Origin: Acinetobacter sp. WCHA55
GTDB lineage: Bacteria; Pseudomonadota; Gammaproteobacteria; Pseudomonadales; Moraxellaceae
Assembly (NCBI RefSeq): GCF_002165305.2
Contig: NZ_CP032286.1
Span: forward strand, 1,860,001 to 1,924,000
Length of the DNA: 64,000 nucleotides
Direction: 5' to 3'
Positions 1-64,000 of the stretch are shown in pieces. The translations under genes and the position numbers were made by a program. The notes under the pieces are model-generated. The model had not been told where the DNA came from and searched no databases. It saw nothing but the letters and a program-made list of their open reading frames with translations. Numbering within the stretch: the first letter of the stretch is position 1; each line of letters begins with the position of its first letter.

Positions 1-1110
1 AAACAGCAGGCTATCCAACGCGATGCTGAACGAATTTTGCCTTTTGAGGAAATTGAAGCCTATAGCCAATCTGGACTCTGGGCCATTACTGTACCGAAGG
101 AATTCGGGGGAGCCGATGTTTCCAGTTATACTGTCGCGCAAATTATTGCGCTGATGAGTGGTGTGGATGGTTCGATTGGACAAATTCCACAGAACCATTT
201 CTATGCCTTAGAGGTTTTACGTAATAACGGCACTGAACAACAAAAGCGTAAACTCTATGCAGAAGTGCTCAAAGGCGCTCGCTTTGGTAATGCCTTGGCT
301 GAGTTTAAAACTAAAAATGCAACACAAAAACAAACTGCACTGAGCCAAACGGAACAAGGCTATGAAGTCAATGGTGAAAAGTTTTATTGCACGGGCAGCC
401 TGTTTGCAGACCGCATACCGACCTTAGTCAAAGATGCCGATGACAAAGAGTTTCTGGTCTTTATCCCACGGAATAGCTCAGGACTAGAACTCATTGATGA
501 TTGGTCAGGTTTTGGTCAACGTACCACAGGCAGCGGTACAGTCAAATTTAATCATGTCGCTGTAGGTGCAGAAGATATTATTCCTTTTGATACAGCATTT
601 TCCAGACCGACTCTGGTAGGGCCTTTTGCTCAAATTATGCATGCTGCAATTGAAACGGGCATTGCGCGTGCTGCTTTTGAGGAAACACTGGTTCGTGTGC
701 GTCAGGCTCGTCCTTGGATTGACTCTGCTGTTGAACAGGCAACCGATGATCCTTTAACACAGTTTGAACTGGGACGAGTGGTTGCCGATGTGCGTGCCAG
801 TGAAGTCTTACTCAAACAAGCGGCACGCTCCATTGACACAGCACGTCCCCATCCAACCGCTGATAGCATTGCTAAAGCATCACTGGATGTAGCGAAAGTT
901 CGTGCCCACAGCACAGAAACGGCTTTAAAAGCTGCTTCGAAATTGATTGAACTGGCAGGTAGTCGTGGTAGTCAACGTGAAGATGGCCTAGACCGCTTTT
1001 GGCGTAATGCACGTGTTCACACGCTACACGATGCATCACGTTGGAAATATTACTTCATTGCTAATTATCTCCTTAACGGGGTACTTCCGCCACGCAGAGG
1101 GACATTGTAA
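1..1110 (+). CDS. SfnB-type acyl-CoA dehydrogenase-fold sulfur acquisition oxidoreductase, 5' end outside window
   Basis: The frame is open from base 1, so the true start lies upstream; 369 codons are visible before the stop. The protein has the acyl-CoA dehydrogenase fold: an N-terminal helical part with the VPKEFGGADVS motif, a middle beta domain (GFGQRTTGSGTVKFNHVAV) and a C-terminal helical bundle ending in a SRGSQREDGLDRFWRNAR stretch. That ending resembles the SfnB/DszC group, flavin-dependent enzymes linked to use of sulfones and other organosulfur compounds under sulfate limitation. Its stop overlaps the start of the next monooxygenase by one base (TAATG), so the two are translationally coupled. 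The substrate cannot be read from the sequence. Confidence 0.85.
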   Translation, partial: KQQAIQRDAERILPFEEIEAYSQSGLWAITVPKEFGGADVSSYTVAQIIALMSGVDGSIGQIPQNHFYALEVLRNNGTEQQKRKLYAEVLKGARFGNALAEFKTKNATQKQTALSQTEQGYEVNGEKFYCTGSLFADRIPTLVKDADDKEFLVFIPRNSSGLELIDDWSGFGQRTTGSGTVKFNHVAVGAEDIIPFDTAFSRPTLVGPFAQIMHAAIETGIARAAFEETLVRVRQARPWIDSAVEQATDDPLTQFELGRVVADVRASEVLLKQAARSIDTARPHPTADSIAKASLDVAKVRAHSTETALKAASKLIELAGSRGSQREDGLDRFWRNARVHTLHDASRWKYYFIANYLLNGVLPPRRGTL

Positions 1111-2528
1111 TGACACTATCATCTCAAAATAACAAGCCGAAACAAATCATTCTGAATGCCTTTGATATGAATAGCGTAGGTCATATCAATCACGGTTTGT
1201 GGACACACCCACGCGATGAGTCACATCGTTTTAATGAGCTCAGCTATTGGACCGATTTGGCGCAAACTTTAGAACACGGTTTATTTGATGGTTTATTTAT
1301 CGCCGACATTACGGGTGTCTACGACGTTTATCAAAATGGTCTGGATTTAACCCTAAAAGAGTCGATTCAGCTTCCAAGCCATGACCCTAGTACACTCGTT
1401 TCTGCTATGGCCGCCGTTACACAGCACTTAGGTTTTGGTGTTACTGTGAATCTGAGCTATGAGTCGCCTTACCAATTTGCACGGCGCTTTGCAAGCCTCG
1501 ACCATTTAACCCACGGTCGTATTGGCTGGAATATTGTCACCGGCTACTTAGACAGCGCAGAACGGTTAATTGGTCAAAAAGGTTTAAAAGATCACGACTT
1601 GCGCTATGAACAAGCCGAAGAGTTTCTCGAACTTTGCTATAAATTTTGGGAAGGTTCTTGGGAAGACGGTGCCGTACAAAAGGATAAGTTAAACCGTGTC
1701 TTTACTGACCCTTCAAAAGTTCATGCCATTCAGCATCATGGCAAATTTTTCCAAAGTCAGGGCGTTTTTCAGGTTTCCCCATCTATTCAACGTACACCTG
1801 TGCTTTATCAAGCAGGCGCCTCAAGCAAAGGCTTAGCCTTTGCAACCCAACATGCTGAAGCCATGTTTATTGGTGCTGACACGCCTGAAAAACTTAAACA
1901 GCAAGTCAATAAAATTCGTGCCCTTGCATTCAGCCATGGGCGCGATGAGCAAGCTATTAAACTCTTTGTCGGTATTAGTGTCGTGACGGCAGAAACAGAT
2001 GAGTTGGCTCAAGAAAAACTCGCTGAATATATTCGCTATGCCAGTCCAGAAGCAGGTTTGGCGCATTTTTCAAGTTCAGTCGGAATAGATTTGGCTCAGT
2101 TCACAGATGATGAAGCGATTCCCTATAAACAAACCAATAGCATTGCCTCGGTCAATAACAAATTTAAAGAGCAAAAAGTTACCCGAACAGATTTAAAAGC
2201 CCAGCATGTATTGGGAGGACGCTACCCGCTAATAGTCGGGAGCGGAAAAACCGTAGCAGAAAAACTCATTCAGCTATTAGATAAAACTGGCGTAGACGGC
2301 TTTAACCTTACACGAACCGTTGCTCCAGAGTCACATCAAGACTTTATTCGTTGGGTCATCCCAGAGTTACAAGAGCGTGGCCGTTATAAAACTGCCTATG
2401 AATCAGGTAGTTTACGCCACAAATTATTCGCTCAAGGTGACCGACTCTCCGCAGACCACCCAGTACAGCAGTATCGATGTCAAAGCTCGTCCCCTCATAC
2501 TCAAACACAGCAAAAACAAACCGCATAA
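1110..2528 (+). CDS. NtaA/SnaA/DmoA-family FMN-dependent monooxygenase (LLM class)
   Basis: This 472-residue protein has the luciferase-like TIM-barrel signatures of the NtaA/DszA group: an N-terminal ILNAFDMNSVGHINHGLW segment, a central HGRIGWNIVTGY motif, and PVLYQAGASSKGLAFA further on. These enzymes use reduced FMN and oxygen to oxidise or cleave C-S or C-N bonds in compounds such as dibenzothiophene sulfone, dimethyl sulfide or nitrilotriacetate. It lies between an SfnB-type oxidoreductase and an NlpA/MetQ-type importer, which favours an organosulfur substrate. The start overlaps the upstream stop by one base. The last 25 or so residues are Ser/Gln/Thr-rich and probably disordered. A flavin reductase partner is not visible in the window. 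Confidence 0.88.
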   Translation: MTLSSQNNKPKQIILNAFDMNSVGHINHGLWTHPRDESHRFNELSYWTDLAQTLEHGLFDGLFIADITGVYDVYQNGLDLTLKESIQLPSHDPSTLVSAMAAVTQHLGFGVTVNLSYESPYQFARRFASLDHLTHGRIGWNIVTGYLDSAERLIGQKGLKDHDLRYEQAEEFLELCYKFWEGSWEDGAVQKDKLNRVFTDPSKVHAIQHHGKFFQSQGVFQVSPSIQRTPVLYQAGASSKGLAFATQHAEAMFIGADTPEKLKQQVNKIRALAFSHGRDEQAIKLFVGISVVTAETDELAQEKLAEYIRYASPEAGLAHFSSSVGIDLAQFTDDEAIPYKQTNSIASVNNKFKEQKVTRTDLKAQHVLGGRYPLIVGSGKTVAEKLIQLLDKTGVDGFNLTRTVAPESHQDFIRWVIPELQERGRYKTAYESGSLRHKLFAQGDRLSADHPVQQYRCQSSSPHTQTQQKQTA

Positions 2529-2550
2529 ATTTTAAAATACGAGAAATATC

Positions 2551-3393
2551 ATGGCTCAAACTGCAAAAACAAAATTTACCATTATTGGGGTAATTGTCGC
2601 CGCTATCGTCATCGCACTAGTGGCTTGGTCTTATCATAAAAAATCGAGTAACACTGAACTGGTGATTGGGATCAGCCCACCCTTTGCAAATCCGTTAAAA
2701 GTGGCTGTAGAAGAAGCAAAACAGCAAGGCATCAACGTCAAACTGGTGGAATTCTCAGATTGGAACACTCCAAATATCACGCTCAACCATGGTGATATTG
2801 ATGCCAACTATTTCCAGCATCAGCCCTTCTTAGATAACGCCATCAAAGAAACCCAATTTAAACTGAAAGCACTGGATAAAGGCGTCACCACACACGTCGG
2901 TTTATATTCAAAGAAATATGACTCGATTGATGCGATTCCTGAAAATGCACGTACAGTTATTCCAAATGATCCAGTCAACCAAGGCCGTGCGCTTTTACTG
3001 TTACAACAGGCTAAATTGATTAGCTTAAAAGACCCAAACAATCATCTATCGAATCTGCAAGATATTGTGAGCAATCCTAAAAAGCTTCAGTTTATTGAAG
3101 TTGAAGGTCCACAAACTGCACGTGCCGTTGATGATGCTGACTTGGTCTTTAGCTATCCACATTATTTACGTCTTGCAAAAACCATTGACCCAAATGATGC
3201 GCTGATCTTAGATGACAACACCAATACCCTGTATTCGATTTTATTTGTGGTGCGTGACGACTACCAACAGAAACACCCAGAGAAAGCCGCTCAACTTGAA
3301 AAGTTCATCAAGATTTATCAAACATCGGACAAAGTTAAACAGACTTTGAATAGTGAAATTGGCGAAAAACTTTGGTTCCCAGGTTGGAAGTGA
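2551..3393 (+). CDS. MetQ/NlpA-family ABC transporter substrate-binding protein, first of two
   Basis: This 280-residue protein has a hydrophobic N-terminal segment (about residues 9-28) and then an NlpA/MetQ domain. Landmarks are FSDWNTPNITL, GDIDANYFQHQPFLD, GLYSKKYDSIDAIP, PNDPVNQGRALLLLQ and EVEGPQTARAVDDAD. There is no lipobox cysteine, unlike classical MetQ, so it is probably held by an uncleaved membrane anchor or secreted. At the site where E. coli MetQ has the methionine-contacting Asn (INTTYA), this protein reads SYPHY, which argues against methionine as the ligand. It lies in one operon with a near-identical second binding protein, MetN and MetI, and two monooxygenase genes. A sulfur compound or a desulfurisation substrate is the likely ligand. 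Confidence 0.88.
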   Translation: MAQTAKTKFTIIGVIVAAIVIALVAWSYHKKSSNTELVIGISPPFANPLKVAVEEAKQQGINVKLVEFSDWNTPNITLNHGDIDANYFQHQPFLDNAIKETQFKLKALDKGVTTHVGLYSKKYDSIDAIPENARTVIPNDPVNQGRALLLLQQAKLISLKDPNNHLSNLQDIVSNPKKLQFIEVEGPQTARAVDDADLVFSYPHYLRLAKTIDPNDALILDDNTNTLYSILFVVRDDYQQKHPEKAAQLEKFIKIYQTSDKVKQTLNSEIGEKLWFPGWK

Positions 3394-3402
3394 GTATAAG
3401 CC

Positions 3403-4239
3403 ATGACGCAATCTTTCACTCAAAATCGAAAAAAATGGATGATTGGCTTAAGTGTCATCGTGGCAATTTTTGCTCTAGCGGGTTACCGCTATAGCAAAAG
3501 CCATGCGCAGGATGATGTCTTAACGATTGGCATTAGCCCACCTTATGCCGAATTGCTGCAAAGCGTGGCAGATGATGTAAAAAAGCAAGGTATTCAGGTC
3601 AAACTGGTTGAATTTTCGGACTGGCATGCGCCAAATGTTGCCGTGCAAAATGGTGACATTGATGCCAACTTTTTTCAGCAAAGCGTCTTTCTACGCAATG
3701 CAATTCGCGAAACAAATTATGACCTGCATGCATTCGCCACAGGAACAGGAAGTCATGTCGGACTATATTCTAAAAAATATCAGTCCTTAGATGCACTACC
3801 CACTCAAGCCCGTGTGGTTATTCCCAATGACCCTGTGAATTCGGCACGTGCACTGATTTTACTGCATCGTGCAGGTTTGATTCAGCTCAAAGATATCAAC
3901 AATGAATTGTCTACCGTAAAAGATATTGTGAGCAATCCTAAACAACTTCAGTTTATTGAAGTAGAAGGACCACAAACTGCCCATGCATTTAATGATGCCG
4001 ATTTAATTTTTGGCTTCCCACATTATTTAAAAATGGCCAAAGTCACAGATCCGCATCATGCTCTTTTTCTTGATCCGATAGACAAGAAATACGCCATTTT
4101 ATTTGTGACACGTAAAGATTATCCAGATCAAAACCAAAAACTTGCGACTTTTGTGCAAGCATTCCAAAACTCAAAACATGTTCAAGAAATTTTAGACCGT
4201 GATTTTGGCCAAGGTCTGTGGTTTGAAGGCTGGAAATAA
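3403..4239 (+). CDS. MetQ/NlpA-family ABC transporter substrate-binding protein, second of two
   Basis: This 278-residue tandem paralogue starts 9 bases after the previous gene. It shares long blocks with its twin (LVEFSDWHAPN, GLYSKKYQSLDALP, IPNDPVNSARALILL, KDIVSNPKQLQFIEVEGPQ). The N-terminal hydrophobic stretch ends in SHAQ followed by DD, a plausible signal peptidase I site, again without a lipobox. The conserved FQH of the ligand pocket has become FQQ, and the MetQ Asn position reads GFPHY. The pair has therefore diverged in pocket residues and may extend the ligand range of a single MetN-MetI transporter. A GGAG ribosome binding site for metN overlaps its end. Confidence 0.88.
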   Translation: MTQSFTQNRKKWMIGLSVIVAIFALAGYRYSKSHAQDDVLTIGISPPYAELLQSVADDVKKQGIQVKLVEFSDWHAPNVAVQNGDIDANFFQQSVFLRNAIRETNYDLHAFATGTGSHVGLYSKKYQSLDALPTQARVVIPNDPVNSARALILLHRAGLIQLKDINNELSTVKDIVSNPKQLQFIEVEGPQTAHAFNDADLIFGFPHYLKMAKVTDPHHALFLDPIDKKYAILFVTRKDYPDQNQKLATFVQAFQNSKHVQEILDRDFGQGLWFEGWK

Positions 4240-4250
4240 GGAGAAAAAGA

Positions 4251-5321
4251 ATGGTCAGCTTTGGTTCTCATGTGGATTTTTCCACTCCACATATCAAAAT
4301 TCGTAATTTAAACAAATACTATGCAGTACAAGGGCATAGTGTACATGCACTCAAAAATATTGACCTCGACATCCCGACAGGGAAAGTGTTTGGCATTATT
4401 GGCAAAAGTGGCGCGGGTAAATCTTCCCTGCTCCGCACCTTAAATGGTTTAGAACGTATTAGTGAAGGTCATATTCATATCCATCAGCAAGACTTGGCAA
4501 CATTGAGTCATGCGGAACTAATTCAGCTCCGCCAACGTATTGGCATGATTTTCCAACATTTTAATTTAATGTCTGCCAAAACAGTTTATGAAAATGTCGC
4601 ACTGCCCCTCATCGTTGCCAACTATCCTAAACAAGACATCGAACAACGAGTCAATGAAGTTTTACAGTTGGTTGGGCTGAGCGATAAGGTTCAGCATTAC
4701 CCATCACAACTGTCTGGTGGTCAAAAACAGCGTGTCGGTATTGCCCGTGCACTGGTTCACCATCCTGAAATTTTACTCTGTGATGAAGCAACATCTGCAC
4801 TCGATCCAGAAAGTACCTCTGTGGTGTTGTCCTTGCTCAAAGAGATCAATCAAAAGTTGGGTATCACCATTGTATTGATTACCCATGAAATGCAAGTGAT
4901 TCGGGAAATATGCGATCAGGTAGTGGTCATTGATGGTGGTGAAATTGTGGAATCAGGTGAAGTTTGGTCTGTGTTCTCTCAACCCCAACAAGGCATTACC
5001 CAAGAACTGCTGAATCTAGAACAACTCGATTTGCCTTTTTGCTTAAATGCGGAACTCACGCAGCTCGATACACATGCCATTTTCAAAATTCGCTCGACTT
5101 CAGATGCGCATCATCCACCAGACTTAAAACAGATTTTGGAGTACTTTCCACAAACTGTTCATTTATATCAAAGTCAGGTCGACACCATTCAAAACCATTT
5201 AATTGGAACATTGATTATTGCTGTTCCCACACAGGGCCTAGAAATTCAATCATTACTACAAAAACTAAAAGCGCATGTGACACATGTAGAGGTACTTGGC
5301 TATGCACGACCAACTCATTGA
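4251..5321 (+). CDS. metN: MetN-type ABC transporter ATP-binding protein
   Basis: This 356-residue ATPase has Walker A (GKSGAGKSS), the Q-loop, the ABC signature (LSGGQKQRVGIARAL), Walker B (LLCDEATSALD) and the switch His (ITHE). After about residue 260 comes a C-terminal NIL-like domain, the ligand-sensing module that lets MetN be inhibited by internal substrate. The start has a good ribosome binding site (AAGGAGAAAAAGA). It lies in an operon downstream of two MetQ-like proteins and overlaps metI by about 20 bases. The family imports methionine, but the altered binding proteins and neighbouring monooxygenases suggest a different sulfur substrate here. The symbol names the family, not the proven substrate. 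Confidence 0.9.
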   Translation: MVSFGSHVDFSTPHIKIRNLNKYYAVQGHSVHALKNIDLDIPTGKVFGIIGKSGAGKSSLLRTLNGLERISEGHIHIHQQDLATLSHAELIQLRQRIGMIFQHFNLMSAKTVYENVALPLIVANYPKQDIEQRVNEVLQLVGLSDKVQHYPSQLSGGQKQRVGIARALVHHPEILLCDEATSALDPESTSVVLSLLKEINQKLGITIVLITHEMQVIREICDQVVVIDGGEIVESGEVWSVFSQPQQGITQELLNLEQLDLPFCLNAELTQLDTHAIFKIRSTSDAHHPPDLKQILEYFPQTVHLYQSQVDTIQNHLIGTLIIAVPTQGLEIQSLLQKLKAHVTHVEVLGYARPTH

Positions 5322-5961
5322 TTTATTACTGACAGGTACTATCGACACCTTAATCATGGTCGGCGCATCTGCATTTTTTGCCTTACTCATTGGTCTACCT
5401 ATGGCGGTGGTTTTAGTCAGTACCTCTGAGCATGGCATTTATCCCTCTAAAAGTATTAACCATAGCTTAGGCTGGTTGGTAAACATCACCCGTTCCGTTC
5501 CCTTCCTAATTTTGATGGTGGCCCTCATTCCACTCACACGTTGGATTGTAGGCACAAGTTATGGCGTTTGGGCAGCAGTTGTTCCTTTAACTTTGGCGGC
5601 AACCCCATTTTTTGCTCGGATTGCAGAAGTCAGTTTACGCGAAGTAGATCAAGGATTGATTGAGGCTGCGCAAGCGATCGGTTGTAACCGCACTCAAATC
5701 ATTTGGCATGTGTTGTTACCTGAAGCGCTACCCGGAATTGTCGCAGGTTTTACTGTAACCATTGTGACCATGATTAACTCCTCTGCCATTGCAGGTGCCA
5801 TTGGTGCAGGTGGTTTAGGTGATATTGCCTATCGCTATGGTTATCAGCGTTTTGATATGCAGATCATGTTGGCCGTGATTGTCGTGCTCGTGATTTTGGT
5901 GATGTGTGTACAAGCGATTGGAGACAATCTGGCAAATCAACTCGATAAAAGGAAGGTTTAA
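5302..5961 (+). CDS. metI: MetI-type ABC transporter permease
   Basis: This 219-residue integral membrane protein has about five transmembrane segments and the EAA loop (EAAQAIGCNRTQIIWHVLLPEALPG) that contacts MetN. The family signature NITRSVPFLILM is present near residue 56. The ATG at 5302 is preferred over a TTG six bases upstream because it gives the usual MetI N-terminus (MHDQLIDLLL). The start lies inside the end of metN, so the two are translationally coupled. It is the last gene of the sulfur operon. No clear intrinsic terminator follows. Confidence 0.9.
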   Translation: MHDQLIDLLLTGTIDTLIMVGASAFFALLIGLPMAVVLVSTSEHGIYPSKSINHSLGWLVNITRSVPFLILMVALIPLTRWIVGTSYGVWAAVVPLTLAATPFFARIAEVSLREVDQGLIEAAQAIGCNRTQIIWHVLLPEALPGIVAGFTVTIVTMINSSAIAGAIGAGGLGDIAYRYGYQRFDMQIMLAVIVVLVILVMCVQAIGDNLANQLDKRKV

Positions 5962-6295
5962 TCCCATTTCCCATATAAAGCAGAGTCTATACTGTCCACT
6001 GAAGTTTTTTAGACCCTCCTTTTTCTAAGGAGGGAATTTCAATATGAAATTCACGCCATTTTTATGAAAGATTCCAGTCCTTACATAGGCAATGACCTAC
6101 ATGCAACTGATCTCTTAAATCTTGTTTCTTTATTAAAGGAAAAGACCTAAAAGACTTGTACAGAGGGCATAAATGAGGAAGTTCTGCCCACAACATGATT
6201 TACAACTTTGATTCTTCTCCCCTGAGACCTGACTTTGTCATGGCTTTCATGTAAAATCACTGGCAATTTTTATATAACACGTTGTGAGTTATTTC
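5962..6295. other. Intergenic region between metI and ychF
   Basis: No convincing gene is present in these 334 bases. A hairpin with CCCTCC/GGAGGG arms (6014-6034) lies about 50 bases after metI, but no T-run follows it on either strand, so it is at best a weak or Rho-assisted stop. The rest is AT-rich and presumably holds the ychF promoter. Confidence 0.5.
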
Positions 6296-7387
6296 ATGGG
6301 TTTTAATTGCGGTATTGTCGGCTTGCCGAACGTTGGTAAATCTACACTTTTCAATGCATTGACTAAAGCTGCTATTGCTGCTGAAAACTTCCCATTTTGT
6401 ACCATTGAACCAAACACAGGCATCGTTCCTGTGCCAGATCCACGTTTAGACAAATTAACAGCGATTGTAAAACCTCAGCGCGTAATTCCAACAACAATGG
6501 AATTTGTGGATATTGCAGGTTTAGTTGCGGGCGCATCTAAAGGTGAAGGCTTGGGTAACCAATTCCTTGCAAACATCCGTGAAACGGATGCGATTGCTCA
6601 CGTTGTACGTTGTTTTGAAGATGAAAACGTCATACACGTTAACGGTAAAATTGACCCGCTTGATGACATCGCAACCATCAACACGGAACTTGCACTTGCT
6701 GACTTAGAAACTGTAACAAAAGCAGTGACTCGTTTAGCAAAATCTGCAAAAGGTGGAGACAAAGAAGCGCTTGCAACCAAAGCAGTTTTAGACAAAATTT
6801 TACCTTTACTTGATGAAGGCAAACCTGCCCGTGCTGCTGACCTAGACGACGACGAACGTAAACTGGTCCGTGGTTTTGGTTTAATGACTTTAAAACCAAC
6901 CATGTATATTGCAAACGTTGCAGAAGATGGTTTTGAAAACAACCCGCATTTAGATGCTGTAAAAAAACTTGCAGCTGAAGAAAATGCAATCGTTGTTCCG
7001 CTTTGTAACCAAATCGAAGCTGAAATTTCACTGCTTGAAGACGAAGACCGTGCTGAGTTCCTTGAAGCTTTAGGTATGGAAGAACCAGGTCTAAACGTGG
7101 TAATTCGCGCAGGCTACGGTCTTTTAGGTTTACAGACTTACTTCACGGCGGGTGTACAAGAAGTTCGTGCTTGGACCGTTAAAGTCGGTGCAACTGCACC
7201 TCAAGCGGCAGGTGTGATCCACACTGACTTCGAAAAAGGCTTTATCCGTGCTGAATGTGTTGCTTATAACGATTTTGTTCAATACAACGGTGAAGCAGGC
7301 GCGAAAGAAGCAGGTAAATGGCGTTTAGAAGGTAAAACGTACATTGTTCAAGACGGTGATGTTCTACACTTCCGCTTTAACGTATAA
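6296..7387 (+). CDS. ychF: Redox-regulated ATPase YchF, ribosome-associated (OLA1 family)
   Basis: This 363-residue protein is the same length as E. coli YchF. It begins [20 protein letters not shown], containing the P-loop, and has the [18 protein letters not shown] switch region typical of the Obg-related YchF/OLA1 group, a coiled-coil insert, and a C-terminal TGS domain ([16 protein letters not shown] to DVLHFRFNV). The family hydrolyses ATP in preference to GTP, binds ribosomes and responds to oxidative stress. A GTG four codons upstream would give a longer form, but the ATG matches the universal N-terminus. An intrinsic terminator follows. Confidence 0.97.
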
Positions 7388-7401
7388 GATATTTCGAATA
7401 T

Positions 7402-7431
7402 AAAAAAACCCGATACCAATCGGGTTTTTTT
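7402..7431 (+). terminator. Intrinsic terminator after ychF
   Basis: A CCCGAT/ATCGGG stem with a four-base loop is followed by a T-run and preceded by an A-run. It starts about 15 bases after the ychF stop. Confidence 0.9.
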
Positions 7432-7577
7432 ATAAGCTTAAACCAAGCTTAAAAACAGCATTAAATAACAGATGAACACCTGATTCATTTGGATTTCACA
7501 CAATATTCTAACTTCTATTCTTTTGTATTATCGCTAATTTAATCACAGGCACTAATGCCTTTATTGAACAAACGAAA

Positions 7578-7916
7578 ATGAAAAAGATCAGCACATTTAT
7601 TGCAGCAGGTTTATTCACAACACTTAGCGCTACAGCATTTGCATGCCCACAAGGGACAACACTGTCGGGTGGCACAGGTACAAATCATAAGGGTGGTAAG
7701 TGCGTCGCAACCATGAATGTGACAAAACATGATCAAGCCATGAAACAAGATAAAATGACCAAACATGATCCAGCTATGAAGCAAAATAAAATGGTGAAAC
7801 ATGATTCAATGAAAGCCAATGATATGACCCATAAATCCCATAAAGATTCTGATGCTCCAAGCCCCAATACACCCAAAGCTCAACTAGATACACATAAAGT
7901 CGCGAAGACATCTTAA
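7578..7916 (+). CDS. Small secreted protein with Lys/His/Asp/Met-rich repeats
   Basis: This 112-residue protein has a signal peptide (about residues 1-22, ending TAFA). A short segment with two cysteines (CPQGTTLSGGTGTNHKGGKC) follows, and then a low-complexity tract repeating KHDxAMKQxKM about three times, followed by a Ser/Pro/His tail. It resembles periplasmic repeat proteins of the MXKDX pentapeptide kind. The His, Asp and Met spacing suggests metal or acid binding, but that is inference. It stands alone between two terminators. Confidence 0.75.
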   Translation: MKKISTFIAAGLFTTLSATAFACPQGTTLSGGTGTNHKGGKCVATMNVTKHDQAMKQDKMTKHDPAMKQNKMVKHDSMKANDMTHKSHKDSDAPSPNTPKAQLDTHKVAKTS

Positions 7917-7924
7917 AACAGCAT

Positions 7925-7956
7925 AAAAAAGCCAGTGAAATTCACTGGCTTTTTTA
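7925..7956. terminator. Bidirectional intrinsic terminator
   Basis: The stem GCCAGTGAA/TTCACTGGC is flanked by an A-run on the left and a T-run on the right. It serves the rightward small repeat protein and, read leftward, the Mpo1-like gene. Confidence 0.9.
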
Positions 7957-7973
7957 TCGATAAAATAATTCAG

Positions 7974-8513
7974 TTAATGTGATGTCACAGAGACATGCTT
8001 ATTATCCATTGCTGCACGCTGTTTACGCGCTTCATCCAACATGCGTTGTTCGATGTCTTTTCTAAAACCAAGCATAAACACCATTTCCGCCAAAACAAAT
8101 AATGGACCGATAGCTAGGCCAATCACATCATCCATAAAGGCCGGTTTTTTCTTCTCATAGAAATGCCCAACAAACTGGAATGCCCAGCCAACCACAAAAA
8201 TACCAATACTGAGACTTAACCAAAGCCCCAAATCAAACTGTGCGATTTTATACGCCAATGGATAAGCCAGCGCATAAATCACCAGCATGATCACACCGAA
8301 AACTCGATCTAGGCTCAAGTAGTAAACAATATTCGCTAAGATCAAAACCATCGCCAAAGTAATTTCAAAACTGCCAATAGTCATGCCAGCTCTTGCGGTT
8401 AAACACATAATTGAAAACACAATCAGCGGAATACCGACAAAGTGGGTCACGATATTTTTATGATCAAGATGATAAGCGGCATACTGACTTAATAATTTTT
8501 CTAATTTACTCAT
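7974..8513 (-). CDS. Mpo1/DUF962-family membrane protein (putative 2-hydroxy fatty acid dioxygenase)
   Basis: The 179-residue protein starts at MSKLEKLLSQYAAYH. It has four or so transmembrane segments and the two family histidine motifs, HLDHKNIVTHFVGIPL near the N-terminus and WAFQFVGHFYEKKKPAFMDD in the second half. Yeast Mpo1 uses iron at these histidines for alpha-oxidation of 2-hydroxy fatty acids, and bacterial members are largely untested. A longer reading (30 extra residues) lacks family similarity and was rejected. It is divergent from the Crp-type regulator. Confidence 0.85.
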   Translation of the reverse strand: MSKLEKLLSQYAAYHLDHKNIVTHFVGIPLIVFSIMCLTARAGMTIGSFEITLAMVLILANIVYYLSLDRVFGVIMLVIYALAYPLAYKIAQFDLGLWLSLSIGIFVVGWAFQFVGHFYEKKKPAFMDDVIGLAIGPLFVLAEMVFMLGFRKDIEQRMLDEARKQRAAMDNKHVSVTSH

Positions 8514-8630
8514 ACTGTATTTCCTTATTGCATGATATTGATCACGATATAGAATAACTCTAAAGGAAAACAGCCCATCAAGTTGTCGTCGACTTGACAA
8601 ATTGCTCGATCAATCACGAAAGGACGCGGA

Positions 8631-9326
8631 ATGCTGGAAGTTCAACATCAACAACAATTACTCAATAACAATTGGTTCGCCAAACTACCACAAGCCTATC
8701 AACAATATATTGTGCAACATGCCAAATATATTGACGTTGCAAAAGACCAAGCTGTTTTTCACTCTGGGGATTTATTTGATGGCATCTATGCCGTCTTGAA
8801 CGGTGCAATTCGCTTAGGTCACGTTGATATTGAAGGTAAAGAAGCCGTTGCAGCAATCGCAGAACCGATTATGTGGTTTGGAGAAATTTCATTAATAGAT
8901 CAGCAACCACGTTCTCACGATGCGATTGCTATTCAAAAAAGTACCCTGCTCCATCTACCTAAACGCGATGTTGAAGAATTTATCCAAGCCACCCCAGAAT
9001 TTTGGTTTCATGTTGCACAGCTTGCTTCACAGAAGTTACGCCTCGCTTTTTTAGAACTGATTGCAATCCAAAGTCAAAATATCAGTCAACGACTGGCTCA
9101 ACGCTTACTTTTTATTTTAAGCGGCTATGGCAACCATCTGTCGATTACCAATGATGAAATCCATTTATCACAGGAGCAACTGGCTCAAATGTTGATGTGT
9201 TCACGCCAAACCATCAACCAAGAACTTCAAAACTTAGAAAAACAAGGGATACTGGCAATTGCTTTTAAAAAGATTAAGATTTTAGATCCTGCAAAGCTAC
9301 ACAAAATGGCACATAGCTCAGAATAG
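8631..9326 (+). CDS. Crp/Fnr-family transcriptional regulator
   Basis: This 231-residue protein has an N-terminal cyclic-nucleotide-binding-type beta barrel (VFHSGDLFDGIYAVLNGAIRLG, then WFGEISLIDQQPRSHDA) and a C-terminal winged helix (LSQEQLAQMLMCSRQTINQELQNLEKQGIL). No cluster of N-terminal cysteines is present, so it is not an Fnr-type oxygen sensor. Whether it binds cAMP cannot be told from this. It lies head to head with the Mpo1-like gene, which it might control. Confidence 0.88.
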   Translation: MLEVQHQQQLLNNNWFAKLPQAYQQYIVQHAKYIDVAKDQAVFHSGDLFDGIYAVLNGAIRLGHVDIEGKEAVAAIAEPIMWFGEISLIDQQPRSHDAIAIQKSTLLHLPKRDVEEFIQATPEFWFHVAQLASQKLRLAFLELIAIQSQNISQRLAQRLLFILSGYGNHLSITNDEIHLSQEQLAQMLMCSRQTINQELQNLEKQGILAIAFKKIKILDPAKLHKMAHSSE

Positions 9327-9548
9327 ACTATCAAGTGTGCGCCTTAAGAGCGCAATTCAGATAGAAAGGATGTATAAAAATATTGCTACACGGCCTAACG
9401 TCTTGGCTAGTTGTCTTTCCAACTTAAAACTGCTGCCACCGTGTTTGGCAAGCAACTAGTGCACACATCGCAACAAAATTCGACTTAATTCTTATATTTT
9501 AATGCATACAAATATTTTATTGTGGTATTCATTAAAGCGACAACCATA

Positions 9549-9576
9549 AAAAAGCGAGTTGTAAAAACTCGCTTTT
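9549..9576 (-). terminator. Intrinsic terminator for the lipoprotein gene
   Basis: The stem AAAAGCGAGTT/AACTCGCTTTT has a short loop. Read leftward it follows the stop of the lipoprotein gene by about 20 bases and ends in T residues. Confidence 0.8.
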
Positions 9577-9594
9577 GGTCACACTATTTAGGTC

Positions 9595-10077
9595 TTAAAC
9601 CCCTACTTTTTTAGGGTCCGTATTGCCTAAACTTGGGTTATCAATTGCGCCCCGACATTGTGCTTTATCACGTTCATAATCGCTCTGTTTCTGTGCAACA
9701 CTCGAAGAACCCTCTAAAGTCTCACGTGCCCATACTTCTAAACTGGTCAAGGCTTTACGGCACAGTGCGTATTTCCCTTCGGTTACTGAATCTGTCATTT
9801 TGACATTGATACGCCAGTCCGTACTCAGTTTACGTGCAGGATGACGGACTTTGGCTTCAATCTGATCCAGTTGCTTGTTATAGACCAAGCCGTCTACTTC
9901 ATTGATAAATACCCAAGCACGCTGGGCATATTCCGTAGCGTCATTGGTAATTTTTGGCGCTGCCTTAATTTCTACTTTTTGTTCAGGAGCTTGCTCTGAC
10001 TGTCCACAAGCTTGTAAAAGTAAACTGCTTACAATTATAGCAGTCAGCCCTAAAGTACGTAATTCGAGCTTCAACAT
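9595..10077 (-). CDS. Hypothetical lipoprotein
   Basis: The 160-residue protein starts at MLKLELRTLGLTAIIVSSLL, followed by the lipobox LLQAC with Cys near residue 24. The mature part is charged, with two cysteines (ALCRKALTS and KAQCRGAID) spaced about 40 residues apart that could form a disulfide. I do not recognise the family. It is conserved-looking and has its own terminator. A longer start at 10137 would bury the signal peptide, so it was rejected. Confidence 0.75.
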   Translation of the reverse strand: MLKLELRTLGLTAIIVSSLLLQACGQSEQAPEQKVEIKAAPKITNDATEYAQRAWVFINEVDGLVYNKQLDQIEAKVRHPARKLSTDWRINVKMTDSVTEGKYALCRKALTSLEVWARETLEGSSSVAQKQSDYERDKAQCRGAIDNPSLGNTDPKKVGV

Positions 10078-10178
10078 GGTTAAACGCCTCAACAAACAAT
10101 TGGGCACTATGCTAGTGAATTCAGTTACAATACACAATCAATTTTGACCCATCGATAAAGTCTTCTTCAAGGTGTGTT

Positions 10179-10931
10179 GTGTCCGAACTTAATCCCACTT
10201 CTGCGCAAGCTGCTGGCTTTTGGCAAGGGGCTAAGGATAGCCAAGCGATTATCTTTACCTATCTACCTGTTTCTTTTGCCTTTGGTGTATCTGCAACCCA
10301 GTTTGGTTTTAGTGCATGGGAGGCTTTATTTTTATCCTGCTCAATGTATGCAGGGGCCAGTCAGTTTTTAGTGGTTGCACTATTGGGTAGTGGCACGTCT
10401 ATTTGGATGACTGCCCTCACTGTCATTGCCCTAGATATTCGTCACTTACTCTATGGCCCTGCGCTACAAAACTTAATTCAAGATAAACTGAACTTAAAAA
10501 AAACCGCTATTTGGTCATGGGGACTAACCGACGAAGTCTTTGCCTCAGGCATGATTAAACTGTCACAACGTCGTCAAGAGTGGTCTGAGTCTTGGATGCT
10601 CGGTTTAAGCCTGTTTAGTTGGCTCGCATGGGCTACAGGTTCTTTTCTGGGTGGAATGTTTTCAGACCAAGTCAGTCATTTACCCCAGTTTTTACAAGCC
10701 GCTCTAGACTTTCTATTACCTGCACTGTTCTTAAGTTTCTTATTGGCAGCTTTTGAAAAGAAACACACTTTTGTTGTGGCTGTGACCATTCTTGTATCTG
10801 CCATTGCCTGCTATTTTATCGACTTATCCGCTGCGATTTTTATTGGTATTAGTTCGGGTATATTTGCAGGTTTGTTTAAGCATTATGTACTGAAAAATCC
10901 AGACCCGGAACATATGGGAGATCAAGCATGA
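10179..10931 (+). CDS. AzlC-family branched-chain amino acid exporter, large subunit
   Basis: This 250-residue membrane protein has the AzlC/YgaZ landmarks: an early PVSFAFGVSATQFGFS segment, CSMYAGASQFLVVALL, and DIRHLLYGPAL. The start is a GTG giving MSELNPTSAQAAGFW. YgaZH/AzlCD pairs export valine and related amino acids. The stop overlaps the start of the small subunit (ATGA), the usual arrangement for this two-gene exporter. Confidence 0.9.
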   Translation: MSELNPTSAQAAGFWQGAKDSQAIIFTYLPVSFAFGVSATQFGFSAWEALFLSCSMYAGASQFLVVALLGSGTSIWMTALTVIALDIRHLLYGPALQNLIQDKLNLKKTAIWSWGLTDEVFASGMIKLSQRRQEWSESWMLGLSLFSWLAWATGSFLGGMFSDQVSHLPQFLQAALDFLLPALFLSFLLAAFEKKHTFVVAVTILVSAIACYFIDLSAAIFIGISSGIFAGLFKHYVLKNPDPEHMGDQA

Positions 10932-11275
10932 ATATCGAAATTATCTTGGTCGGCATTTTAGTGGGTATTGCAAATTTTGCCTCTCGTTTTGGCCCATTCT
11001 TCGTCATTCAAAAGTTCCAGCAAGGTTCACAGAAACGCGGTGCTTTATGGTTGAAAATTGCATTGGGTTCGATTGGTATCGCGGCGATTACTTCAATGCT
11101 CGTGGTTGCGACTTTGCCTCCTTTATTAGACACGCCCAATAAAAGTTTTGCCATGTTGATCGGCTTTATTGTATTAGCTGGGCTTTATTTCAAATTTAAG
11201 CAAATCGTCCCTGCTACACTTACCGCCGCACTGAGCTATGGCTTGGTCTATACCTATATTCCTATGCCTTTTTAG
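10928..11275 (+). CDS. AzlD-family branched-chain amino acid exporter, small subunit
   Basis: This 115-residue protein has about four transmembrane segments and the family N-terminal pattern (GIANFASRFGPFFV) and C-terminal pattern (ALSYGLVYTY). It overlaps the AzlC gene by four bases (ATGA) and forms a complex with it. No obvious terminator follows. Confidence 0.88.
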   Translation: MNIEIILVGILVGIANFASRFGPFFVIQKFQQGSQKRGALWLKIALGSIGIAAITSMLVVATLPPLLDTPNKSFAMLIGFIVLAGLYFKFKQIVPATLTAALSYGLVYTYIPMPF

Positions 11276-11519
11276 CCCATATCTTACATCTATCGGAACT
11301 TGAAGTGCTCTTTAATGCTATTCAATTTATGCAAGTCATTTCCAGCTTGATTTAAAAAATTTATTTGGCATCCTTTTGCATGAAAATTTTGATGTTGGAA
11401 TGCACAGCATTATAAAAAAAATTGTTGGACAATATCATTAATTTATGTGAATGAACCCTGAACACTTTTAAGAGTTCTGCTATGCTAAAAGCCCATAAAA
11501 TCAAGCATGGATGATTTAC

Positions 11520-12725
11520 ATGAGCGTTACTATTGGTACTCCACTTCAGCCTTCAGCATTTAAAGTCCTGCTATTGGGATCTGGAGAGCTAGGGAAAGAG
11601 GTTGTGATTTCTTTACAACGTTTAGGTGTAGAAGTTCATGCTGCTGACCGTTACGACCATGCTCCTGCAATGCAAGTGGCACACTATGCCTATACCTTGA
11701 ATATGGCAGATGCGGCAGCGCTGAAACAGCTCATTCAGGAAATTAAGCCGAATCTCATTGTTCCCGAAATTGAAGCCATTGCAACGCAAGTATTGGTTGA
11801 AATCGAACAAGATAATATTGCAACCGTCATCCCTTCTGCAAAAGCGGTCAATTTAACCATGAACCGTGAAGGCATCCGTCGTTTAGCTGCGGAAGAACTG
11901 GGGTTACCAACCTCAGCTTACCGTTTTGCAGATACTTTAGAATCTTTCCGTGCTGCATGTGATGACATTGGTTATCCAAACTTTGTAAAACCGGTCATGT
12001 CCTCTTCTGGCAAAGGCCAATCCCGCGTAAAAGAATTCTCAGAAGTTGATGCTGCGTGGGAATATGCACAAACAGGTGGTCGTGTAAATCAAGGGACAGT
12101 AATTGTAGAATCTCAAATTGATTTTGATTTTGAAATTACGCTATTAACAGTCCGTTCAAAAAACCCTGAAACAGGTGATATTGAAACTTCGTACTGCGAC
12201 CCAATTGGTCACCGCCAAGACGCAGGCGACTATGTTGAAAGCTGGCAGCCTCAAGCCATGTCACCAGTGGCCCTCGACGAAGCAAGACGTATTGCTAATA
12301 AAGTCACCATCGCATTGGGTGGCTGTGGTATTTTCGGTGTAGAACTCTTTGTCAAAGGTGATAAAGTGTGGTTTAGTGAAGTATCACCACGCCCACATGA
12401 CACAGGTCTTGTGACGCTTGCCTCTCAGTTCCAAAGTGAATTTGAACTACATGCACGTGCAATTTTAGGCCTACCTGTAAATACAGCTCGTCACAGCATT
12501 GCAGCAAGCGCCGTGATCTATGCAGGTATGGATGCAAATAACTTATCTTTTTCTGGCTTAAATCTTGCTTTGGCAAACCCAAATACTGATTTACGCATTT
12601 TTGGGAAACCAGAAGGCTTTACACGTCGCCGTATGGGCGTTGCGACAGCACGTGCAGAAACAACTGACCAAGCGCGTGAACTAGCTGTACAAGCTGCTAC
12701 ACTGGTTAGCGTTCATCAAAATTAA
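11520..12725 (+). CDS. purT: Formate-dependent phosphoribosylglycinamide formyltransferase (PurT)
   Basis: This 401-residue ATP-grasp enzyme adds formate to GAR in purine synthesis, an alternative to folate-dependent PurN. It has the N-terminal [12 protein letters not shown] nucleotide fold, the [18 protein letters not shown] segment, the [11 protein letters not shown] loop and the metal-binding [11 protein letters not shown] motif. The ATG at 11520 matches the family N-terminus. Another ATG three codons upstream is possible. It is upstream of glnD but separated from it by a normal promoter-sized gap of only 28 bases, so read-through is likely. Confidence 0.96.
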
Positions 12726-12753
12726 GCGTTGTTAAAATATACGGATACGGTTC

Positions 12754-15420
12754 ATGATCAATACTTCTCCACTGCTTAACTATGTCAGCAGTAATCACGA
12801 CATCAAAGCGATTAATCAATGGCGTAGTGATGTCGAAAATCAATTACAAGAAAGTTTTGATCATGGCCAATCCATCCGTGATGTCATTTTAACGCGTTCA
12901 AATATGACCGATGAAGCACTTATTTTCCTATGGAAATATGCAAAACTCGATCAGACAGACTTAAGTTTATTTGCCGTTGGTGGCTATGGTCGCCGCGAGA
13001 TGTTGCCTTACTCAGACGTAGACATCATGATCTTGTCTGAAGATGAGTTTAGTGAAGAACAAGAAAAACTTATTTCTGTCTTTATTTCTTCACTTTGGGA
13101 TGTTGGCAATTTCAAGCCCGGCATTAGTGTGCGCACCATTGCCAACTGTGTTGAGCAAGCAACCTCTGACTTAACTGTTGCCACCGCCCTCATCGAATCC
13201 CGTTTAATTACGGGCAATGAACACTTAGCCAAATGGCCTCGTCGCATTGTTTCGCAAACATGGACAGACAAAACCTTCTATGATGCAAAAATGGAAGAAC
13301 AAGCCAAGCGCTATGCACAGCATAACTTTACGGAAAGTAACCTAGAACCCGATATAAAAAATGCGCCGGGCGGCATTCGAGACATTAACCAAATTGGTTG
13401 GATTGCCAAGCGGCATTTCCGCGTCAATCGTATTTATGACTTGGTGCATTTAGGCTTTATTTCGGAGTTTGAGTTAGGTGTATTAGAAGAAGCCGAAAGC
13501 TTCCTCTGGGAAATTCGTCATCACCTACACCGCCTAACGAAACGTGATGAAAACCGTTTACTGTTTGACTATCAACGTGACATTGCCGCAAAGTTTGGCT
13601 ATGTTCGTGAAGAAGGCAAATCACCGAATTATCCAATTGAACAATTCATGAAGCGTTATTATCGAAGCGCTCAACAAGTCACCACGCTGAATGAAATGCT
13701 ATTGGCTTATTTCAATGAATCTGTAATTACCCCACGCCTGCCGAACTATGAGCGCAACATTGAAGAAATCAATGAAAATTTTAAACTAGTTGACGGTAAG
13801 CTAGCCGTTCAACACCATAAGATTTTCTCTGAAAACCCAAGTGCTATTTTAGAAATTTTCTATATATTGGCCAATCGACCTGAAATTACAGGCATTCGCG
13901 CGCGTACGCTACGACTATTAGTTTTGGCAGCTAAACGAATTGACCAAAAATATAGAGATAATCCAGCACATCAAGCCCTGTTTATGGCCATCATTCGCTC
14001 CCCGCATCGTTTATATGAAACCATGGTAGCAATGAAACGTTATGGCGTTTTAGGTAACTATATTCCTGCATTTGGGCAGATTATGGGGTTGATGCAGTAT
14101 GACTTGTTTCATATCTATACCGTTGATGCACATACCTTACTGCTACTGCGCAACTTAAACCGTTTCAAAGAGCCTGAGTTTGCCAAAGACTTCCCTGTCG
14201 TGAGTTCGGTGTTCCAACGTCTTGCACGTCGTGACATTGTATATTTGGCTGCCATTTTCCATGATATCGCTAAAGGCCGTGGTGGTGACCATAGTGAGCT
14301 GGGTGCAAGCGATGCGATTGAATTCTGTCGTAGCCATGGTTTTACCGAACGTGAATGCAACCTTGTCGCATGGCTCATCCAAAACCATTTACTCATGTCT
14401 GTCACTTCTCAAAAGAAAGATATTTCTGACCCCGATGTGGTTAAAGCGTTTGCTGAGAAAATGGGCGACATGGAACATCTCGACTATCTGTATACCTTGA
14501 CTGTTTCAGATATTAATGCCACCAATCCCTCGCTTTGGAACACGTGGCGCGCATCACTGATGCGTCAGCTCTATACGCATGCACGTGACGTGATTCGCTC
14601 AGGTTTAGGCCGTCCTGTGGATTATCAAATGCTCATCGAGGACACCAAGTTTTCTGCCAGCGAACAACTAGTCGAAGAGTTTGCACTAGATGATGTCGAA
14701 AAAGTCTGGCAAGAACTGGGAGATGAATATTTCCTCAAAGAATCTGCCGATGAAATTGCTTGGCATACACGCGCTATTTTACAGCACGGTGATAACCCTG
14801 AACCGTTGGTTTTAATGCGTGCACAGCGTAAATTTGCTCAAGATGCAGTACAAATCTTTATTTATACCCAAGATCAGCCCAATCTGTTTGCAACAACGGT
14901 TGCTATTCTAGATCGTATGAATTTGGACGTACAAGATGCACGTATTATTACCGCGACCAAAGCATTTAGCTTAGACACTTATGTCGTTCTTGACCGTTTT
15001 GGTACGCTGCTAACAGACCCTGAACGTGAAGCAAAAGTGCTGTCAGCATTAAAAGATGCCTTAGCCAATTCAGATAAATATCCAGGACTCATGCAGCGTC
15101 GCATCCCTCGTCAGCTACGCCATTTCGACATTGAAAACACCGTTGATATTACGTTGAATGAAGCACTGCAACAAAACATGGTCGAAATTGCAACACTTGA
15201 CCATCCTGGCTTACTTGCCAAAGTAGGCGGGTTGTTTATGATGCAAGGTCTAGATATTCACTCTGCTAAAATTGCCACCCTAGGTGAGCGTGCCGAAGAT
15301 ATTTTCTTTGTCACCAAAAAAGATGGTCAACCCATGACTGAAACTGAAGCTGAAACTTTTGCTGCACAACTAAAATCAGCCTTAGATGAAGCCTCTAGTC
15401 AGGTCTGCGGTCAACATTAA
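12754..15420 (+). CDS. glnD: [Protein-PII] uridylyltransferase / uridylyl-removing enzyme (GlnD)
   Basis: The full-length protein has 888 residues. Domains in order: a nucleotidyltransferase domain with [17 protein letters not shown] near residues 72-90, a GlnE-like helical region with [14 protein letters not shown], an HD domain ([16 protein letters not shown] near residue 504) and two C-terminal ACT domains (about residues 705-785 and 812-888) that sense glutamine. It adds or removes UMP on PII proteins and so sets glutamine synthetase and nitrogen gene activity. dapC follows after 24 bases, a neighbour pair also known in other gamma- and beta-proteobacteria. Confidence 0.97.
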
Positions 15421-15444
15421 CAATACACACTGGTATTTTGTTTC

Positions 15445-16614
15445 ATGAACTCGAGTTTATCCCTTTTACACCCTTATCCTTTTGAAAAGTTGAATAAACT
15501 ATTTCAGGATATTACTCCCGCAGACTTACCCCTCATTCCACTCTCGATTGGTGAGCCTAAGCATCCTGCACCCGAGTTTGTGAAACAAGCCATTATCGAT
15601 AATTTTCAGCATTTATCGACCTATCCAAACAGTAAAGGTATACCCGAATTACGCACCAGTATTGCAAACTGGCTGACCCGTCGTTTTCAACTCAATCAGA
15701 TTAGTGCAGAAAACAATATATTGCCTGTTTCTGGCACCCGTGAAGCAATTTTCTCTTTTGTGCAAGCATTGGTGAATCGTGAAGATGCGCCTTATGTGGT
15801 GATGCCTAATCCGTTCTATCAAATTTATGAAGGTGCAGCCTTACTTGCTGGAGCAAAACCATACTTTGTAAATTGCACCGAAGAAAATGGTTATCTCGGT
15901 GACTTTGATGCTGTACCTGCTGAAGTCTGGGAGAAAACTGCCCTGTTATTTGTCTGTACACCGGGCAATCCGACTGGTGCGGTTTTATCAAAAGAACAAT
16001 TCAAAAAATTAATCGCACTGTCAGACCGATATGGTTTTGTGATTGCATCAGATGAATGCTACTCAGAGCTTTGGTTTGATACTGCACCTGTGGGTCTACT
16101 CGAGGTTTGTGCTGAAATAGGGCGAGACGACTACAAAAACTGTGTCGTATTCCACTCACTGTCTAAACGCTCAAACTTACCGGGTATGCGTTCTGGCTTT
16201 GTCGCGGGTGATGCAGCATTGCTCAAACCTTATTTACAATACCGTACGTATCATGGTGCGGCGATGCCTGTACAGCACCAATTGGCTTCGATTGCAGCAT
16301 GGGATGACGAAGCGCATGTTGAAGAAAATCGTGTGCAATATCGCGCAAAATTTGATTTATTTCAAAAGGAATTAGGCCATTTACTGCCCCTACAAAAACC
16401 AGATGCAGGTTTTTACTACTGGTTAAAAGTAGATAATGACGAAACTTTTGCAAAAATGCTCATGGAAAAAGCACATGTCAAAGTACTTCCTGGACGTTAT
16501 TTGTCACGAAATACTGAGCAAGGTAACCCAGGCGAAAACCATGTACGTCTTGCACTAGTTGCAGATCTTGCACAGTGTGAGCAAGTGATTAAACGCTTAA
16601 AAGCGATTTTGTAA
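15445..16614 (+). CDS. dapC: Succinyldiaminopimelate transaminase (DapC)
   Basis: This 389-residue fold-type I PLP enzyme has LSIGEPKHPAPEFV at the N-terminus, the CTPGNPTGAVLS loop, SDECYSELWF, and the PLP lysine in HSLSKRSNLPGMRSG (about residue 240). The arginine that binds the carboxylate lies in HVRLALV near the end. It makes N-succinyl-diaminopimelate for lysine and peptidoglycan synthesis. The glnD neighbourhood supports DapC over other aminotransferases. A bidirectional terminator follows. Confidence 0.92.
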   Translation: MNSSLSLLHPYPFEKLNKLFQDITPADLPLIPLSIGEPKHPAPEFVKQAIIDNFQHLSTYPNSKGIPELRTSIANWLTRRFQLNQISAENNILPVSGTREAIFSFVQALVNREDAPYVVMPNPFYQIYEGAALLAGAKPYFVNCTEENGYLGDFDAVPAEVWEKTALLFVCTPGNPTGAVLSKEQFKKLIALSDRYGFVIASDECYSELWFDTAPVGLLEVCAEIGRDDYKNCVVFHSLSKRSNLPGMRSGFVAGDAALLKPYLQYRTYHGAAMPVQHQLASIAAWDDEAHVEENRVQYRAKFDLFQKELGHLLPLQKPDAGFYYWLKVDNDETFAKMLMEKAHVKVLPGRYLSRNTEQGNPGENHVRLALVADLAQCEQVIKRLKAIL

Positions 16615-16626
16615 ACAAGCTCATCT

Positions 16627-16662
16627 AAAAAGAAAACCTCCTATAAAGGAGGTTTTCTTTTT
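16627..16662. terminator. Bidirectional intrinsic terminator between dapC and the siderophore receptor
   Basis: The stem AGAAAACCTCC/GGAGGTTTTCT is flanked by an A-run and a T-run, serving the converging dapC and TonB receptor genes. Confidence 0.92.
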
Positions 16663-16669
16663 CATTCGA

Positions 16670-18859
16670 TTAAAAATCAAATGATGCACTTAAAGTAAAT
16701 GTACGAGGTTGTGCCAATGTTAAGTATGTATAATCATTGGTACTTGCTGAAGCCCAATACTCTTTATCAAATAAGTTGGTAATACCAAAATTAATTACTG
16801 TTGGAACCTGATTAATCTGGGTTTTATAATTCGCTCCCACATCTACACGCGTCCAATCGTTTAATTTTAATGTATTTGCATTATTTGCGTACTGACTACC
16901 AGTATAAATCACACGACCATTAATTGAAACATCTTGTGGTACAGGTAATTTCCAATCTGCTTCTACATTCGCCTGAAACTCTGGCACACCAATCACTTGG
17001 TTACCGTCAAACAAACCTTGATACGTTTCTTTTTGCTCAGTATCAATCCACGTTGCGCCACCTAAGATGCGAACTGCATCGGTTAATTGACCATAGGCAT
17101 TAAATTCAATACCCTGATGAATATTTTTCGCATCAGTAAATTGGGCTGAACCTGCCGTATTTACAGCAGCTTTGCGGCGTTCAGTATTAAAATAATTTAA
17201 ACCACCACCAATTGCACCATTTTCATATTTCAAGCCAATTTCTTTTTGTTTTGACACAAAAGGATCGGCAACATAATAGTTACCAGTACTGCTGTCTAAC
17301 AGTCCATCACCTTGTACCAAAGCTTCGACATAGTTGCCATAAACCGCCAATTCAGGCGTAATTCTATAACTTACACCCATTGCAGGCGTCACTTTATCTT
17401 TATTAATGTTGTGCTTGTAGACCCCATATGAATAAACATCTTGATCTATTTCTTGATAACGCGCCCCAAACATAACCGTTAATCGATCATCTAGAGCGGA
17501 AATATTGTCGCCTAAAGCCACACTTCTTAAAGTCGCCACATTCGCTTTTGGATAAGTTCCTTTAGAACCTAGCCATTTATCAATATTAGACTCATTACTA
17601 TAAATAGGGTTATAGAAGTTATCAGCCACTCCTGTAGCATAACCATAACTATAGCGCTTATCTGCTCGGTATATCGAACCAGAAAGAACGGCATTATGGC
17701 TTAATGTGCCAGTATTAAATTTAGTTTTAATACCTACTTCACCCGTATTGTTTTTATCTTTTCGTAAAATTGTTGAGGCAGATAAAGAAGCAGCGCCCGT
17801 GTCCGTATTACTAAGTTGCTGACTAGAATATACGCCCGCTTCTTCACTAACACGGAAACCATAAGCAGCATAAGCAGTCATAGCATCATTAAAGTCATAT
17901 TCTGCACGATAACTACCAAAGACATCTTCCTCATTAGAATATGTCCATGATTGTCCATGATAATCCGCATATTGTGATGCACTTGGGACCGAAGTTACCG
18001 CATTGGTCAAACGCAAACTTGGACGGTTTTCTTTAAGACGGTTGTTGTTGTATCCTAAATCACCTGATAAACGCAGTTGATCACCCCGATAATCAAGCGC
18101 AATCGAAGCCAATCCAAGCGAATTATCTTCTTTATCAACTTCTGTATCACCGCCATGGTATGCCGTATTTACACGTACACCATATTGATCATTTTCACCA
18201 AAACGTTCAGATACATCAGTTGATAAGTAACCGCCATTAAAATCTGTACCTGCTGTTACACGTTTGAGCGGTTCATTGGCTGCGCGTTTAGGCACCAAGT
18301 TAACAGAACCACCAATGCCAGAACCTCCCGGCATTGCACCATTTAAAAATGCCGAAGCACCTTTGAAAACTTCAACTCGCTCAAATAATTCTGTAGGAAT
18401 GTATTGACGTGGCAAAATCCCATACAGGCCATTATAACTTGTATCATCAGAGGCCAAAACGAAACCACGAATAAAATAAGTTTCCTGAAAGTTACCAAAA
18501 CCTTTAGCTAAACGAACGGATGGATCAGCTTGTAAAACATCCCCAACACTCTTTGCTTGACGTTCTTGAATGTATTGGTTGGTATAGCTGGTTAAGCTAA
18601 ATGGGTTTTCTAAATTTTTCTGGTTACCAAAGACACCTACTCGCCCGCCAGTCGCAACCTGTCCACCAGCGAAAGCCTCCATTAAACCATTTGCAGAAGC
18701 ATCAGCACTCGCAACTATACGGATTGTTTCCAAAGCTGTCACATCATTTGCCTGAGATGAGGAGTCAGATTCAACGAATACTGGAGCTTCGGCAGCATAT
18801 GAAATGCTGTAGCCAGATACACATGCCATCATTAACACCAATGGTTTCAGCTTAACCAT
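16670..18859 (-). CDS. TonB-dependent siderophore receptor
   Basis: This 729-residue outer membrane protein has a signal peptide (residues 1 to about 22, ending SYA). The TonB box is probably ALETIRIVA, near residues 42-50, and a plug domain follows (about residues 80-190, with SVGDVLQADPSVR, YFIRGFVLASDD, FERVEVFKGASAFLNG, GGSGIGGSVNLVPKR). The rest is a 22-strand barrel ending in the C-terminal F (SASFDF). Plug features match FhuA/FcuA-type siderophore receptors. The ligand cannot be assigned. The upstream gap carries several ATGAGAAT-like sites and a large palindrome, consistent with iron control. Confidence 0.93.
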   Translation of the reverse strand: MVKLKPLVLMMACVSGYSISYAAEAPVFVESDSSSQANDVTALETIRIVASADASANGLMEAFAGGQVATGGRVGVFGNQKNLENPFSLTSYTNQYIQERQAKSVGDVLQADPSVRLAKGFGNFQETYFIRGFVLASDDTSYNGLYGILPRQYIPTELFERVEVFKGASAFLNGAMPGGSGIGGSVNLVPKRAANEPLKRVTAGTDFNGGYLSTDVSERFGENDQYGVRVNTAYHGGDTEVDKEDNSLGLASIALDYRGDQLRLSGDLGYNNNRLKENRPSLRLTNAVTSVPSASQYADYHGQSWTYSNEEDVFGSYRAEYDFNDAMTAYAAYGFRVSEEAGVYSSQQLSNTDTGAASLSASTILRKDKNNTGEVGIKTKFNTGTLSHNAVLSGSIYRADKRYSYGYATGVADNFYNPIYSNESNIDKWLGSKGTYPKANVATLRSVALGDNISALDDRLTVMFGARYQEIDQDVYSYGVYKHNINKDKVTPAMGVSYRITPELAVYGNYVEALVQGDGLLDSSTGNYYVADPFVSKQKEIGLKYENGAIGGGLNYFNTERRKAAVNTAGSAQFTDAKNIHQGIEFNAYGQLTDAVRILGGATWIDTEQKETYQGLFDGNQVIGVPEFQANVEADWKLPVPQDVSINGRVIYTGSQYANNANTLKLNDWTRVDVGANYKTQINQVPTVINFGITNLFDKEYWASASTNDYTYLTLAQPRTFTLSASFDF

Positions 18860-18929
18860 TTCCTACCCTTTTCATCAATCTAAAATTCGAGCCTGATAGT
18901 AAATGAGAATTGGTCTTAATCAAACTGAT

Positions 18930-18968
18930 TTAACTCTCATTTAAATTGTAAATTCAAATGAGAATTAA
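18930..18968. promoter_or_regulatory. Large near-perfect palindrome upstream of the siderophore receptor
   Basis: The arms are 18 bases each with two mismatches around a short centre. The core is CTCATTTAAATT, then GTA, then AATTCAAATGAG. Related ATGAGAAT or ATTCTCAT copies lie at 18902-18911 and 19023-19032. The half-sites resemble Fur operator halves, but the match to the 19-base Fur consensus is only moderate. Either Fur or another dimeric regulator could bind. Confidence 0.55.
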
Positions 18969-19039
18969 TTATTCCATTGTTATAACTTATGACATCAGAC
19001 AACTGATTTACTTTTACTTCAAGATTCTCATCTGACTAG

Positions 19040-19651
19040 TCAACCTAATAGCAAAACGAGTGCAAAAAAGGCAAAGCAGCACCCTGACAACTTATAAAGC
19101 CAGTTGAGCCGCTGGGTTAAAAAATGATTCCAGCGCTTCCAACTCAATAACTTAAGCAACAATAGATTCCACATCAGAACCACAGTCACCATCCAGAGAC
19201 TCATTAAAAGCAAGGTATAAACATCAAATTTTGAATAAACCAGCAATATCAAACTACTATAGAACATCATATTTTTAGGGTTCAGCAAACTTGACTGTAA
19301 ACCTTGAGTAAAACATAGAGTTCTCGTTTGAGGAGGTGCAGGATCACACGCTTGAACTTCAACATTCTCATGATGCTTATAGCGAAAACATTGCATAGAC
19401 AAATACAATAAATAAGCAATACCTAATCCGCGTAACAATAGCAGAACATAAGCATGAATATGTCCAAGCCACCCCAGTAAAGTAAAAATCAGCGCTAGAA
19501 TAAAAGCATTCCCAGCCACTATACCAAAAATTGTATATCGTGCCCTTCGTTGACCATTGTTTAATGCCGTCATCAGAATGAGGAAAAAATCGGGGCCAGG
19601 AGAAAGTAAAGCCACAAAATGCGTCACAGCAATAACAATAAAAAGTTCCAT
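19040..19651 (-). CDS. LysE/RhtB-family amino acid exporter
   Basis: This membrane protein of about 203 residues has six segments and the family motif LLSPGPDFFLI near the N-terminus. A second feature, LQSSLLNPKNMMFY, is also typical of RhtB-like exporters. The ATG at 19651 is seven bases from an AGAGGG ribosome binding site and is preferred over the GTG just upstream. It lies downstream of an AraC-type regulator on the same strand, with which it forms a common regulator-exporter pair. Confidence 0.88.
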   Translation of the reverse strand: MELFIVIAVTHFVALLSPGPDFFLILMTALNNGQRRARYTIFGIVAGNAFILALIFTLLGWLGHIHAYVLLLLRGLGIAYLLYLSMQCFRYKHHENVEVQACDPAPPQTRTLCFTQGLQSSLLNPKNMMFYSSLILLVYSKFDVYTLLLMSLWMVTVVLMWNLLLLKLLSWKRWNHFLTQRLNWLYKLSGCCFAFFALVLLLG

Positions 19652-19698
19652 CACTTATCCCTCTTTAAAAGTGAGATAAGCCTAATGACGGATAATGA

Positions 19699-20550
19699 TC
19701 AACTCTTGGATAAAATTGCGCGATGTTGCTTTTGATAGAGCTTTGGCGTGGTACCCGTTAAACTTTTAAAAACACGATGAAAATGACTTTGATCACTAAA
19801 GCCGAGTGTATAACTGAGTTGTGCTATATCCATACCTTGTTTTAAAAAAGTGCGTGCATCATTAATTTTATGATTCAATTGATAAGCGTGCGGCGTCATA
19901 CCTAGAGATGATTTAAATAACCGAATAATGGCATATCGACTCAACTGGACTTCTTGCGACATTTGCTCTAATGATAAAAACAAATCAGCATCCTGAATCA
20001 TCGATAAAAGCTGCTTAAACTCTTGCTGTGCATAGTGTTGGGGAGCAAGCAATTCTAGCTGAATATATGGAAATAAAAGCTCAGTAAGTGTTGTGATTAA
20101 AGTTTGTTCTTTTTCCCAATACGACAGTTCAGTATCAAATAATTGCCTGTTAAGACAGCTAAAGTCTTGATACATCTTTGGCTGTTTATACAACATAGGT
20201 TTGAACTGCGGAATGTCATGACAAGTATACTCATGTCTAGTTTCTTGTAATAACTGGTTCAACCAACGTGCATCTAAATGCATCATTTGATAGCTCCAAG
20301 CCTGATCTAGAACAGGATTACAAGCATGTTCTACATGCGCAGGAACCAATACCAAGGTACCCGCATCTATTTGTTGCGTTCCACCGAAGTGGCTAGTGAA
20401 AATACTGTTGCCTTGATCCACCGCACCAATTGAAAATGTCGGATGACTATGGGCTTTATAACAAGCATGACTTGTACACGCCCGACGTGTTTCCACATAG
20501 GGCATGCACGGATCACTCCAAAATTCAACTGAAGTACCTTGCTCTCTCAT
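19699..20550 (-). CDS. AraC-family transcriptional regulator
   Basis: This regulator has about 283 residues with an N-terminal AraC-type cupin (HSHPTFSIGAVDQGNSIF, then VLVPAHVEHACNP) and a C-terminal pair of helix-turn-helix motifs (SLEQMSQEVQLSRYAIIRLF and LSYTLGFSDQSHFHRVFKS). It probably senses an amino acid or related metabolite and drives the LysE-type exporter located 48 bases downstream. The exact start is uncertain: an ATG at 20550 was chosen over a GTG at 20562, and neither has a strong ribosome binding site. Confidence 0.88.
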   Translation of the reverse strand: MREQGTSVEFWSDPCMPYVETRRACTSHACYKAHSHPTFSIGAVDQGNSIFTSHFGGTQQIDAGTLVLVPAHVEHACNPVLDQAWSYQMMHLDARWLNQLLQETRHEYTCHDIPQFKPMLYKQPKMYQDFSCLNRQLFDTELSYWEKEQTLITTLTELLFPYIQLELLAPQHYAQQEFKQLLSMIQDADLFLSLEQMSQEVQLSRYAIIRLFKSSLGMTPHAYQLNHKINDARTFLKQGMDIAQLSYTLGFSDQSHFHRVFKSLTGTTPKLYQKQHRAILSKS

Positions 20551-20571
20551 CACAGACGACACATCAACCGA

Positions 20572-21054
20572 TTATTGTTGTAATGCTTTTTCAATATCTG
20601 CCTGAATCGCTTCAGGCTTAGTGGTTGGCGCATAACGATTAATTACTTTACCATCTTTACCAATCAAGAATTTTGTAAAATTCCACTTAATGCCGCTGCC
20701 GAGAATCCCTTTGCTGTTATTGGTTAAATACCGGAATATGGCGTGGGCTTCTGGGCCTTTAACATCGACTTTGGAAAACATGGGAAAAGTCACCCCATAG
20801 TTTTTCTGACAATACGCTCCTATTTGCTCATTGCTACCCGGATCTTGACCCCCAAATTGATCACAAGGGAAGCCTAGCACCTCAAACCCTTGCGCATGAT
20901 ATTGCTCGTAAATTTTTTCTAACCCTGCAAATTGTGGTGTAAAACCACATTTACTGGCCGTATTGACGATGAGCAGCACTTCACCCTCATAGTCAGCAAA
21001 AGATTTATTTTTTCCATCTAACAATTCCGCTTCAAACTGATAAATGTTGGTCAT
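20572..21054 (-). CDS. Glutathione peroxidase family protein (Cys-type)
   Basis: The 160-residue thioredoxin-fold peroxidase carries its catalytic Cys in NTASKCGFTPQFAGLE (about residue 36), the FPCDQFGGQDPGSNEQI motif with a second Cys, and the WNFTKFLIGKDG strand. The presence of Cys rather than Sec and the FPC motif fit bacterial enzymes that use thioredoxin. It overlaps msrB by four bases, so the two form an oxidative-damage repair operon. Confidence 0.93.
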   Translation of the reverse strand: MTNIYQFEAELLDGKNKSFADYEGEVLLIVNTASKCGFTPQFAGLEKIYEQYHAQGFEVLGFPCDQFGGQDPGSNEQIGAYCQKNYGVTFPMFSKVDVKGPEAHAIFRYLTNNSKGILGSGIKWNFTKFLIGKDGKVINRYAPTTKPEAIQADIEKALQQ

Positions 21055-21470
21055 GGATAAGTATCCTCATCACTTTTTTCTTGTGTTTCTAGTTCTAATG
21101 AAGCCGAGTTTACACAGTAACGTAAACCTGTTGGCTCAGGTCCATCTGTAAAAACATGGCCTAAATGAGCATCACAGTGATGACATACAATTTCGGTACG
21201 CACCATGCCATGTGTTGTATCTTGATGCTCTTCTATCACAGTCGTATTGAGTGGCTTATAAAAACTTGGCCAGCCGCAACCACTGTCATATTTGTTTTCA
21301 GAATTAAATAATGGCGTACCACAGCAACGGCATACATAAGTGCCTGCTTGTTTCGTATTCCAATATTTCCCCGTAAAGGCTGGTTCCGTCCCCTTTTGTC
21401 GCGTAATGCGAAATTCGTCAGGTGATAACTCTCTTTGCCATTCTCGGTCTGTTTTATTGAGTTTTCCCAT
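21051..21470 (-). CDS. msrB: Peptide-methionine (R)-S-oxide reductase (MsrB)
   Basis: This 139-residue protein has the two zinc-binding CxxC pairs (YVCRCCGTPLF and IVCHHCDAHLGHVF), the GCGWPSFYKPL motif, and the catalytic Cys in RYCVNSASLEL near residue 118. It reduces the R form of methionine sulfoxide in proteins. It is transcribed first, with the glutathione peroxidase gene overlapping its stop. Confidence 0.96.
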   Translation of the reverse strand: MGKLNKTDREWQRELSPDEFRITRQKGTEPAFTGKYWNTKQAGTYVCRCCGTPLFNSENKYDSGCGWPSFYKPLNTTVIEEHQDTTHGMVRTEIVCHHCDAHLGHVFTDGPEPTGLRYCVNSASLELETQEKSDEDTYP

Positions 21471-21697
21471 GATTACTTCCCTTTCTATCTTGCTATTTAA
21501 AATAGGATAATCCTATATTTACGTGATTCATCTTAAAATTTCTAGTGTTTAATTCACAATTTACAAAAGACCTATAATTCCAATAAAAGCAAAAAGAAAG
21601 CAATTTATAAAAATGGTAAGCAATTTATTTTCTTAAATGCTTTTTTGTGAGCAAATTTAGTGTTAGTCTTATTGACATTCTTGCTTAGGATTAAAAA

Positions 21698-23128
21698 ATG
21701 TCGCAAAAAAAGAGCGTTATTTTTAAACATCTACTGCCTACGATTAAACAATATCAACAGGTGGGTTTTACGCATGAAAAAATTGTTGCCTTACTCAGAG
21801 ATGAACATGATCTCGATCTGGTGACAACTGAAACATTTAAAAGTTATTTATACCGTTATGCAAAAGTGACCTCCACTCTTTCCGAGAACATCAAAATGCC
21901 GAACACTCTCCACACCCCACGCGAAATAAAAAAATCGTCTAAGCTCGAGCATGTATGCTACGACATCCGTGGACCAGTGTTACGAGCGGCCAATGAAATG
22001 GAGGAAGCTGGTCATAAAATTATTAAACTTAATATTGGTAACCCTGCACCGTTTGGTTTCGAAGCTCCTCAAGAGATTATTAATGATGTTGCTTTAAACC
22101 TGCCAAATGCAGTGGGCTATACCGACTCAAAAGGGATTTTCCCTGCGCGTAAAGCCATCTGTCAGTACTATCAACAAAAAGGCATCTTAGATATGCATGT
22201 CAATGACGTGTATATCGGCAATGGTGTCTCTGAATTGATCGTGATGGCCATGCAAGGCTTGTTAGATGATGGTGACGAGATGCTCGTGCCTATGCCAGAC
22301 TACCCCCTTTGGACGGCTGCGGTAAATCTTTCAGGCGGTACAGCTGTTCATTATAAATGTGATGAAGAAAACTTTTGGTATCCTGATGTTGTGGATATGG
22401 AAAGTAAAATCACACCACGTACCCGCGGTATCGTGATTATCAATCCTAACAACCCAACAGGTGCAGTTTATCCACGTCATGTACTTGAGCAAATTGTCGC
22501 ATTGGCTAAAAAGCATGATTTGATTTTGTTTGCAGATGAAATTTACGACAAAATCGTTTATGACGGTATTGAGCATGTTTCTGTAGCAGCGTTAGCGGGT
22601 GACCAACTCTGTATTTCATTCAATGGTTTATCTAAAGCATACCGTATTGCGGGTTACCGCTCAGGCTGGATGGCCATCACAGGTGATAAGTCTCGTGCGG
22701 TCGATTATATTGAAGGTTTAGACATGCTCGCTTCTATGCGTTTGTGTGCCAACCACCAAGCACAGTATGCGATCCAAACAGCTTTAGGCGGTTACCAATC
22801 AATCAATGATTTAATTCGTCCAGGTGGTCGTTTGTACGAACAGCGTAATATTGCTTGGCAAATGTTGAATGACATTCCTGGTGTATCTTGTGTTAAACCT
22901 GAAGGCGCGATGTATTGTTTCCCGAAATTAGACCCAGAAATCTATCCAGTTCAAGATGATGAAAAACTGATGCTTGATTTACTTCGTGCGGAAAAAGTAC
23001 TTCTGGTTCAAGGCACAGGCTTTAACTGGCCTACACCAGATCATTTCCGTGTGGTATTCCTCCCTGCTGAAAATGAACTACGTGAAGCCATTACCCGTGT
23101 AGGTCGTTTCCTTGCGAAAATGCGTTAA
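21698..23128 (+). CDS. alaA: AlaA-type alanine transaminase with an N-terminal extension
   Basis: The 476-residue protein matches E. coli AlaA closely from about residue 80 (KSSKLEHVCYDIRGPVLRAA) to the end, including NGVSELIVMAMQGLL, NPNNPTGAVYP and the PLP lysine in FNGLSKAYRIAGYRSG (about residue 313). E. coli AlaA is about 405 residues. Here about 65 residues are added at the front (MSQKKSVIFKHLLPTIKQYQ, GFTHEKIVALLRDEH), which look like a helical helix-turn-helix-type module. Translation could also begin at an internal ATG near residue 67. It makes alanine from pyruvate and glutamate. Confidence 0.9.
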   Translation: MSQKKSVIFKHLLPTIKQYQQVGFTHEKIVALLRDEHDLDLVTTETFKSYLYRYAKVTSTLSENIKMPNTLHTPREIKKSSKLEHVCYDIRGPVLRAANEMEEAGHKIIKLNIGNPAPFGFEAPQEIINDVALNLPNAVGYTDSKGIFPARKAICQYYQQKGILDMHVNDVYIGNGVSELIVMAMQGLLDDGDEMLVPMPDYPLWTAAVNLSGGTAVHYKCDEENFWYPDVVDMESKITPRTRGIVIINPNNPTGAVYPRHVLEQIVALAKKHDLILFADEIYDKIVYDGIEHVSVAALAGDQLCISFNGLSKAYRIAGYRSGWMAITGDKSRAVDYIEGLDMLASMRLCANHQAQYAIQTALGGYQSINDLIRPGGRLYEQRNIAWQMLNDIPGVSCVKPEGAMYCFPKLDPEIYPVQDDEKLMLDLLRAEKVLLVQGTGFNWPTPDHFRVVFLPAENELREAITRVGRFLAKMR

Positions 23129-23138
23129 TTGATCACTT

Positions 23139-23171
23139 AAAAAAAACCGTACTTTGTGTACGGTTTTTTTA
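23139..23171 (+). terminator. Intrinsic terminator after alaA
   Basis: The stem AAAAACCGTAC/GTACGGTTTTT is followed by T residues, about 13 bases after the alaA stop. Confidence 0.9.
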
Positions 23172-23267
23172 TTTACAAAACTGTAATACATCACTTTTCA
23201 AGTTTGGCATAAGTTTAAAAGAAGCAGCCATTTGCTGTGATTCCATTGAGATGATGGGGAGTCGCTT

Positions 23268-23471
23268 ATGGGGACAATTGCGGTAACATCTTGGAAATAC
23301 AATGCTTCTACACGCTATTTAAAAATTTTCTATGCCGATGGTTCAGGCGAGCTGTACCACCCTGTACCTGAATTTATTTATAACAACTTAGTTCGATGTA
23401 ATAATAAAACAGCCTTTGTTCATAAATATTTAGAATATGATTTGCACTTTACACGCTTAAGTATTCATTAA
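23268..23471 (+). CDS. Small KTSC-like domain protein
   Basis: The 67-residue protein has the beta-strand pattern of the KTSC domain (short proteins with conserved WKYN and GSGELYHPVPEFIYNNL). The final part departs from the usual KTSC signature. Function is unknown. A ribosome binding site (GATGGGGAG) precedes the ATG. Confidence 0.7.
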   Translation: MGTIAVTSWKYNASTRYLKIFYADGSGELYHPVPEFIYNNLVRCNNKTAFVHKYLEYDLHFTRLSIH

Positions 23472-23496
23472 TTTTTGAAACTCAAACAATCAGGAT

Positions 23497-24099
23497 TTAT
23501 CCTGATTGTTTTTCATAATTCCACGTCACTACCAACAAACCCGCACCAATCGCTAATGTAGACAAGTTAAACTGCTCATCCTGCTGAATACGCGCGATGA
23601 AGTCCGTGACTTGATCCACATGTGATAGAACATTATCAACCACCAAAACTCCGCGTGAAACACACATTAGTCGTTTCAAATCTGGCCAATAGTCGACATA
23701 AGCATCACGCTCAGCATCTAGCAATATAAAATCAAAGGTGACTTGCGACTGCTTCAAATATTCAGCTGCGTCACCCACCCAAAACTCAACACCATTGGAT
23801 AAATTGAAATCCGCAAGATGGCTAGCTGCTTGTTGACTTCTCTCAGCATCAATTTCCAAAGTGGTTAATCGAGCATTCACTTGCTGCGCAGCATAAGCCA
23901 GCCATAAGGTTGAGTAACCTGTTGATGTTCCTATTTCCAATATCTGCTGAGGCTGTTGAATATGAACCAGTTGTGCCAAAAACTGTGCAGACTCAGGCTC
24001 AATATTACGAAAGCGTGCAATACGATCTGTTTGCGTACTATCATGTTCTTGAAAGCGATGATATAAGGTCGATACTTTACTCAAAAATTCTGCATGCAT
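23497..24099 (-). CDS. O-methyltransferase family protein (class I SAM-dependent)
   Basis: This protein of about 200 residues has the SAM-binding motifs of the catechol O-methyltransferase-like group: ILEIGTSTGYSTLWLAYA near residue 50, TLEIDAERSQQA, FWVGDAAEYL and FDFILLDAERDAYVDYWPDL. The ATG at 24099 follows a strong GAGGGGGA site by seven bases. The substrate is unknown. The DUF1653 gene lies next to it on the same strand, 33 bases upstream. Confidence 0.85.
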   Translation of the reverse strand: MHAEFLSKVSTLYHRFQEHDSTQTDRIARFRNIEPESAQFLAQLVHIQQPQQILEIGTSTGYSTLWLAYAAQQVNARLTTLEIDAERSQQAASHLADFNLSNGVEFWVGDAAEYLKQSQVTFDFILLDAERDAYVDYWPDLKRLMCVSRGVLVVDNVLSHVDQVTDFIARIQQDEQFNLSTLAIGAGLLVVTWNYEKQSG

Positions 24100-24132
24100 G
24101 ATCAAATCCCCCTCTACTTTACTTAGCGTTGT

Positions 24133-24354
24133 TTATACTTCTTGAATCAATTTAAAGCGCTCAACTTCACGGTCATCTTCTAGCATTACCGTTTCAGTAA
24201 ACATGGCAAATGGACGCACCCAAATCGAGTAATCGCCATATAGACACTGATAAACCACTAGTTTTTCTTCGGTTTCACTATGCGTAGCCACATGTAAAAC
24301 TTGATACAACTGCCCTTTATAATGCTGATAAATACCGCGTTGTAATTGCATCAC
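24133..24354 (-). CDS. DUF1653 family protein
   Basis: The 73-residue protein has the DUF1653 pattern (GIYQHYKGQLYQVLHVATHSET, then VVYQCLYGDYSIWVRP and FTETV). The biochemical role is unknown. It precedes the methyltransferase gene on the same strand and may be co-transcribed with it. Confidence 0.85.
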   Translation of the reverse strand: MMQLQRGIYQHYKGQLYQVLHVATHSETEEKLVVYQCLYGDYSIWVRPFAMFTETVMLEDDREVERFKLIQEV

Positions 24355-24588
24355 TTGATTCCCTATTTTTTAATTGTCTTGATCATACCTAATTTATTCT
24401 GCCTAAACTGCAAATCAGTTGAAAAATCATTTAAATCCCCCATATAGCTTTATGAAATAATAAAAAAAAAACCTTAAAATCTATAAAACCGATTATTAAA
24501 ATAAAAACAAACTGTTTTATCTATTTTCAGATTTACTCTATGATTCTTTTATCAAATAATTTTACAGACTGCTTTGGAGAGCTTAACC

Positions 24589-26154
24589 ATGTTAGATCAA
24601 AATACTTCAGCTCAATTAAAAACACTTCTTGAACGCCTTGAAGGTCCGATTGAATTGGTTGCGACTTTGAACGGTTCTGAGAAATCAGACAAAATCAAAG
24701 AATTGGTTGAAGAGGTTGCAGCACTGTCTCCACTAGTGACTGCACGTTTTGATGGTCAGAACTCACGTGCACCTAGCTTTGGTGTAGCAAAAGCGGGGGA
24801 AGAGCCTCGTGTCTTCTTTGCCGGTTTACCGATGGGACATGAGTTTACCTCTTTGATCTTGGCATTGTTACAAACTTCAGGTTACGCACCCAAAGTATCG
24901 GATGAAGTTTTGGCTTCAATCAAAGGTTTAGCGATCCAGTCTAACTTTGACGTATTTGTCTCTTTAAGCTGTCATAACTGTCCAGACGTGGTGCAAGCAT
25001 TGAACCTGATTGCCATTTACAATCCGGGTACGACAGCAACCATGATTGATGGTGCATTCTTCCAAGATGAAGTTGAAGAACGCAAAATCATGGCTGTGCC
25101 AATGGTGTTCCAAGACAACAATCATATTGGTCAAGGCCGTATGACTTTGGAAGAAATTATTGCCAAACTGGATACCAATTCAGCAGCCAAAGAAGCTGAA
25201 AAACTCAATGCCAAAGCTGCTTTTGATGTTTTAGTGATTGGTGGTGGTCCTGCGGGAAATACCTCAGCCATCTATGCAGCACGTAAAGGTATTAAAACCG
25301 GAATCGTGGCTGAACGTATGGGTGGTCAAGTCATGGATACCATGGACATTGAAAACTACACCTCGATTCAAAAGACCCAAGGGCCAAAGTTTGCTGCTGA
25401 AATGGAAGCACATGTACGTGAGTACGGTGTGGACATCATGAACTTACAGCGTGTTTCTAACATCAAAGGTGCAGATGAGACCGCGAATGGCTTGGTTGAA
25501 GTCACTTTAGAAAATGGTGCGAAGCTTGAATCTAAAACAGTCATCCTTTCAACAGGTGCACGTTGGAGAGAAATGAATGTGCCGGGTGAAGCAGAATACC
25601 GCACTCGTGGTGTTGCTTACTGTCCACACTGTGATGGCCCACTGTTTAAAGGCAAACGTGTTGCTGTAATTGGCGGGGGGAACTCAGGTGTCGAGGCTGC
25701 GATTGATCTTGCTGGGATTGTGGAACATGTAACTTTGGTTGAGTTTGATACCAAACTACGTGCAGACCAAGTGTTGCAAGACAAATTGCATAGCTTGCCT
25801 AACACCACAGTCATCCTGAATGCCCTATCAACCGAAGTTGTGGGTGATGGTAAGCAAGTGACGGCATTGAAATATAAAGACCGTGCAACCGATGTAGAAC
25901 ATACGGTTGAGCTTGCAGGAATCTTTGTACAAATTGGTTTATTGCCAAACACCGATTTCTTAAAAGAGACTGCTGTTGAGCTTTCAAACCGTAATGAAAT
26001 TGTGATTAACGATCGCAACGAAACCAATGTCAAAGGTGTATTTGCCGCAGGTGACTGTACGACTGTGCCTTACAAGCAAATCATTATTGCTACAGGTGAA
26101 GGTGCGAAAGCATCTCTGTCTGCTTTTGACTATATTATTCGTTCTGGACTGTAA
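24589..26154 (+). CDS. ahpF: Alkyl hydroperoxide reductase subunit F (AhpF)
   Basis: This 521-residue flavoprotein is full length. The N-terminal thioredoxin-like domains hold CHNC (Cys at about residues 128 and 131). The FAD and NADH domains contain [19 protein letters not shown] and [16 protein letters not shown], with the redox CPHC near residues 345-348. It reduces AhpC, which detoxifies peroxides. ahpC is not next to it, so this is a stand-alone ahpF. The start is the ATG after a GGAGAGC site. The AT-rich upstream region may hold an OxyR site, but I could not fit one with confidence. Confidence 0.96.
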
Positions 26155-26333
26155 TCCTCTCAGGCTCTTCTCTGCTAAAGGCTTATAAGCTGTGTTGCTT
26201 ATAAGCCTTTTATCACGCTGTTTTTTATAAAAAATTACATTTTTTTAACAATAATGCAGTCTGCTTTACATTCAAAGTAGATTATATTTTGCCCACCCCC
26301 TGCTTTTGGGTATAAAACGAAAAGGATATGAAA

Positions 26334-26675
26334 ATGAATAAATTACTTATTGCTTTAGGTCTTGCTGCTGCTGTTGTTTTAGTAGGTTGTTCAAAAGAAA
26401 AAGCGCCTGAAACAGGTGCAACGACAGGTGAACACCTTGAAAATGCTGCTGAACAAGCAGGTCATGACATTAACCAAGCTGCAAGTGAAGCAGTATCTGA
26501 CACTCAAAAAGCTGCAGATGAAGCATCTGCCAAAATTGGTGCTGCCGCTGACGAAGCTGCTGCGAAAACTGAAGCTGCTGCTGAAGATGTTAAAAATGCC
26601 TCTAAAGAAGCAACAGCTCATGTTGCTGGTGCAGTAGAACAAGGCGCTGCTGATGTGAAAGAAAAAGCGCAATAA
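26334..26675 (+). CDS. Alanine-rich amphipathic lipoprotein
   Basis: This 113-residue protein has a lipoprotein signal peptide (LVGC, Cys near residue 19). The mature part is a continuous Ala/Lys/Glu/Asp helix with repeated ADEAxAK-like 11-residue units, similar to apolipoprotein-like or LEA-type repeats. The second ATG is chosen because it is seven bases from AAAGGA. Such proteins are envelope or stress-associated. The specific function is unknown. Confidence 0.75.
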   Translation: MNKLLIALGLAAAVVLVGCSKEKAPETGATTGEHLENAAEQAGHDINQAASEAVSDTQKAADEASAKIGAAADEAAAKTEAAAEDVKNASKEATAHVAGAVEQGAADVKEKAQ

Positions 26676-26688
26676 TATTTCTAAGCTT

Positions 26689-26717
26689 AAAAAGGCCTCC
26701 CATTCGGAGGCTTTTTT
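26689..26717 (+). terminator. Intrinsic terminator after the Ala-rich lipoprotein
   Basis: The stem GCCTCC/GGAGGC is followed by a T-run, with an A-run before it. Confidence 0.88.
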
Positions 26718-26794
26718 ATGGTCTGTGCTATAGTAGATGAAACGTGCATTATTAAATAAATCATAACTTTAAAATTTGAGGATAATCTATCGTC

Positions 26795-27493
26795 ATGTCC
26801 TATTCTCACCATGTTGAACCTCATTTAATTCATCGTACTGGTTGGCTACGTGCAGCGGTTTTGGGTGCCAATGACGGCATCATTTCAGTGACCAGTTTGA
26901 TTATGGGGATGGCAGCCAGTGGCGCAACCAGCCATACCTTACTCATCACGTGTATTGCAGGGCTCATTTCAGGTGCAAGCTCTATGGCTGCGGGTGAGTA
27001 TATTTCGGTGAAGTCTCAATCAGATATTGAAGAAGCAGACTTAAAACATGAAGCCAGAGAGTTAGATAAAAACCCGCACTTAGAACTTAAAGAACTGACC
27101 CAAATTTATATACAACGTGGACTAGAACCCGAACTAGCGCATGAAGTCGCAGTACAACTCAGCGCACATGATGCACTGTCTGCACATGCCCGTGATGAAA
27201 TAGGCATCCATGAAAATACCAGTGCTAAACCACTTGAAGCCGCAGGCTCTTCTGCACTCGCCTTTTCACTAGGTGCTCTGTTTCCCATGCTGGCTATTGT
27301 CTTAAGCCCTCAAGGCTATCTGACTCAGTCAGTTGCTCTTACAGGGGTACTATCGTTATTTGGTTTAGGGGCTTTATCGAGTTACTTTTCTGGGACTTCT
27401 ATATGGACAGGTGCATTTCGCGTGACGCTATGGGGGATTTTCGCAATGCTGTTTGCCAGTTGGATTGGCTCCCTGTTTAATGTGCATGTTTAA
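26795..27493 (+). CDS. VIT1/CCC1-family transporter (iron/manganese-type)
   Basis: This 232-residue membrane protein has the family motifs HRTGWLRAAVLGANDGIISVTSL and SMAAGEYISVKSQSD, a cytosolic acidic helical loop with repeated Glu/His residues, and later segments GALFPMLAIVLSPQ and SIWTGAFRV. Eukaryotic and bacterial members move Fe(II) or Mn(II). The metal here is not determined. It has its own terminator. Confidence 0.88.
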   Translation: MSYSHHVEPHLIHRTGWLRAAVLGANDGIISVTSLIMGMAASGATSHTLLITCIAGLISGASSMAAGEYISVKSQSDIEEADLKHEARELDKNPHLELKELTQIYIQRGLEPELAHEVAVQLSAHDALSAHARDEIGIHENTSAKPLEAAGSSALAFSLGALFPMLAIVLSPQGYLTQSVALTGVLSLFGLGALSSYFSGTSIWTGAFRVTLWGIFAMLFASWIGSLFNVHV

Positions 27494-27538
27494 CGTCAAC
27501 AACACGATAAACGATAGCAGACTACCTGTTTAAAATGT

Positions 27539-27568
27539 AAAAAGCCCATGGATTAAATGGGCTTTTTA
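27539..27568 (+). terminator. Intrinsic terminator after the VIT-family gene
   Basis: The stem AAAAGCCCAT/ATGGGCTTTT is followed by T residues. Confidence 0.88.
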
Positions 27569-27779
27569 CTATTTACAGCATCATTTATCATCAATTTTAA
27601 GCTTGCACATTTTTCTCTGAGCCACTACTCAGATGCACTATTACTGATGATTGGGGTTCCATTCTACTGGTGCAACAGCTTATTTTTTAATTAGTATGAA
27701 TTGCTTAACGTCTGTTCTCCTTCCCATAACACCCAAAACACCATAGAAAATGATGAGTCAACGTCTTACTGGTATCTCG

Positions 27780-28556
27780 CTAGATTGTTTTTTCATTCAT
27801 ATAACGCCAGTAGCGTTTAGGCACATATTGCACATGTAGTTTGATATTTATTCTTGCCTCAATATTGATACTTTTAAAATAATCTTTCCATAACTGGTCA
27901 TACAGCAACTCATCATCATCTAATTCAACACTAAAAAACTGACTGTGTCCGACTTTGTGTGCATGATCAATTTGGTCAACCTCCATCTTCACCTGATGGA
28001 CGGTTATCAAATCATAATAAATGCCAAAATTTCTTTTTTCATCATAAATCAACCATCTTTGATCTTGATATCGGTTTCTAAAATGCCGCTCTATCAACGG
28101 TAAAACATTAAAATCTGGTTGTACCAAACTTAAAAATAATCCATCCTGACATTTTTTAAAGCGGACAAAAGCTTCTATACGGTGCTTTTCTCTGCCCACT
28201 TGTTTGGCCCACTGCGCAACCGCCAATACATCCGCATGCGCATAGTTACGATCTACAGCATAAGTATTTTTAAACACATAGATACAGAAATTAAAAAGCT
28301 GTTGATGCGCCTGCTCCTGCTCAGACAGAAAGCAATAATAAAAAGATCGCAGACTTTCAGCCGTAATTTTTTGCTTTAACCCTCGCCAAACTCGCTCTGC
28401 GTGTTCATCATTTGAAGTAACCTCAATACATTCATCAAATAAGCTGGCTTGGGAATTGTTAGATGCAAGCTTGACGTCAAAATCTTTAAACTGAAAGCTC
28501 CTATACACACAACTCAGCAACCCAGTCATGCTTTGATCAAAACAATATATCGACAT
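27780..28556 (-). CDS. TIGR03915-type DNA repair partner protein (DUF4130-like)
   Basis: The 258-residue protein starts at MSIYCFDQSMTGLLSCVY, one base after the stop of the radical SAM gene. A longer reading through that gene has no support. The TGLLSCVYRSF motif, the GREKHRIEAFVRFKKCQDGLFL region and DFNVLPLIERHFRNRYQDQ match the small family always found next to the radical SAM protein below. It is predicted to be part of a DNA repair or base-modification system. No biochemical activity is established. Confidence 0.85.
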   Translation of the reverse strand: MSIYCFDQSMTGLLSCVYRSFQFKDFDVKLASNNSQASLFDECIEVTSNDEHAERVWRGLKQKITAESLRSFYYCFLSEQEQAHQQLFNFCIYVFKNTYAVDRNYAHADVLAVAQWAKQVGREKHRIEAFVRFKKCQDGLFLSLVQPDFNVLPLIERHFRNRYQDQRWLIYDEKRNFGIYYDLITVHQVKMEVDQIDHAHKVGHSQFFSVELDDDELLYDQLWKDYFKSINIEARINIKLHVQYVPKRYWRYMNEKTI

Positions 28557-28557
28557 A

Positions 28558-29817
28558 CTAAAAACCAAAGCCCAGTTGAGGTGAAAGCTGTTTTTGATAT
28601 TTAGATTGCCCCGATTGCAAAATGTGCTGCCGAATCTGGTTCGCCTGTTGCTCTTTTTTAAACTTTGGCGTGTCTGCACAGCGAATAAAATGCTGTGCAC
28701 GATTGTAAGCAATACCCATACGCTTTAGTTGATCGATATGAATCTGCCCAAAATGCCGAGCTTGCACAATTTTTTTAGCCGATTGAACACCTATACCCGG
28801 AACACGTAAAATCATACGATAATCCGCATGTTGAATATCAACAGGGAAATGCTCAGGGTTACGCAATGCCCAACTTAGCTTCGGGTCAATGTCCAAATCT
28901 AAATTCGGATACTGATCATTCACGATTTCCTGCGCATCAAAACCATAGAAACGCATGAGCCAATCCGACTGGTACAGCCGATTTTCTCTTAATAATGGTG
29001 GCGCAGAACCCACGACAGGAAGCATTTTTTCTTGTTCATTGATTGGGATATAACCTGAAAAATACACTCGTTTGAGCTGATACACTTTGTAATGGTGATC
29101 TGCCATTAAAATAATATCTTTGTCTGTTTCTTGATGTGCACCCACCACCATCTGAGTGGTTTGTCCCGCGGGTACAAACTTAGGTACATGCTGCATCACA
29201 CGCCGTTCATCCGTTAACTGAATTAAGCGATCGCGTACAATACCTAAGTCCTTTTGTACTTCTGCATGCGATTTTTCAGGTGCAAACTGCTTTAGACCAA
29301 CTTCCGTTGGCATTTCCAAGTTAATACTCATGCGGTCTACATATAAACCCGCCTCGGTAATAATCTCTTGGGAAGCACCTGGTATCGTTTTTAGGTGAAT
29401 ATAACCATTAAAGTTTTCTTCAAGGCGTAACTTTTTCACCACTTCTAGCATTCGCTCCATAGTGAAATCAGCTGACTTGAAAATACCTGAACTTAAAAAC
29501 AACCCCTCAATATAATTGCGGCGATAAAAGTTGATGGTTAAATCCACCACTTCTTGTACAGTAAAAGCGGCTCGCTTGACATCGTTAGAGCGTCTAGAAA
29601 CACAGTAGGAACAATCAAAAATACAGACATTTGAAAAGAGAATTTTAAGTAATGAAACGCAGCGACCATCTTCTGTATAACTATGACAAATACCGTTTCC
29701 AGTATTCCCCAAACCTTGGTTTTTGTTTTTACGATTGCTACCACTGGACGAACAGGACACGTCATATTTAGCTGCATCAGCTAGAATCTGTAGCTTTTCA
29801 CGGATACGATCGGTCAT
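28558..29817 (-). CDS. Putative DNA modification/repair radical SAM protein (TIGR03916 type)
   Basis: The 419-residue protein carries the radical SAM cluster CIFDCSYC (Cys at CxxxCxxC, about residues 66-73), a TIM-barrel core, and a C-terminal helix-hairpin-helix (ILRVPGIGVQSAKKIVQAR) that should bind DNA. Extra N-terminal cysteines (VSCSSSGSNRK, GICHSYTEDGRCV) precede the cluster. It is the upstream member of a two-gene operon with the TIGR03915-type partner, with one base between stop and start. Function in DNA repair is inferred from domains only. Confidence 0.9.
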   Translation of the reverse strand: MTDRIREKLQILADAAKYDVSCSSSGSNRKNKNQGLGNTGNGICHSYTEDGRCVSLLKILFSNVCIFDCSYCVSRRSNDVKRAAFTVQEVVDLTINFYRRNYIEGLFLSSGIFKSADFTMERMLEVVKKLRLEENFNGYIHLKTIPGASQEIITEAGLYVDRMSINLEMPTEVGLKQFAPEKSHAEVQKDLGIVRDRLIQLTDERRVMQHVPKFVPAGQTTQMVVGAHQETDKDIILMADHHYKVYQLKRVYFSGYIPINEQEKMLPVVGSAPPLLRENRLYQSDWLMRFYGFDAQEIVNDQYPNLDLDIDPKLSWALRNPEHFPVDIQHADYRMILRVPGIGVQSAKKIVQARHFGQIHIDQLKRMGIAYNRAQHFIRCADTPKFKKEQQANQIRQHILQSGQSKYQKQLSPQLGFGF

Positions 29818-30023
29818 GATGATCCTCGGTAAAATCTAAAATAAAAGTATAAAAAATTTCAGACTAAAAGCATTGCAAATACACATACCCAACGACATGG
29901 CTTGTCGCTAAAAACCGAAAAATAAACGTGATTGCTTTAGATATTTTTCGAAAAAATACTGAATATTATTTGCCAATTTTGCAGTGCTTGGGCAAAGTGT
30001 CTATATGTAAAAGGAGCAAGTAC

Positions 30024-31076
30024 ATGTCTTTATTATTAGAACGCCTTGAAATTAAGCATCCTATCTTCCTTGCACCGATGGCCGGTGTTTCTACACCAGA
30101 GCTTGCAGCGGAGGTTTCAAATCAAGGCGGGCTAGGCTCACTTGGATTAGGTGCAAACACCGCAGAGGCCGCACGTACTCAAATTTTAAAAACCCAAGCA
30201 CTGACTGAACAACCTTTTCAAGTTAATTTTTTCTGTCATCAAAGCGTTGAACTTGATCCAACTGTCGCACAAACATGGATTGATTTTGTAAGTCCTCATT
30301 TTGAACAATATGATGCAGAACCACCCACTCAACTGCACTGTATTTATCCTAGCTTTTTGGACAACGATGAGTTTTTAAATGTCGTGCTTGAAACTCGTCC
30401 TAAAGCCGTGAGCTTCCACTTCGGTATTCCGCATCCGCATCAAATACAGGCTCTAAAAGACGCTGGCATTTTAACTATGGTTTCTGCAACCAACCTAGCG
30501 GAAGCGCGGGCTATTGAAGCAGCAGGAATTGATTTTATTATTGCTCAAGGCATAGAAGCAGGTGGACACCGCGGGATTTTTAATGAACATTTTGATAGTG
30601 CAATACGTACGGTCGACCTTGTACAACTTCTGACTCAGCACTGTCGGTGTCCTATTATTGCTGCAGGTGGCATTATGAATGGTACACAGGCTCAGCAAAT
30701 GTTAAGTCTAGGTGCGAGTGCGGTACAGTTGGGAACAGCTTTCGTACAATGTAAAACATCAAATGCCAATGATGCCTACCGTCATGCACTTTTCCATGAG
30801 CACATCACACAAATTAGTGCGAGTATTTCAGGTCGCCCCGCTCGGGGTTTACTCGGTCACTGGCATACTCAAATTGATCTACCAAACCGCCCTACGGTTG
30901 CTGCATATCCATACTGTTATGATCTAGGGAAACAATTACATGCCGCAGCGACCAAACAAGGTGATCAAGGTTTTGGCGCATTTTGGGCAGGTACGAATGT
31001 TTCGCAAATTCGTGCCATGGAAGCCCCTGACTTAATTAACCAACTGTTGGTTGAAATGCAACAAGTCAGTTATTAA
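30024..31076 (+). CDS. Nitronate monooxygenase family protein
   Basis: This 350-residue FMN TIM-barrel protein starts at MSLLLERLEIKHPIFLAPMAGVSTPELA, with a strong AAAGGAG site. Family signatures include SNQGGLGSLGLGA, FHFGIPHP, IAQGIEAGGHRGIF, and IAAGGIMNGTQAQQMLSLGASAVQLGTAFV. These enzymes oxidise nitronates such as propionate-3-nitronate to safer products. A convergent terminator shared with dusB follows. Confidence 0.9.
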   Translation: MSLLLERLEIKHPIFLAPMAGVSTPELAAEVSNQGGLGSLGLGANTAEAARTQILKTQALTEQPFQVNFFCHQSVELDPTVAQTWIDFVSPHFEQYDAEPPTQLHCIYPSFLDNDEFLNVVLETRPKAVSFHFGIPHPHQIQALKDAGILTMVSATNLAEARAIEAAGIDFIIAQGIEAGGHRGIFNEHFDSAIRTVDLVQLLTQHCRCPIIAAGGIMNGTQAQQMLSLGASAVQLGTAFVQCKTSNANDAYRHALFHEHITQISASISGRPARGLLGHWHTQIDLPNRPTVAAYPYCYDLGKQLHAAATKQGDQGFGAFWAGTNVSQIRAMEAPDLINQLLVEMQQVSY

Positions 31077-31092
31077 GTCACTCTATCTACTC

Positions 31093-31124
31093 AAAGCTCC
31101 ATAAATGGAGCTTTATTTATTTTG
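31093..31124. terminator. Hairpin terminator between converging nitronate monooxygenase and dusB genes
   Basis: The stem AAAGCTCCAT/ATGGAGCTTT is followed by a T-rich stretch. It reads rightward from the nitronate monooxygenase gene and overlaps the last codons of dusB on the other strand. Confidence 0.75.
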
Positions 31125-32142
31125 CTTCCAACAAATTGACCTGTTCAACTTGTACGTCATTCATGGTTTCACCATGGATAAGTAATTGGTCAAAGTAGTC
31201 TGCGACAACTTTGAATTGTTCAGTTGTACTTTCCACTTTGTACATGTTCTGACGAAACTCATTACTTGAACGTAAACCTTTGGTGTACCAAGCAATATGT
31301 TTACGTGCGATTCGACAACCAGAGTATTCCCCGTAAAATGTGTACAGTTCAGCAAGATGTCCAAGTAGAACTTCTTTTACTTCTTGAATACTTGGTGCAG
31401 CCAAATGTTCACTCGTCTCCAGATAATGCGCGATCTCACGAAAAATCCATGGACGCCCTTGCGCAGCGCGACCAATCATAATTGCATCTGCACCAGTATA
31501 ATCGAGCACATATTTGGCTTTTTCTGGACTATCAATATCCCCATTCGCAATCACTGGTATATGAATGAGCTGTTTGACTTCTTTAATCAAATCATAACGA
31601 GCCGTATTCAAATACATGTCTTCACGGGTTCGGCCATGCAATGCCAACGCTGCAATACCCGCCTCTTCAGCACGTTTCGCTACACGTAAGATATTTTCAT
31701 GCCCATTTAAGAAACCCAAACGCGTTTTCAGTGTGACAGGTACATCAACTGCAGCCACAACTTCATCCAATATTCGAGCCACCAAGTCTTCATCTTTTAA
31801 AAGTGCAGAACCCGCCAGCTTATTACAGACTTTCTTGGCAGGACACCCCATATTGATGTCCACAATTTGAGCACCATTTGAAACCTGATATTGTGCAGCT
31901 TTCGCTAAATCTTTGGGATCTGATCCTGCAATTTGTGCTGAAATAGGCGCCAATTCACCATCAAAATTAGCACGATATAAGCTTTTTTTACTCATCAGTA
32001 ACGTTTGATCTGATGTCATCATTTCACTGACAGCATGCCCTGCACCAAAGTATTTGCATAGCGATCTAAATGGACGGTCAGTTACGCCTGCCATAGGAGC
32101 CACAATCAAATTATTTGACAGTTGATACGGACCAATATACAT
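31117..32142 (-). CDS. dusB: tRNA-dihydrouridine synthase B (DusB)
   Basis: This 341-residue protein begins MYIGPYQLSNNLIVAPMAGV and has QIAGSDPKDLAKAA, the catalytic Cys in INMGCPAKKVCNKLAGSAL, IANGDIDSPEKAKYVLDYTGA and GRAAQGRPWIFREI. These match DusB rather than DusA or DusC. It makes dihydrouridine in tRNA with FMN and NADPH. The 5' region is repeated at the far side of the accessory island (41529-41655), including a 23-codon remnant of its first residues, so this locus has been a recombination point. Confidence 0.95.
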   Translation of the reverse strand: MYIGPYQLSNNLIVAPMAGVTDRPFRSLCKYFGAGHAVSEMMTSDQTLLMSKKSLYRANFDGELAPISAQIAGSDPKDLAKAAQYQVSNGAQIVDINMGCPAKKVCNKLAGSALLKDEDLVARILDEVVAAVDVPVTLKTRLGFLNGHENILRVAKRAEEAGIAALALHGRTREDMYLNTARYDLIKEVKQLIHIPVIANGDIDSPEKAKYVLDYTGADAIMIGRAAQGRPWIFREIAHYLETSEHLAAPSIQEVKEVLLGHLAELYTFYGEYSGCRIARKHIAWYTKGLRSSNEFRQNMYKVESTTEQFKVVADYFDQLLIHGETMNDVQVEQVNLLEAK

Positions 32143-32230
32143 ATGAATTCATCACTTTTTCGACCGGCACAGTATACTGCATCTATACTTTCGGCTCATC
32201 TTTTATCATGTGTTCTGTGACTATGAAATA
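32104..32230. repeat. Left copy of the island-flanking repeat (dusB 5' end plus intergenic)
   Basis: This 127-base stretch spans the first 13 codons of dusB and the following intergenic sequence. It matches 41529-41655 base for base without gaps at a fixed offset of 9425, with about 20 mismatches (about 84% identity). Conserved blocks include ATTCATCACTTTTTCGACCG and ATCATGTGTTCT. The copy ends in ATGAAATA, which aligns with the start codon of the gene at 41648. IS5 sequence follows after 9 bases. Confidence 0.85.
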
Positions 32231-32239
32231 CTCAAAATA

Positions 32240-33308
32240 GGCTTTGTTGCATAAAGATTTAAAAGATAGAGCTTTTCTAAGTTGCTCAAATTTAAGTGAC
32301 AACTTGGGTATGAGGTCGGCGCAATTCTGTGAATTTATTTAACACGGTTATACGTGCATGGACTTCATTGAGTTGACTGTCAAAACTCCTTGCACTGAGT
32401 TTATCGCCTGAGAAGCACTGCTTCGTAAGATTTGATGCAATGCATCTTGATTTCGACCAAACTACGTCGATGATAACCAGTCCACTTTTTCCAAAGCATT
32501 CTTCCTAGATGTTTAATCCTTTTCAATAACTCATTTCTCTCTAAAGATCCCAATTTCTTATCTTTCCATGGTCTTACATTTTTTCTGGGCGGAATCACTG
32601 CATGTGCTTTCCGATCTGCAATGACCTGTCGGCATTGTTTCGTGTCATATGCTCTATCCGTATAGACAGAATCAATACACTCATCAGATGGGATTTGATT
32701 CAACAGAACATCCAAGACTTGTGAATCACTGACATGATTTGTTGTGAGCTTTACAGCTCGTATTTGCAAGGTTTTAGCATCTATACCAATATGTAGTTTA
32801 CGCGATTGCCGACGATATTTAGGCTGATGTTTCTTGCGTTTCTACTCACCTTCGCCTAGAAATTTAAGGCCAGTTGAGGCTATCAATAAATGTAATCCTT
32901 CATGACTTTTTTGATAGCTGATCGCAATATCAATCTACTTTTGTCGTCGGCAAAGTGTGGAATACGAATATCACTGATATTCGGTGCTGTCCAACTTAAC
33001 CCACTGAGTTGAATTAGGCTTTGCACAAGGCCAGTGACCATACGCAAAGAAAGTCGAAAGATAGATTTGATCATCAAACAGCACTGAATTGCTGTATCAA
33101 AATAGGTTTGATTTCTTCCATGCTTAGCTTGTGGCTGAGCATACCATTTAGTCTGAGGATCGAACCAAATTGAAATATTTCATCGCTTGATTAGAGCTTG
33201 GTTATATGAGGACCAATTCGTTGTACAATAAATTTTAGATGCAGGCTTCTTCATCTGGAAATTATATTGATGAAGAAGCCTTTAAGAATTGCTTTGTGCA
33301 ACAAAGCC
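32240..33308 (-). mobile_element. Degenerate IS5-family element (IS427-like)
   Basis: This 1069-base element is bounded by inverted ends GGCTTTGTTGCATAAAG (left) and its near-complement at 33292-33308. TA appears on both sides, a possible 2-base target duplication. It carries a broken transposase on the minus strand. The right end lies two bases beyond the stop codon of the ZnuD-like receptor, so insertion spared that gene but removed any terminator. Confidence 0.85.
32292..33254 (-). pseudogene. IS5-family transposase, inactivated
   Basis: The reading frame can be followed through NISIWFDPQTKWYAQPQAKH, IKSIFRLSLRMVTGLVQS and TDRAYDTKQCRQVIADRKAH to RRPHTQVVT. It is broken by a TGA where Gly is expected just before NISIW, by a disrupted stretch after SWTAPN, by a TAG in place of Trp in GEGEWKRKKH, and by a frameshift after KMHCIK. 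At least four lesions make it non-functional. The DDE-type fold pieces identify the family. Confidence 0.85.
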
Positions 33309-33310
33309 TA

Positions 33311-35671
33311 TTAAATATGCATCGTTATGCCTAATTGGAAAGCTCTGCCTGGTAAGGGTGCAATATATTTCAATGGAGAGTTTTGCGGCCGTGCATCTTC
33401 ATTCAGCAAATTAGAGCCATTGATAAAAAGATCAAAACTGGCGTTTTTCAACGTCACTTTTTTACGAATGTCTAAATCAAGCAGATTGTATGCAGGCAAT
33501 GGGACTTCCTCCCCCACATTTTTACCTAGGTAACGAGGCTTATCGTAATAAATACTAGACAGGCGTGCTGACCAATTTTCTAATGTCCACTCAACATTTG
33601 CACCATAGCGGTTGGTTGGCATATTGGGCAAATAGATTCCATCATTGGCTAAACGTAAACGATCAGGATCTGTCGCTTTATTTTTGACCAAATCTGAAAA
33701 GCCACCTACTTTTAAATCCCCAAAGTTGTCGAGAGAAAATGTATGGTTCATATCCAACTCAAAACCATTCACTTTTGTATCGGTTTGCTTCCAATACTTC
33801 AGTGGTAAACGGTTCCGCATAGAGGCACCTGAGTGGGACAAATACAGATAGTCCTCAAAATCCATTTGGTACAATGAAACTACAATATTGGTCGAGCCCC
33901 AATTCAGAGTGGTTATAAACTCTACACCCTGCATGACTTCTTTGTTGAGTTTTTGATTTCCTTCTTCTTGGGTCATCACTGAGTAGTGAGGGTTACTGGC
34001 GTAGAGTTCATTGATTTCAGGTGCTCGTTCAGACTCACTGTACTGAAGTCTGAAACCCAAATAGTCTGTAACTCTAAATTCTGATCCGATATAAAAACTA
34101 TTCAGACCAAAGGACTTATCTTCAAGCGTGCTATTTGAAGCATTACGCGCCAACTTAAAGCTTTGGTCCTGAATCTCATCTTTAACTTTCTCGACACGAT
34201 AACCAGCATCAAATGAAAATTGATTGAAATCTAGTTTTTCCTGAATGAATATCGCATGAGAAGTTGTATTCACATTCGGTAAATAACGTTCTGAACCAGT
34301 GCCCTTAACCTGTCTGGCATTTATAGACGTCCCTATTTCGCCAGTGAGATTTTTATAAGGTATGTGTTCAAATAGAAACTCCGCAGTATCAGTATCAAAT
34401 TTATACTCATTGGCTTTACTTGCACCAATGTACTCTCCAGATGTGTTTGACAGTCTAGATGCTTTAAAGTGAACACTCTTCAGTAGATTTGATGGCTCTC
34501 TAAACAGTGAATCTAAGGTGAAACGATCCTGTTCAATTTTTACCCCCACAGGTAAGCCATCACTATAAGAGCTCTGAAAAGATTTGTTTTCCATAGAAAA
34601 ACCTGGAACACCATATTCACTACTTTTATAGTCGGCACTCACGCCGATATAACCACTGTTTAAGAAATAAGTTGTCCCTATCGCCATGTTTTCATTTCTA
34701 GCATAGCTGTTACCCAGTTTCTTTTTATAATTCGGCGTTACATCATTGTTAATTTTATTCTGTACATACTTAGCCGTGCCAGGCACATAATCTGGGTTCG
34801 GATCATTAATAAACTCTTTTAATGAACCATTTACATACCGTTTTGAGATTGCCTCATCTGTGTATTTAGCAGACTCTAAACCATCATAATAATCATAGAA
34901 ATTTTCTGGGTTCTTCGCGATATCCTCTAAAACGTGCTTATCTAAATACTGATTATGTGCTTTATTAAACATATTTGAGATCCGAGAGTCTCTTTGACAT
35001 GCACTTGCTAATGCGGAGTTTACACCTCCAGTACTCGGAAAAACCGCTGTATCACATACTGTAGCTTTGCTTGATCCTGGTATTTTATACGAAGAAATAC
35101 TCTGAGTTGAGAACTGAACATTTGTGCTTAAGTTTTTTTGATTGTTTATATTTAAACGAATACCGTGTGCATTAAAATCATTAAACCCTTTGTTATAAGC
35201 GATATCTAAGCTTCGACTTTTATCTTCCAACTCTTTTGAAATCAGCCCAGTATCAATATCAACACTACCTCCAATGGCGTTCCCTCCATATCTAACTGAA
35301 TTTGTGCCTTTATGAACGGTAACACTTTTCGTAAAGAGCGGATCAAATGGAATATTAATATCACCACTTATGGCATTCATCCCATTAATCGTTTGGCCAT
35401 GCTCAAGGATACTCACTCTATTACCCGATAAACTGCGTATCACGGGTGCACCAGCATTTGGACCAAAGGATGTACTTTGCACTCCTGAAATATGTTTAAG
35501 TGCATCTCCAAGTGTATTTGATACTTCGATTCTCTCTTTCTCTACAATAACTGAAGTCTTTTCGGTCTTATCCGCTTGAAAAACAAGCGTATCTAAAGCT
35601 TTAACATTTTGCTCTGCATGTGCCTGTTGAATAATCATCAAAATAAGCGTCATCAAAGATGTGTGTTTCAT
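33311..35671 (-). CDS. ZnuD-like TonB-dependent receptor
   Basis: This 786-residue outer membrane receptor has a signal peptide ending AHA. Its plug domain follows (LGDALKHISGVQSTSFGPNA, APVIRSLSGNRVSILEHG, VTVHKGTNSVRYGGNAIGGS), closest to the ZnuD zinc receptor group. The barrel holds the late motif ASNPHYSVMTQEEGNQKLN. A long loop near residues 205-310 has two cysteines (ATVCDTAV, ASACQRDS) and is not His-rich. A strong Zur box precedes the gene, supporting zinc uptake. It ends MHI rather than the usual aromatic residue. It lies within the accessory island. Confidence 0.85.
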   Translation of the reverse strand: MKHTSLMTLILMIIQQAHAEQNVKALDTLVFQADKTEKTSVIVEKERIEVSNTLGDALKHISGVQSTSFGPNAGAPVIRSLSGNRVSILEHGQTINGMNAISGDINIPFDPLFTKSVTVHKGTNSVRYGGNAIGGSVDIDTGLISKELEDKSRSLDIAYNKGFNDFNAHGIRLNINNQKNLSTNVQFSTQSISSYKIPGSSKATVCDTAVFPSTGGVNSALASACQRDSRISNMFNKAHNQYLDKHVLEDIAKNPENFYDYYDGLESAKYTDEAISKRYVNGSLKEFINDPNPDYVPGTAKYVQNKINNDVTPNYKKKLGNSYARNENMAIGTTYFLNSGYIGVSADYKSSEYGVPGFSMENKSFQSSYSDGLPVGVKIEQDRFTLDSLFREPSNLLKSVHFKASRLSNTSGEYIGASKANEYKFDTDTAEFLFEHIPYKNLTGEIGTSINARQVKGTGSERYLPNVNTTSHAIFIQEKLDFNQFSFDAGYRVEKVKDEIQDQSFKLARNASNSTLEDKSFGLNSFYIGSEFRVTDYLGFRLQYSESERAPEINELYASNPHYSVMTQEEGNQKLNKEVMQGVEFITTLNWGSTNIVVSLYQMDFEDYLYLSHSGASMRNRLPLKYWKQTDTKVNGFELDMNHTFSLDNFGDLKVGGFSDLVKNKATDPDRLRLANDGIYLPNMPTNRYGANVEWTLENWSARLSSIYYDKPRYLGKNVGEEVPLPAYNLLDLDIRKKVTLKNASFDLFINGSNLLNEDARPQNSPLKYIAPLPGRAFQLGITMHI

Positions 35672-35691
35672 TTTTCACCCCATTAATAAAA

Positions 35692-35714
35692 GAAACGTTA
35701 TAACATAACATTTA
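35692..35714. promoter_or_regulatory. Zur-box operator upstream of the ZnuD-like receptor
   Basis: The 23-base site, centred on GTTATAACATAAC, matches about 20 of 23 positions of the enterobacterial Zur consensus. It lies about 20 bases upstream of the receptor start codon, as expected for a zinc-repressed promoter. Confidence 0.75.
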
Positions 35715-35903
35715 ATAAATTAAAAAAAGTATTCTAGAGGTTCTTTGTTCTGTGTATAAATGAAACTATTTCAAAAAGAAGAAAAGCCATCCTAGTGCGC
35801 TGAACCCCAGAATGGCCTTGTTCAGAATATTGATCCTAAATGTATAATTTCAAGTGTTTAACTTAAAAATTAATCCACTTATTTAAGTTTAGCTTAAAAC
35901 TAG

Positions 35904-36905
35904 TTAAAAGCCTTCCAAAACGATTTTTCCTTTCGCTCGGCCAGTTTCAATCAGTTCATGAGCAAGTTTTAAATTTTTTGCATTAATTTTACCTAAAGTC
36001 TGATTCAGCGTAGTTTTAATTTTATGGCTATCCACCAATTCTGCAACCTGATGTAAGAGCTGAGATTGTTGTTCAATATCTGTTGTATTGAACATTGAAC
36101 GTGTAAACATAAACTCCCAATGCACAGAAACTGACTTAGACTTAAACGCACTGATATCCAATGATTTCGGATCATCAATTAAGCCAAACTTTCCTTGTGG
36201 AGCAATTAACTTAGAAATTTGAGGAATATACGTTTCTGTTTGATTCGTTGAAAAAATATATCGAGGTGCATCTAAACCCAATGCTTTGATTTGCGTGTTT
36301 AAATCTTCGGTATGATCAATAACATAGTCAGCCCCTAAAGACTTAACCCATGCTTTAGTCTCTTCCCTAGATGCTGTAGCAATAACTTTTAAATTTGTCT
36401 TCGCTTTGAGTAATTGAATCGCAATAGATCCTACACCTCCAGCGCCTCCAATCACTATAATATTATCAGCTTTGTCTAAATCAACGTTGAAACGATCAAA
36501 TAACATTTCCCACGCTGTAATAGCGGTTAATGGCAGTGCAGCCGCTTCAGCATCACTCAGGCTTTGGGGTTTTAAGCTAACAATCCGCTCATCGATTGCT
36601 TGATATTCAGCATTACTCCCATCCCGAGTTAAATCACCTGCATACCAGACCGGATCTCCGACTTTAAAATATTGCACACCAGAACCGACTTCAACAACCT
36701 CACCCACTGCATCCCATCCTAAGATACGTGTGTTGCCTGCTGCGACAGGGTTTCGCCTCACCTTAGTATCGACAGGGTTAACCGAAATCGCTTTGACTTT
36801 AATCAACAAATCCCGATCATTTAAGCTCGGTATCACTTTTTCGATATCTATCAGTGGATTTTGAAATCCATGATCCATACCGTCAATATAAGAAATAGCC
36901 TTCAT
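35904..36905 (-). CDS. Zinc-binding-alcohol-dehydrogenase-family NADPH:quinone oxidoreductase
   Basis: This 333-residue medium-chain dehydrogenase has an N-terminal GroES-like domain (VKAISVNPVDTKVRRN, ILGWDAVGEVVEVGSG, VGDPVWYAGDL) and a Rossmann fold with the NADPH motif GGAGGVGSIAIQLLK. Zinc-binding cysteines are absent, as in quinone oxidoreductases. It is transcribed divergently from an HxlR-type regulator, a pairing known for reactive-electrophile or quinone stress genes. The regulator is now split by an insertion, so this gene may have lost its normal control. Confidence 0.9.
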   Translation of the reverse strand: MKAISYIDGMDHGFQNPLIDIEKVIPSLNDRDLLIKVKAISVNPVDTKVRRNPVAAGNTRILGWDAVGEVVEVGSGVQYFKVGDPVWYAGDLTRDGSNAEYQAIDERIVSLKPQSLSDAEAAALPLTAITAWEMLFDRFNVDLDKADNIIVIGGAGGVGSIAIQLLKAKTNLKVIATASREETKAWVKSLGADYVIDHTEDLNTQIKALGLDAPRYIFSTNQTETYIPQISKLIAPQGKFGLIDDPKSLDISAFKSKSVSVHWEFMFTRSMFNTTDIEQQSQLLHQVAELVDSHKIKTTLNQTLGKINAKNLKLAHELIETGRAKGKIVLEGF

Positions 36906-36929
36906 TCACTTATCCTCTTGTTTTGTTAT

Positions 36930-36943
36930 TTAAGTTTACTTAA
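36930..36943. promoter_or_regulatory. Palindrome in the divergent HxlR/oxidoreductase promoter region
   Basis: The perfect inverted repeat TTAAGT-TT-ACTTAA lies between the divergent starts. A partial second copy (TTAAGTTA) is at 36953-36960. It is a plausible operator for the HxlR protein. Confidence 0.5.
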
Positions 36944-37231
36944 TATTCTTTTTTAAGTTATACAGACAAATTCGTCTTATAGTTACCAAAAGGATACTAT
37001 TGAAATGGGTAAGCTCAAACATTCGCGTTTTGATTGCACACCAGGATGCTCTGTTGAAGCTGCTATAGGATTACTTGATGGTAAATGGAAGAGTATTATC
37101 TTATGGCATTTATTAGAAGATGATGTTTTAAGGTTTAATGAACAGAGATGGATCCGTAAATTTGAACAACTCCTATAAGTGATATTCTGCTCCTCAAATG
37201 ATGTTATAAACATCAATATATGGAGTATTTT

Positions 37232-37537
37232 ATGGCACGTAGACCAAGAAGAAATCATTCAAATGATTTTAAAGCTAAGGTAGCACTTGCTGCGATTAAA
37301 GCAGAAAAAACACTTGCTGAATTGAGTGCTGAGTTTGATGTTCATCAAAACCAAATTATTGACTGGAAAAATCAATTGATCTCAGCTTCCTCGCAAGCTT
37401 TCGATCAATCAAAAGCTCCAACAGAACCACCCATCGATCTAAAAAAACTACATGCAAAAATCGGTGAGCAGGCATTAGAAATTGATTTTTTAGAAGGTGT
37501 GTTGAAGAAACTGGGCCGCTTCAACCACAAAAGTTAA
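37232..37537 (+). CDS. IS3-family transposase OrfA
   Basis: The protein has 101 residues with a basic helix-turn-helix N-terminus (MARRPRRNHSNDFKAKVALA, then LAELSAEFDVHQNQIIDWKN) and a C-terminal leucine-zipper-like helix (LHAKIGEQALEIDFLEGVLKKL). Several heptad leucines support dimerisation. It binds the element ends and forms the first part of the OrfAB fusion. Confidence 0.92.
   Translation: MARRPRRNHSNDFKAKVALAAIKAEKTLAELSAEFDVHQNQIIDWKNQLISASSQAFDQSKAPTEPPIDLKKLHAKIGEQALEIDFLEGVLKKLGRFNHKS
37486..37492 (+). other. Programmed -1 frameshift site (slippery heptamer)
   Basis: TTTTTTA is in the correct phase (T TTT TTA) in the orfA frame, at the junction where orfB begins. This is a classic slippery heptamer for IS3-family OrfAB production. 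Confidence 0.8.
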
Positions 37538-38364
37538 TCGACGACTCACTTCAGATTTCAGTATCTAAGCAAGCTAAGCTGCTGAAAGTCTCCCGTGGTT
37601 GTTATTACTATCGCCCAAAACCTGTGAGTGCATCAGATCTGAAGCTGATGCGATGTATTGATGAATTACATATGCAATATCCTTTTGCAGGCAGTCGTAT
37701 GATGCGTGATTTGTTGAATCGTCAAGGACATCATATAGGACGACGTCATACACGTACTTTAATGAAGAAAATGGGTATTCAGGCGTTATATTGCAAACCA
37801 AATTTAAGCCAGGCTAATCAAGCTCACCGTAAATATCCATATCTGCTCAAAGGGTTGGCTATTCAGCGCAGTAATCAAGTGTGGTCTACGGATATAACGT
37901 ATATCCCTATGGCAAAAGGCTTTGTTTATTTATGTGCTGTGATTGATTGGCATAGCCGCAAGGTACTTGCGCATAGGGTATCGATTAGTATGGAGGTGGA
38001 TTTTTGTATTTCGGCTTTAAATGAAGCGATTGAAAAATATGGTCGACCTGAAATATTTAATACAGACCAAGGCAGCCAGTTTACCAGTGATGCATTTATT
38101 GATGTATTGAAATCAAATGGCATTCAAATCAGTATGGATGGTAAAGGTCGATGGGTAGATAATGTGATGGTTGAACGATTATGGCGGAGCGTTAAATATG
38201 AAGAGGTGTATCTCAAAGCTTATAGCAGTGTCACAGATGCGAAAAAGCAATTAAGTGCATATTTTGAGTTTTATAATTTGAAACGACCTCATTCGAGTCT
38301 AGACAAAATGACACCAAATGAGTTTTACTATGATCAGCTACCCCAACAAAACAAGGTGGCTTAA
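37486..38364 (+). CDS. IS3-family transposase OrfB, made as OrfAB by -1 frameshifting
   Basis: The frame is open from just after an upstream stop at 37483. It encodes an rve-type integrase core after QISVSKQAKLLKVSRGCYYY. The DDE residues are in WSTDITYIPM, NTDQGSQFTS and the Glu of RLWRSVKYEEVYLKAY. The C-terminus is RPHSSLDKMTPNEFY. No disabling stop is seen. A GTG at 37624 could give a shorter free OrfB. Confidence 0.9.
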   Translation, partial: FFRRCVEETGPLQPQKLIDDSLQISVSKQAKLLKVSRGCYYYRPKPVSASDLKLMRCIDELHMQYPFAGSRMMRDLLNRQGHHIGRRHTRTLMKKMGIQALYCKPNLSQANQAHRKYPYLLKGLAIQRSNQVWSTDITYIPMAKGFVYLCAVIDWHSRKVLAHRVSISMEVDFCISALNEAIEKYGRPEIFNTDQGSQFTSDAFIDVLKSNGIQISMDGKGRWVDNVMVERLWRSVKYEEVYLKAYSSVTDAKKQLSAYFEFYNLKRPHSSLDKMTPNEFYYDQLPQQNKVA

Positions 38365-38797
38365 CTAGAGCGGAATATCACTTATAAATACGCTTTTAGT
38401 TGTTCAAACAAGTGGGACCACCTCTAACTGAGGAAGAAAATTCCAAATGTCACTCAAAAAATGCTCACTAGACAATTACGTGAACTTGAGGAGGATCAAC
38501 TGATTCTACGAAAGGTTTATGCCGTTGTTCCACCTAAAGTAGAATATCGATTATCTACACTCGGCACTTCTTTAGCACCTATTTTGGTTGCATTAAAACA
38601 ATGGGGGGATAAAAATATTGGTTTATTTGGGAAACCCATTATGCCTTTAGAATCAGAATAAAACTTCAATCTGTTTTACGTCACTTACAGTCCAATATTT
38701 TCTAGAAATACTGTTGTTTCATAGCTTACACACCATTTCAGTAACTTCTATAAAAAGCACGTTCTTAAAAACCGCTATGTATAAAATTAACCGACCA

Positions 38798-38828
38798 TAA
38801 AAAAGCCTAATCTGTGAAGACTAGGCTA
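38798..38828 (-). terminator. Hairpin terminator downstream of the decayed tRNA
   Basis: The stem AGCCTA/TAGGCT, extended by TCT/AGA, is followed leftward by a T-run. It lies 20 bases after the 3' end of the tRNA copy, as in a normal tRNA gene unit. Confidence 0.65.
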
Positions 38829-38848
38829 TAAACTTTGAATCTTTTCGT

Positions 38849-38924
<76 letters not shown>

Positions 38925-39342
38925 TCAACGAGTTAGCCTTATACGCCCTAAGCACACACAAAGCAAACTTTATTTGTAATATAAGCAGTTATTACATGAG
39001 CAGCATAAAAATACTAGCGCTTAACCAATACTTGCTTCAGTGATGAAAGGCTCAAAAGTGCTTAATCTTGTTTTTTTCACTGTCTAAAAACGACTTACGC
39101 TCTTCAGACCATATTGATTTCCTAAAATCAAGACCCGAATTACTTGAAGCCCAATCAGAAACTGTACTTTAAACAAAAGTATTATCAGCGAAAACTAATT
39201 TTGTCTTCCTTCCTACACTACTTATAAAAACTTTATGTGTAGGCAAGAAACCAAATATACTTATTTGGGTATAATGTATTCATAGGTTTCAGACATAGAA
39301 AAAGTACTTAAACGACAGCCCCACTATACCATTTTAACTCTT
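38925..39342. other. Intergenic stretch in the island
   Basis: I see no gene with a start and a ribosome binding site. On the minus strand a frame of about 38 codons without a start (around 39054-39167, reading VSDWASSNSGLDFRKSIWSE) looks protein-like and may be the tail of a lost gene. Otherwise it is AT-rich. Confidence 0.4.
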
Positions 39343-39372
39343 GAAAAAGCCCACCATTTGGCAAGCTTTTTC
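39343..39372 (-). terminator. Intrinsic terminator of the 42-residue lipoprotein gene
   Basis: The stem GAAAAAGC/GCTTTTTC has a loop of about 14 bases. It begins directly after the stop codon and ends in T residues read leftward. Confidence 0.75.
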
Positions 39373-39501
39373 TTATTGATCTTTATCCATAGAATGTGGT
39401 GTTGTGGTTTTATCCTGCTCTTTCGTATCTGTATCTCTTTTTTGGCATGCCGTTAATCCAAGCATTAAAACTAAACTTACTATTGCAAATATTTTCATCA
39501 T
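39373..39501 (-). CDS. Very small lipoprotein (42 residues)
   Basis: The peptide begins MMKIFAIVSLVLMLGLTACQ, a typical lipoprotein signal with LTAC and the lipidated Cys at residue 19. Only about 24 polar residues follow, Lys/Asp/Thr-rich and ending HSMDKDQ. An AGG site lies just upstream and a terminator sits right after the stop. The entire gene is below usual size cut-offs. The function could resemble entericidin-like toxins, but that is a guess. Confidence 0.65.
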   Translation of the reverse strand: MMKIFAIVSLVLMLGLTACQKRDTDTKEQDKTTTPHSMDKDQ

Positions 39502-39602
39502 TTTTGCCTAGCACGATTTAAAAATATAACTTATCAAAATCTAAAAATTTGAATGTTTAATTTATGAAACAACCTCATTCTCTTTCTTTACAAATTAGGT
39601 AC

Positions 39603-39872
39603 CTAGCGATTTAGAGCTTTCTGAGCCCAATGAATAAATTTGTCCTTTTCATGGAAATGAGGAATATTTAATAAGTGAATATGAGTAACCTCACCGAAAT
39701 TACCTGAAATTATATTGGGTGCCAAAACAATAAAATCGCTCTTGTCCCCCACATGTAACTCCCTAAAAAACTCCATAACTTTAAAATGAAGATTCAGAGC
39801 GGCGAATCCCTCCCTTTCCATTAGAAAGTCGTAGATCTGGCTGAGTATATGTAGTTCAAATTTTTTGTTCAT
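39603..39872 (-). CDS. Hypothetical protein
   Basis: The 89-residue protein begins MNKKFELHILSQIYDFLMER and has a central VGDKSDFIVLAPNIISGNFG segment, with a His-rich turn (IPHFHEKDKFIHWAQKAL). It has no signal peptide or transmembrane segment. I do not recognise the family. It lies in the island beside a phage-type gene and may be phage-derived. Confidence 0.55.
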   Translation of the reverse strand: MNKKFELHILSQIYDFLMEREGFAALNLHFKVMEFFRELHVGDKSDFIVLAPNIISGNFGEVTHIHLLNIPHFHEKDKFIHWAQKALNR

Positions 39873-40130
39873 CTTATTCTATTCTCATATTTATTTTAAC
39901 GATCGGTACAATTTAACCTAATTTTATTTTTTGTTAAAGTAGAGAAAAAACAACCTCTGTAGAATCAATTGAACTGGGTTAATGAAATATCATTGTCAAA
40001 TTTTATTTTATTCTAAAAAAAATCTAACGTAAGAACACATTAAATACAAATGATTCTCAATTAATATTATCTTAATTTTAAACATAATACCCTAAATGTG
40101 CCTCCTCATCCCTATTGCAAACGCTCTACA

Positions 40131-40427
40131 TCACTTATCAAAAATAGCGGGCTTACGATATAAATTAAGCAAAGAGAGTACAGGTATCGGTAGGTAGTTA
40201 CCATTCACTGAAGTCTCTCCCCCATCTTTTCTGTGCTGCTCCCAGTATTCAATTAATAGTAAAGCAGCCTGTTTAATGGCAGATGGATATTCTGATCCAA
40301 AATTATCTGTAATATAATTTTTAATTATAGCGTCAGCAGCAACAATAAAGCTTTTTAATGAAACATCATTGCTATCATCGGCATAGTGTAAGTGGCGCTT
40401 CACTTCATGTAATTCAACAATACTCAT
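40131..40427 (-). CDS. Phage gp6-like head-tail connector protein (orphan)
   Basis: The 98-residue protein starts MSIVELHEVKRHLHYADDSND and has the helical pattern of the gp6-like connector family: SLKSFIVAADAIIKNYI, then a short loop and AIKQAALLLIEYWEQHR, ending LSLLNLYRKPAIF. In tailed phages it forms a ring between the portal and the tail. No other phage structural gene is near, so this is a leftover of a decayed prophage. Confidence 0.8.
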   Translation of the reverse strand: MSIVELHEVKRHLHYADDSNDVSLKSFIVAADAIIKNYITDNFGSEYPSAIKQAALLLIEYWEQHRKDGGETSVNGNYLPIPVLSLLNLYRKPAIFDK

Positions 40428-40715
40428 AAATCACTCCATTTTTCCGAGTCAGCTTACACTTTCATCACTAAACTCGTTCCTAGAGTCTTTTACGGTGTCA
40501 TAGCAAATATCACAATTTCACCTCATTTCTATTCTCATATTGATTACATGGCATTGAAATCCCTTTATCTAGGGATTTTTCTACTATTGCTAATAAATCC
40601 TTCAAAAGATTTTTTATAACCAAATTAAGATTTGTTCATATCATTTTTCAGTAAGGCCATTACGCCCTAAAGATTGAGCCCCCTTAACAACCAAGCAATA
40701 AAATTAATTGCCACT

Positions 40716-40747
40716 AAAAAACCCGCTTTATGTAGCGGGTTTTTTTA
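40716..40747 (-). terminator. Terminator after the cold-shock pseudogene
   Basis: The stem AAAACCCGCT/AGCGGGTTTT has a T-run on the leftward strand; this lies 15 bases beyond the stop. It also has a T-run on the rightward strand. Confidence 0.85.
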
Positions 40748-40761
40748 ATTCGCAGTATTTT

Positions 40762-40971
40762 TTAGATTACTGTGATAGAGCTTGCTTGAGGGCCTTTTTT
40801 GCCAGCTACAATCGTAAACTGAACACGTTGACCTTCATTCAACACTTTGAAACCGTTTGACTGGATTTCGCTAAAGTGTGCAAAAACGTCTTCTCCAGTA
40901 TCGCTAGAAATAAAACCAAAACCTTTAGTTTCATTAAATCACTTAACGGTACCAGTTGTAATGTTTGACAT
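40762..40971 (-). pseudogene. Cold-shock protein (CspA family), interrupted by a nonsense codon
   Basis: The 70-codon frame reads MSNITTGTVK, stop, [24 protein letters not shown] and continues to the end in full agreement with CspA proteins. TGA replaces the conserved Trp (TGG) of the VKWFN motif at codon 11, a single-base change. RNP1 (KGFGFI) and RNP2 (VFAHF) motifs are intact. There is no usable start after the stop, so the product is probably lost. Confidence 0.9.
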
Positions 40972-41495
40972 AAATATTCTCTTAAATTTTGAAAAATATA
41001 AGAATTAATATTTTAAATCATATACATCGGGTAAACCGCAGATTCAAATAATGTGCGAGATAACTTTAGTAAATACAATAAATAATTCAGATATACCGTC
41101 ACTATAAGCTTTTTATTGTGTAATAGATAGGTGTTAACATATTATTTTATTACTCTCCCCTAACTCCACATGAAATGCTTTTTTATCCATATTGATAAGA
41201 AAATCTTCACTAAAATCAAAAAAAGCTTGTTTAACAGCTTCTAGCTAGTAGTTTTTTACTAGTATCAACTCAACTTGATAGGTAACGTCCTATATTTTCA
41301 TTTCAGCATGTCGCCAAAAATTAAAGCAGGGCTATCCCAAATTTTTTAGAGAGTCCATACAGTCTATTTCGGGCTTGATTGATTAAAAAAGAATATTTAA
41401 AAATGGAAGCGTCATGAGTTAAGCTCCCCTTAAACTATTGCTTAAATTCTGTACCAAAATAAAACCGATAACAGACTGAATAATATTCATTCTTT
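40972..41495. other. AT-rich stretch at the right edge of the island
   Basis: There is no complete gene. The first part presumably was the long 5' leader of the cold-shock gene. On the minus strand a startless frame of about 36 codons (near 41139-41250, with KQAFFDFSEDFLINMDKKAF) looks like the end of a lost gene. No integrase or attachment sequence was recognised. Confidence 0.4.
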
Positions 41496-41567
41496 TTAAC
41501 AACCGAACCCACCTAACATCGGAACAATAATCAAATGATTTGACAGCGTATACCGACCAATATACAT
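41496..41567 (-). pseudogene. Truncated remnant of the dusB start
   Basis: The first 16 codons translate as MYIGRYTLSNHLIIVP, matching the true DusB start (MYIGPYQLSNNLIVAP), then diverge into MLGGFGC and a stop. It is in the same orientation and position relative to the repeat as intact dusB at 32142. It marks the right-hand junction of the inserted region. Confidence 0.8.
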
Positions 41568-41655
41568 ATAAATTCATCACTTTTTCGACCGACATAGTAT
41601 ACTGCACCTGCTGTTTCGGCTCACCTTATATCATGTGTTCTCTGTTTATGAATAA
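41529..41655. repeat. Right copy of the island-flanking repeat
   Basis: It is the partner of 32104-32230 (about 84% identical, gapless, offset 9425). It contains the dusB remnant, the intergenic spacer and the first two codons of the DUF1615 lipoprotein gene. Divergence between the copies is clearly higher than expected from a recent local duplication. Confidence 0.85.
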
Positions 41656-42853
41656 AAAGCTGTTTCTTTCTTCTGGTTTAAAAACGCTAAGTGTCTTGGC
41701 CATATCTATAGGCTTAACTGCCTGCGGTGATCGTTCATGGTGGACAGATGATGAGCCTAAGCTCAATGCTGAACAAATCGCACGCATCATTCCCGGACGT
41801 GTAAATGACCGCCGTTCATGGGCTGAAGATATTTACGATATTTCAGAGCAGTTTGGTATTCCGCAAAATAAAGAGAATATGTGTTCGATCATTGCCGTGG
41901 TTGATCAAGAGTCTAACTTTGTTGCAGATCCGCAAGTTTATGGTTTGGGTGAAAAAGCGGTGAAAGAAGTACAAGATCGTTTAGATGAAAAATTTAAAGA
42001 TAAGCTCGGCGATGCCATTGGTGGCACCATCGCAGGTTATTTCCAACAGGTTTTAAAAGAGCAACCGAGTCCTGAAGATAACTACTTAAGTCAAATGCGC
42101 CGCGTTAAAACAGAACGTGAACTGGATGAACTGTACCGTGAAATTTTTGACTATATGTCAAAGCATTATCACGTCAGCGCACTCACAGGCGCAGCGAAAC
42201 TTGTCGGTCAGGACGTGGGTGAAAAAATGAATCCGATTACCACGTTGGGTTCAATGCAAGTACACATCGGTTATGCCAAAGACAATAAACGTGAAGGTGG
42301 CAGCATGGCTGACTTACGTACTGACCTTTATAGTCAATATGGTGGTCTGTACTACGGCATCCACCGACTGATGATGTACCCTGCTGACTATGACAAACCC
42401 CTTTACCGTTTTGCCGACTATAATTCAGGTATGTACTCAAGTCGAAATGCAGCCTTCCAAAGTATGTTGAATGACTTAACTGAAGCTGAGCTTGATTTAG
42501 ACGGTGACTTGTTACTTTATGGTAAAGATGGCTCACCTAAATCTGCAAAGAGTCAATCAGAACGCGAACTCATCAGTGTTTTCGCCCAGCATAATATTTT
42601 GGTTACTCCACGTCAAATTCGCTCTGACCTGAAAAAAGAGAAAGAGAAAAAATTTGAAGATACAGCAACCTATCGCGCTGTGACTAAGCTTTATCAAGAA
42701 GTCACTAAAAAAGAACCTTTCTATGCCATGATGCCAGAAGTCGTCATTTCTGGTCCAAAGCTCAGCCGTGACTATAATACCAACTGGTTTGCCACTCGTG
42801 TCAATGGACGTTATCAAACATGCATGCAACGTGCAAAGCACATAAAAATCTAG
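41648..42853 (+). CDS. DUF1615 family lipoprotein
   Basis: The 401-residue protein starts MNKKLFLSSGLKTLSVLAIS with lipobox LTAC (Cys near residue 25). The body contains the family landmarks RIIPGRVNDRRSWAEDIYDI, SIIAVVDQESNFVADPQVYGLG, TTLGSMQVHIGYAKD, GGLYYGIHRLMMYPADYD and FADYNSGMYSSRNAAFQ. The DQESNF segment and the overall layout resemble lytic transglycosylase-like folds, so a cell-wall role is possible, but the activity is untested. A longer frame from 41540 runs through the repeat and was rejected. The HAD gene overlaps its 3' end by 34 bases. Confidence 0.88.
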   Translation: MNKKLFLSSGLKTLSVLAISIGLTACGDRSWWTDDEPKLNAEQIARIIPGRVNDRRSWAEDIYDISEQFGIPQNKENMCSIIAVVDQESNFVADPQVYGLGEKAVKEVQDRLDEKFKDKLGDAIGGTIAGYFQQVLKEQPSPEDNYLSQMRRVKTERELDELYREIFDYMSKHYHVSALTGAAKLVGQDVGEKMNPITTLGSMQVHIGYAKDNKREGGSMADLRTDLYSQYGGLYYGIHRLMMYPADYDKPLYRFADYNSGMYSSRNAAFQSMLNDLTEAELDLDGDLLLYGKDGSPKSAKSQSERELISVFAQHNILVTPRQIRSDLKKEKEKKFEDTATYRAVTKLYQEVTKKEPFYAMMPEVVISGPKLSRDYNTNWFATRVNGRYQTCMQRAKHIKI

Positions 42854-43476
42854 CCTTATTTGACTTTGATGGCACCCTGTATGACAAAGACAGTTTTACG
42901 GGGTTCATTTTCTATGTACATTCAAAGCGGCATATTGCTTTACAAGGCTTAAAAGTCCTGCCTTATATTCAAAGTTATTATTTGGGTTTTTATCCTGCCC
43001 ATCATATGCGCTCTAAACTCTTCCATGCGATGTTTAAGCAAGCGGAAGTGAACGAAATTGACGCTTATGCAAAACGCTATGCAGAACTTTTAATCAAAGG
43101 ACTCAACCCAGCACTCTATAGCCAACTGAAGCAACACCAAAGTTTGGGTGATGATGTGGTTTTGGTCTCAGCCTCAATTGATATCTATTTAAAATATGTG
43201 TGTGAAATACTCTCAATTGATCTGATCTGCACCCAAGTTGAACAAGACCAACAACGCTATACAGGGCGTTATCTTACTGCGGACTGTAGTTGTGAGTACA
43301 AAGCTCAACGTATCCAAGAAAGATATGAGCTGGATAGCTATCATGCCGTTTATGCTTATGGAAACAGTATTGAAGATAAGCAAATGTTATCTTTGGCCGA
43401 TTTTAGCTACTTGGTAGGGACAGATTTAAGCCTTCCCGACTTGTCAAAAACATCAAATCATCGTCAAATAAGCTAA
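42820..43476 (+). CDS. HAD-superfamily hydrolase (HAD-IB, SerB-like)
   Basis: The 218-residue protein has motif I FDFDGTLYDKDSF (nucleophile Asp), motif II VLVSASIDIYLKYV, and motif IV AYGNSIEDKQMLSLAD. HAD-IB enzymes are phosphatases related to phosphoserine phosphatase. The substrate is unknown. Translation starts inside the DUF1615 gene, so the two are coupled. Confidence 0.88.
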   Translation: MHATCKAHKNLALFDFDGTLYDKDSFTGFIFYVHSKRHIALQGLKVLPYIQSYYLGFYPAHHMRSKLFHAMFKQAEVNEIDAYAKRYAELLIKGLNPALYSQLKQHQSLGDDVVLVSASIDIYLKYVCEILSIDLICTQVEQDQQRYTGRYLTADCSCEYKAQRIQERYELDSYHAVYAYGNSIEDKQMLSLADFSYLVGTDLSLPDLSKTSNHRQIS

Positions 43477-43637
43477 TTATTAAGCTTAGATTAATAATTA
43501 ATCATATTAATTTTTTGAATATATTTGTTATTAAAATTCAGTATGTTTTATTTACCAAAAAATATATTTATGATAAATTTTACCTAATAAAAATATTTTG
43601 AGAACCAATCCACTTAAATTATAAAAAAGGCATCAGT

Positions 43638-43838
43638 ATGGAACAGTTATCTCCACCCAAGTATGTCAAAGGTCTTTCGATCAAATTCGGTGAAAGTCCC
43701 TTTGTGTTATTGGCGCAGTTCGCTTTTAATGCTTCAAAACAAAAATGGTTAAAACACGAAATCGAACATGTGCTCAATATCGCCAAACAAGGTGATTACA
43801 ATCACCTGGTAAAGACATTACGTCAATTTAGCAAATAA
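43638..43838 (+). CDS. Small conserved hypothetical protein
   Basis: The 66-residue protein (MEQLSPPKYVKGLSIKFGES, FVLLAQFAFNASKQKWLKHE) is basic, with a predicted alpha-helical C-terminus and no membrane segment. An AAAAGG site lies just upstream and a terminator directly after the stop. The family is not recognised. Confidence 0.6.
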   Translation: MEQLSPPKYVKGLSIKFGESPFVLLAQFAFNASKQKWLKHEIEHVLNIAKQGDYNHLVKTLRQFSK

Positions 43839-43839
43839 C

Positions 43840-43871
43840 AAAAAAGCCACTTCAAATGAAGTGGCTTTTTT
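43840..43871. terminator. Bidirectional terminator between the small protein and the desaturase gene
   Basis: The stem AAAGCCACTTCA/TGAAGTGGCTTT is flanked by an A-run and a T-run. Confidence 0.92.
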
Positions 43872-43873
43872 AC

Positions 43874-44968
43874 TTACTTTTTAAAGGGAAACGCATATTT
43901 CACAATACGTTTGATGACGCTACCATACTGTTTTACTAAGCTGGCATTGTTATAGTTAATGCCATACTTTTCACACACTGCTTGTACTTTCGGTGCCATT
44001 TTACGGTAACGACGCGCAGGTACATCTGGGTATAAGTGATGCTCAATTTGATGGCTTAAGTGGCCTGTCAAAATATGGAATGCTTCTGAACCTGTTAAAT
44101 TCGACGAACCACGAATTTGGCGCATGTACCAATGTCCACGGCTTTCATTTTCCAATACTTTTTTCGGGAAAACTTCGACATCTTTGGTGAAGTGACCACA
44201 GAAAATCACACTAAATGTCCACATATTACGAATACCATTTGCAACCAAATTCCCTGTAAACACAGGCAACGCCGCAGGTCCTGCAATGAGTGGGAAAAAC
44301 ACATAATCTTTAAACAATTGTTTACCAATTTTGCGCTGCATAGGTTTCCATTCAGCTAAAGTCTGCGCTTTGCTTTTACGCCCCTTGAAGTATTTGCCTA
44401 ATTCCAAGTTTTGGATCGCAACGCCCCATTGGAACAACAAACAAAATGGAATGCTATAAATCGGTTGTAATAAATAACCTGGTTTCCAACGTTGTTCTGG
44501 GAATAATCGAAGCAGACCATAGCCAATGTCATCATCCATGCCTTTAATATTGGTATAAGTATGATGCTTATAGTTATGAGTCTGACGCCAATTGTCTGCT
44601 GTACCTACGATGTCCCACTCATAATTTTGACCATTAAACTTAGGGTCATTCATCCAGTCATATTGACCGTGCATCACGTTATGACCCAACTCCATGTTTT
44701 CCATAATCTTGGCAAAACTCAGTAGACCAGTGCCCAACACCCATGCTGGTGGGAACCAACCTGCAAACAAACATGCACGACCTGCGATAGACGCATAACG
44801 CACCGCTGCATAGACACGACGAATATATTGTGCATCTTTCTCGCCAATATCATCTAGTACTTCTTGCTTAATGGCATCTAGCTCACGTGCAAGCTCATCT
44901 AACTCAAATGTTGTTAACTCACGATTCTTCGGGTTTTTAAAATATTCAACTTTAACAGGCATATTCAT
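43874..44968 (-). CDS. Membrane fatty acid desaturase (acyl-lipid/acyl-CoA type)
   Basis: The 364-residue membrane protein has three histidine boxes: HNVMHGQYDW (HxxxH), HNYKHHTYTN (HxxxHH) and HQIEHHLYP (HxxHH), with Gln before the last. These bind the di-iron site that inserts cis double bonds. It is the second gene in an operon led by a ferredoxin-type reductase, 14 bases upstream. The divergent FabR-type regulator controls membrane unsaturation in related bacteria. Confidence 0.93.
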   Translation of the reverse strand: MNMPVKVEYFKNPKNRELTTFELDELARELDAIKQEVLDDIGEKDAQYIRRVYAAVRYASIAGRACLFAGWFPPAWVLGTGLLSFAKIMENMELGHNVMHGQYDWMNDPKFNGQNYEWDIVGTADNWRQTHNYKHHTYTNIKGMDDDIGYGLLRLFPEQRWKPGYLLQPIYSIPFCLLFQWGVAIQNLELGKYFKGRKSKAQTLAEWKPMQRKIGKQLFKDYVFFPLIAGPAALPVFTGNLVANGIRNMWTFSVIFCGHFTKDVEVFPKKVLENESRGHWYMRQIRGSSNLTGSEAFHILTGHLSHQIEHHLYPDVPARRYRKMAPKVQAVCEKYGINYNNASLVKQYGSVIKRIVKYAFPFKK

Positions 44969-44982
44969 TGTATTTATTCCCC

Positions 44983-46050
44983 TTATAAATCAACAATAAG
45001 ATCAGTTTGTGCCGTATTGACACAAATTTTTAGAAAATTACCAGGCTCAGAATTTTGTGCACCATTGACCAAGTTTTTGGTTGAACCTTCCACTTTGTTG
45101 CAAGCACATTTATTACAGATTCCCATACGGCAACCATGTTGAGGCTTGACATTTTGCTGTTCCAAACTTGCAAGAATAGATTGGCCTTTGGGAATACTTA
45201 AAATTTTCTTCGACTTTGTTAAGGTAATATTCACAAAACCAACATCATCATTTGCAAATGGACTCATGCTGAACGCTTCTGTTTTTAAGGTGTTGGCATG
45301 AGCGAAAAGCTGCTCAACCGTAGCCACAAACCCTGAAGGGCCACATGCATATACCGTTGCATTTTCAATCTGATCCAGTCCAGACATATGATTTTGGTTT
45401 AAACGTTCACCTTCATCTGACTCTTGGGTATAAAGCATGCTGAATGTGAAGCCAGAGTATTGTGCTGCCAACTGTTCAAAATATGCTTTGAAAGCTGCAT
45501 CAGTATGTTTTTTCACCCAATACATCAAATGTACAGGCTGCTTTTTCAGCTTGGCAGTCTGCTCTAAACGTTTCAGTAAACTCAGCATGGGGGTAATACC
45601 ACTGCCCGCAGCAAGTAAAATTAACTGTTGATCATTTACGGTTAATTGCATATCACCATAAGGCTGGCCGAATTCTAAAATATCGCCGATTTGAGCCTGT
45701 TCACATAGCCAATGACTTGCCTTGCCTTGGTCTACTTTTTTCACATTCAGCAAGACATGTTGCCCATCAATCTGGGTCAAACTATAGGTACGTTCATAAC
45801 GTACGCCTTGAACCACTACATATACAGGATGGTGCTGTCCCGCTTGCCCCATGTGGAAATGGCGGTTGGTTTGCAGCGTCAAACTCACCATATCGTTTGC
45901 CACTTGCTCTTTTTTTACCACTTTACCTAAAGCTTGGTGTATCGACCAAAGTGGATTGATTTTTTGAAGCCAAAAGTTAGCTGTATGTCGGTCTAAAACA
46001 CTCTCAGCATACTCAGTTAAAGGAGATTTAGTTTTTTCAAGGATCTGCAT
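44983..46050 (-). CDS. Ferredoxin-type reductase for the desaturase (FAD/2Fe-2S)
   Basis: This reductase of about 355 residues starts MQILEKTKSPLTEYAESVLD. It has an FAD-binding domain with RTYSLTQIDG, an NAD(P) domain with LLAAGSGITPMLSLL and YACGPSGFVATVEQLF, and a C-terminal 2Fe-2S domain with CRMGICNKC and a later Cys (LKICVNTA). It passes electrons from NAD(P)H to the desaturase. A longer start at 46068 (MAWSFT) is possible; neither has a clear ribosome binding site. Confidence 0.9.
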   Translation of the reverse strand: MQILEKTKSPLTEYAESVLDRHTANFWLQKINPLWSIHQALGKVVKKEQVANDMVSLTLQTNRHFHMGQAGQHHPVYVVVQGVRYERTYSLTQIDGQHVLLNVKKVDQGKASHWLCEQAQIGDILEFGQPYGDMQLTVNDQQLILLAAGSGITPMLSLLKRLEQTAKLKKQPVHLMYWVKKHTDAAFKAYFEQLAAQYSGFTFSMLYTQESDEGERLNQNHMSGLDQIENATVYACGPSGFVATVEQLFAHANTLKTEAFSMSPFANDDVGFVNITLTKSKKILSIPKGQSILASLEQQNVKPQHGCRMGICNKCACNKVEGSTKNLVNGAQNSEPGNFLKICVNTAQTDLIVDL

Positions 46051-46090
46051 AGTAAAGGACCACGCCATTGATTTTGAATTATTATACACA

Positions 46091-46114
46091 TGTATATATA
46101 TTTGTATATATATT
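46091..46114. promoter_or_regulatory. Tandem 12-base AT repeat in the fabR/desaturase divergent promoter
   Basis: Two perfect tandem copies of TGTATATATATT lie between the reductase start and fabR, followed at 46121-46135 by three GTTTC units. This is a likely promoter or operator region, possibly bound by the FabR-type protein. Confidence 0.55.
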
Positions 46115-46190
46115 CTTATTGTTTCGTTTCGTTTCACAATGCCGACCAGTGGAGCTATAATGAACTGATTGATTTAATTGCTTGATAAAT

Positions 46191-46886
46191 ATGACACCGA
46201 CCACCATTCAAACCCATACAACCAACACAGAGCATGAAGCTTCAAAAAAACATGCACCAGTGCTTGCACGTAGTGTTGGTCGAAAAGCAACGATCACAAA
46301 AGATGAACTGTTTCAAGCTGCTTTAAATTTGATTGGTCCTGAAAAAAGTATTGCATCCCTAAGCTTGCGCGAAGTCGCACGTGAAGCAGGCATTGCGCCA
46401 AATAGTTTTTATCGTCATTTTAAAGATACCGATGAACTGGCTATCGAGTTAATTGAACGTGCAGGTGTTGTGCTACGTCAAATTTTGCATGAAGCACGTA
46501 TTAAGGCTATTCGCCAAGAAAGTATTATTCGTAGCTCAGTCGAAGTTTTTATTGAGCAACTGGATGCGGATGACGGCAACTTAAGCCTGCTATTACGCGA
46601 AGCATATACAGGTTCAGCATCTTATAAAAATGCGGTCGAAAGACAATTGAATTATTTCCAGCAAGAACTTAAAGACGATTTAATTCGTTTAGAACGCTTA
46701 AATAATAGCAAACTCTTCCATCCTGAATTAGTATCCATGGCAATCACCCAATTGGTTTTCAATATGGGTGCCAAAGTGATTGATATGCCAAGTGTAGAAC
46801 GTAAAAAAATGGCTGAACAAACCATGATCATGATTCGCATGATTTTGGAAGGTTCACGTCATTTGGATGAAGCGATGATTCGCTAA
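46191..46886 (+). CDS. fabR: FabR-type TetR-family repressor of unsaturated fatty acid synthesis
   Basis: This 231-residue regulator matches E. coli FabR at GRKATITKDELFQAALNLIG, SLSLREVAREAGIAPNSFYR (the helix-turn-helix), IIRSSVEVFIEQL, LLLREAYTGS and ITQLVFNMGAK. FabR senses acyl-CoA or acyl-ACP and represses fabA/fabB. Here its likely target is the divergent desaturase operon. The N-terminal 40 residues are a Thr/His-rich tail. The start at 46191 (MTPTTIQTH) is taken as the ATG. Confidence 0.92.
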   Translation: MTPTTIQTHTTNTEHEASKKHAPVLARSVGRKATITKDELFQAALNLIGPEKSIASLSLREVAREAGIAPNSFYRHFKDTDELAIELIERAGVVLRQILHEARIKAIRQESIIRSSVEVFIEQLDADDGNLSLLLREAYTGSASYKNAVERQLNYFQQELKDDLIRLERLNNSKLFHPELVSMAITQLVFNMGAKVIDMPSVERKKMAEQTMIMIRMILEGSRHLDEAMIR

Positions 46887-46924
46887 TCTGCGATTACACC
46901 CAACAAATTCACTGAAATATCTTA

Positions 46925-47740
46925 TTATTTGTTTCGCTGTTGTTTTTCAATGAGCTGTTGCACAAATTCAGCAGTTTGCTTCGGTTGTTCTAGCGGAAAC
47001 ATATGCCCACCTTCAAGCACGCTATAGTCAATCGCATAGGTTTTTTTCATCCCTTGAGGTAAACCTTGCTTATAGAAATGGCTGTCTTTTGCAGTCAACA
47101 CATGTATCGGCATATCAGGTGCTTTGCGTGGGGTACGCCACCACCATGCAGGCACTGTCCTGAAGATCTCAGCTTCAGTATGTTTGGGAATGGTTAGCGT
47201 CACCCCATTTCGAGTCGGATCACTTTTTAAACCACAGGCTATAAAGTCCGCAAAACACTGTTCATCAAAGTCTTTAAAAATACGATTCGGTCTGAGCGCC
47301 TGACTGGCCTGCTCAATACTTTCCCAATGATCACGACGCTTTACGGTCACCGCAGCTGGGGTAAGTTTTTCTATGGACTTCGATCCCAGCTTTTGTAATG
47401 CTTCAAATAAAAAGGCCTTGGAACCAATCACAAACGGTGGGTCCATGATAATCACTTGAGAAAACAACTGAGGTTTTTTATAAGCCGCCATAAGTGTGAG
47501 TAACGAGCCAAAAGAATGCCCTAAACCAATCACTTGTTGCCGTGGAAACTGCTGCTCAATATCTAAAATAACTTGATCCACCAACGCTTCCCAACGGTAT
47601 TCCACAGGATACTGTGGATCTAGGCCAATCATCGGGATCGCTTTAACATCAAAATCTTTATTTAAAAACTGGAAGAATTTTTGATAGCTGCCCGAGGGAA
47701 TGCCATTTGCATGGGTAAAGTGTAAGGCTGGTTTGCTCAT
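46925..47740 (-). CDS. Alpha/beta-hydrolase fold protein
   Basis: The 271-residue protein has the nucleophile elbow GLGHSFGSLL (Ser near residue 95), the FTHANGIPSGSYQKFF oxyanion region and the late VLEGGHMFPLEQP motif with the catalytic His. The ATG at 47740 gives MSKPALHFTHANG. A substrate cannot be named. It is convergent with fabR, about 38 bases away. Confidence 0.88.
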   Translation of the reverse strand: MSKPALHFTHANGIPSGSYQKFFQFLNKDFDVKAIPMIGLDPQYPVEYRWEALVDQVILDIEQQFPRQQVIGLGHSFGSLLTLMAAYKKPQLFSQVIIMDPPFVIGSKAFLFEALQKLGSKSIEKLTPAAVTVKRRDHWESIEQASQALRPNRIFKDFDEQCFADFIACGLKSDPTRNGVTLTIPKHTEAEIFRTVPAWWWRTPRKAPDMPIHVLTAKDSHFYKQGLPQGMKKTYAIDYSVLEGGHMFPLEQPKQTAEFVQQLIEKQQRNK

Positions 47741-47877
47741 GTCATTCAAATCTATTTTTATAGCTTCTTTACCATAATCGTTTTTTAATTTAAACGAAAT
47801 GGCGCAGGATGAATTCTAAGTCATGGACTTTGATCACTTCGGCCACTTTTTAAAAATATTCCGTGATAGATCTGAGA

Positions 47878-48144
47878 TCACTTTGCAGAAACAGTTAGAC
47901 TTTGATTGCCTAAGAAAGTAGCGCCACAGTTGGTTTTGTCTCCGGCAATTACCACAGCACGCCCCAAGACTGTTGTACTGTGATCTGCTGCAATCGCAGA
48001 AACCACCATTCGACACTTTGGACAAAAATGCTTCATTCCATTTAAATGCACAGCAATACCATTGATCACAAAACTGTTTTCACACTCAGTGACGATACCA
48101 CCATGTGTTGTTTTTGAACCCATTGTTACTAGAGCTTTAGACAT
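47878..48144 (-). CDS. PAAR-domain protein (type VI secretion spike tip), orphan
   Basis: The 88-residue protein is a bare PAAR domain: MSKALVTMGSKTTHGGIVTE, then HLNGMKHFCPKC, and KTNCGATFLGNQSLTVSAK. The CPKC and other Cys/His residues fit the zinc site at the spike tip. PAAR proteins cap VgrG and carry toxic effectors. No VgrG, effector or immunity gene is visible within several kb on either side. Confidence 0.88.
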   Translation of the reverse strand: MSKALVTMGSKTTHGGIVTECENSFVINGIAVHLNGMKHFCPKCRMVVSAIAADHSTTVLGRAVVIAGDKTNCGATFLGNQSLTVSAK

Positions 48145-48263
48145 AATTTATTGTTCGAAACATTAGAGTTTTAATGGCAAAAATTCTAGCATAAGCAAGC
48201 GCTTAAAATTTCAATGGATTACTTTTCAAATACAACTTAGACGTCGTTTTTTAAGGATTCATG

Positions 48264-48289
48264 AAAAAAAGCACCCGAAGGTGCTTTTC
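48264..48289 (-). terminator. Intrinsic terminator after rapA
   Basis: The stem AAAAGCACC/GGTGCTTTT has a CGAA loop. Read leftward it ends in T residues and follows the rapA stop by 16 bases. Confidence 0.85.
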
Positions 48290-48304
48290 ATACAGCAATT
48301 CCAA

Positions 48305-51142
48305 TTATGGTTTAACCACAACCATCACTTGAATTGCTTCTGGTGTCACTGATAGGCCATCGAGCAAACCAAGACCCTCTTTTTGCAGTTTTTGTAGACG
48401 TGAAATTTCATCTTCACGAATACTCGGATTAAACTGCTTTAAGTAAGTCAGGCGGTCAATTTCGTATTGCCACTTACTGCCGTAGACTTCTTTCGCTTGT
48501 TGCACGAAGTTCGGTAAAGCCGAACGCGCAAGCTCTAATGCTTGCACATAACGCTGTTCAATCACTTCACGGCGTGCTTTCACGACTTGACGACAGCTAT
48601 TACCATCCAAATGATGCAAATACGGTTTTAAAATTTCAGGCGCAATTTTCTGCGACAGATCTTGACCCTTTTCACTCAGCAAAACACGAACCAACTGCTG
48701 CGGTAAACTTGAAGGCAAATTCAGTGCTTTTGGTGCAACTACATCGACCTTAAACCACACTTCCAACAACACCGAACCTTGTGGTAAAGCTGCTGATTTC
48801 AACACTGCAACGTTGGTACTACCAAAACCTTGGGTGTTGATCATTTCCATCACACTTTCAGTAAATGGATGCTCAAGAGTTAAATACTGAGCATCTTCAC
48901 GTATCTGAGCTTGATCACGGTAGAAGGTTGCCGTCATGCCTTCTTCATCCAAGGTTAAACCTTGAACTTGCATTTGATCAGTTGGCTTAATGATGACTGT
49001 GCCGTTGCTTTGCTCGTCAAAATCAATGTTTGTCGACGCCATAAAGCGTTTCATAAACATTGGCAAAGTGGTGTTGTCATCATAAGACTCAAGCGCTTGT
49101 ACAATTTCTTGCGCCACAATTGGACGACAAGAGTTGTATTCAAGCAAACGGTCACGACCTGATTGTAACTCTGCTTCTAAGGCTTCACGTTGTACACTAA
49201 CTGCTTCGAGTAAGTCATCAAACTGCTGACCTTTGTCTGCCAGTAAACAATCTTTCAATTCAACAATAAAGTTTTCTTGTAAAGTTTGCGCAGTTGGCGA
49301 GATATTACTGAAAATATTTAATGCTTCGTTATACCAACGGAACATACGTTCTTGTGCTGTTCCAATTAGATACGGCACATGAATTTGAATCCGGTTTTCT
49401 TGACCAATACGGTCTAAACGGCCAATACGTTGTTCAAGTACATCTGGGTTTGCAGGTAAGTCAAATAAAATCAAATCTGATGCAAACTGGAAGTTACGAC
49501 CTTCAGAACCAATTTCAGAGCACAGTAGAATTTGTGCACCATAAGATTCTTCAGCAAAGTAAGCTGACGCTTGGTCACGCTCAAGTAAACTCATACCTTC
49601 ATGGAACATGGCAGTACGAATACCCGCATGTAAGCGGAGAACATTTTCAAGTGCTTCAACCACGGGACCACTACGTGCAATGAGCAACACTTTTTTGTGT
49701 TTTAAGTCTGTCCGTAGTTTTTCCATGAGCCACATAACGCGCGGGTCAGCTTCCATCCACGCACCATCAAGCTGTGCTTCTTCTGGCCACATTTGTTCAC
49801 GCAATTTACCATCTTTAGACCAGTTTTCTGGTGCAGGCAAAGGTGCAGGCTGACAGTCACGGCCTGGGAAGCCTTGAATGGCTTCACGGGTATTACGGAA
49901 CAAAATACGCCCTGTACCATGACGGTCTAAAAGCTCATGAATGGCACGGAAGCGTTGTTCGGGTGCATCTTCAATGCGATGTCCTAGCAAACCTTCTAAT
50001 GCAGCTAAATGCCCTTCTTCAAGTGGCATATCTGACATCAGTACTTCAGCAATTTTTGCAGTTTGTTGATACTGGGTTTCTTCATCCAAGAAACGATCCA
50101 GCGAACTAAAACGCTGTGGGTCAAGTAAACGTAAACGCGCAAAGTGACTTTCTACACCCAACTGTTCTGGGGTTGCCGTTAATAATAAAACACCCGGCGT
50201 TTTTTCTGCTAACTCTTCTATCAAGTCGTAGCGGTCATTACCACCGTCTTCTTCATTCCACATCAAGTGATGTGCTTCATCGACCACCAACAGATCGAAA
50301 CCAGCTTCTAGGGCTTGTTCACGCAAGTCATCATGGTCAATCATTAAATCAATTGACGCAATAATGCATTGTTCAGTCAGGAATGGATTCAGTTCAGGGT
50401 CATGTTCTTTGATTGAAGCTGTACGGGTTAAATCAAATAATGAGAAGTTCAAATTGAAACGACGACGCATTTCAATCATCCACTGATATTGCAGTGAATC
50501 TGGTACCAAAATCAGGATACGTTCTGAACGACCTGTTTTAAGCTGTTGATGGATGATCAATCCAGCTTCAATGGTTTTACCTAAACCAACTTCATCGGCT
50601 AAAAGGACACGGGGTGCAAAACGCTGACCTACTTCGTGTGCAATATACAGCTGATGAGGAATCAAACCGACACGTGAACCGACCATGCCGCGCAGTGGGC
50701 TCGACTTCATATTGGCTTGCATTAACATCGCTTCAATACGTAAGTCGTACCATTCTTTATAGTCAATCTGACTTGCCAATAAGCGATCAAGCGGTTTAGA
50801 CAACTGAATTTGAGCACCAATGCGAGTCTCATTCAGTGATTTACGCTCTTCCGTGCCATCTTCTAAACGACGTACAACGTTATAACGCACCACACCATGA
50901 CGGTCTTCATGTGATTCAACCGTCCACTTGGTACCTTCTTGATCTTGTAATTCATCGTTCACGTTAAAAATGATACGTGATAAAGGTGCATTATTCCGTG
51001 CATAAACACGTGTTTCATCACTTTTAGGGAATAAGATGCTGACAGATCGCTCATCTACATCAATAAGAACTCCTAAACCTAGTTCCGTTTCAGTATCTGA
51101 TAACCAACGTTGACCAATAGCAAACTGCTGCAATTTTTCCAC
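48305..51142 (-). CDS. rapA: RNA polymerase-associated ATPase RapA (HepA)
   Basis: This full-size 945-residue Swi2/Snf2-type protein has an N-terminal Tudor-like RNA polymerase-binding region, Walker A (LADEVGLGKTIEAGL, about residues 178-192), the DEAH box (VVDEAHHLMW near residue 285), helicase motif VI (EQRIGRLDRIGQ) and the RapA-specific C-terminal domain. It recycles RNA polymerase during multiple-round transcription. It stands alone and has a normal terminator. Confidence 0.96.
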   Translation of the reverse strand: MEKLQQFAIGQRWLSDTETELGLGVLIDVDERSVSILFPKSDETRVYARNNAPLSRIIFNVNDELQDQEGTKWTVESHEDRHGVVRYNVVRRLEDGTEERKSLNETRIGAQIQLSKPLDRLLASQIDYKEWYDLRIEAMLMQANMKSSPLRGMVGSRVGLIPHQLYIAHEVGQRFAPRVLLADEVGLGKTIEAGLIIHQQLKTGRSERILILVPDSLQYQWMIEMRRRFNLNFSLFDLTRTASIKEHDPELNPFLTEQCIIASIDLMIDHDDLREQALEAGFDLLVVDEAHHLMWNEEDGGNDRYDLIEELAEKTPGVLLLTATPEQLGVESHFARLRLLDPQRFSSLDRFLDEETQYQQTAKIAEVLMSDMPLEEGHLAALEGLLGHRIEDAPEQRFRAIHELLDRHGTGRILFRNTREAIQGFPGRDCQPAPLPAPENWSKDGKLREQMWPEEAQLDGAWMEADPRVMWLMEKLRTDLKHKKVLLIARSGPVVEALENVLRLHAGIRTAMFHEGMSLLERDQASAYFAEESYGAQILLCSEIGSEGRNFQFASDLILFDLPANPDVLEQRIGRLDRIGQENRIQIHVPYLIGTAQERMFRWYNEALNIFSNISPTAQTLQENFIVELKDCLLADKGQQFDDLLEAVSVQREALEAELQSGRDRLLEYNSCRPIVAQEIVQALESYDDNTTLPMFMKRFMASTNIDFDEQSNGTVIIKPTDQMQVQGLTLDEEGMTATFYRDQAQIREDAQYLTLEHPFTESVMEMINTQGFGSTNVAVLKSAALPQGSVLLEVWFKVDVVAPKALNLPSSLPQQLVRVLLSEKGQDLSQKIAPEILKPYLHHLDGNSCRQVVKARREVIEQRYVQALELARSALPNFVQQAKEVYGSKWQYEIDRLTYLKQFNPSIREDEISRLQKLQKEGLGLLDGLSVTPEAIQVMVVVKP

Positions 51143-51278
51143 CTTTATCTACAAGTTAGGACTGCAAATTTAATGCTCAAACATTGTTTGATATTTGAGC
51201 AAAATTATACACCTTTAAGCAATATATTTTGACATAAAGCTCACTAAAAAAGTGAGCAAATTTGATGATTCCACGTAC

Positions 51279-51923
51279 TTAAAATGGTACTGGACAAACA
51301 AATTCGATACGTTCATCGGTTTGGGGATGATGAAAACTCAAACGCTCTGCATGTAAACACAAACGTGGCATCAAATTTTGCAGGTCAGGTACAGCATAGA
51401 GCGTATCTCCCACGATAGGATGACCTAAAAACTGCATATGTACACGAAGTTGATGCGAACGTCCTGTAATGGGGGTGAGCGCCACACGAGTCACGGGCTG
51501 ACCCTGTATCTCAAAGTGTTCAATGGCTTTCCACTCTGTCACAGCGGGCTTGTTATGACTAGGCTCTGCAATATGTAACGGTGGACGGGATGAATCATAA
51601 ATCACAGGCACATCAACGGTGCCCTGACCCTCTAAATGGCCAGCCACAATCGCTTGATACGTTTTATCGGTTTGGCGTTCTTGAAACTGACGAGAAATAG
51701 ATTTTTGTCCCCAACGACTGAGAGCAAAAACCAAGATACCTGAGGTATCGCGATCAAGGCGGTGGATCAGTAGGGTTTTCGGTTCTAGTTTGACTAAACG
51801 ATTGATCATACAATCTTGTAAGTCTTCTGTCTTCCCTGGAACGGTGAGTATACCTGCAGGCTTATGGATGACCATGAAGTCTTCATCTCGATGAATCAGG
51901 TGTTCGGTTAGAAAATTACTCAA
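51279..51923 (-). CDS. rluA: RluA-family pseudouridine synthase
   Basis: This protein of about 214 residues has the RluA catalytic motif LIHRLDRDTSGILVFALSRW (Asp near residue 60), plus PITGRSHQLRVHMQFLGHPI and the C-terminal LCLHAERLSF. RluA makes pseudouridine in 23S rRNA and some tRNAs. No ATG is available before the conserved start region. The TTG at 51923 gives a family-like length, while a TTG at 51989 would add 22 residues. The start is therefore uncertain. Confidence 0.88.
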   Translation of the reverse strand: MSNFLTEHLIHRDEDFMVIHKPAGILTVPGKTEDLQDCMINRLVKLEPKTLLIHRLDRDTSGILVFALSRWGQKSISRQFQERQTDKTYQAIVAGHLEGQGTVDVPVIYDSSRPPLHIAEPSHNKPAVTEWKAIEHFEIQGQPVTRVALTPITGRSHQLRVHMQFLGHPIVGDTLYAVPDLQNLMPRLCLHAERLSFHHPQTDERIEFVCPVPF

Positions 51924-52097
51924 GGTTCCATTCCAAGCTGATCGCGAAAACAAGCGGGCAATAATAAAAAGCTTAAGCCAGAAATACAATGCAAAAATCG
52001 TTTTTTTTAATCATGAACCGATATTGATTGCATTATTTAACGTCAAATGCCTGATCACTGTCTGTATCGATAAACGAGACATAAAGATATCACGATA

Positions 52098-53225
52098 TTA
52101 TGACAGCCGATTTCTAAATAACCATGCAGCTAAGGGCAAGGTAATCAGTGCCAAAATCAGCATCGGTACAAAGTCCCATTTCACTTGCGCAAAACTCGCA
52201 CCTTCCAAATATACTCGTTGTACCAAGTCAATGCCAAAGCGTAGCGGGTTGGCATAAGTCAGCCAATTCAACACATTTGGCATATTTTGAACTGGCGTTA
52301 ACAGACCTGATAAAAGCGTCAAAGGCATAATCAGAAAAAAAGTATACAGCATGGCTTGTTGCATATTCAGTGCAATCGCCGAAATAGACAACCCAACACC
52401 AACGACTGCAATATTAAATGCAAACAATCCAAAATAAATCAGCAACAATGAACCATTCATCGGGATCTGAAACCAAAACAGGATGATCGCTAAAATAATC
52501 GAAGACTGAATCACACCAATCAGTATAGGTGGAATTGCCTTACCAATCATAATCTGCGTCGGTGTGTAAGGCGTCACCAAGAGCTGATCAAACGTTCCCT
52601 GCTCCCGCTCCCGCGCCACAGATAACGCGGAAAGTAAAAGCGTCTGCATCATACTTAATGTTGCAATCAAAGATGGCATCATGCCCCATCTGGACTCTAA
52701 ATTTGGGTTATACCATGTGCGTGATTGAACGGTAACTGAGGACGTTGAACCCAACCGCTCTTGGTTGACCTGAGTGACTATACTGCTGATATAAGAGCCA
52801 GCCATGCCTGCTGTAGACGAATTCCGACCATCCAAGACCACTTGGATTGCCGAGGATTCATTCTTATTGAGCTTATCCTCAAAATCTGCGGGAAACGTAA
52901 TCACTGCAAGTGCTGAACGGTCATTGATAACCTGTTGAATCTGAGCGGTATTCTGCAAATCTGCTGTGCGTTTAAATACACCCGAACCATCCAAATGCGA
53001 TAGTATTTGCTGCGAAGCCTGACTGTGACTTTGGTCCAGCACAGCATAATCTACATGATTGACATCATAACTGGCAGCATAACCAAATAGCAGAGCTTGC
53101 AGAAATATAGGAATAATCAATGTTATCCGATTGGCAGGATCAACCAAAATAGTCAAAAATTCTTTTTTGGTCAGCACCACAAGATAATGAAACCAGCGCT
53201 GAAATGTTGCCATGAGTTGTTGCAT
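52098..53225 (-). CDS. ABC-2 type transporter permease (YbhR-like)
   Basis: The 375-residue membrane protein has an N-terminal segment (TKKEFLTILVDPANRITLII), a large periplasmic loop, and five C-terminal segments with the family motif ERGTFDQLLVTPYTPTQIMIGK and PLTLLSGLLTPVQNMPNVLN. It is the last gene of the exporter operon, 7 bases after its sister permease, and forms a heterodimer with it in analogy to YbhS-YbhR. Confidence 0.9.
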   Translation of the reverse strand: MQQLMATFQRWFHYLVVLTKKEFLTILVDPANRITLIIPIFLQALLFGYAASYDVNHVDYAVLDQSHSQASQQILSHLDGSGVFKRTADLQNTAQIQQVINDRSALAVITFPADFEDKLNKNESSAIQVVLDGRNSSTAGMAGSYISSIVTQVNQERLGSTSSVTVQSRTWYNPNLESRWGMMPSLIATLSMMQTLLLSALSVAREREQGTFDQLLVTPYTPTQIMIGKAIPPILIGVIQSSIILAIILFWFQIPMNGSLLLIYFGLFAFNIAVVGVGLSISAIALNMQQAMLYTFFLIMPLTLLSGLLTPVQNMPNVLNWLTYANPLRFGIDLVQRVYLEGASFAQVKWDFVPMLILALITLPLAAWLFRNRLS

Positions 53226-53232
53226 GATGTTC

Positions 53233-54363
53233 TTACCTCAGACGCTTTTTCAATGTATGCGCTGTAATTACAGTGAGCACGACAATATAAATCAACAAAA
53301 TGCCACATTCTTTGAGCCATAAAGACCAGTCATCTCCGCCTAAAAATAAGGTTTTGATCAAGGTCATATAATGTGTTGCAGGCAATACATTGCTAATGAT
53401 CTGCACCACTAAAGGCAGATTTCGTGTATCAAACACAAAACCTGACAGCATCATGGCAGGCATGAAACTCGCTAAAAGTGCCATTTGACTGGCTTGGAAC
53501 TGACTTTTCGATACCCCTGAAATCATTAACCCTAGTAATAAAGACACCATTAAATATAAAAATGATGCACTGATCACCGATAAAAGTGATGCGCGAATAG
53601 GAACTTCAAATAAGTAATATGCCGCCAACAGACAGACCACTATATCGACCATACCAATCACGATATAAGGGGCTAACTTGGATAAAACAATTTCCAACGG
53701 GCGAATGGGCGTTACAAACATTGCTTCTAAAGTGCCACGTTCTCGCTCACGTGCAATCAGTAACCCCGTTAAAAATGCACCGACCAAAGTCAAAATCAAT
53801 ACAATCAAACCAGGCACTAAAAACCAGGTACTATTGCCCGACTCATTGAACCACATGCGCTGATCTACACTGATTACACCTGCAGTTGAACTGCTGTTGG
53901 TACGGTCAGCTTGTATTGAACTCGCCATATTTAAGGCACTGGCAATATAGCCCTGTAGTGAAGACGCTATACTGGTGGAACGACCATTATTGATAATCTG
54001 CACCGTGGCAGAACCATTGGCATATTGCGCTGCAAAATCACTGGGCAAATTGAGAATGGCATCAATATCATCATTCCCCATTGCTGCTTGCGCTTGTGCA
54101 AAACTTGGATAATGGATCACCGTGATATATTTCGAGCCGTTTAAACCACTGAGGACTTGGCTACTTTGTGGTGTCGGATTTTGATCGACCACACCGACAC
54201 GACCATTGGTCAAGTCAAAAGACAGGCCGTATCCAAAAAGCAATATCAAAATAATGGGTAAAATAAAACCGATCGCCATGCTACTTTTATCACGCAATAA
54301 CTGCTTCGTCTCCTTGCGTGTCAGTGCAATGAGCCTTGTCCAAAATGCTGAGCGATGAATCAT
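53233..54363 (-). CDS. ABC-2 type transporter permease (YbhS-like)
   Basis: The 376-residue protein starts MIHRSAFWTRLIALTRKETK after a GAGGAG site. Like its sister it has ALTRKETKQLLRDKSSMAIG, a periplasmic loop and the motif ERERGTLEAMFVTPIRPLEI, then PAMMLSGFVFDTRNLPLVVQ. It starts 25 bases after the ATPase gene. With the ATPase and the HlyD-type protein it forms a drug exporter of the YbhGFSR kind. Confidence 0.9.
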   Translation of the reverse strand: MIHRSAFWTRLIALTRKETKQLLRDKSSMAIGFILPIILILLFGYGLSFDLTNGRVGVVDQNPTPQSSQVLSGLNGSKYITVIHYPSFAQAQAAMGNDDIDAILNLPSDFAAQYANGSATVQIINNGRSTSIASSLQGYIASALNMASSIQADRTNSSSTAGVISVDQRMWFNESGNSTWFLVPGLIVLILTLVGAFLTGLLIARERERGTLEAMFVTPIRPLEIVLSKLAPYIVIGMVDIVVCLLAAYYLFEVPIRASLLSVISASFLYLMVSLLLGLMISGVSKSQFQASQMALLASFMPAMMLSGFVFDTRNLPLVVQIISNVLPATHYMTLIKTLFLGGDDWSLWLKECGILLIYIVVLTVITAHTLKKRLR

Positions 54364-54388
54364 ACAGCTCTCCTCATTTGATCTCGTC

Positions 54389-56311
54389 TCATACGCTCGC
54401 CTCTTTTGCTTGCTGATTCGCACGAGATTGCTCCACAATGGCAATAAAAGCACTGTTCATATCATTGACACCTTCACCATGCACCATACTTCGGATGTCT
54501 TTGGGTGTACCAAGTGCCAACATTTTCCCTGCATCCTGAATCGCGATACGATCGCAATATTCTGCTTCTTCCATAAAATGTGTGGTGATAATAATAGTAA
54601 TGCCTTGATTGGCGAGCTCACCAATGGTGTACCAGAACGCACGTCGCGCCAATGGGTCGATACCACTGGTAGGTTCATCTAAAAACACAATTTCAGGCTG
54701 ATGTAACAGTGCTGCTGCCATCGACAAACGTTGCTTAAAGCCATTGGGTAAATCACCACTTTTAGCATGTGGCTTGAGTTCAAACTGATGTAATGCCTGA
54801 TCAATTTGTTGCTTTAGATGTTTGCCTGATAATCCATACGCACCGCCAAAAAACTTTAAGTTATCCAAAACACTTAAGTTGCCATATAGGGCGAATTTCT
54901 GAGATACATAACCAATTTTGGCTCTCGCTTGTGCACGTGCTGTACGCAGATTCATCCCCGCTACTTCGAGTACACCACTACTGGCAGGAAGCAGACCACA
55001 CAGCATACGAAACGTCGTGGTTTTGCCTGCACCATTTGGCCCGAGCAATCCGAAAATTTCCCCGCGTGATACATTAAACGAAGTGCTGGCCACGGCGGTA
55101 AAATCACCAAATGTACGCACGAGATCCTGAACCACAATGACAGGTGCTTCTGCGTTACTATCTAAATCTGCGTTGCTGTCTAAACGCACTTTCGTATTCG
55201 GGACTTTTTCAGCATTGATCGGCTTGGTCTGAACGATGTTCGCATTAATGCTTTGAGCATTACTTTGGGCATAGCTTTGAACATTGCTTTGATCTGTGTT
55301 TAATCCTGTTATCGCCAGTTCGTTATTCTCAGCCGCACCTGAGTCTACGGTGTTTTTTTCTACATGCTTTGCTTCATGCAAAAGCAACATAAATGCATCT
55401 TCAAGTTCTGCTGCTCTCGCTTCTGCAACAACACCTTGTGGCAGTTGATCAGGCGGAAGAATCGGATGTTCAGTTCGGGTAATAAAACGTACCACATCGC
55501 CTTTAGGCACTGCATCTGCAATGTATTTGTGATTATCCAGTAAATGTGCTTGTAACACCCTCGCCTTCATCCCTTGACTCGGTTTCACTTGCCATGTTTG
55601 ACCTTTGGCATAGTCTGTCAGTGCTTCAGGTGAACCCTGTTTGAGGACTTGCCCCTCCAACATGACATACACATCATGACAACGTTCCGCTTCATCCATA
55701 TACGCTGTGCTGATAATGACACTCAAGTTCTCATCTTTCACTAACTGTTCAATGATGATCCACAAATCACGGCGTGATAGCGGGTCAACCCCAACACTGG
55801 GTTCATCGAGCAGTAATAACTCTGGTGAACGAACTAAAGTACAAGCCAAGCCCAACTTTTGCTTCATCCCTCCAGATAACTTCCCCGCAGGTCGCTCTGA
55901 AAATCGTGCTAAATCGGTAATTTTAAGCAAGCGATCAAAGCGTTCTTTACGTACATCCGCAGGTACACCATGTAGGTCGGCATATAAATCTAAATTTTCT
56001 TGAATGCTTAAATCTTCATATAAACCAAATTTCTGAGGCATATAGCTGATACGATCTTGTACAGACTGAGGGTCTTTGGCCACATCAATCCCAAGAACTT
56101 CCAAGCTTCCAGCAGTAGGCTCATACAAACCTGCAATCAATCTCAGCAATGTGGTTTTCCCCGCGCCATCAGGCCCAACCAAAGCAGCCAATTGTCCTGC
56201 CTTGATTTGCATATTCAGTCCTTGCAGCGCATACACATCTTCAGCGCCTTTTTGCTCAGCTTTGAAAACTTGCTTTAAATCCTGAGCGATCATCACGCAA
56301 TCTGAAGACAT
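54389..56311 (-). CDS. ABC transporter ATPase with two nucleotide-binding domains (YbhF-like) and a long linker
   Basis: This protein has 640 residues. The first ATPase domain has Walker A GPDGAGKTTLLRL, signature LSGGMKQKLG and Walker B LLLLDEPSVGVDP. The second has GPNGAGKTTTFRM, the variant signature LPNGFKQRLSMA and VFLDEPTSGIDP. Between them lies a linker of about 70 residues rich in Asn, Gln and Ser with internal repeats (SNVQSYAQSNAQS, DSNADLDSNAE), absent in E. coli YbhF (about 578 residues). The start is the ATG four bases after the HlyD stop. Confidence 0.92.
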   Translation of the reverse strand: MSSDCVMIAQDLKQVFKAEQKGAEDVYALQGLNMQIKAGQLAALVGPDGAGKTTLLRLIAGLYEPTAGSLEVLGIDVAKDPQSVQDRISYMPQKFGLYEDLSIQENLDLYADLHGVPADVRKERFDRLLKITDLARFSERPAGKLSGGMKQKLGLACTLVRSPELLLLDEPSVGVDPLSRRDLWIIIEQLVKDENLSVIISTAYMDEAERCHDVYVMLEGQVLKQGSPEALTDYAKGQTWQVKPSQGMKARVLQAHLLDNHKYIADAVPKGDVVRFITRTEHPILPPDQLPQGVVAEARAAELEDAFMLLLHEAKHVEKNTVDSGAAENNELAITGLNTDQSNVQSYAQSNAQSINANIVQTKPINAEKVPNTKVRLDSNADLDSNAEAPVIVVQDLVRTFGDFTAVASTSFNVSRGEIFGLLGPNGAGKTTTFRMLCGLLPASSGVLEVAGMNLRTARAQARAKIGYVSQKFALYGNLSVLDNLKFFGGAYGLSGKHLKQQIDQALHQFELKPHAKSGDLPNGFKQRLSMAAALLHQPEIVFLDEPTSGIDPLARRAFWYTIGELANQGITIIITTHFMEEAEYCDRIAIQDAGKMLALGTPKDIRSMVHGEGVNDMNSAFIAIVEQSRANQQAKEASV

Positions 56312-56315
56312 CGAC

Positions 56316-57332
56316 TTACTCGCTTGTTTTTGCTTTGGAAGATTGATCAATATGGACCGTCACAGGTTGCCCCATTTTCAACTGGTCATTCGGATCATTG
56401 ACATAAATACGAACTTCATAGACCAACGTGGTACGAATGTCTTCGGTCTGAACGGTTTTCGGGGTAAATTCAGCAACAGAGGAGATATAACCAATTTTTC
56501 CAATGATCGGCTGATCTGGTTGTGAATCACGCAGAATGGTGGCCGTTGACCCCATTTTGATTTGTCCAAGCTCTGTCTCACTGGCATAGACGCGTACCCA
56601 TTTTGGATCAGTTAAAGCAATGGTATAAACCGATTTGCTAGATGTCGTCATATCGCCCACCTCTTGTAAGCGTGCCCGTACAACACCATCCACAGGTGAG
56701 CGTAATTCACTTTGTGCAATTTGATATTTGATCAAATCCAAACTCGCTTTAGTCGAGTCATATTGTGCTTTTGCCGCTTCACGATCTTCTTTGCGCACCC
56801 CTTTTAACAGCAACTGCAAATTGGCTTCACTTTCACGCAAAGCCGCTTCGGCTGTTTTCATAGTGCTTTTAGCTGCATCAACTTCTTGTTTACTCACCGC
56901 TTGGCCTAGCGAACTATTGTTTAACACCGCTAGACGTTGATATTGTTTATCGGCATTTTCGAGTTGTGCTTTAGCTGATCCAACTTGTGCCTTTGCTTGA
57001 GCAATCTCTTCAGGTCGATTGCCTGCGGCTTGCTTATTTAAAGCTTGCTGTTGAACCTGCAATTGCGCATTGGCTTGTTGGGCTTGGATACTTAAAGATT
57101 CTGTATTTAAATTCGCTAGCACTTGGCCTTTTTTGACACGATCGCCTTCCTGAACAGTCATATTTTTAATACGCCCTGCGGTTTCAAAAGCAAGAGAGAC
57201 TTGTCGAATATCAACATTGCCATACAACACGATGTGCTGCGCATAGTCCTTATCTCGATTCAACCACCAATATGCGACTGCCGATCCAAGCAAGACCAAT
57301 CCAATCAGCACCGCGACGTGACTCTTTTTCAT
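56316..57332 (-). CDS. HlyD-family periplasmic adaptor (YbhG-like)
   Basis: This 338-residue protein has an N-terminal membrane anchor, the biotinyl-lipoyl pieces (QVSLAFETAGRIKNMTVQEGDRV and ELRSPVDGVVRARLQEVGD), a long coiled coil (repeated QAxAQ, about residues 75-165) and the beta-barrel domain (PKWVRVYASETELGQI). It links the inner-membrane exporter to an outer membrane channel. It is the first gene of the operon and is divergent from the CecR-type regulator. Confidence 0.92.
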   Translation of the reverse strand: MKKSHVAVLIGLVLLGSAVAYWWLNRDKDYAQHIVLYGNVDIRQVSLAFETAGRIKNMTVQEGDRVKKGQVLANLNTESLSIQAQQANAQLQVQQQALNKQAAGNRPEEIAQAKAQVGSAKAQLENADKQYQRLAVLNNSSLGQAVSKQEVDAAKSTMKTAEAALRESEANLQLLLKGVRKEDREAAKAQYDSTKASLDLIKYQIAQSELRSPVDGVVRARLQEVGDMTTSSKSVYTIALTDPKWVRVYASETELGQIKMGSTATILRDSQPDQPIIGKIGYISSVAEFTPKTVQTEDIRTTLVYEVRIYVNDPNDQLKMGQPVTVHIDQSSKAKTSE

Positions 57333-57363
57333 GCACACCAGACCTTTGCTTATTTTTAATACA

Positions 57364-57390
57364 AGTTTAAATTTAAATTAAATTTAAACT
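57364..57390. promoter_or_regulatory. Perfect 11-base inverted repeat, likely operator of the TetR-type regulator
   Basis: AGTTTAAATTT and AAATTTAAACT are perfect complements with a 5-base centre, placed between the divergent hlyD-type and TetR-type genes. It is a strong candidate operator for the CecR-like repressor. Confidence 0.72.
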
Positions 57391-57448
57391 ACAATAATTA
57401 AGTAAAAAAAGATATACTCCTCTCATAATTTTTTACGCAGAGTAAACA

Positions 57449-58084
57449 ATGTCTAGAGCTGGACGTAGCGATGGTGACTTAACCAAGTCGAAAATTTTGG
57501 ATGCAGCAGGTCGTTTAATTGCTCAGAATGGTTTTGCAAAAACCACCAGCAAAGCGATTGCGAAGCTTGCCGAAGTCGATTTGGCTGCCATTAACTATCA
57601 CTTCGACGGTCGTGATGGTCTATATCGTGCCGTATTAGCCGAAGCACATACGCATTATATTGATGAAGAAAAGCTGTTGGCTTTATTAAACAGCTCCCGC
57701 ACCCCAACTGAAAAACTAGAGGTTTTTTTTGAAACCCTGATCAGCAAATTGGTTGAAACGGATGTGTGGCACAGCAAAGTATTTATTCGTGAACTTTTTT
57801 CGCCCACCACACATTTATACGATTTTATGCAAACTGAGGGCGCAAGAAAATTTCTATTAATCAAAAAGATCATTAGCCAAGTTTCAGGTATTGATGAAAA
57901 CCACCCTGCATTATTCGCCTGCGTTTTGAGCACAGTTGCACCGTGCATGATGCTGATTATCGCTGATTCAAACTTACCTGGGCCACTTAAAAATGTTTCG
58001 AAAGTTGAACCTGCGCTTTTGGTCAAACATCTCATGACCTTTTCAGTCGCAGGTTTAGCCGCCGCTAAACAACTTTATCTTTGA
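57449..58084 (+). CDS. TetR-family regulator of CecR (YbiH) type
   Basis: The 211-residue protein has the helix-turn-helix TTSKAIAKLAEVDLAAINYH at about residues 34-53, with ILDAAGRLIAQNGFAKTT before it. The arrangement with the divergent ybhGFSR-like operon is the same as in E. coli, where CecR controls a drug exporter and affects chloramphenicol and cefoperazone sensitivity. The stop overlaps the convergent amidohydrolase gene by 10 bases. Confidence 0.88.
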   Translation: MSRAGRSDGDLTKSKILDAAGRLIAQNGFAKTTSKAIAKLAEVDLAAINYHFDGRDGLYRAVLAEAHTHYIDEEKLLALLNSSRTPTEKLEVFFETLISKLVETDVWHSKVFIRELFSPTTHLYDFMQTEGARKFLLIKKIISQVSGIDENHPALFACVLSTVAPCMMLIIADSNLPGPLKNVSKVEPALLVKHLMTFSVAGLAAAKQLYL

Positions 58085-59826
58085 TAAACCAACTGTCCTT
58101 GCTTATAAGTTGCAAGGACTTTGATGTCTTTGATTTTAGACGGTTCAATAGTGATTGGATTGGCGCTTAAAATAACAAAGTCACCGTATTTCCCTGTACT
58201 TAATGTGCCTTTAATATCTTCTTCAAAATACTGATATGCAGCCCAGTCTGTCATCGTTTTAAGTCCGATATACGGGCTGACTTTCTGCGCCTGACCCAAA
58301 ACTTTGCCTGTTCGTGTAGTGCGATTAACCGTTGCATCCAGTACCATCATGCTTTTCGGTGGGATGACAGGAGCATCATGATGCTCGGTGAAAATCATGC
58401 CTTTTCTTAATGCTGAACCCGTCGGTGAAATATGTTCAGCACGCTTTTCACCTAATGTTTGCGCCACATGCCAGTCGCCCCAGTAGTAGGTATGCAAAGA
58501 AAAAAATGAGGGGATCAAGTGAAGCTGTTTCGCCCGATCCAGTTGATCTTCACGCATGGTTTGCGCATGAATAATCACATCACGTCGCTTTGAAGCATCA
58601 TACTTCTTTTGCGCATTAGCAATCACATTGAGGTATTGATCAATCGCGGCATCACCATTTGCATGTGCCAAAATAGGCCATTGTTTCTCGAAAGCCAAAT
58701 CAATCATGTGCTGAACTGTTTTTTGTTCTGGAAATGCAGGATAACCACGATAGTTCTTATCTTTCCCTTCAGGTGGAACCACATAAGGTTCGGTTAACCA
58801 TGCTGTTTTACCTTGGGGCGAACCATCTAAACTAATTTTCACGCCACCAATTCTAAAGTGATTCACATAATTTTTACTTACTCCTTTTTCAAGCATATAT
58901 GCCTGTTCAGAACTAATATCAGGATAAGAGACAACATCAATCGCTAATTTGTTTTGATTGGCCAAACTACGCCAAAGCTCTGAAGTGCCACGATCAGCTC
59001 GTCCCTCTTGTACCGTGGTATAGCCATTTGCCATATAGGTCTGTACTGCAGTCAATGCCATCTGTTGCATGATTTCAGGTGGTACGGTTTTAAAAGCTTG
59101 CATCATTGCCTCAATCACGACACTTTCTTCCAGTACACCATTTGGAATATTTGTCCCGACCACGCGTCGAATCACCCCACCACTAGGATTGCTACTTTTT
59201 TCATTAATGCCTAACAATTCGAGTGCCTTGTGATTTGCAGAAGCCAAATGTCCAGACTGATGCAAAATCAGCACGGGTTGAGTCGTTGAAATCTGATCTA
59301 AGTCCGAGGCTGTTGGATGGGCTTTCTCTTGTAGCTGGGCGTCATCATAACCATTGCCAATAATCCAACCAGAAGTGGCTTTTATAAACTGTGGATTTTG
59401 CTTTGCCCACGCCTTCATTGCTTGAATAAGTGTGGCAATACTCACCACATTACCATCTGGTGGCGGATATAAATTAGCCACAGTTTGCTGCATACCGACA
59501 GAGTTTAAATGGCTATGTGCATCAATAATGCCAGGAATGACGGTCTTGTTATTCAAGTTTAAGCGTTTAGCCTGTGGCGCAAGCTTTTCGGCCTCAGACA
59601 ATGCGCCTGTATAACGAATCTTTCCGTCTTGAATTAACATGGCATCGACATAGCTGGGTTGCATGCCTTGCATGGTTAAAATGGGGCCACCATAGACTAA
59701 TAATGCATTTTTCATTTGTTGTGTATTTGAAACCGTACTAGACGGACTGGATGTACAACCGCTTGTCAACAACACAGAGGAAGAAAGCACAGTTGAGAGT
59801 GCAAAAGAAACTTTATTAAAAAACAT
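58075..59826 (-). CDS. Amidohydrolase-family lipoprotein (YtcJ-like)
   Basis: This 583-residue protein has a lipoprotein signal (LLTSGC, Cys about residue 24). The metal-dependent hydrolase core follows: VIPGIIDAHSHLNSVG (first metal His pair), GGVKISLDGSPQGKTAWLTE, ANGDAAIDQYLNV, FTEHHDAPVIPP and the late KYGDFVILSANP. Many family members are periplasmic or cytosolic amidases of unclear substrate. Convergent overlap with the TetR-type gene is 10 bases. Confidence 0.88.
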   Translation of the reverse strand: MFFNKVSFALSTVLSSSVLLTSGCTSSPSSTVSNTQQMKNALLVYGGPILTMQGMQPSYVDAMLIQDGKIRYTGALSEAEKLAPQAKRLNLNNKTVIPGIIDAHSHLNSVGMQQTVANLYPPPDGNVVSIATLIQAMKAWAKQNPQFIKATSGWIIGNGYDDAQLQEKAHPTASDLDQISTTQPVLILHQSGHLASANHKALELLGINEKSSNPSGGVIRRVVGTNIPNGVLEESVVIEAMMQAFKTVPPEIMQQMALTAVQTYMANGYTTVQEGRADRGTSELWRSLANQNKLAIDVVSYPDISSEQAYMLEKGVSKNYVNHFRIGGVKISLDGSPQGKTAWLTEPYVVPPEGKDKNYRGYPAFPEQKTVQHMIDLAFEKQWPILAHANGDAAIDQYLNVIANAQKKYDASKRRDVIIHAQTMREDQLDRAKQLHLIPSFFSLHTYYWGDWHVAQTLGEKRAEHISPTGSALRKGMIFTEHHDAPVIPPKSMMVLDATVNRTTRTGKVLGQAQKVSPYIGLKTMTDWAAYQYFEEDIKGTLSTGKYGDFVILSANPITIEPSKIKDIKVLATYKQGQLVYQR

Positions 59827-59979
59827 GGGCTAAACACCTCATATCACTAAATATTATATTTTTACTCTGTACGAGCATTCGTTATATCTATAAAACTTGG
59901 ATACATCACATCAATACTCTACCTTAACACTTTAAGTCAGCGCTTGTCAGGCAGAATAAAGTGCTCAATATTCAACGAA

Positions 59980-60864
59980 TTATTGCAATAACTTTAAGAT
60001 GTGCTGCAAACGGACATTGTCTATATTTTCTTTATACACTGCATAAATGGGTGCAATACACGGATTATTCGCCTTGAGCGCTTTATAAACAATCTGCTTA
60101 TTCCAAAAGTCACGGATGGCTTCAGGCACGATGGATAAGCCAATTCCGGCAGCAATCAAATTTAAACTTGAAGTTAAACGTGGTGCTTCTTGTACGATTT
60201 TTGGACTAAAGCCTGCTTGATAACAACTGGCCAAAATATTATCGAATAAATCTTGCCCAGCTAAACGTCGGTATAGCACAAAATCATGTGGTTCAAGATC
60301 CAGCAAATGAATCGGTTCGGCTTGCTCAGCCAAAGGATGATTGTTGGGTAGAGCCACAATGAGCGGCTCATCCAGTACATGCAAACTGGTTAAACCGAGG
60401 CCAATCGGTGCAGGTTTGCGTAAGAACACAATGTCATTTTTTTCATTGCTAATGGAATCAATCAGCGAGCTACTGCCATCTTCTTCCAAATGAATTGAAA
60501 CACGTGGAAAAGTTTCCCGAAAGTTACGCAGCAACGCTGGTAAAAATGGATGTAAGCCAACCGAGTTGGTAAAGCCAATATTAATCTGACCTTCGACCCC
60601 CAAAGAAATATCCTGCACACGTTTGGGAATTAACTGTGCATGCGCCAATATCGCAAGGGCTTCTTTGTACAAAACCTTACCTGCTTCTGTGACCTCAACA
60701 CCACGCGGCAAACGCTTTAACAGTTGAGCATTCAGTTCTTCTTCCAAGCTTTTGATAATCCGTGTCAACGGTGGTTGTTGCATATTCAAACGAACAGCGG
60801 CATGTGAAATATTACTTTCTTCTACCACTGCAACAAATGCTCTAAGTTTATGGATATCAATCAT
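59980..60864 (-). CDS. LysR-family regulator next to chromate transport genes
   Basis: This 294-residue regulator starts MIDIHKLRAFVAVVEESNIS and has the LysR helix-turn-helix (SHAAVRLNMQQPPLTRIIKS) and a periplasmic-binding-like effector domain. It is divergent from the chromate transporter pair, 108 bases away, which it probably controls. The effector is unknown. A start six codons upstream was rejected. Confidence 0.9.
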   Translation of the reverse strand: MIDIHKLRAFVAVVEESNISHAAVRLNMQQPPLTRIIKSLEEELNAQLLKRLPRGVEVTEAGKVLYKEALAILAHAQLIPKRVQDISLGVEGQINIGFTNSVGLHPFLPALLRNFRETFPRVSIHLEEDGSSSLIDSISNEKNDIVFLRKPAPIGLGLTSLHVLDEPLIVALPNNHPLAEQAEPIHLLDLEPHDFVLYRRLAGQDLFDNILASCYQAGFSPKIVQEAPRLTSSLNLIAAGIGLSIVPEAIRDFWNKQIVYKALKANNPCIAPIYAVYKENIDNVRLQHILKLLQ

Positions 60865-60972
60865 GTCTGCCCCATCAAACATACTTTTTCAGTATATATA
60901 ACGTCAAAAATAGCATTTTTCAACATATCTCTACAGGTTCATACTGAGCTCATTCAACAAAAGGTGAAAGAC

Positions 60973-61548
60973 ATGAACACTGAAGTGCTCCCTGCTGAAC
61001 AAATAACCCACCCGACTTCTCGGGAACTATTTGCAGGCTTTATGAAGCTGGAACTCATGGGCTTTGGTGGTGTATTGCCACTTGCACACCAAATGGTTGT
61101 AGAAGACCAAAAATGGCTCAACACGGAAGAGTTCACACACTTATTGGGTGTCTGTCAAATTCTCCCTGGTGGGAACATCATCAATATGGCTGTTGCGATT
61201 GGCTATGAATTTCAGGGAGTTAAAGGTGCGATTAGTGCCGTTCTCGGATTAATTTTTGCACCGACGGTGATTGTGATTTTGCTGTATGAACTCTATGCAC
61301 AATTTCAAAGTATCCCCGTGATTCAGCACATGATTCAGGGATTGGCAGCAGCGGCAGCAGGTTTACTGTTTGCCATGGGTTTAAAAATGTTGAATCCGAT
61401 TCTGAAAAGCTACCTCACAATCTTTACTATCGCGCTAACCATCGTCTTTATGTTGATCATTAAAATTCCACTGGCACTGACTTTACTGATTTTAGTAGGC
61501 ATCAATGTCGCTGTCTTAAGCTTGAAAAAAAGAGGAAAAAACGCATGA
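60973..61548 (+). CDS. Chromate transporter, N-terminal half-size protein
   Basis: This 191-residue membrane protein starts MNTEVLPAEQITHPTSRELF after an AAGGTG site. It has the ChrA domain motifs (FAGFMKLELMGFGGVLPLAH, then QILPGGNIINMAVAIGYEFQG, and a glycine-rich segment). Short ChrA proteins of one domain work as pairs to expel chromate or to import sulfate-like anions. It overlaps the second half by four bases (ATGA). Confidence 0.9.
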   Translation: MNTEVLPAEQITHPTSRELFAGFMKLELMGFGGVLPLAHQMVVEDQKWLNTEEFTHLLGVCQILPGGNIINMAVAIGYEFQGVKGAISAVLGLIFAPTVIVILLYELYAQFQSIPVIQHMIQGLAAAAAGLLFAMGLKMLNPILKSYLTIFTIALTIVFMLIIKIPLALTLLILVGINVAVLSLKKRGKNA

Positions 61549-62060
61549 TTTTACTCACCTTAGCCATCGTTTTTACCCAGCTTTCTATATTGGCCTTTGG
61601 TGGAGGCAATGCCATTTTGCCTGAGATGCAACATCAGGTGGTTGAAGTGCATCGCTGGCTTACTGCTACAGAGTTCAGCACCATGTTTGCCATGGCTCAA
61701 GCGGCACCTGGCCCCAATATGATGATTGTACCTTTGGTCGGCTGGCATGTGGCTGGGCCTGCTGGACTGTTCGTGACTTCACTAGCGAAGTTTGGTCCCT
61801 CTTCTGTACTGACTGTATTTGCACTCAAATTTTGGAATCAGTTTAAGGATCACCCACTACGTAGCGTGTTTGAAAAGGCGTTGAAACCAGTTACCGTCGG
61901 CTTGGTTTTGGTTAGTGCCTATATTATTGCCGCTGCATCTGCTCAGAACTGGTTACTCATCGCAATCGTTATCGTCGCTACTGGTTTAAGCTTAGTTAAA
62001 AAACTTCATCCACTGTGGGTCATGCTCTTTGGGGCAGTATCAGGCGCACTGTTTTTATAA
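61545..62060 (+). CDS. Chromate transporter, C-terminal half-size protein
   Basis: The 171-residue second half has FTQLSILAFGGGNAILPEMQ and AMAQAAPGPNMMIVPLVGWH, the symmetric form of the first half. Both halves together equal a full ChrA. Translation is coupled to the upstream half. No terminator stands out in the following 146 bases. Confidence 0.9.
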   Translation: MILLTLAIVFTQLSILAFGGGNAILPEMQHQVVEVHRWLTATEFSTMFAMAQAAPGPNMMIVPLVGWHVAGPAGLFVTSLAKFGPSSVLTVFALKFWNQFKDHPLRSVFEKALKPVTVGLVLVSAYIIAAASAQNWLLIAIVIVATGLSLVKKLHPLWVMLFGAVSGALFL

Positions 62061-62206
62061 ACAGTCTGTTCATTATAATCAGTATCCAATAACACATACT
62101 TTCTGTTTCACCGTTACTTTCAAATAAATAGTTTAAGTCTTGCATCTGAAAACCAAGATGCAAGGCTTTGCCATTTGAGTCAATAAACATGTGAAAAAAT
62201 CAAGGG

Positions 62207-63604
62207 TTAGGAAATATTCCCACCCAATGCAGTGATTAATTGCGCTGTATTTTTTAATTGGATTTGTTGCAACTCTAATGTGCTCTGTTCAGCTTGTAGC
62301 CTTAAATTCTGCGCCGTGACCACTTCCAAATAACTGACTAAACCTGCGTTATAACGTCGCATCACCACTTGTTCATTTTCTTTGCTCAGTTGTAGTAACT
62401 GAGCTTGTTCCAGTTGTTGTTGCTTCAAACTTGAAGTCTGCATTAAGGCATCATCGACTTCCTTCCAGCCCGTAAGTACAGCTTGCTTATAGGCTGCTAA
62501 TTTTTCGTCATAGCTTGCCTGTGCTTGGGCAATTTCAGCTTGACGTTTTCCACCATCAAAAATAACCGAAGCCGCTTCTAATCCCGTAGACCATAAGTAT
62601 GCAGGGGCTTGGAACAGTTGGCCCAACACTTGACTATTTAAACTCGTATTAAGACTAATACTAATATCTGGCAACCAAGCCGTTTGCGCTAAACCCAACT
62701 GCGCATGTGTGCTCGCAAGCTCCCGCTCTGCACGAATCACGTCGGGACGTTGAATGAGTAAACGACTGGGTAGCTGCGCAGGTACAGCAGGTATACTCAA
62801 ACGTTGCTGACGTTTTGCCAATTGAAACTCAGTCACACTTTTACCCTGTAAGACTGACAGCACATTTTCCTGTAAATTGCGTTCACGCTGCGTTTCGATT
62901 TGCTGTATTTGCACTTGTTTCAACTGCGTTTCTGCCTGTATCACATCTGCCCGCGCAATCATCCCTGCTGTATATTGATTTTTTAAAATTTGCACCGAAC
63001 GTAGGTAACTTTTTTGGGTCTGCTTTAATACATCAAGCTGCGCATCCAAAACACGAATGTTCCAATAAGCCTCAGTCGCCAATAACTGCTGATTTAACTT
63101 GACTGCGGCTAAGTCAGCCTGCACCGCTTCTAAATTTGCCTGTTGTCCCTCTATCGCTTTCGCTACACGTCCCCACACATCTGGAATCCAACTGGCCTGA
63201 ACCCCTGTACTAAACTGGCTATTTGGAGAAGTATGCTTTGCGCCATTACGGTTGACAGCACCTTCTAAGCTTAGATTGACAGAACGACTGGCTTTTTGCT
63301 GCTCAAGTAAAGCATTGGCTTGTCTATAGCGTGCCTCGGCCTGTTTTAGATTTAAGTTTTCTGCATTTAACTGTTGCAACAGTTGACTTAAAACAGGGTC
63401 TTGATAAATGTCCCACCATGCAACAGCCTTACCTTTTAACTTTGCAGTTTCTGTCCAATTAAGCACCGCATATTTGTATTGATCAGCCACTTGAATTATC
63501 GGTGTTTTATATTCAGGAGGACGTATGACTGCCGTAGAACTACATGCAGTCAATAACAATACACAACTTAGGCTGAAGACATTTTTATAAACCAAACCTG
63601 ACAT
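62207..63604 (-). CDS. Outer membrane efflux factor (NodT/OprM-type, RND operon)
   Basis: The 465-residue lipoprotein starts MSGLVYKNVFSLSCVLLLTACSS with LTAC. It has two TolC-type repeats: EARYRQANALLEQQ with the VNLSLEGAVNRNG region, and ELASTHAQLGLAQTAWLPDIS in the second half, with coiled coils between. It forms the outer channel for the RND pump whose end lies downstream in this orientation's upstream neighbour, 21 bases away. Confidence 0.92.
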   Translation of the reverse strand: MSGLVYKNVFSLSCVLLLTACSSTAVIRPPEYKTPIIQVADQYKYAVLNWTETAKLKGKAVAWWDIYQDPVLSQLLQQLNAENLNLKQAEARYRQANALLEQQKASRSVNLSLEGAVNRNGAKHTSPNSQFSTGVQASWIPDVWGRVAKAIEGQQANLEAVQADLAAVKLNQQLLATEAYWNIRVLDAQLDVLKQTQKSYLRSVQILKNQYTAGMIARADVIQAETQLKQVQIQQIETQRERNLQENVLSVLQGKSVTEFQLAKRQQRLSIPAVPAQLPSRLLIQRPDVIRAERELASTHAQLGLAQTAWLPDISISLNTSLNSQVLGQLFQAPAYLWSTGLEAASVIFDGGKRQAEIAQAQASYDEKLAAYKQAVLTGWKEVDDALMQTSSLKQQQLEQAQLLQLSKENEQVVMRRYNAGLVSYLEVVTAQNLRLQAEQSTLELQQIQLKNTAQLITALGGNIS

Positions 63605-63625
63605 TCTATTTTCCTATTTCTTTAT

Positions 63626-64000
63626 CTATTTGCCTAATCTTTGCAGCATAAATTTACGTTTAAATCTTGAACAAGATTCAGCCCATTTTTCAAAGAGCAA
63701 ATACAAAACAGGCGTTGTATACAAAGTTAAAAGCTGTCCAAGCACCAAACCACCCACAATGACCACACCCAAAGGTTGACGTAACTCTGCCCCTTCACCC
63801 CAACTACAAGCCAGCGGAATCGCACCTAATAATGCTGCGGTATTGGTCATTAAAATTGGGCGAAAACGTAGCGCCGCAGCAGACAACACAGCTTGATACG
63901 CTGACTTTCCTGCACGCCGTTCATATAACGTAAAATCAATCAATAAAATGGCATTTTTCACTACGATACCAATAAGTAAAAACATGCCCAATAATGCAAT
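63626..64000 (-). CDS. RND efflux pump inner membrane permease, C-terminal part (truncated at window end)
   Basis: The visible 124 codons are open to the end of the window ([20 protein letters not shown]). They hold the RND landmarks [58 protein letters not shown] and [13 protein letters not shown], typical of the last transmembrane helices of heavy-metal or multidrug pumps. The 5' part lies outside. It precedes the NodT-type gene on the same strand, so the two are co-transcribed. Confidence 0.93.

Follow-up and report, generated by a model that had tools for sequence, protein, structure and literature searches.

A native dusB start beside what is most likely the relic of a dusB-specific element in Acinetobacter sp. 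WCHA55

Between dusB and its chromosomal neighbour, a DUF1615 gene, Acinetobacter sp. WCHA55 carries an island flanked by two diverged copies of the dusB start and its spacer, which raises the question of where each copy comes from and how dusB came to have a native start beside an insert. We addressed it in a 64,000-nt stretch of contig NZ_CP032286.1 (positions 1,860,001 to 1,924,000; hereafter the window). Elements specific for dusB were reported by Farrugia et al. 2015 (PMC4482086): according to excerpts of that paper, the dusB island of A. baumannii ACICU has a 19-bp attachment site, supplies an alternative dusB 5' end and was seen by PCR to excise, and dusB islands are much rarer than dusA islands.

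Self-comparison of the window showed that the two copies (32087-32227 and 41512-41652) match without gaps over 141 nt at 83% identity; a reading made earlier from the sequence only had given 127 gapless bases at about 84%, a real match that proves slightly longer. Used as a query against its own genome (E <= 0.01), the left copy found two places, itself and the right copy (E 3.2e-36), and the repeat is therefore not a chance match. The ATG that the left copy reaches (32223-32225) aligns with the DUF1615 start codon, as the sequence-only reading had said. That reading was also right that the right copy retains the start of DusB; the number of codons kept, down to the attachment core at 41510-41528, is about 20 instead of some 16. 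The features at the two ends are the following, the nativeness of the window's dusB start having been judged against 30 altered genomes and native ones:

31117-32142, minus strand: intact dusB of 341 aa whose start and spacer are native (ORF; Pfam Dus, E 2.9e-98)
32087-32227, no strand assigned: left repeat copy, dusB codons 1-18 and spacer up to the ATG aligned with the DUF1615 start
41510-41528, minus strand: worn attachment core, attR (comparison with G043, G168 and viral contigs)
41512-41652, no strand assigned: right repeat copy, displaced native dusB codons and spacer of DUF1615
41648-42853, plus strand: DUF1615 gene, the chromosomal neighbour of dusB in empty sites (Pfam PF07759, E 1.1e-108)

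Between the copies we recognised:

32240-33308, minus strand: IS5-family insertion sequence at the left joint, frame broken (89.5% match, query 16-1084; Pfam DDE_Tnp_1)
33311-35671, minus strand: TonB-dependent receptor, 786 aa, open frame (ORF, Pfam)
35904-36905, minus strand: zinc-type dehydrogenase, 333 aa, open frame (ORF, Pfam)
37005-38661, plus strand: HxlR-type regulator split by an insertion (second piece by Pfam; the first, ending at about 37142, by eye)
37143-38426, plus strand: ISAba14 (IS3 family), which splits the regulator (99.8-100% to annotated ISAba14)
38769-39360, minus strand: phage-type block with tRNA-Met at 38849-38924 (ARAGORN; 79% to a region of G105)
40131-40427, minus strand: phage head-tail connector/adaptor gene (Pfam PF05135, E 1.9e-9; PHROG 40, E 2.5e-15)

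The island had been described as mostly decayed foreign genes, which is half right: the receptor and the dehydrogenase are open, and the remainder consists of the two IS elements, the split regulator, the tRNA-Met, the connector gene and worn DNA, such as that between the connector gene and the right copy. The 89.5% match of the IS5-family element is to one on an A. baumannii plasmid. The connector gene is the sole phage protein gene recognised inside the island, and is accompanied by the phage-type tRNA-Met block, whose counterpart in Acinetobacter sp. ANC 4204 (G105) has neighbours that match phage families (DnaC-like helicase loader, replication initiation, repressor). The TonB receptor is probably later cargo; original phage cargo was considered and rejected, its nearest relative (92%, in G104) not being at dusB. 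That relative (G104:C13:890465-892822) lies at another chromosomal place with ISAba14 directly adjoining. The tRNA-Met gene of the island (38849-38924) was rejected as the genome's sole such copy: it is a fifth one, the other four standing in a tandem cluster elsewhere.

To place the locus in the genus, DusB and DUF1615 were located in 175 Acinetobacter genomes, the genes being called adjacent when under 300 bp lay between the matches and the dusB start altered when the DusB match began only at residue 8-12. Empty sites, with a native start and adjacent DUF1615, were found in 97 of the 175 genomes (in the 93 of these that belong to a 150-genome table, the matches are 80-119 bp apart). The start was altered in 74 genomes: in 48 the two genes are linked but 0.4-122 kb apart (46 at 0.4-80 kb, two at 92 and 122 kb), and in 26 they are unlinked, i.e. 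on another contig or in a changed gene order. One tRNA-modification gene thus appears to be widely taken over by phage-type elements across the genus, with the limit that some of the 74 altered starts, in several distant species, may be ordinary divergence of the DusB N-terminus; these and the 26 unlinked genomes give weaker support. No genome among the 175 combined an altered start with an adjacent DUF1615 gene. A native start with the two genes apart occurred in four: this genome (9505 bp), ANC 4204 (3010 bp), G046 (19828 bp) and the MAG Candidatus A. avistercoris (G004; 440 bp). A re-count on 80 named loci that overlap the census (those kept out of 94) gave 50 empty, 12 altered, 2 native but apart and 16 without dusB in reach. 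The repeat was matched at one place in 124 genomes and at two places in three (this one, ANC 4204 and G046), in each of which dusB and DUF1615 are apart; among these 127 genomes (48 of the 175 gave no match) there was none with both copies and no island, a combination that the sequence-only reading had set against an integrated element.

The altered loci show what an element at this site does to dusB. The dusB side was inspected in 30 of the 74, and in each of these the conserved VAPMAG follows an unrelated start of the VI..LFD type; a native dusB start or a remnant of it adjoins DUF1615 in most right ends inspected. The inserts of A. kyonggiensis ANC 5109 (G043; 47 kb) and A. towneri 5-2Ac02 (G168; 61 kb) carry beside dusB a tyrosine integrase of 534 and 538 aa, respectively, with phage tail or lysis genes nearby. 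A search of 30 of the 74 altered genomes, on the dusB side or through the whole insert, gave six full-length hits, seven genomes with fragments and 17 with none, frames being seen open in G043 and G168 only. Relatives of the dusB-type integrase occur in Burkholderia phages DC1, BcepMigl, BcepIL02 and AH2 and in Pseudomonas phage H66, all among the phages with such an integrase in the excerpts of PMC4482086.

Viral contigs supplied the attachment sites in each arrangement. L188 is an attP, the integrase and element start being contiguous there with the core and the element end; L196 is of the same type, without an integrase in the 2 kb examined. L189 and L190 are attL with dusB, and L192-L195 are attR, in which native start, core and element end lie beside DUF1615, whole or cut by the contig end. 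L188, L192 and L193 were retrieved without a pattern containing the element end; the pattern that retrieved L194-L196 contained it, so that these three are no independent evidence for that end. Inserts shrunk to about 0.4 kb (G020, L035) and 0.6 kb (G164, L037) still have the element-type dusB start; an element-supplied start can thus outlast most of its insert.

The right end of the window's island agrees with this pattern. On the dusB strand, the native sequence of the right copy ends exactly after AGGTG and is followed, as in G168 and L188, by GGTT, with which the element end begins at 41509 and runs downward. The break falls at the core that is also used in G043, G168 and the viral contigs, and so at the dusB attachment site, the reading of this worn junction as attR being based on its position and a short match of 4/4 (5/7) bases. 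The junction is clear in 3 of the 19 separated right ends inspected (this genome, G043 and G168). Together, the attR-like end, the connector gene and the phage-type tRNA point to the island being, most likely, the relic of a dusB-specific element. The earlier proposal of an old element at the dusB 5' end is supported, with the right copy as the displaced native start; dusB as a target is already in print in the excerpts of PMC4482086.

The left end does not mirror the right one. The native dusB start and spacer stand there in place of attL, so attachment repeats at both ends are absent, as is an element-supplied dusB 5' end in the window. Given this native start, the island is a relic and not a complete member of the dusB-specific dus-associated-integrase (DAI) elements. 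Nor did any dusB-type integrase match at E <= 1e-6 within 31001-42000, in keeping with the earlier statement that no integrase remains, and the island would not be expected to excise as a circle without integrase and attL. At the left joint itself, the IS5-family element covers the window's junction, and neither a joint nor microhomology is readable in ANC 4204. Two candidates for that joint in ANC 4204 were tried. A DUF1615 coding remnant past the start codon of the left copy was rejected, its score of 10, against shuffle means of about 7, being reached by 441 and 397 of 2000 shuffles; an IS end suspected by eye at this same place had no match among plasmids.

We then considered the kinship of the copies. 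A tree was built from 33 rows and 121 columns, with 22 hand-picked native rows and with the worn copies of G004 left out. In the best tree, this genome and ANC 4204 pair both by their left copies (87/79) and by their right copies (97/91), and all four join with modest support (89/63); the two copies of G046 pair as well (89/58), its right copy forming a long branch. Pairing of the copies within each genome was not rejected (AU p 0.17 and 0.12). From the best-tree pairings, the copies look lineage-local and are probably older than the split from ANC 4204. The two genomes have the flanks in common and no cargo: between them ANC 4204 carries a regulator of the GntR-aminotransferase type and an EamA transporter. 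Over its first 300 nt, the window's dusB is closer to G087 (91%, 87%) than to ANC 4204 (83%, 82%), a weak hint of a donor from outside the lineage, towards G087, for the dusB 5' half, which speaks against a donor of the same lineage. In G046 (L045, L065), the native-start dusB and DUF1615 are separated by about 20 kb that includes several TerD-family genes and one that is TerC-like.

The reading that we favour, with a probability of about 0.6, is a recombination event in which an empty-site allele from the same lineage gave dusB its native start back and eliminated attL and the integrase. By comparison of the loci, a phage-type element whose integrase was specific for dusB once integrated across the core in codons 14-20 of dusB, so that the native start and its spacer came to lie at the far end of the insert, next to DUF1615, as the right copy and attR. 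The recombination would have followed in a common ancestor with ANC 4204: an empty-site dusB-spacer-DUF1615 allele from that lineage would have replaced the element's dusB start, attL and integrase end and been joined to the element near the DUF1615 start codon, perhaps from DNA taken up by the cell, through a homologous joint on one side and a non-homologous one on the other. As a result, dusB would have recovered its promoter and start, and the element would have lost the means to excise; later IS insertions and cargo exchange would have eroded the insert in a different way in each species. What the loci show by comparison is the integration, the shift of the native start, the native start that dusB has now and the loss of attL and integrase; the route by recombination is what we infer. 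Homology-facilitated illegitimate recombination occurs during Acinetobacter transformation, and a homologous anchor in dusB combined with one joint without homology would give the layout of the window; no microhomology joint is readable in the window, where the IS5-family element covers the place, or in ANC 4204.

Four other histories were weighed against this one. A wrong excision could have taken along attR, the spacer and the DUF1615 start and lost the integrase end, the circle then reintegrating homologously in an empty-site cell, which would leave, in order, native dusB, spacer, DUF1615 stub, element, attR, spacer and DUF1615. This gives the same layout and accounts both for the loss of the integrase end and for the left copy stopping close to the DUF1615 start, but it requires a second rare event and no joint between DUF1615 and the element interior is readable, so that we regard it as unlikely. 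Copying within the chromosome, by which the attR side (native start and spacer) would have been copied back to dusB without outside DNA, is distinctly improbable: it suits lineage-local copies and a within-genome pairing that is not rejected, but its anchor would be the shared core of about 20 bases only, and in the best tree the left copies form one pair and the right copies another.

The sequence-only reading had suggested that the left copy came with the element, in an attP with a native-like dusB 5' end and spacer, and dus-targeting elements do supply 5' ends (PMC4482086, excerpts). The elements found at this site speak against it, however: all 30 element starts inspected and both attP-type sites, L188 and L196, carry the unrelated start, and the four viral contigs with a native start adjoin DUF1615 and are thus attR. 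Moreover, the left copy is native and extends across the host spacer as far as the DUF1615 start codon, a length of spacer that a phage would have no reason to carry, and the best tree groups the left copies with the right ones and with those of ANC 4204, in the same lineage, with modest support. We therefore regard this suggestion as very improbable. Plain local duplication without integration, later filled by transposons and cargo, is scarcely credible: the copies are lineage-local, so that the tree outcome named beforehand as speaking for duplication was found in part, two IS elements and unrelated cargo lie inside, and ANC 4204 has the same flanks with none of the cargo, but the right copy breaks off at the attachment core, where an attR-like end follows, phage genes lie inside the island, and the dusB/DUF1615 pair is opened in 48 other linked genomes.

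Like the pAICU30 island of A. baumannii ACICU, a dusB-specific DAI element, the window's insert lies in the dusB 5' end, its attachment core has 19 bases (compared by length, not letters) and its intact relatives supply an alternative dusB 5' end; unlike pAICU30, it is a relic without integrase and attL, beside a native dusB start (PMC4482086, excerpts). The new part is this native start beside attR, the target itself being known; the excerpts of the open-licence literature on Acinetobacter dusB islands contain no case of a native start regained beside a retained insert. Such a case suggests that a native start may return without removal of the insert, so that the element is disarmed and its cargo kept. 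Tentatively, and at slightly less than even odds, hosts would repeatedly reclaim an annexed gene start while the insert stays, with at least two separate cases (one in the common ancestor of ANC 4204 and this genome, one in G046, perhaps another in G004). If this is true, the return of the native start fixes the element in place, preserves its cargo and leaves two copies as a scar that can be read in other genomes.

The dusA islands of A. baumannii D1279779 and G08 follow the same principle, integration in a dus gene with replacement of its 5' end (PMC4482086 and PMC6070778, excerpts), in another dus gene. The genome of the window holds, outside the window, a 380-aa integrase relative beside a dusA-type gene (G000:C7:2887823-2888962, L191), probably a dusA island. 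The dusB-side integrases (534-538 aa; L066:5376-6980, L068:1609-3225) are about 150 aa longer than this one at the C-terminus, and the extra part had no Pfam match. By eye, the GTATACT motif of the spacer is kept in most right ends, even in those without a dusB remnant, and it may belong to the DUF1615 promoter.
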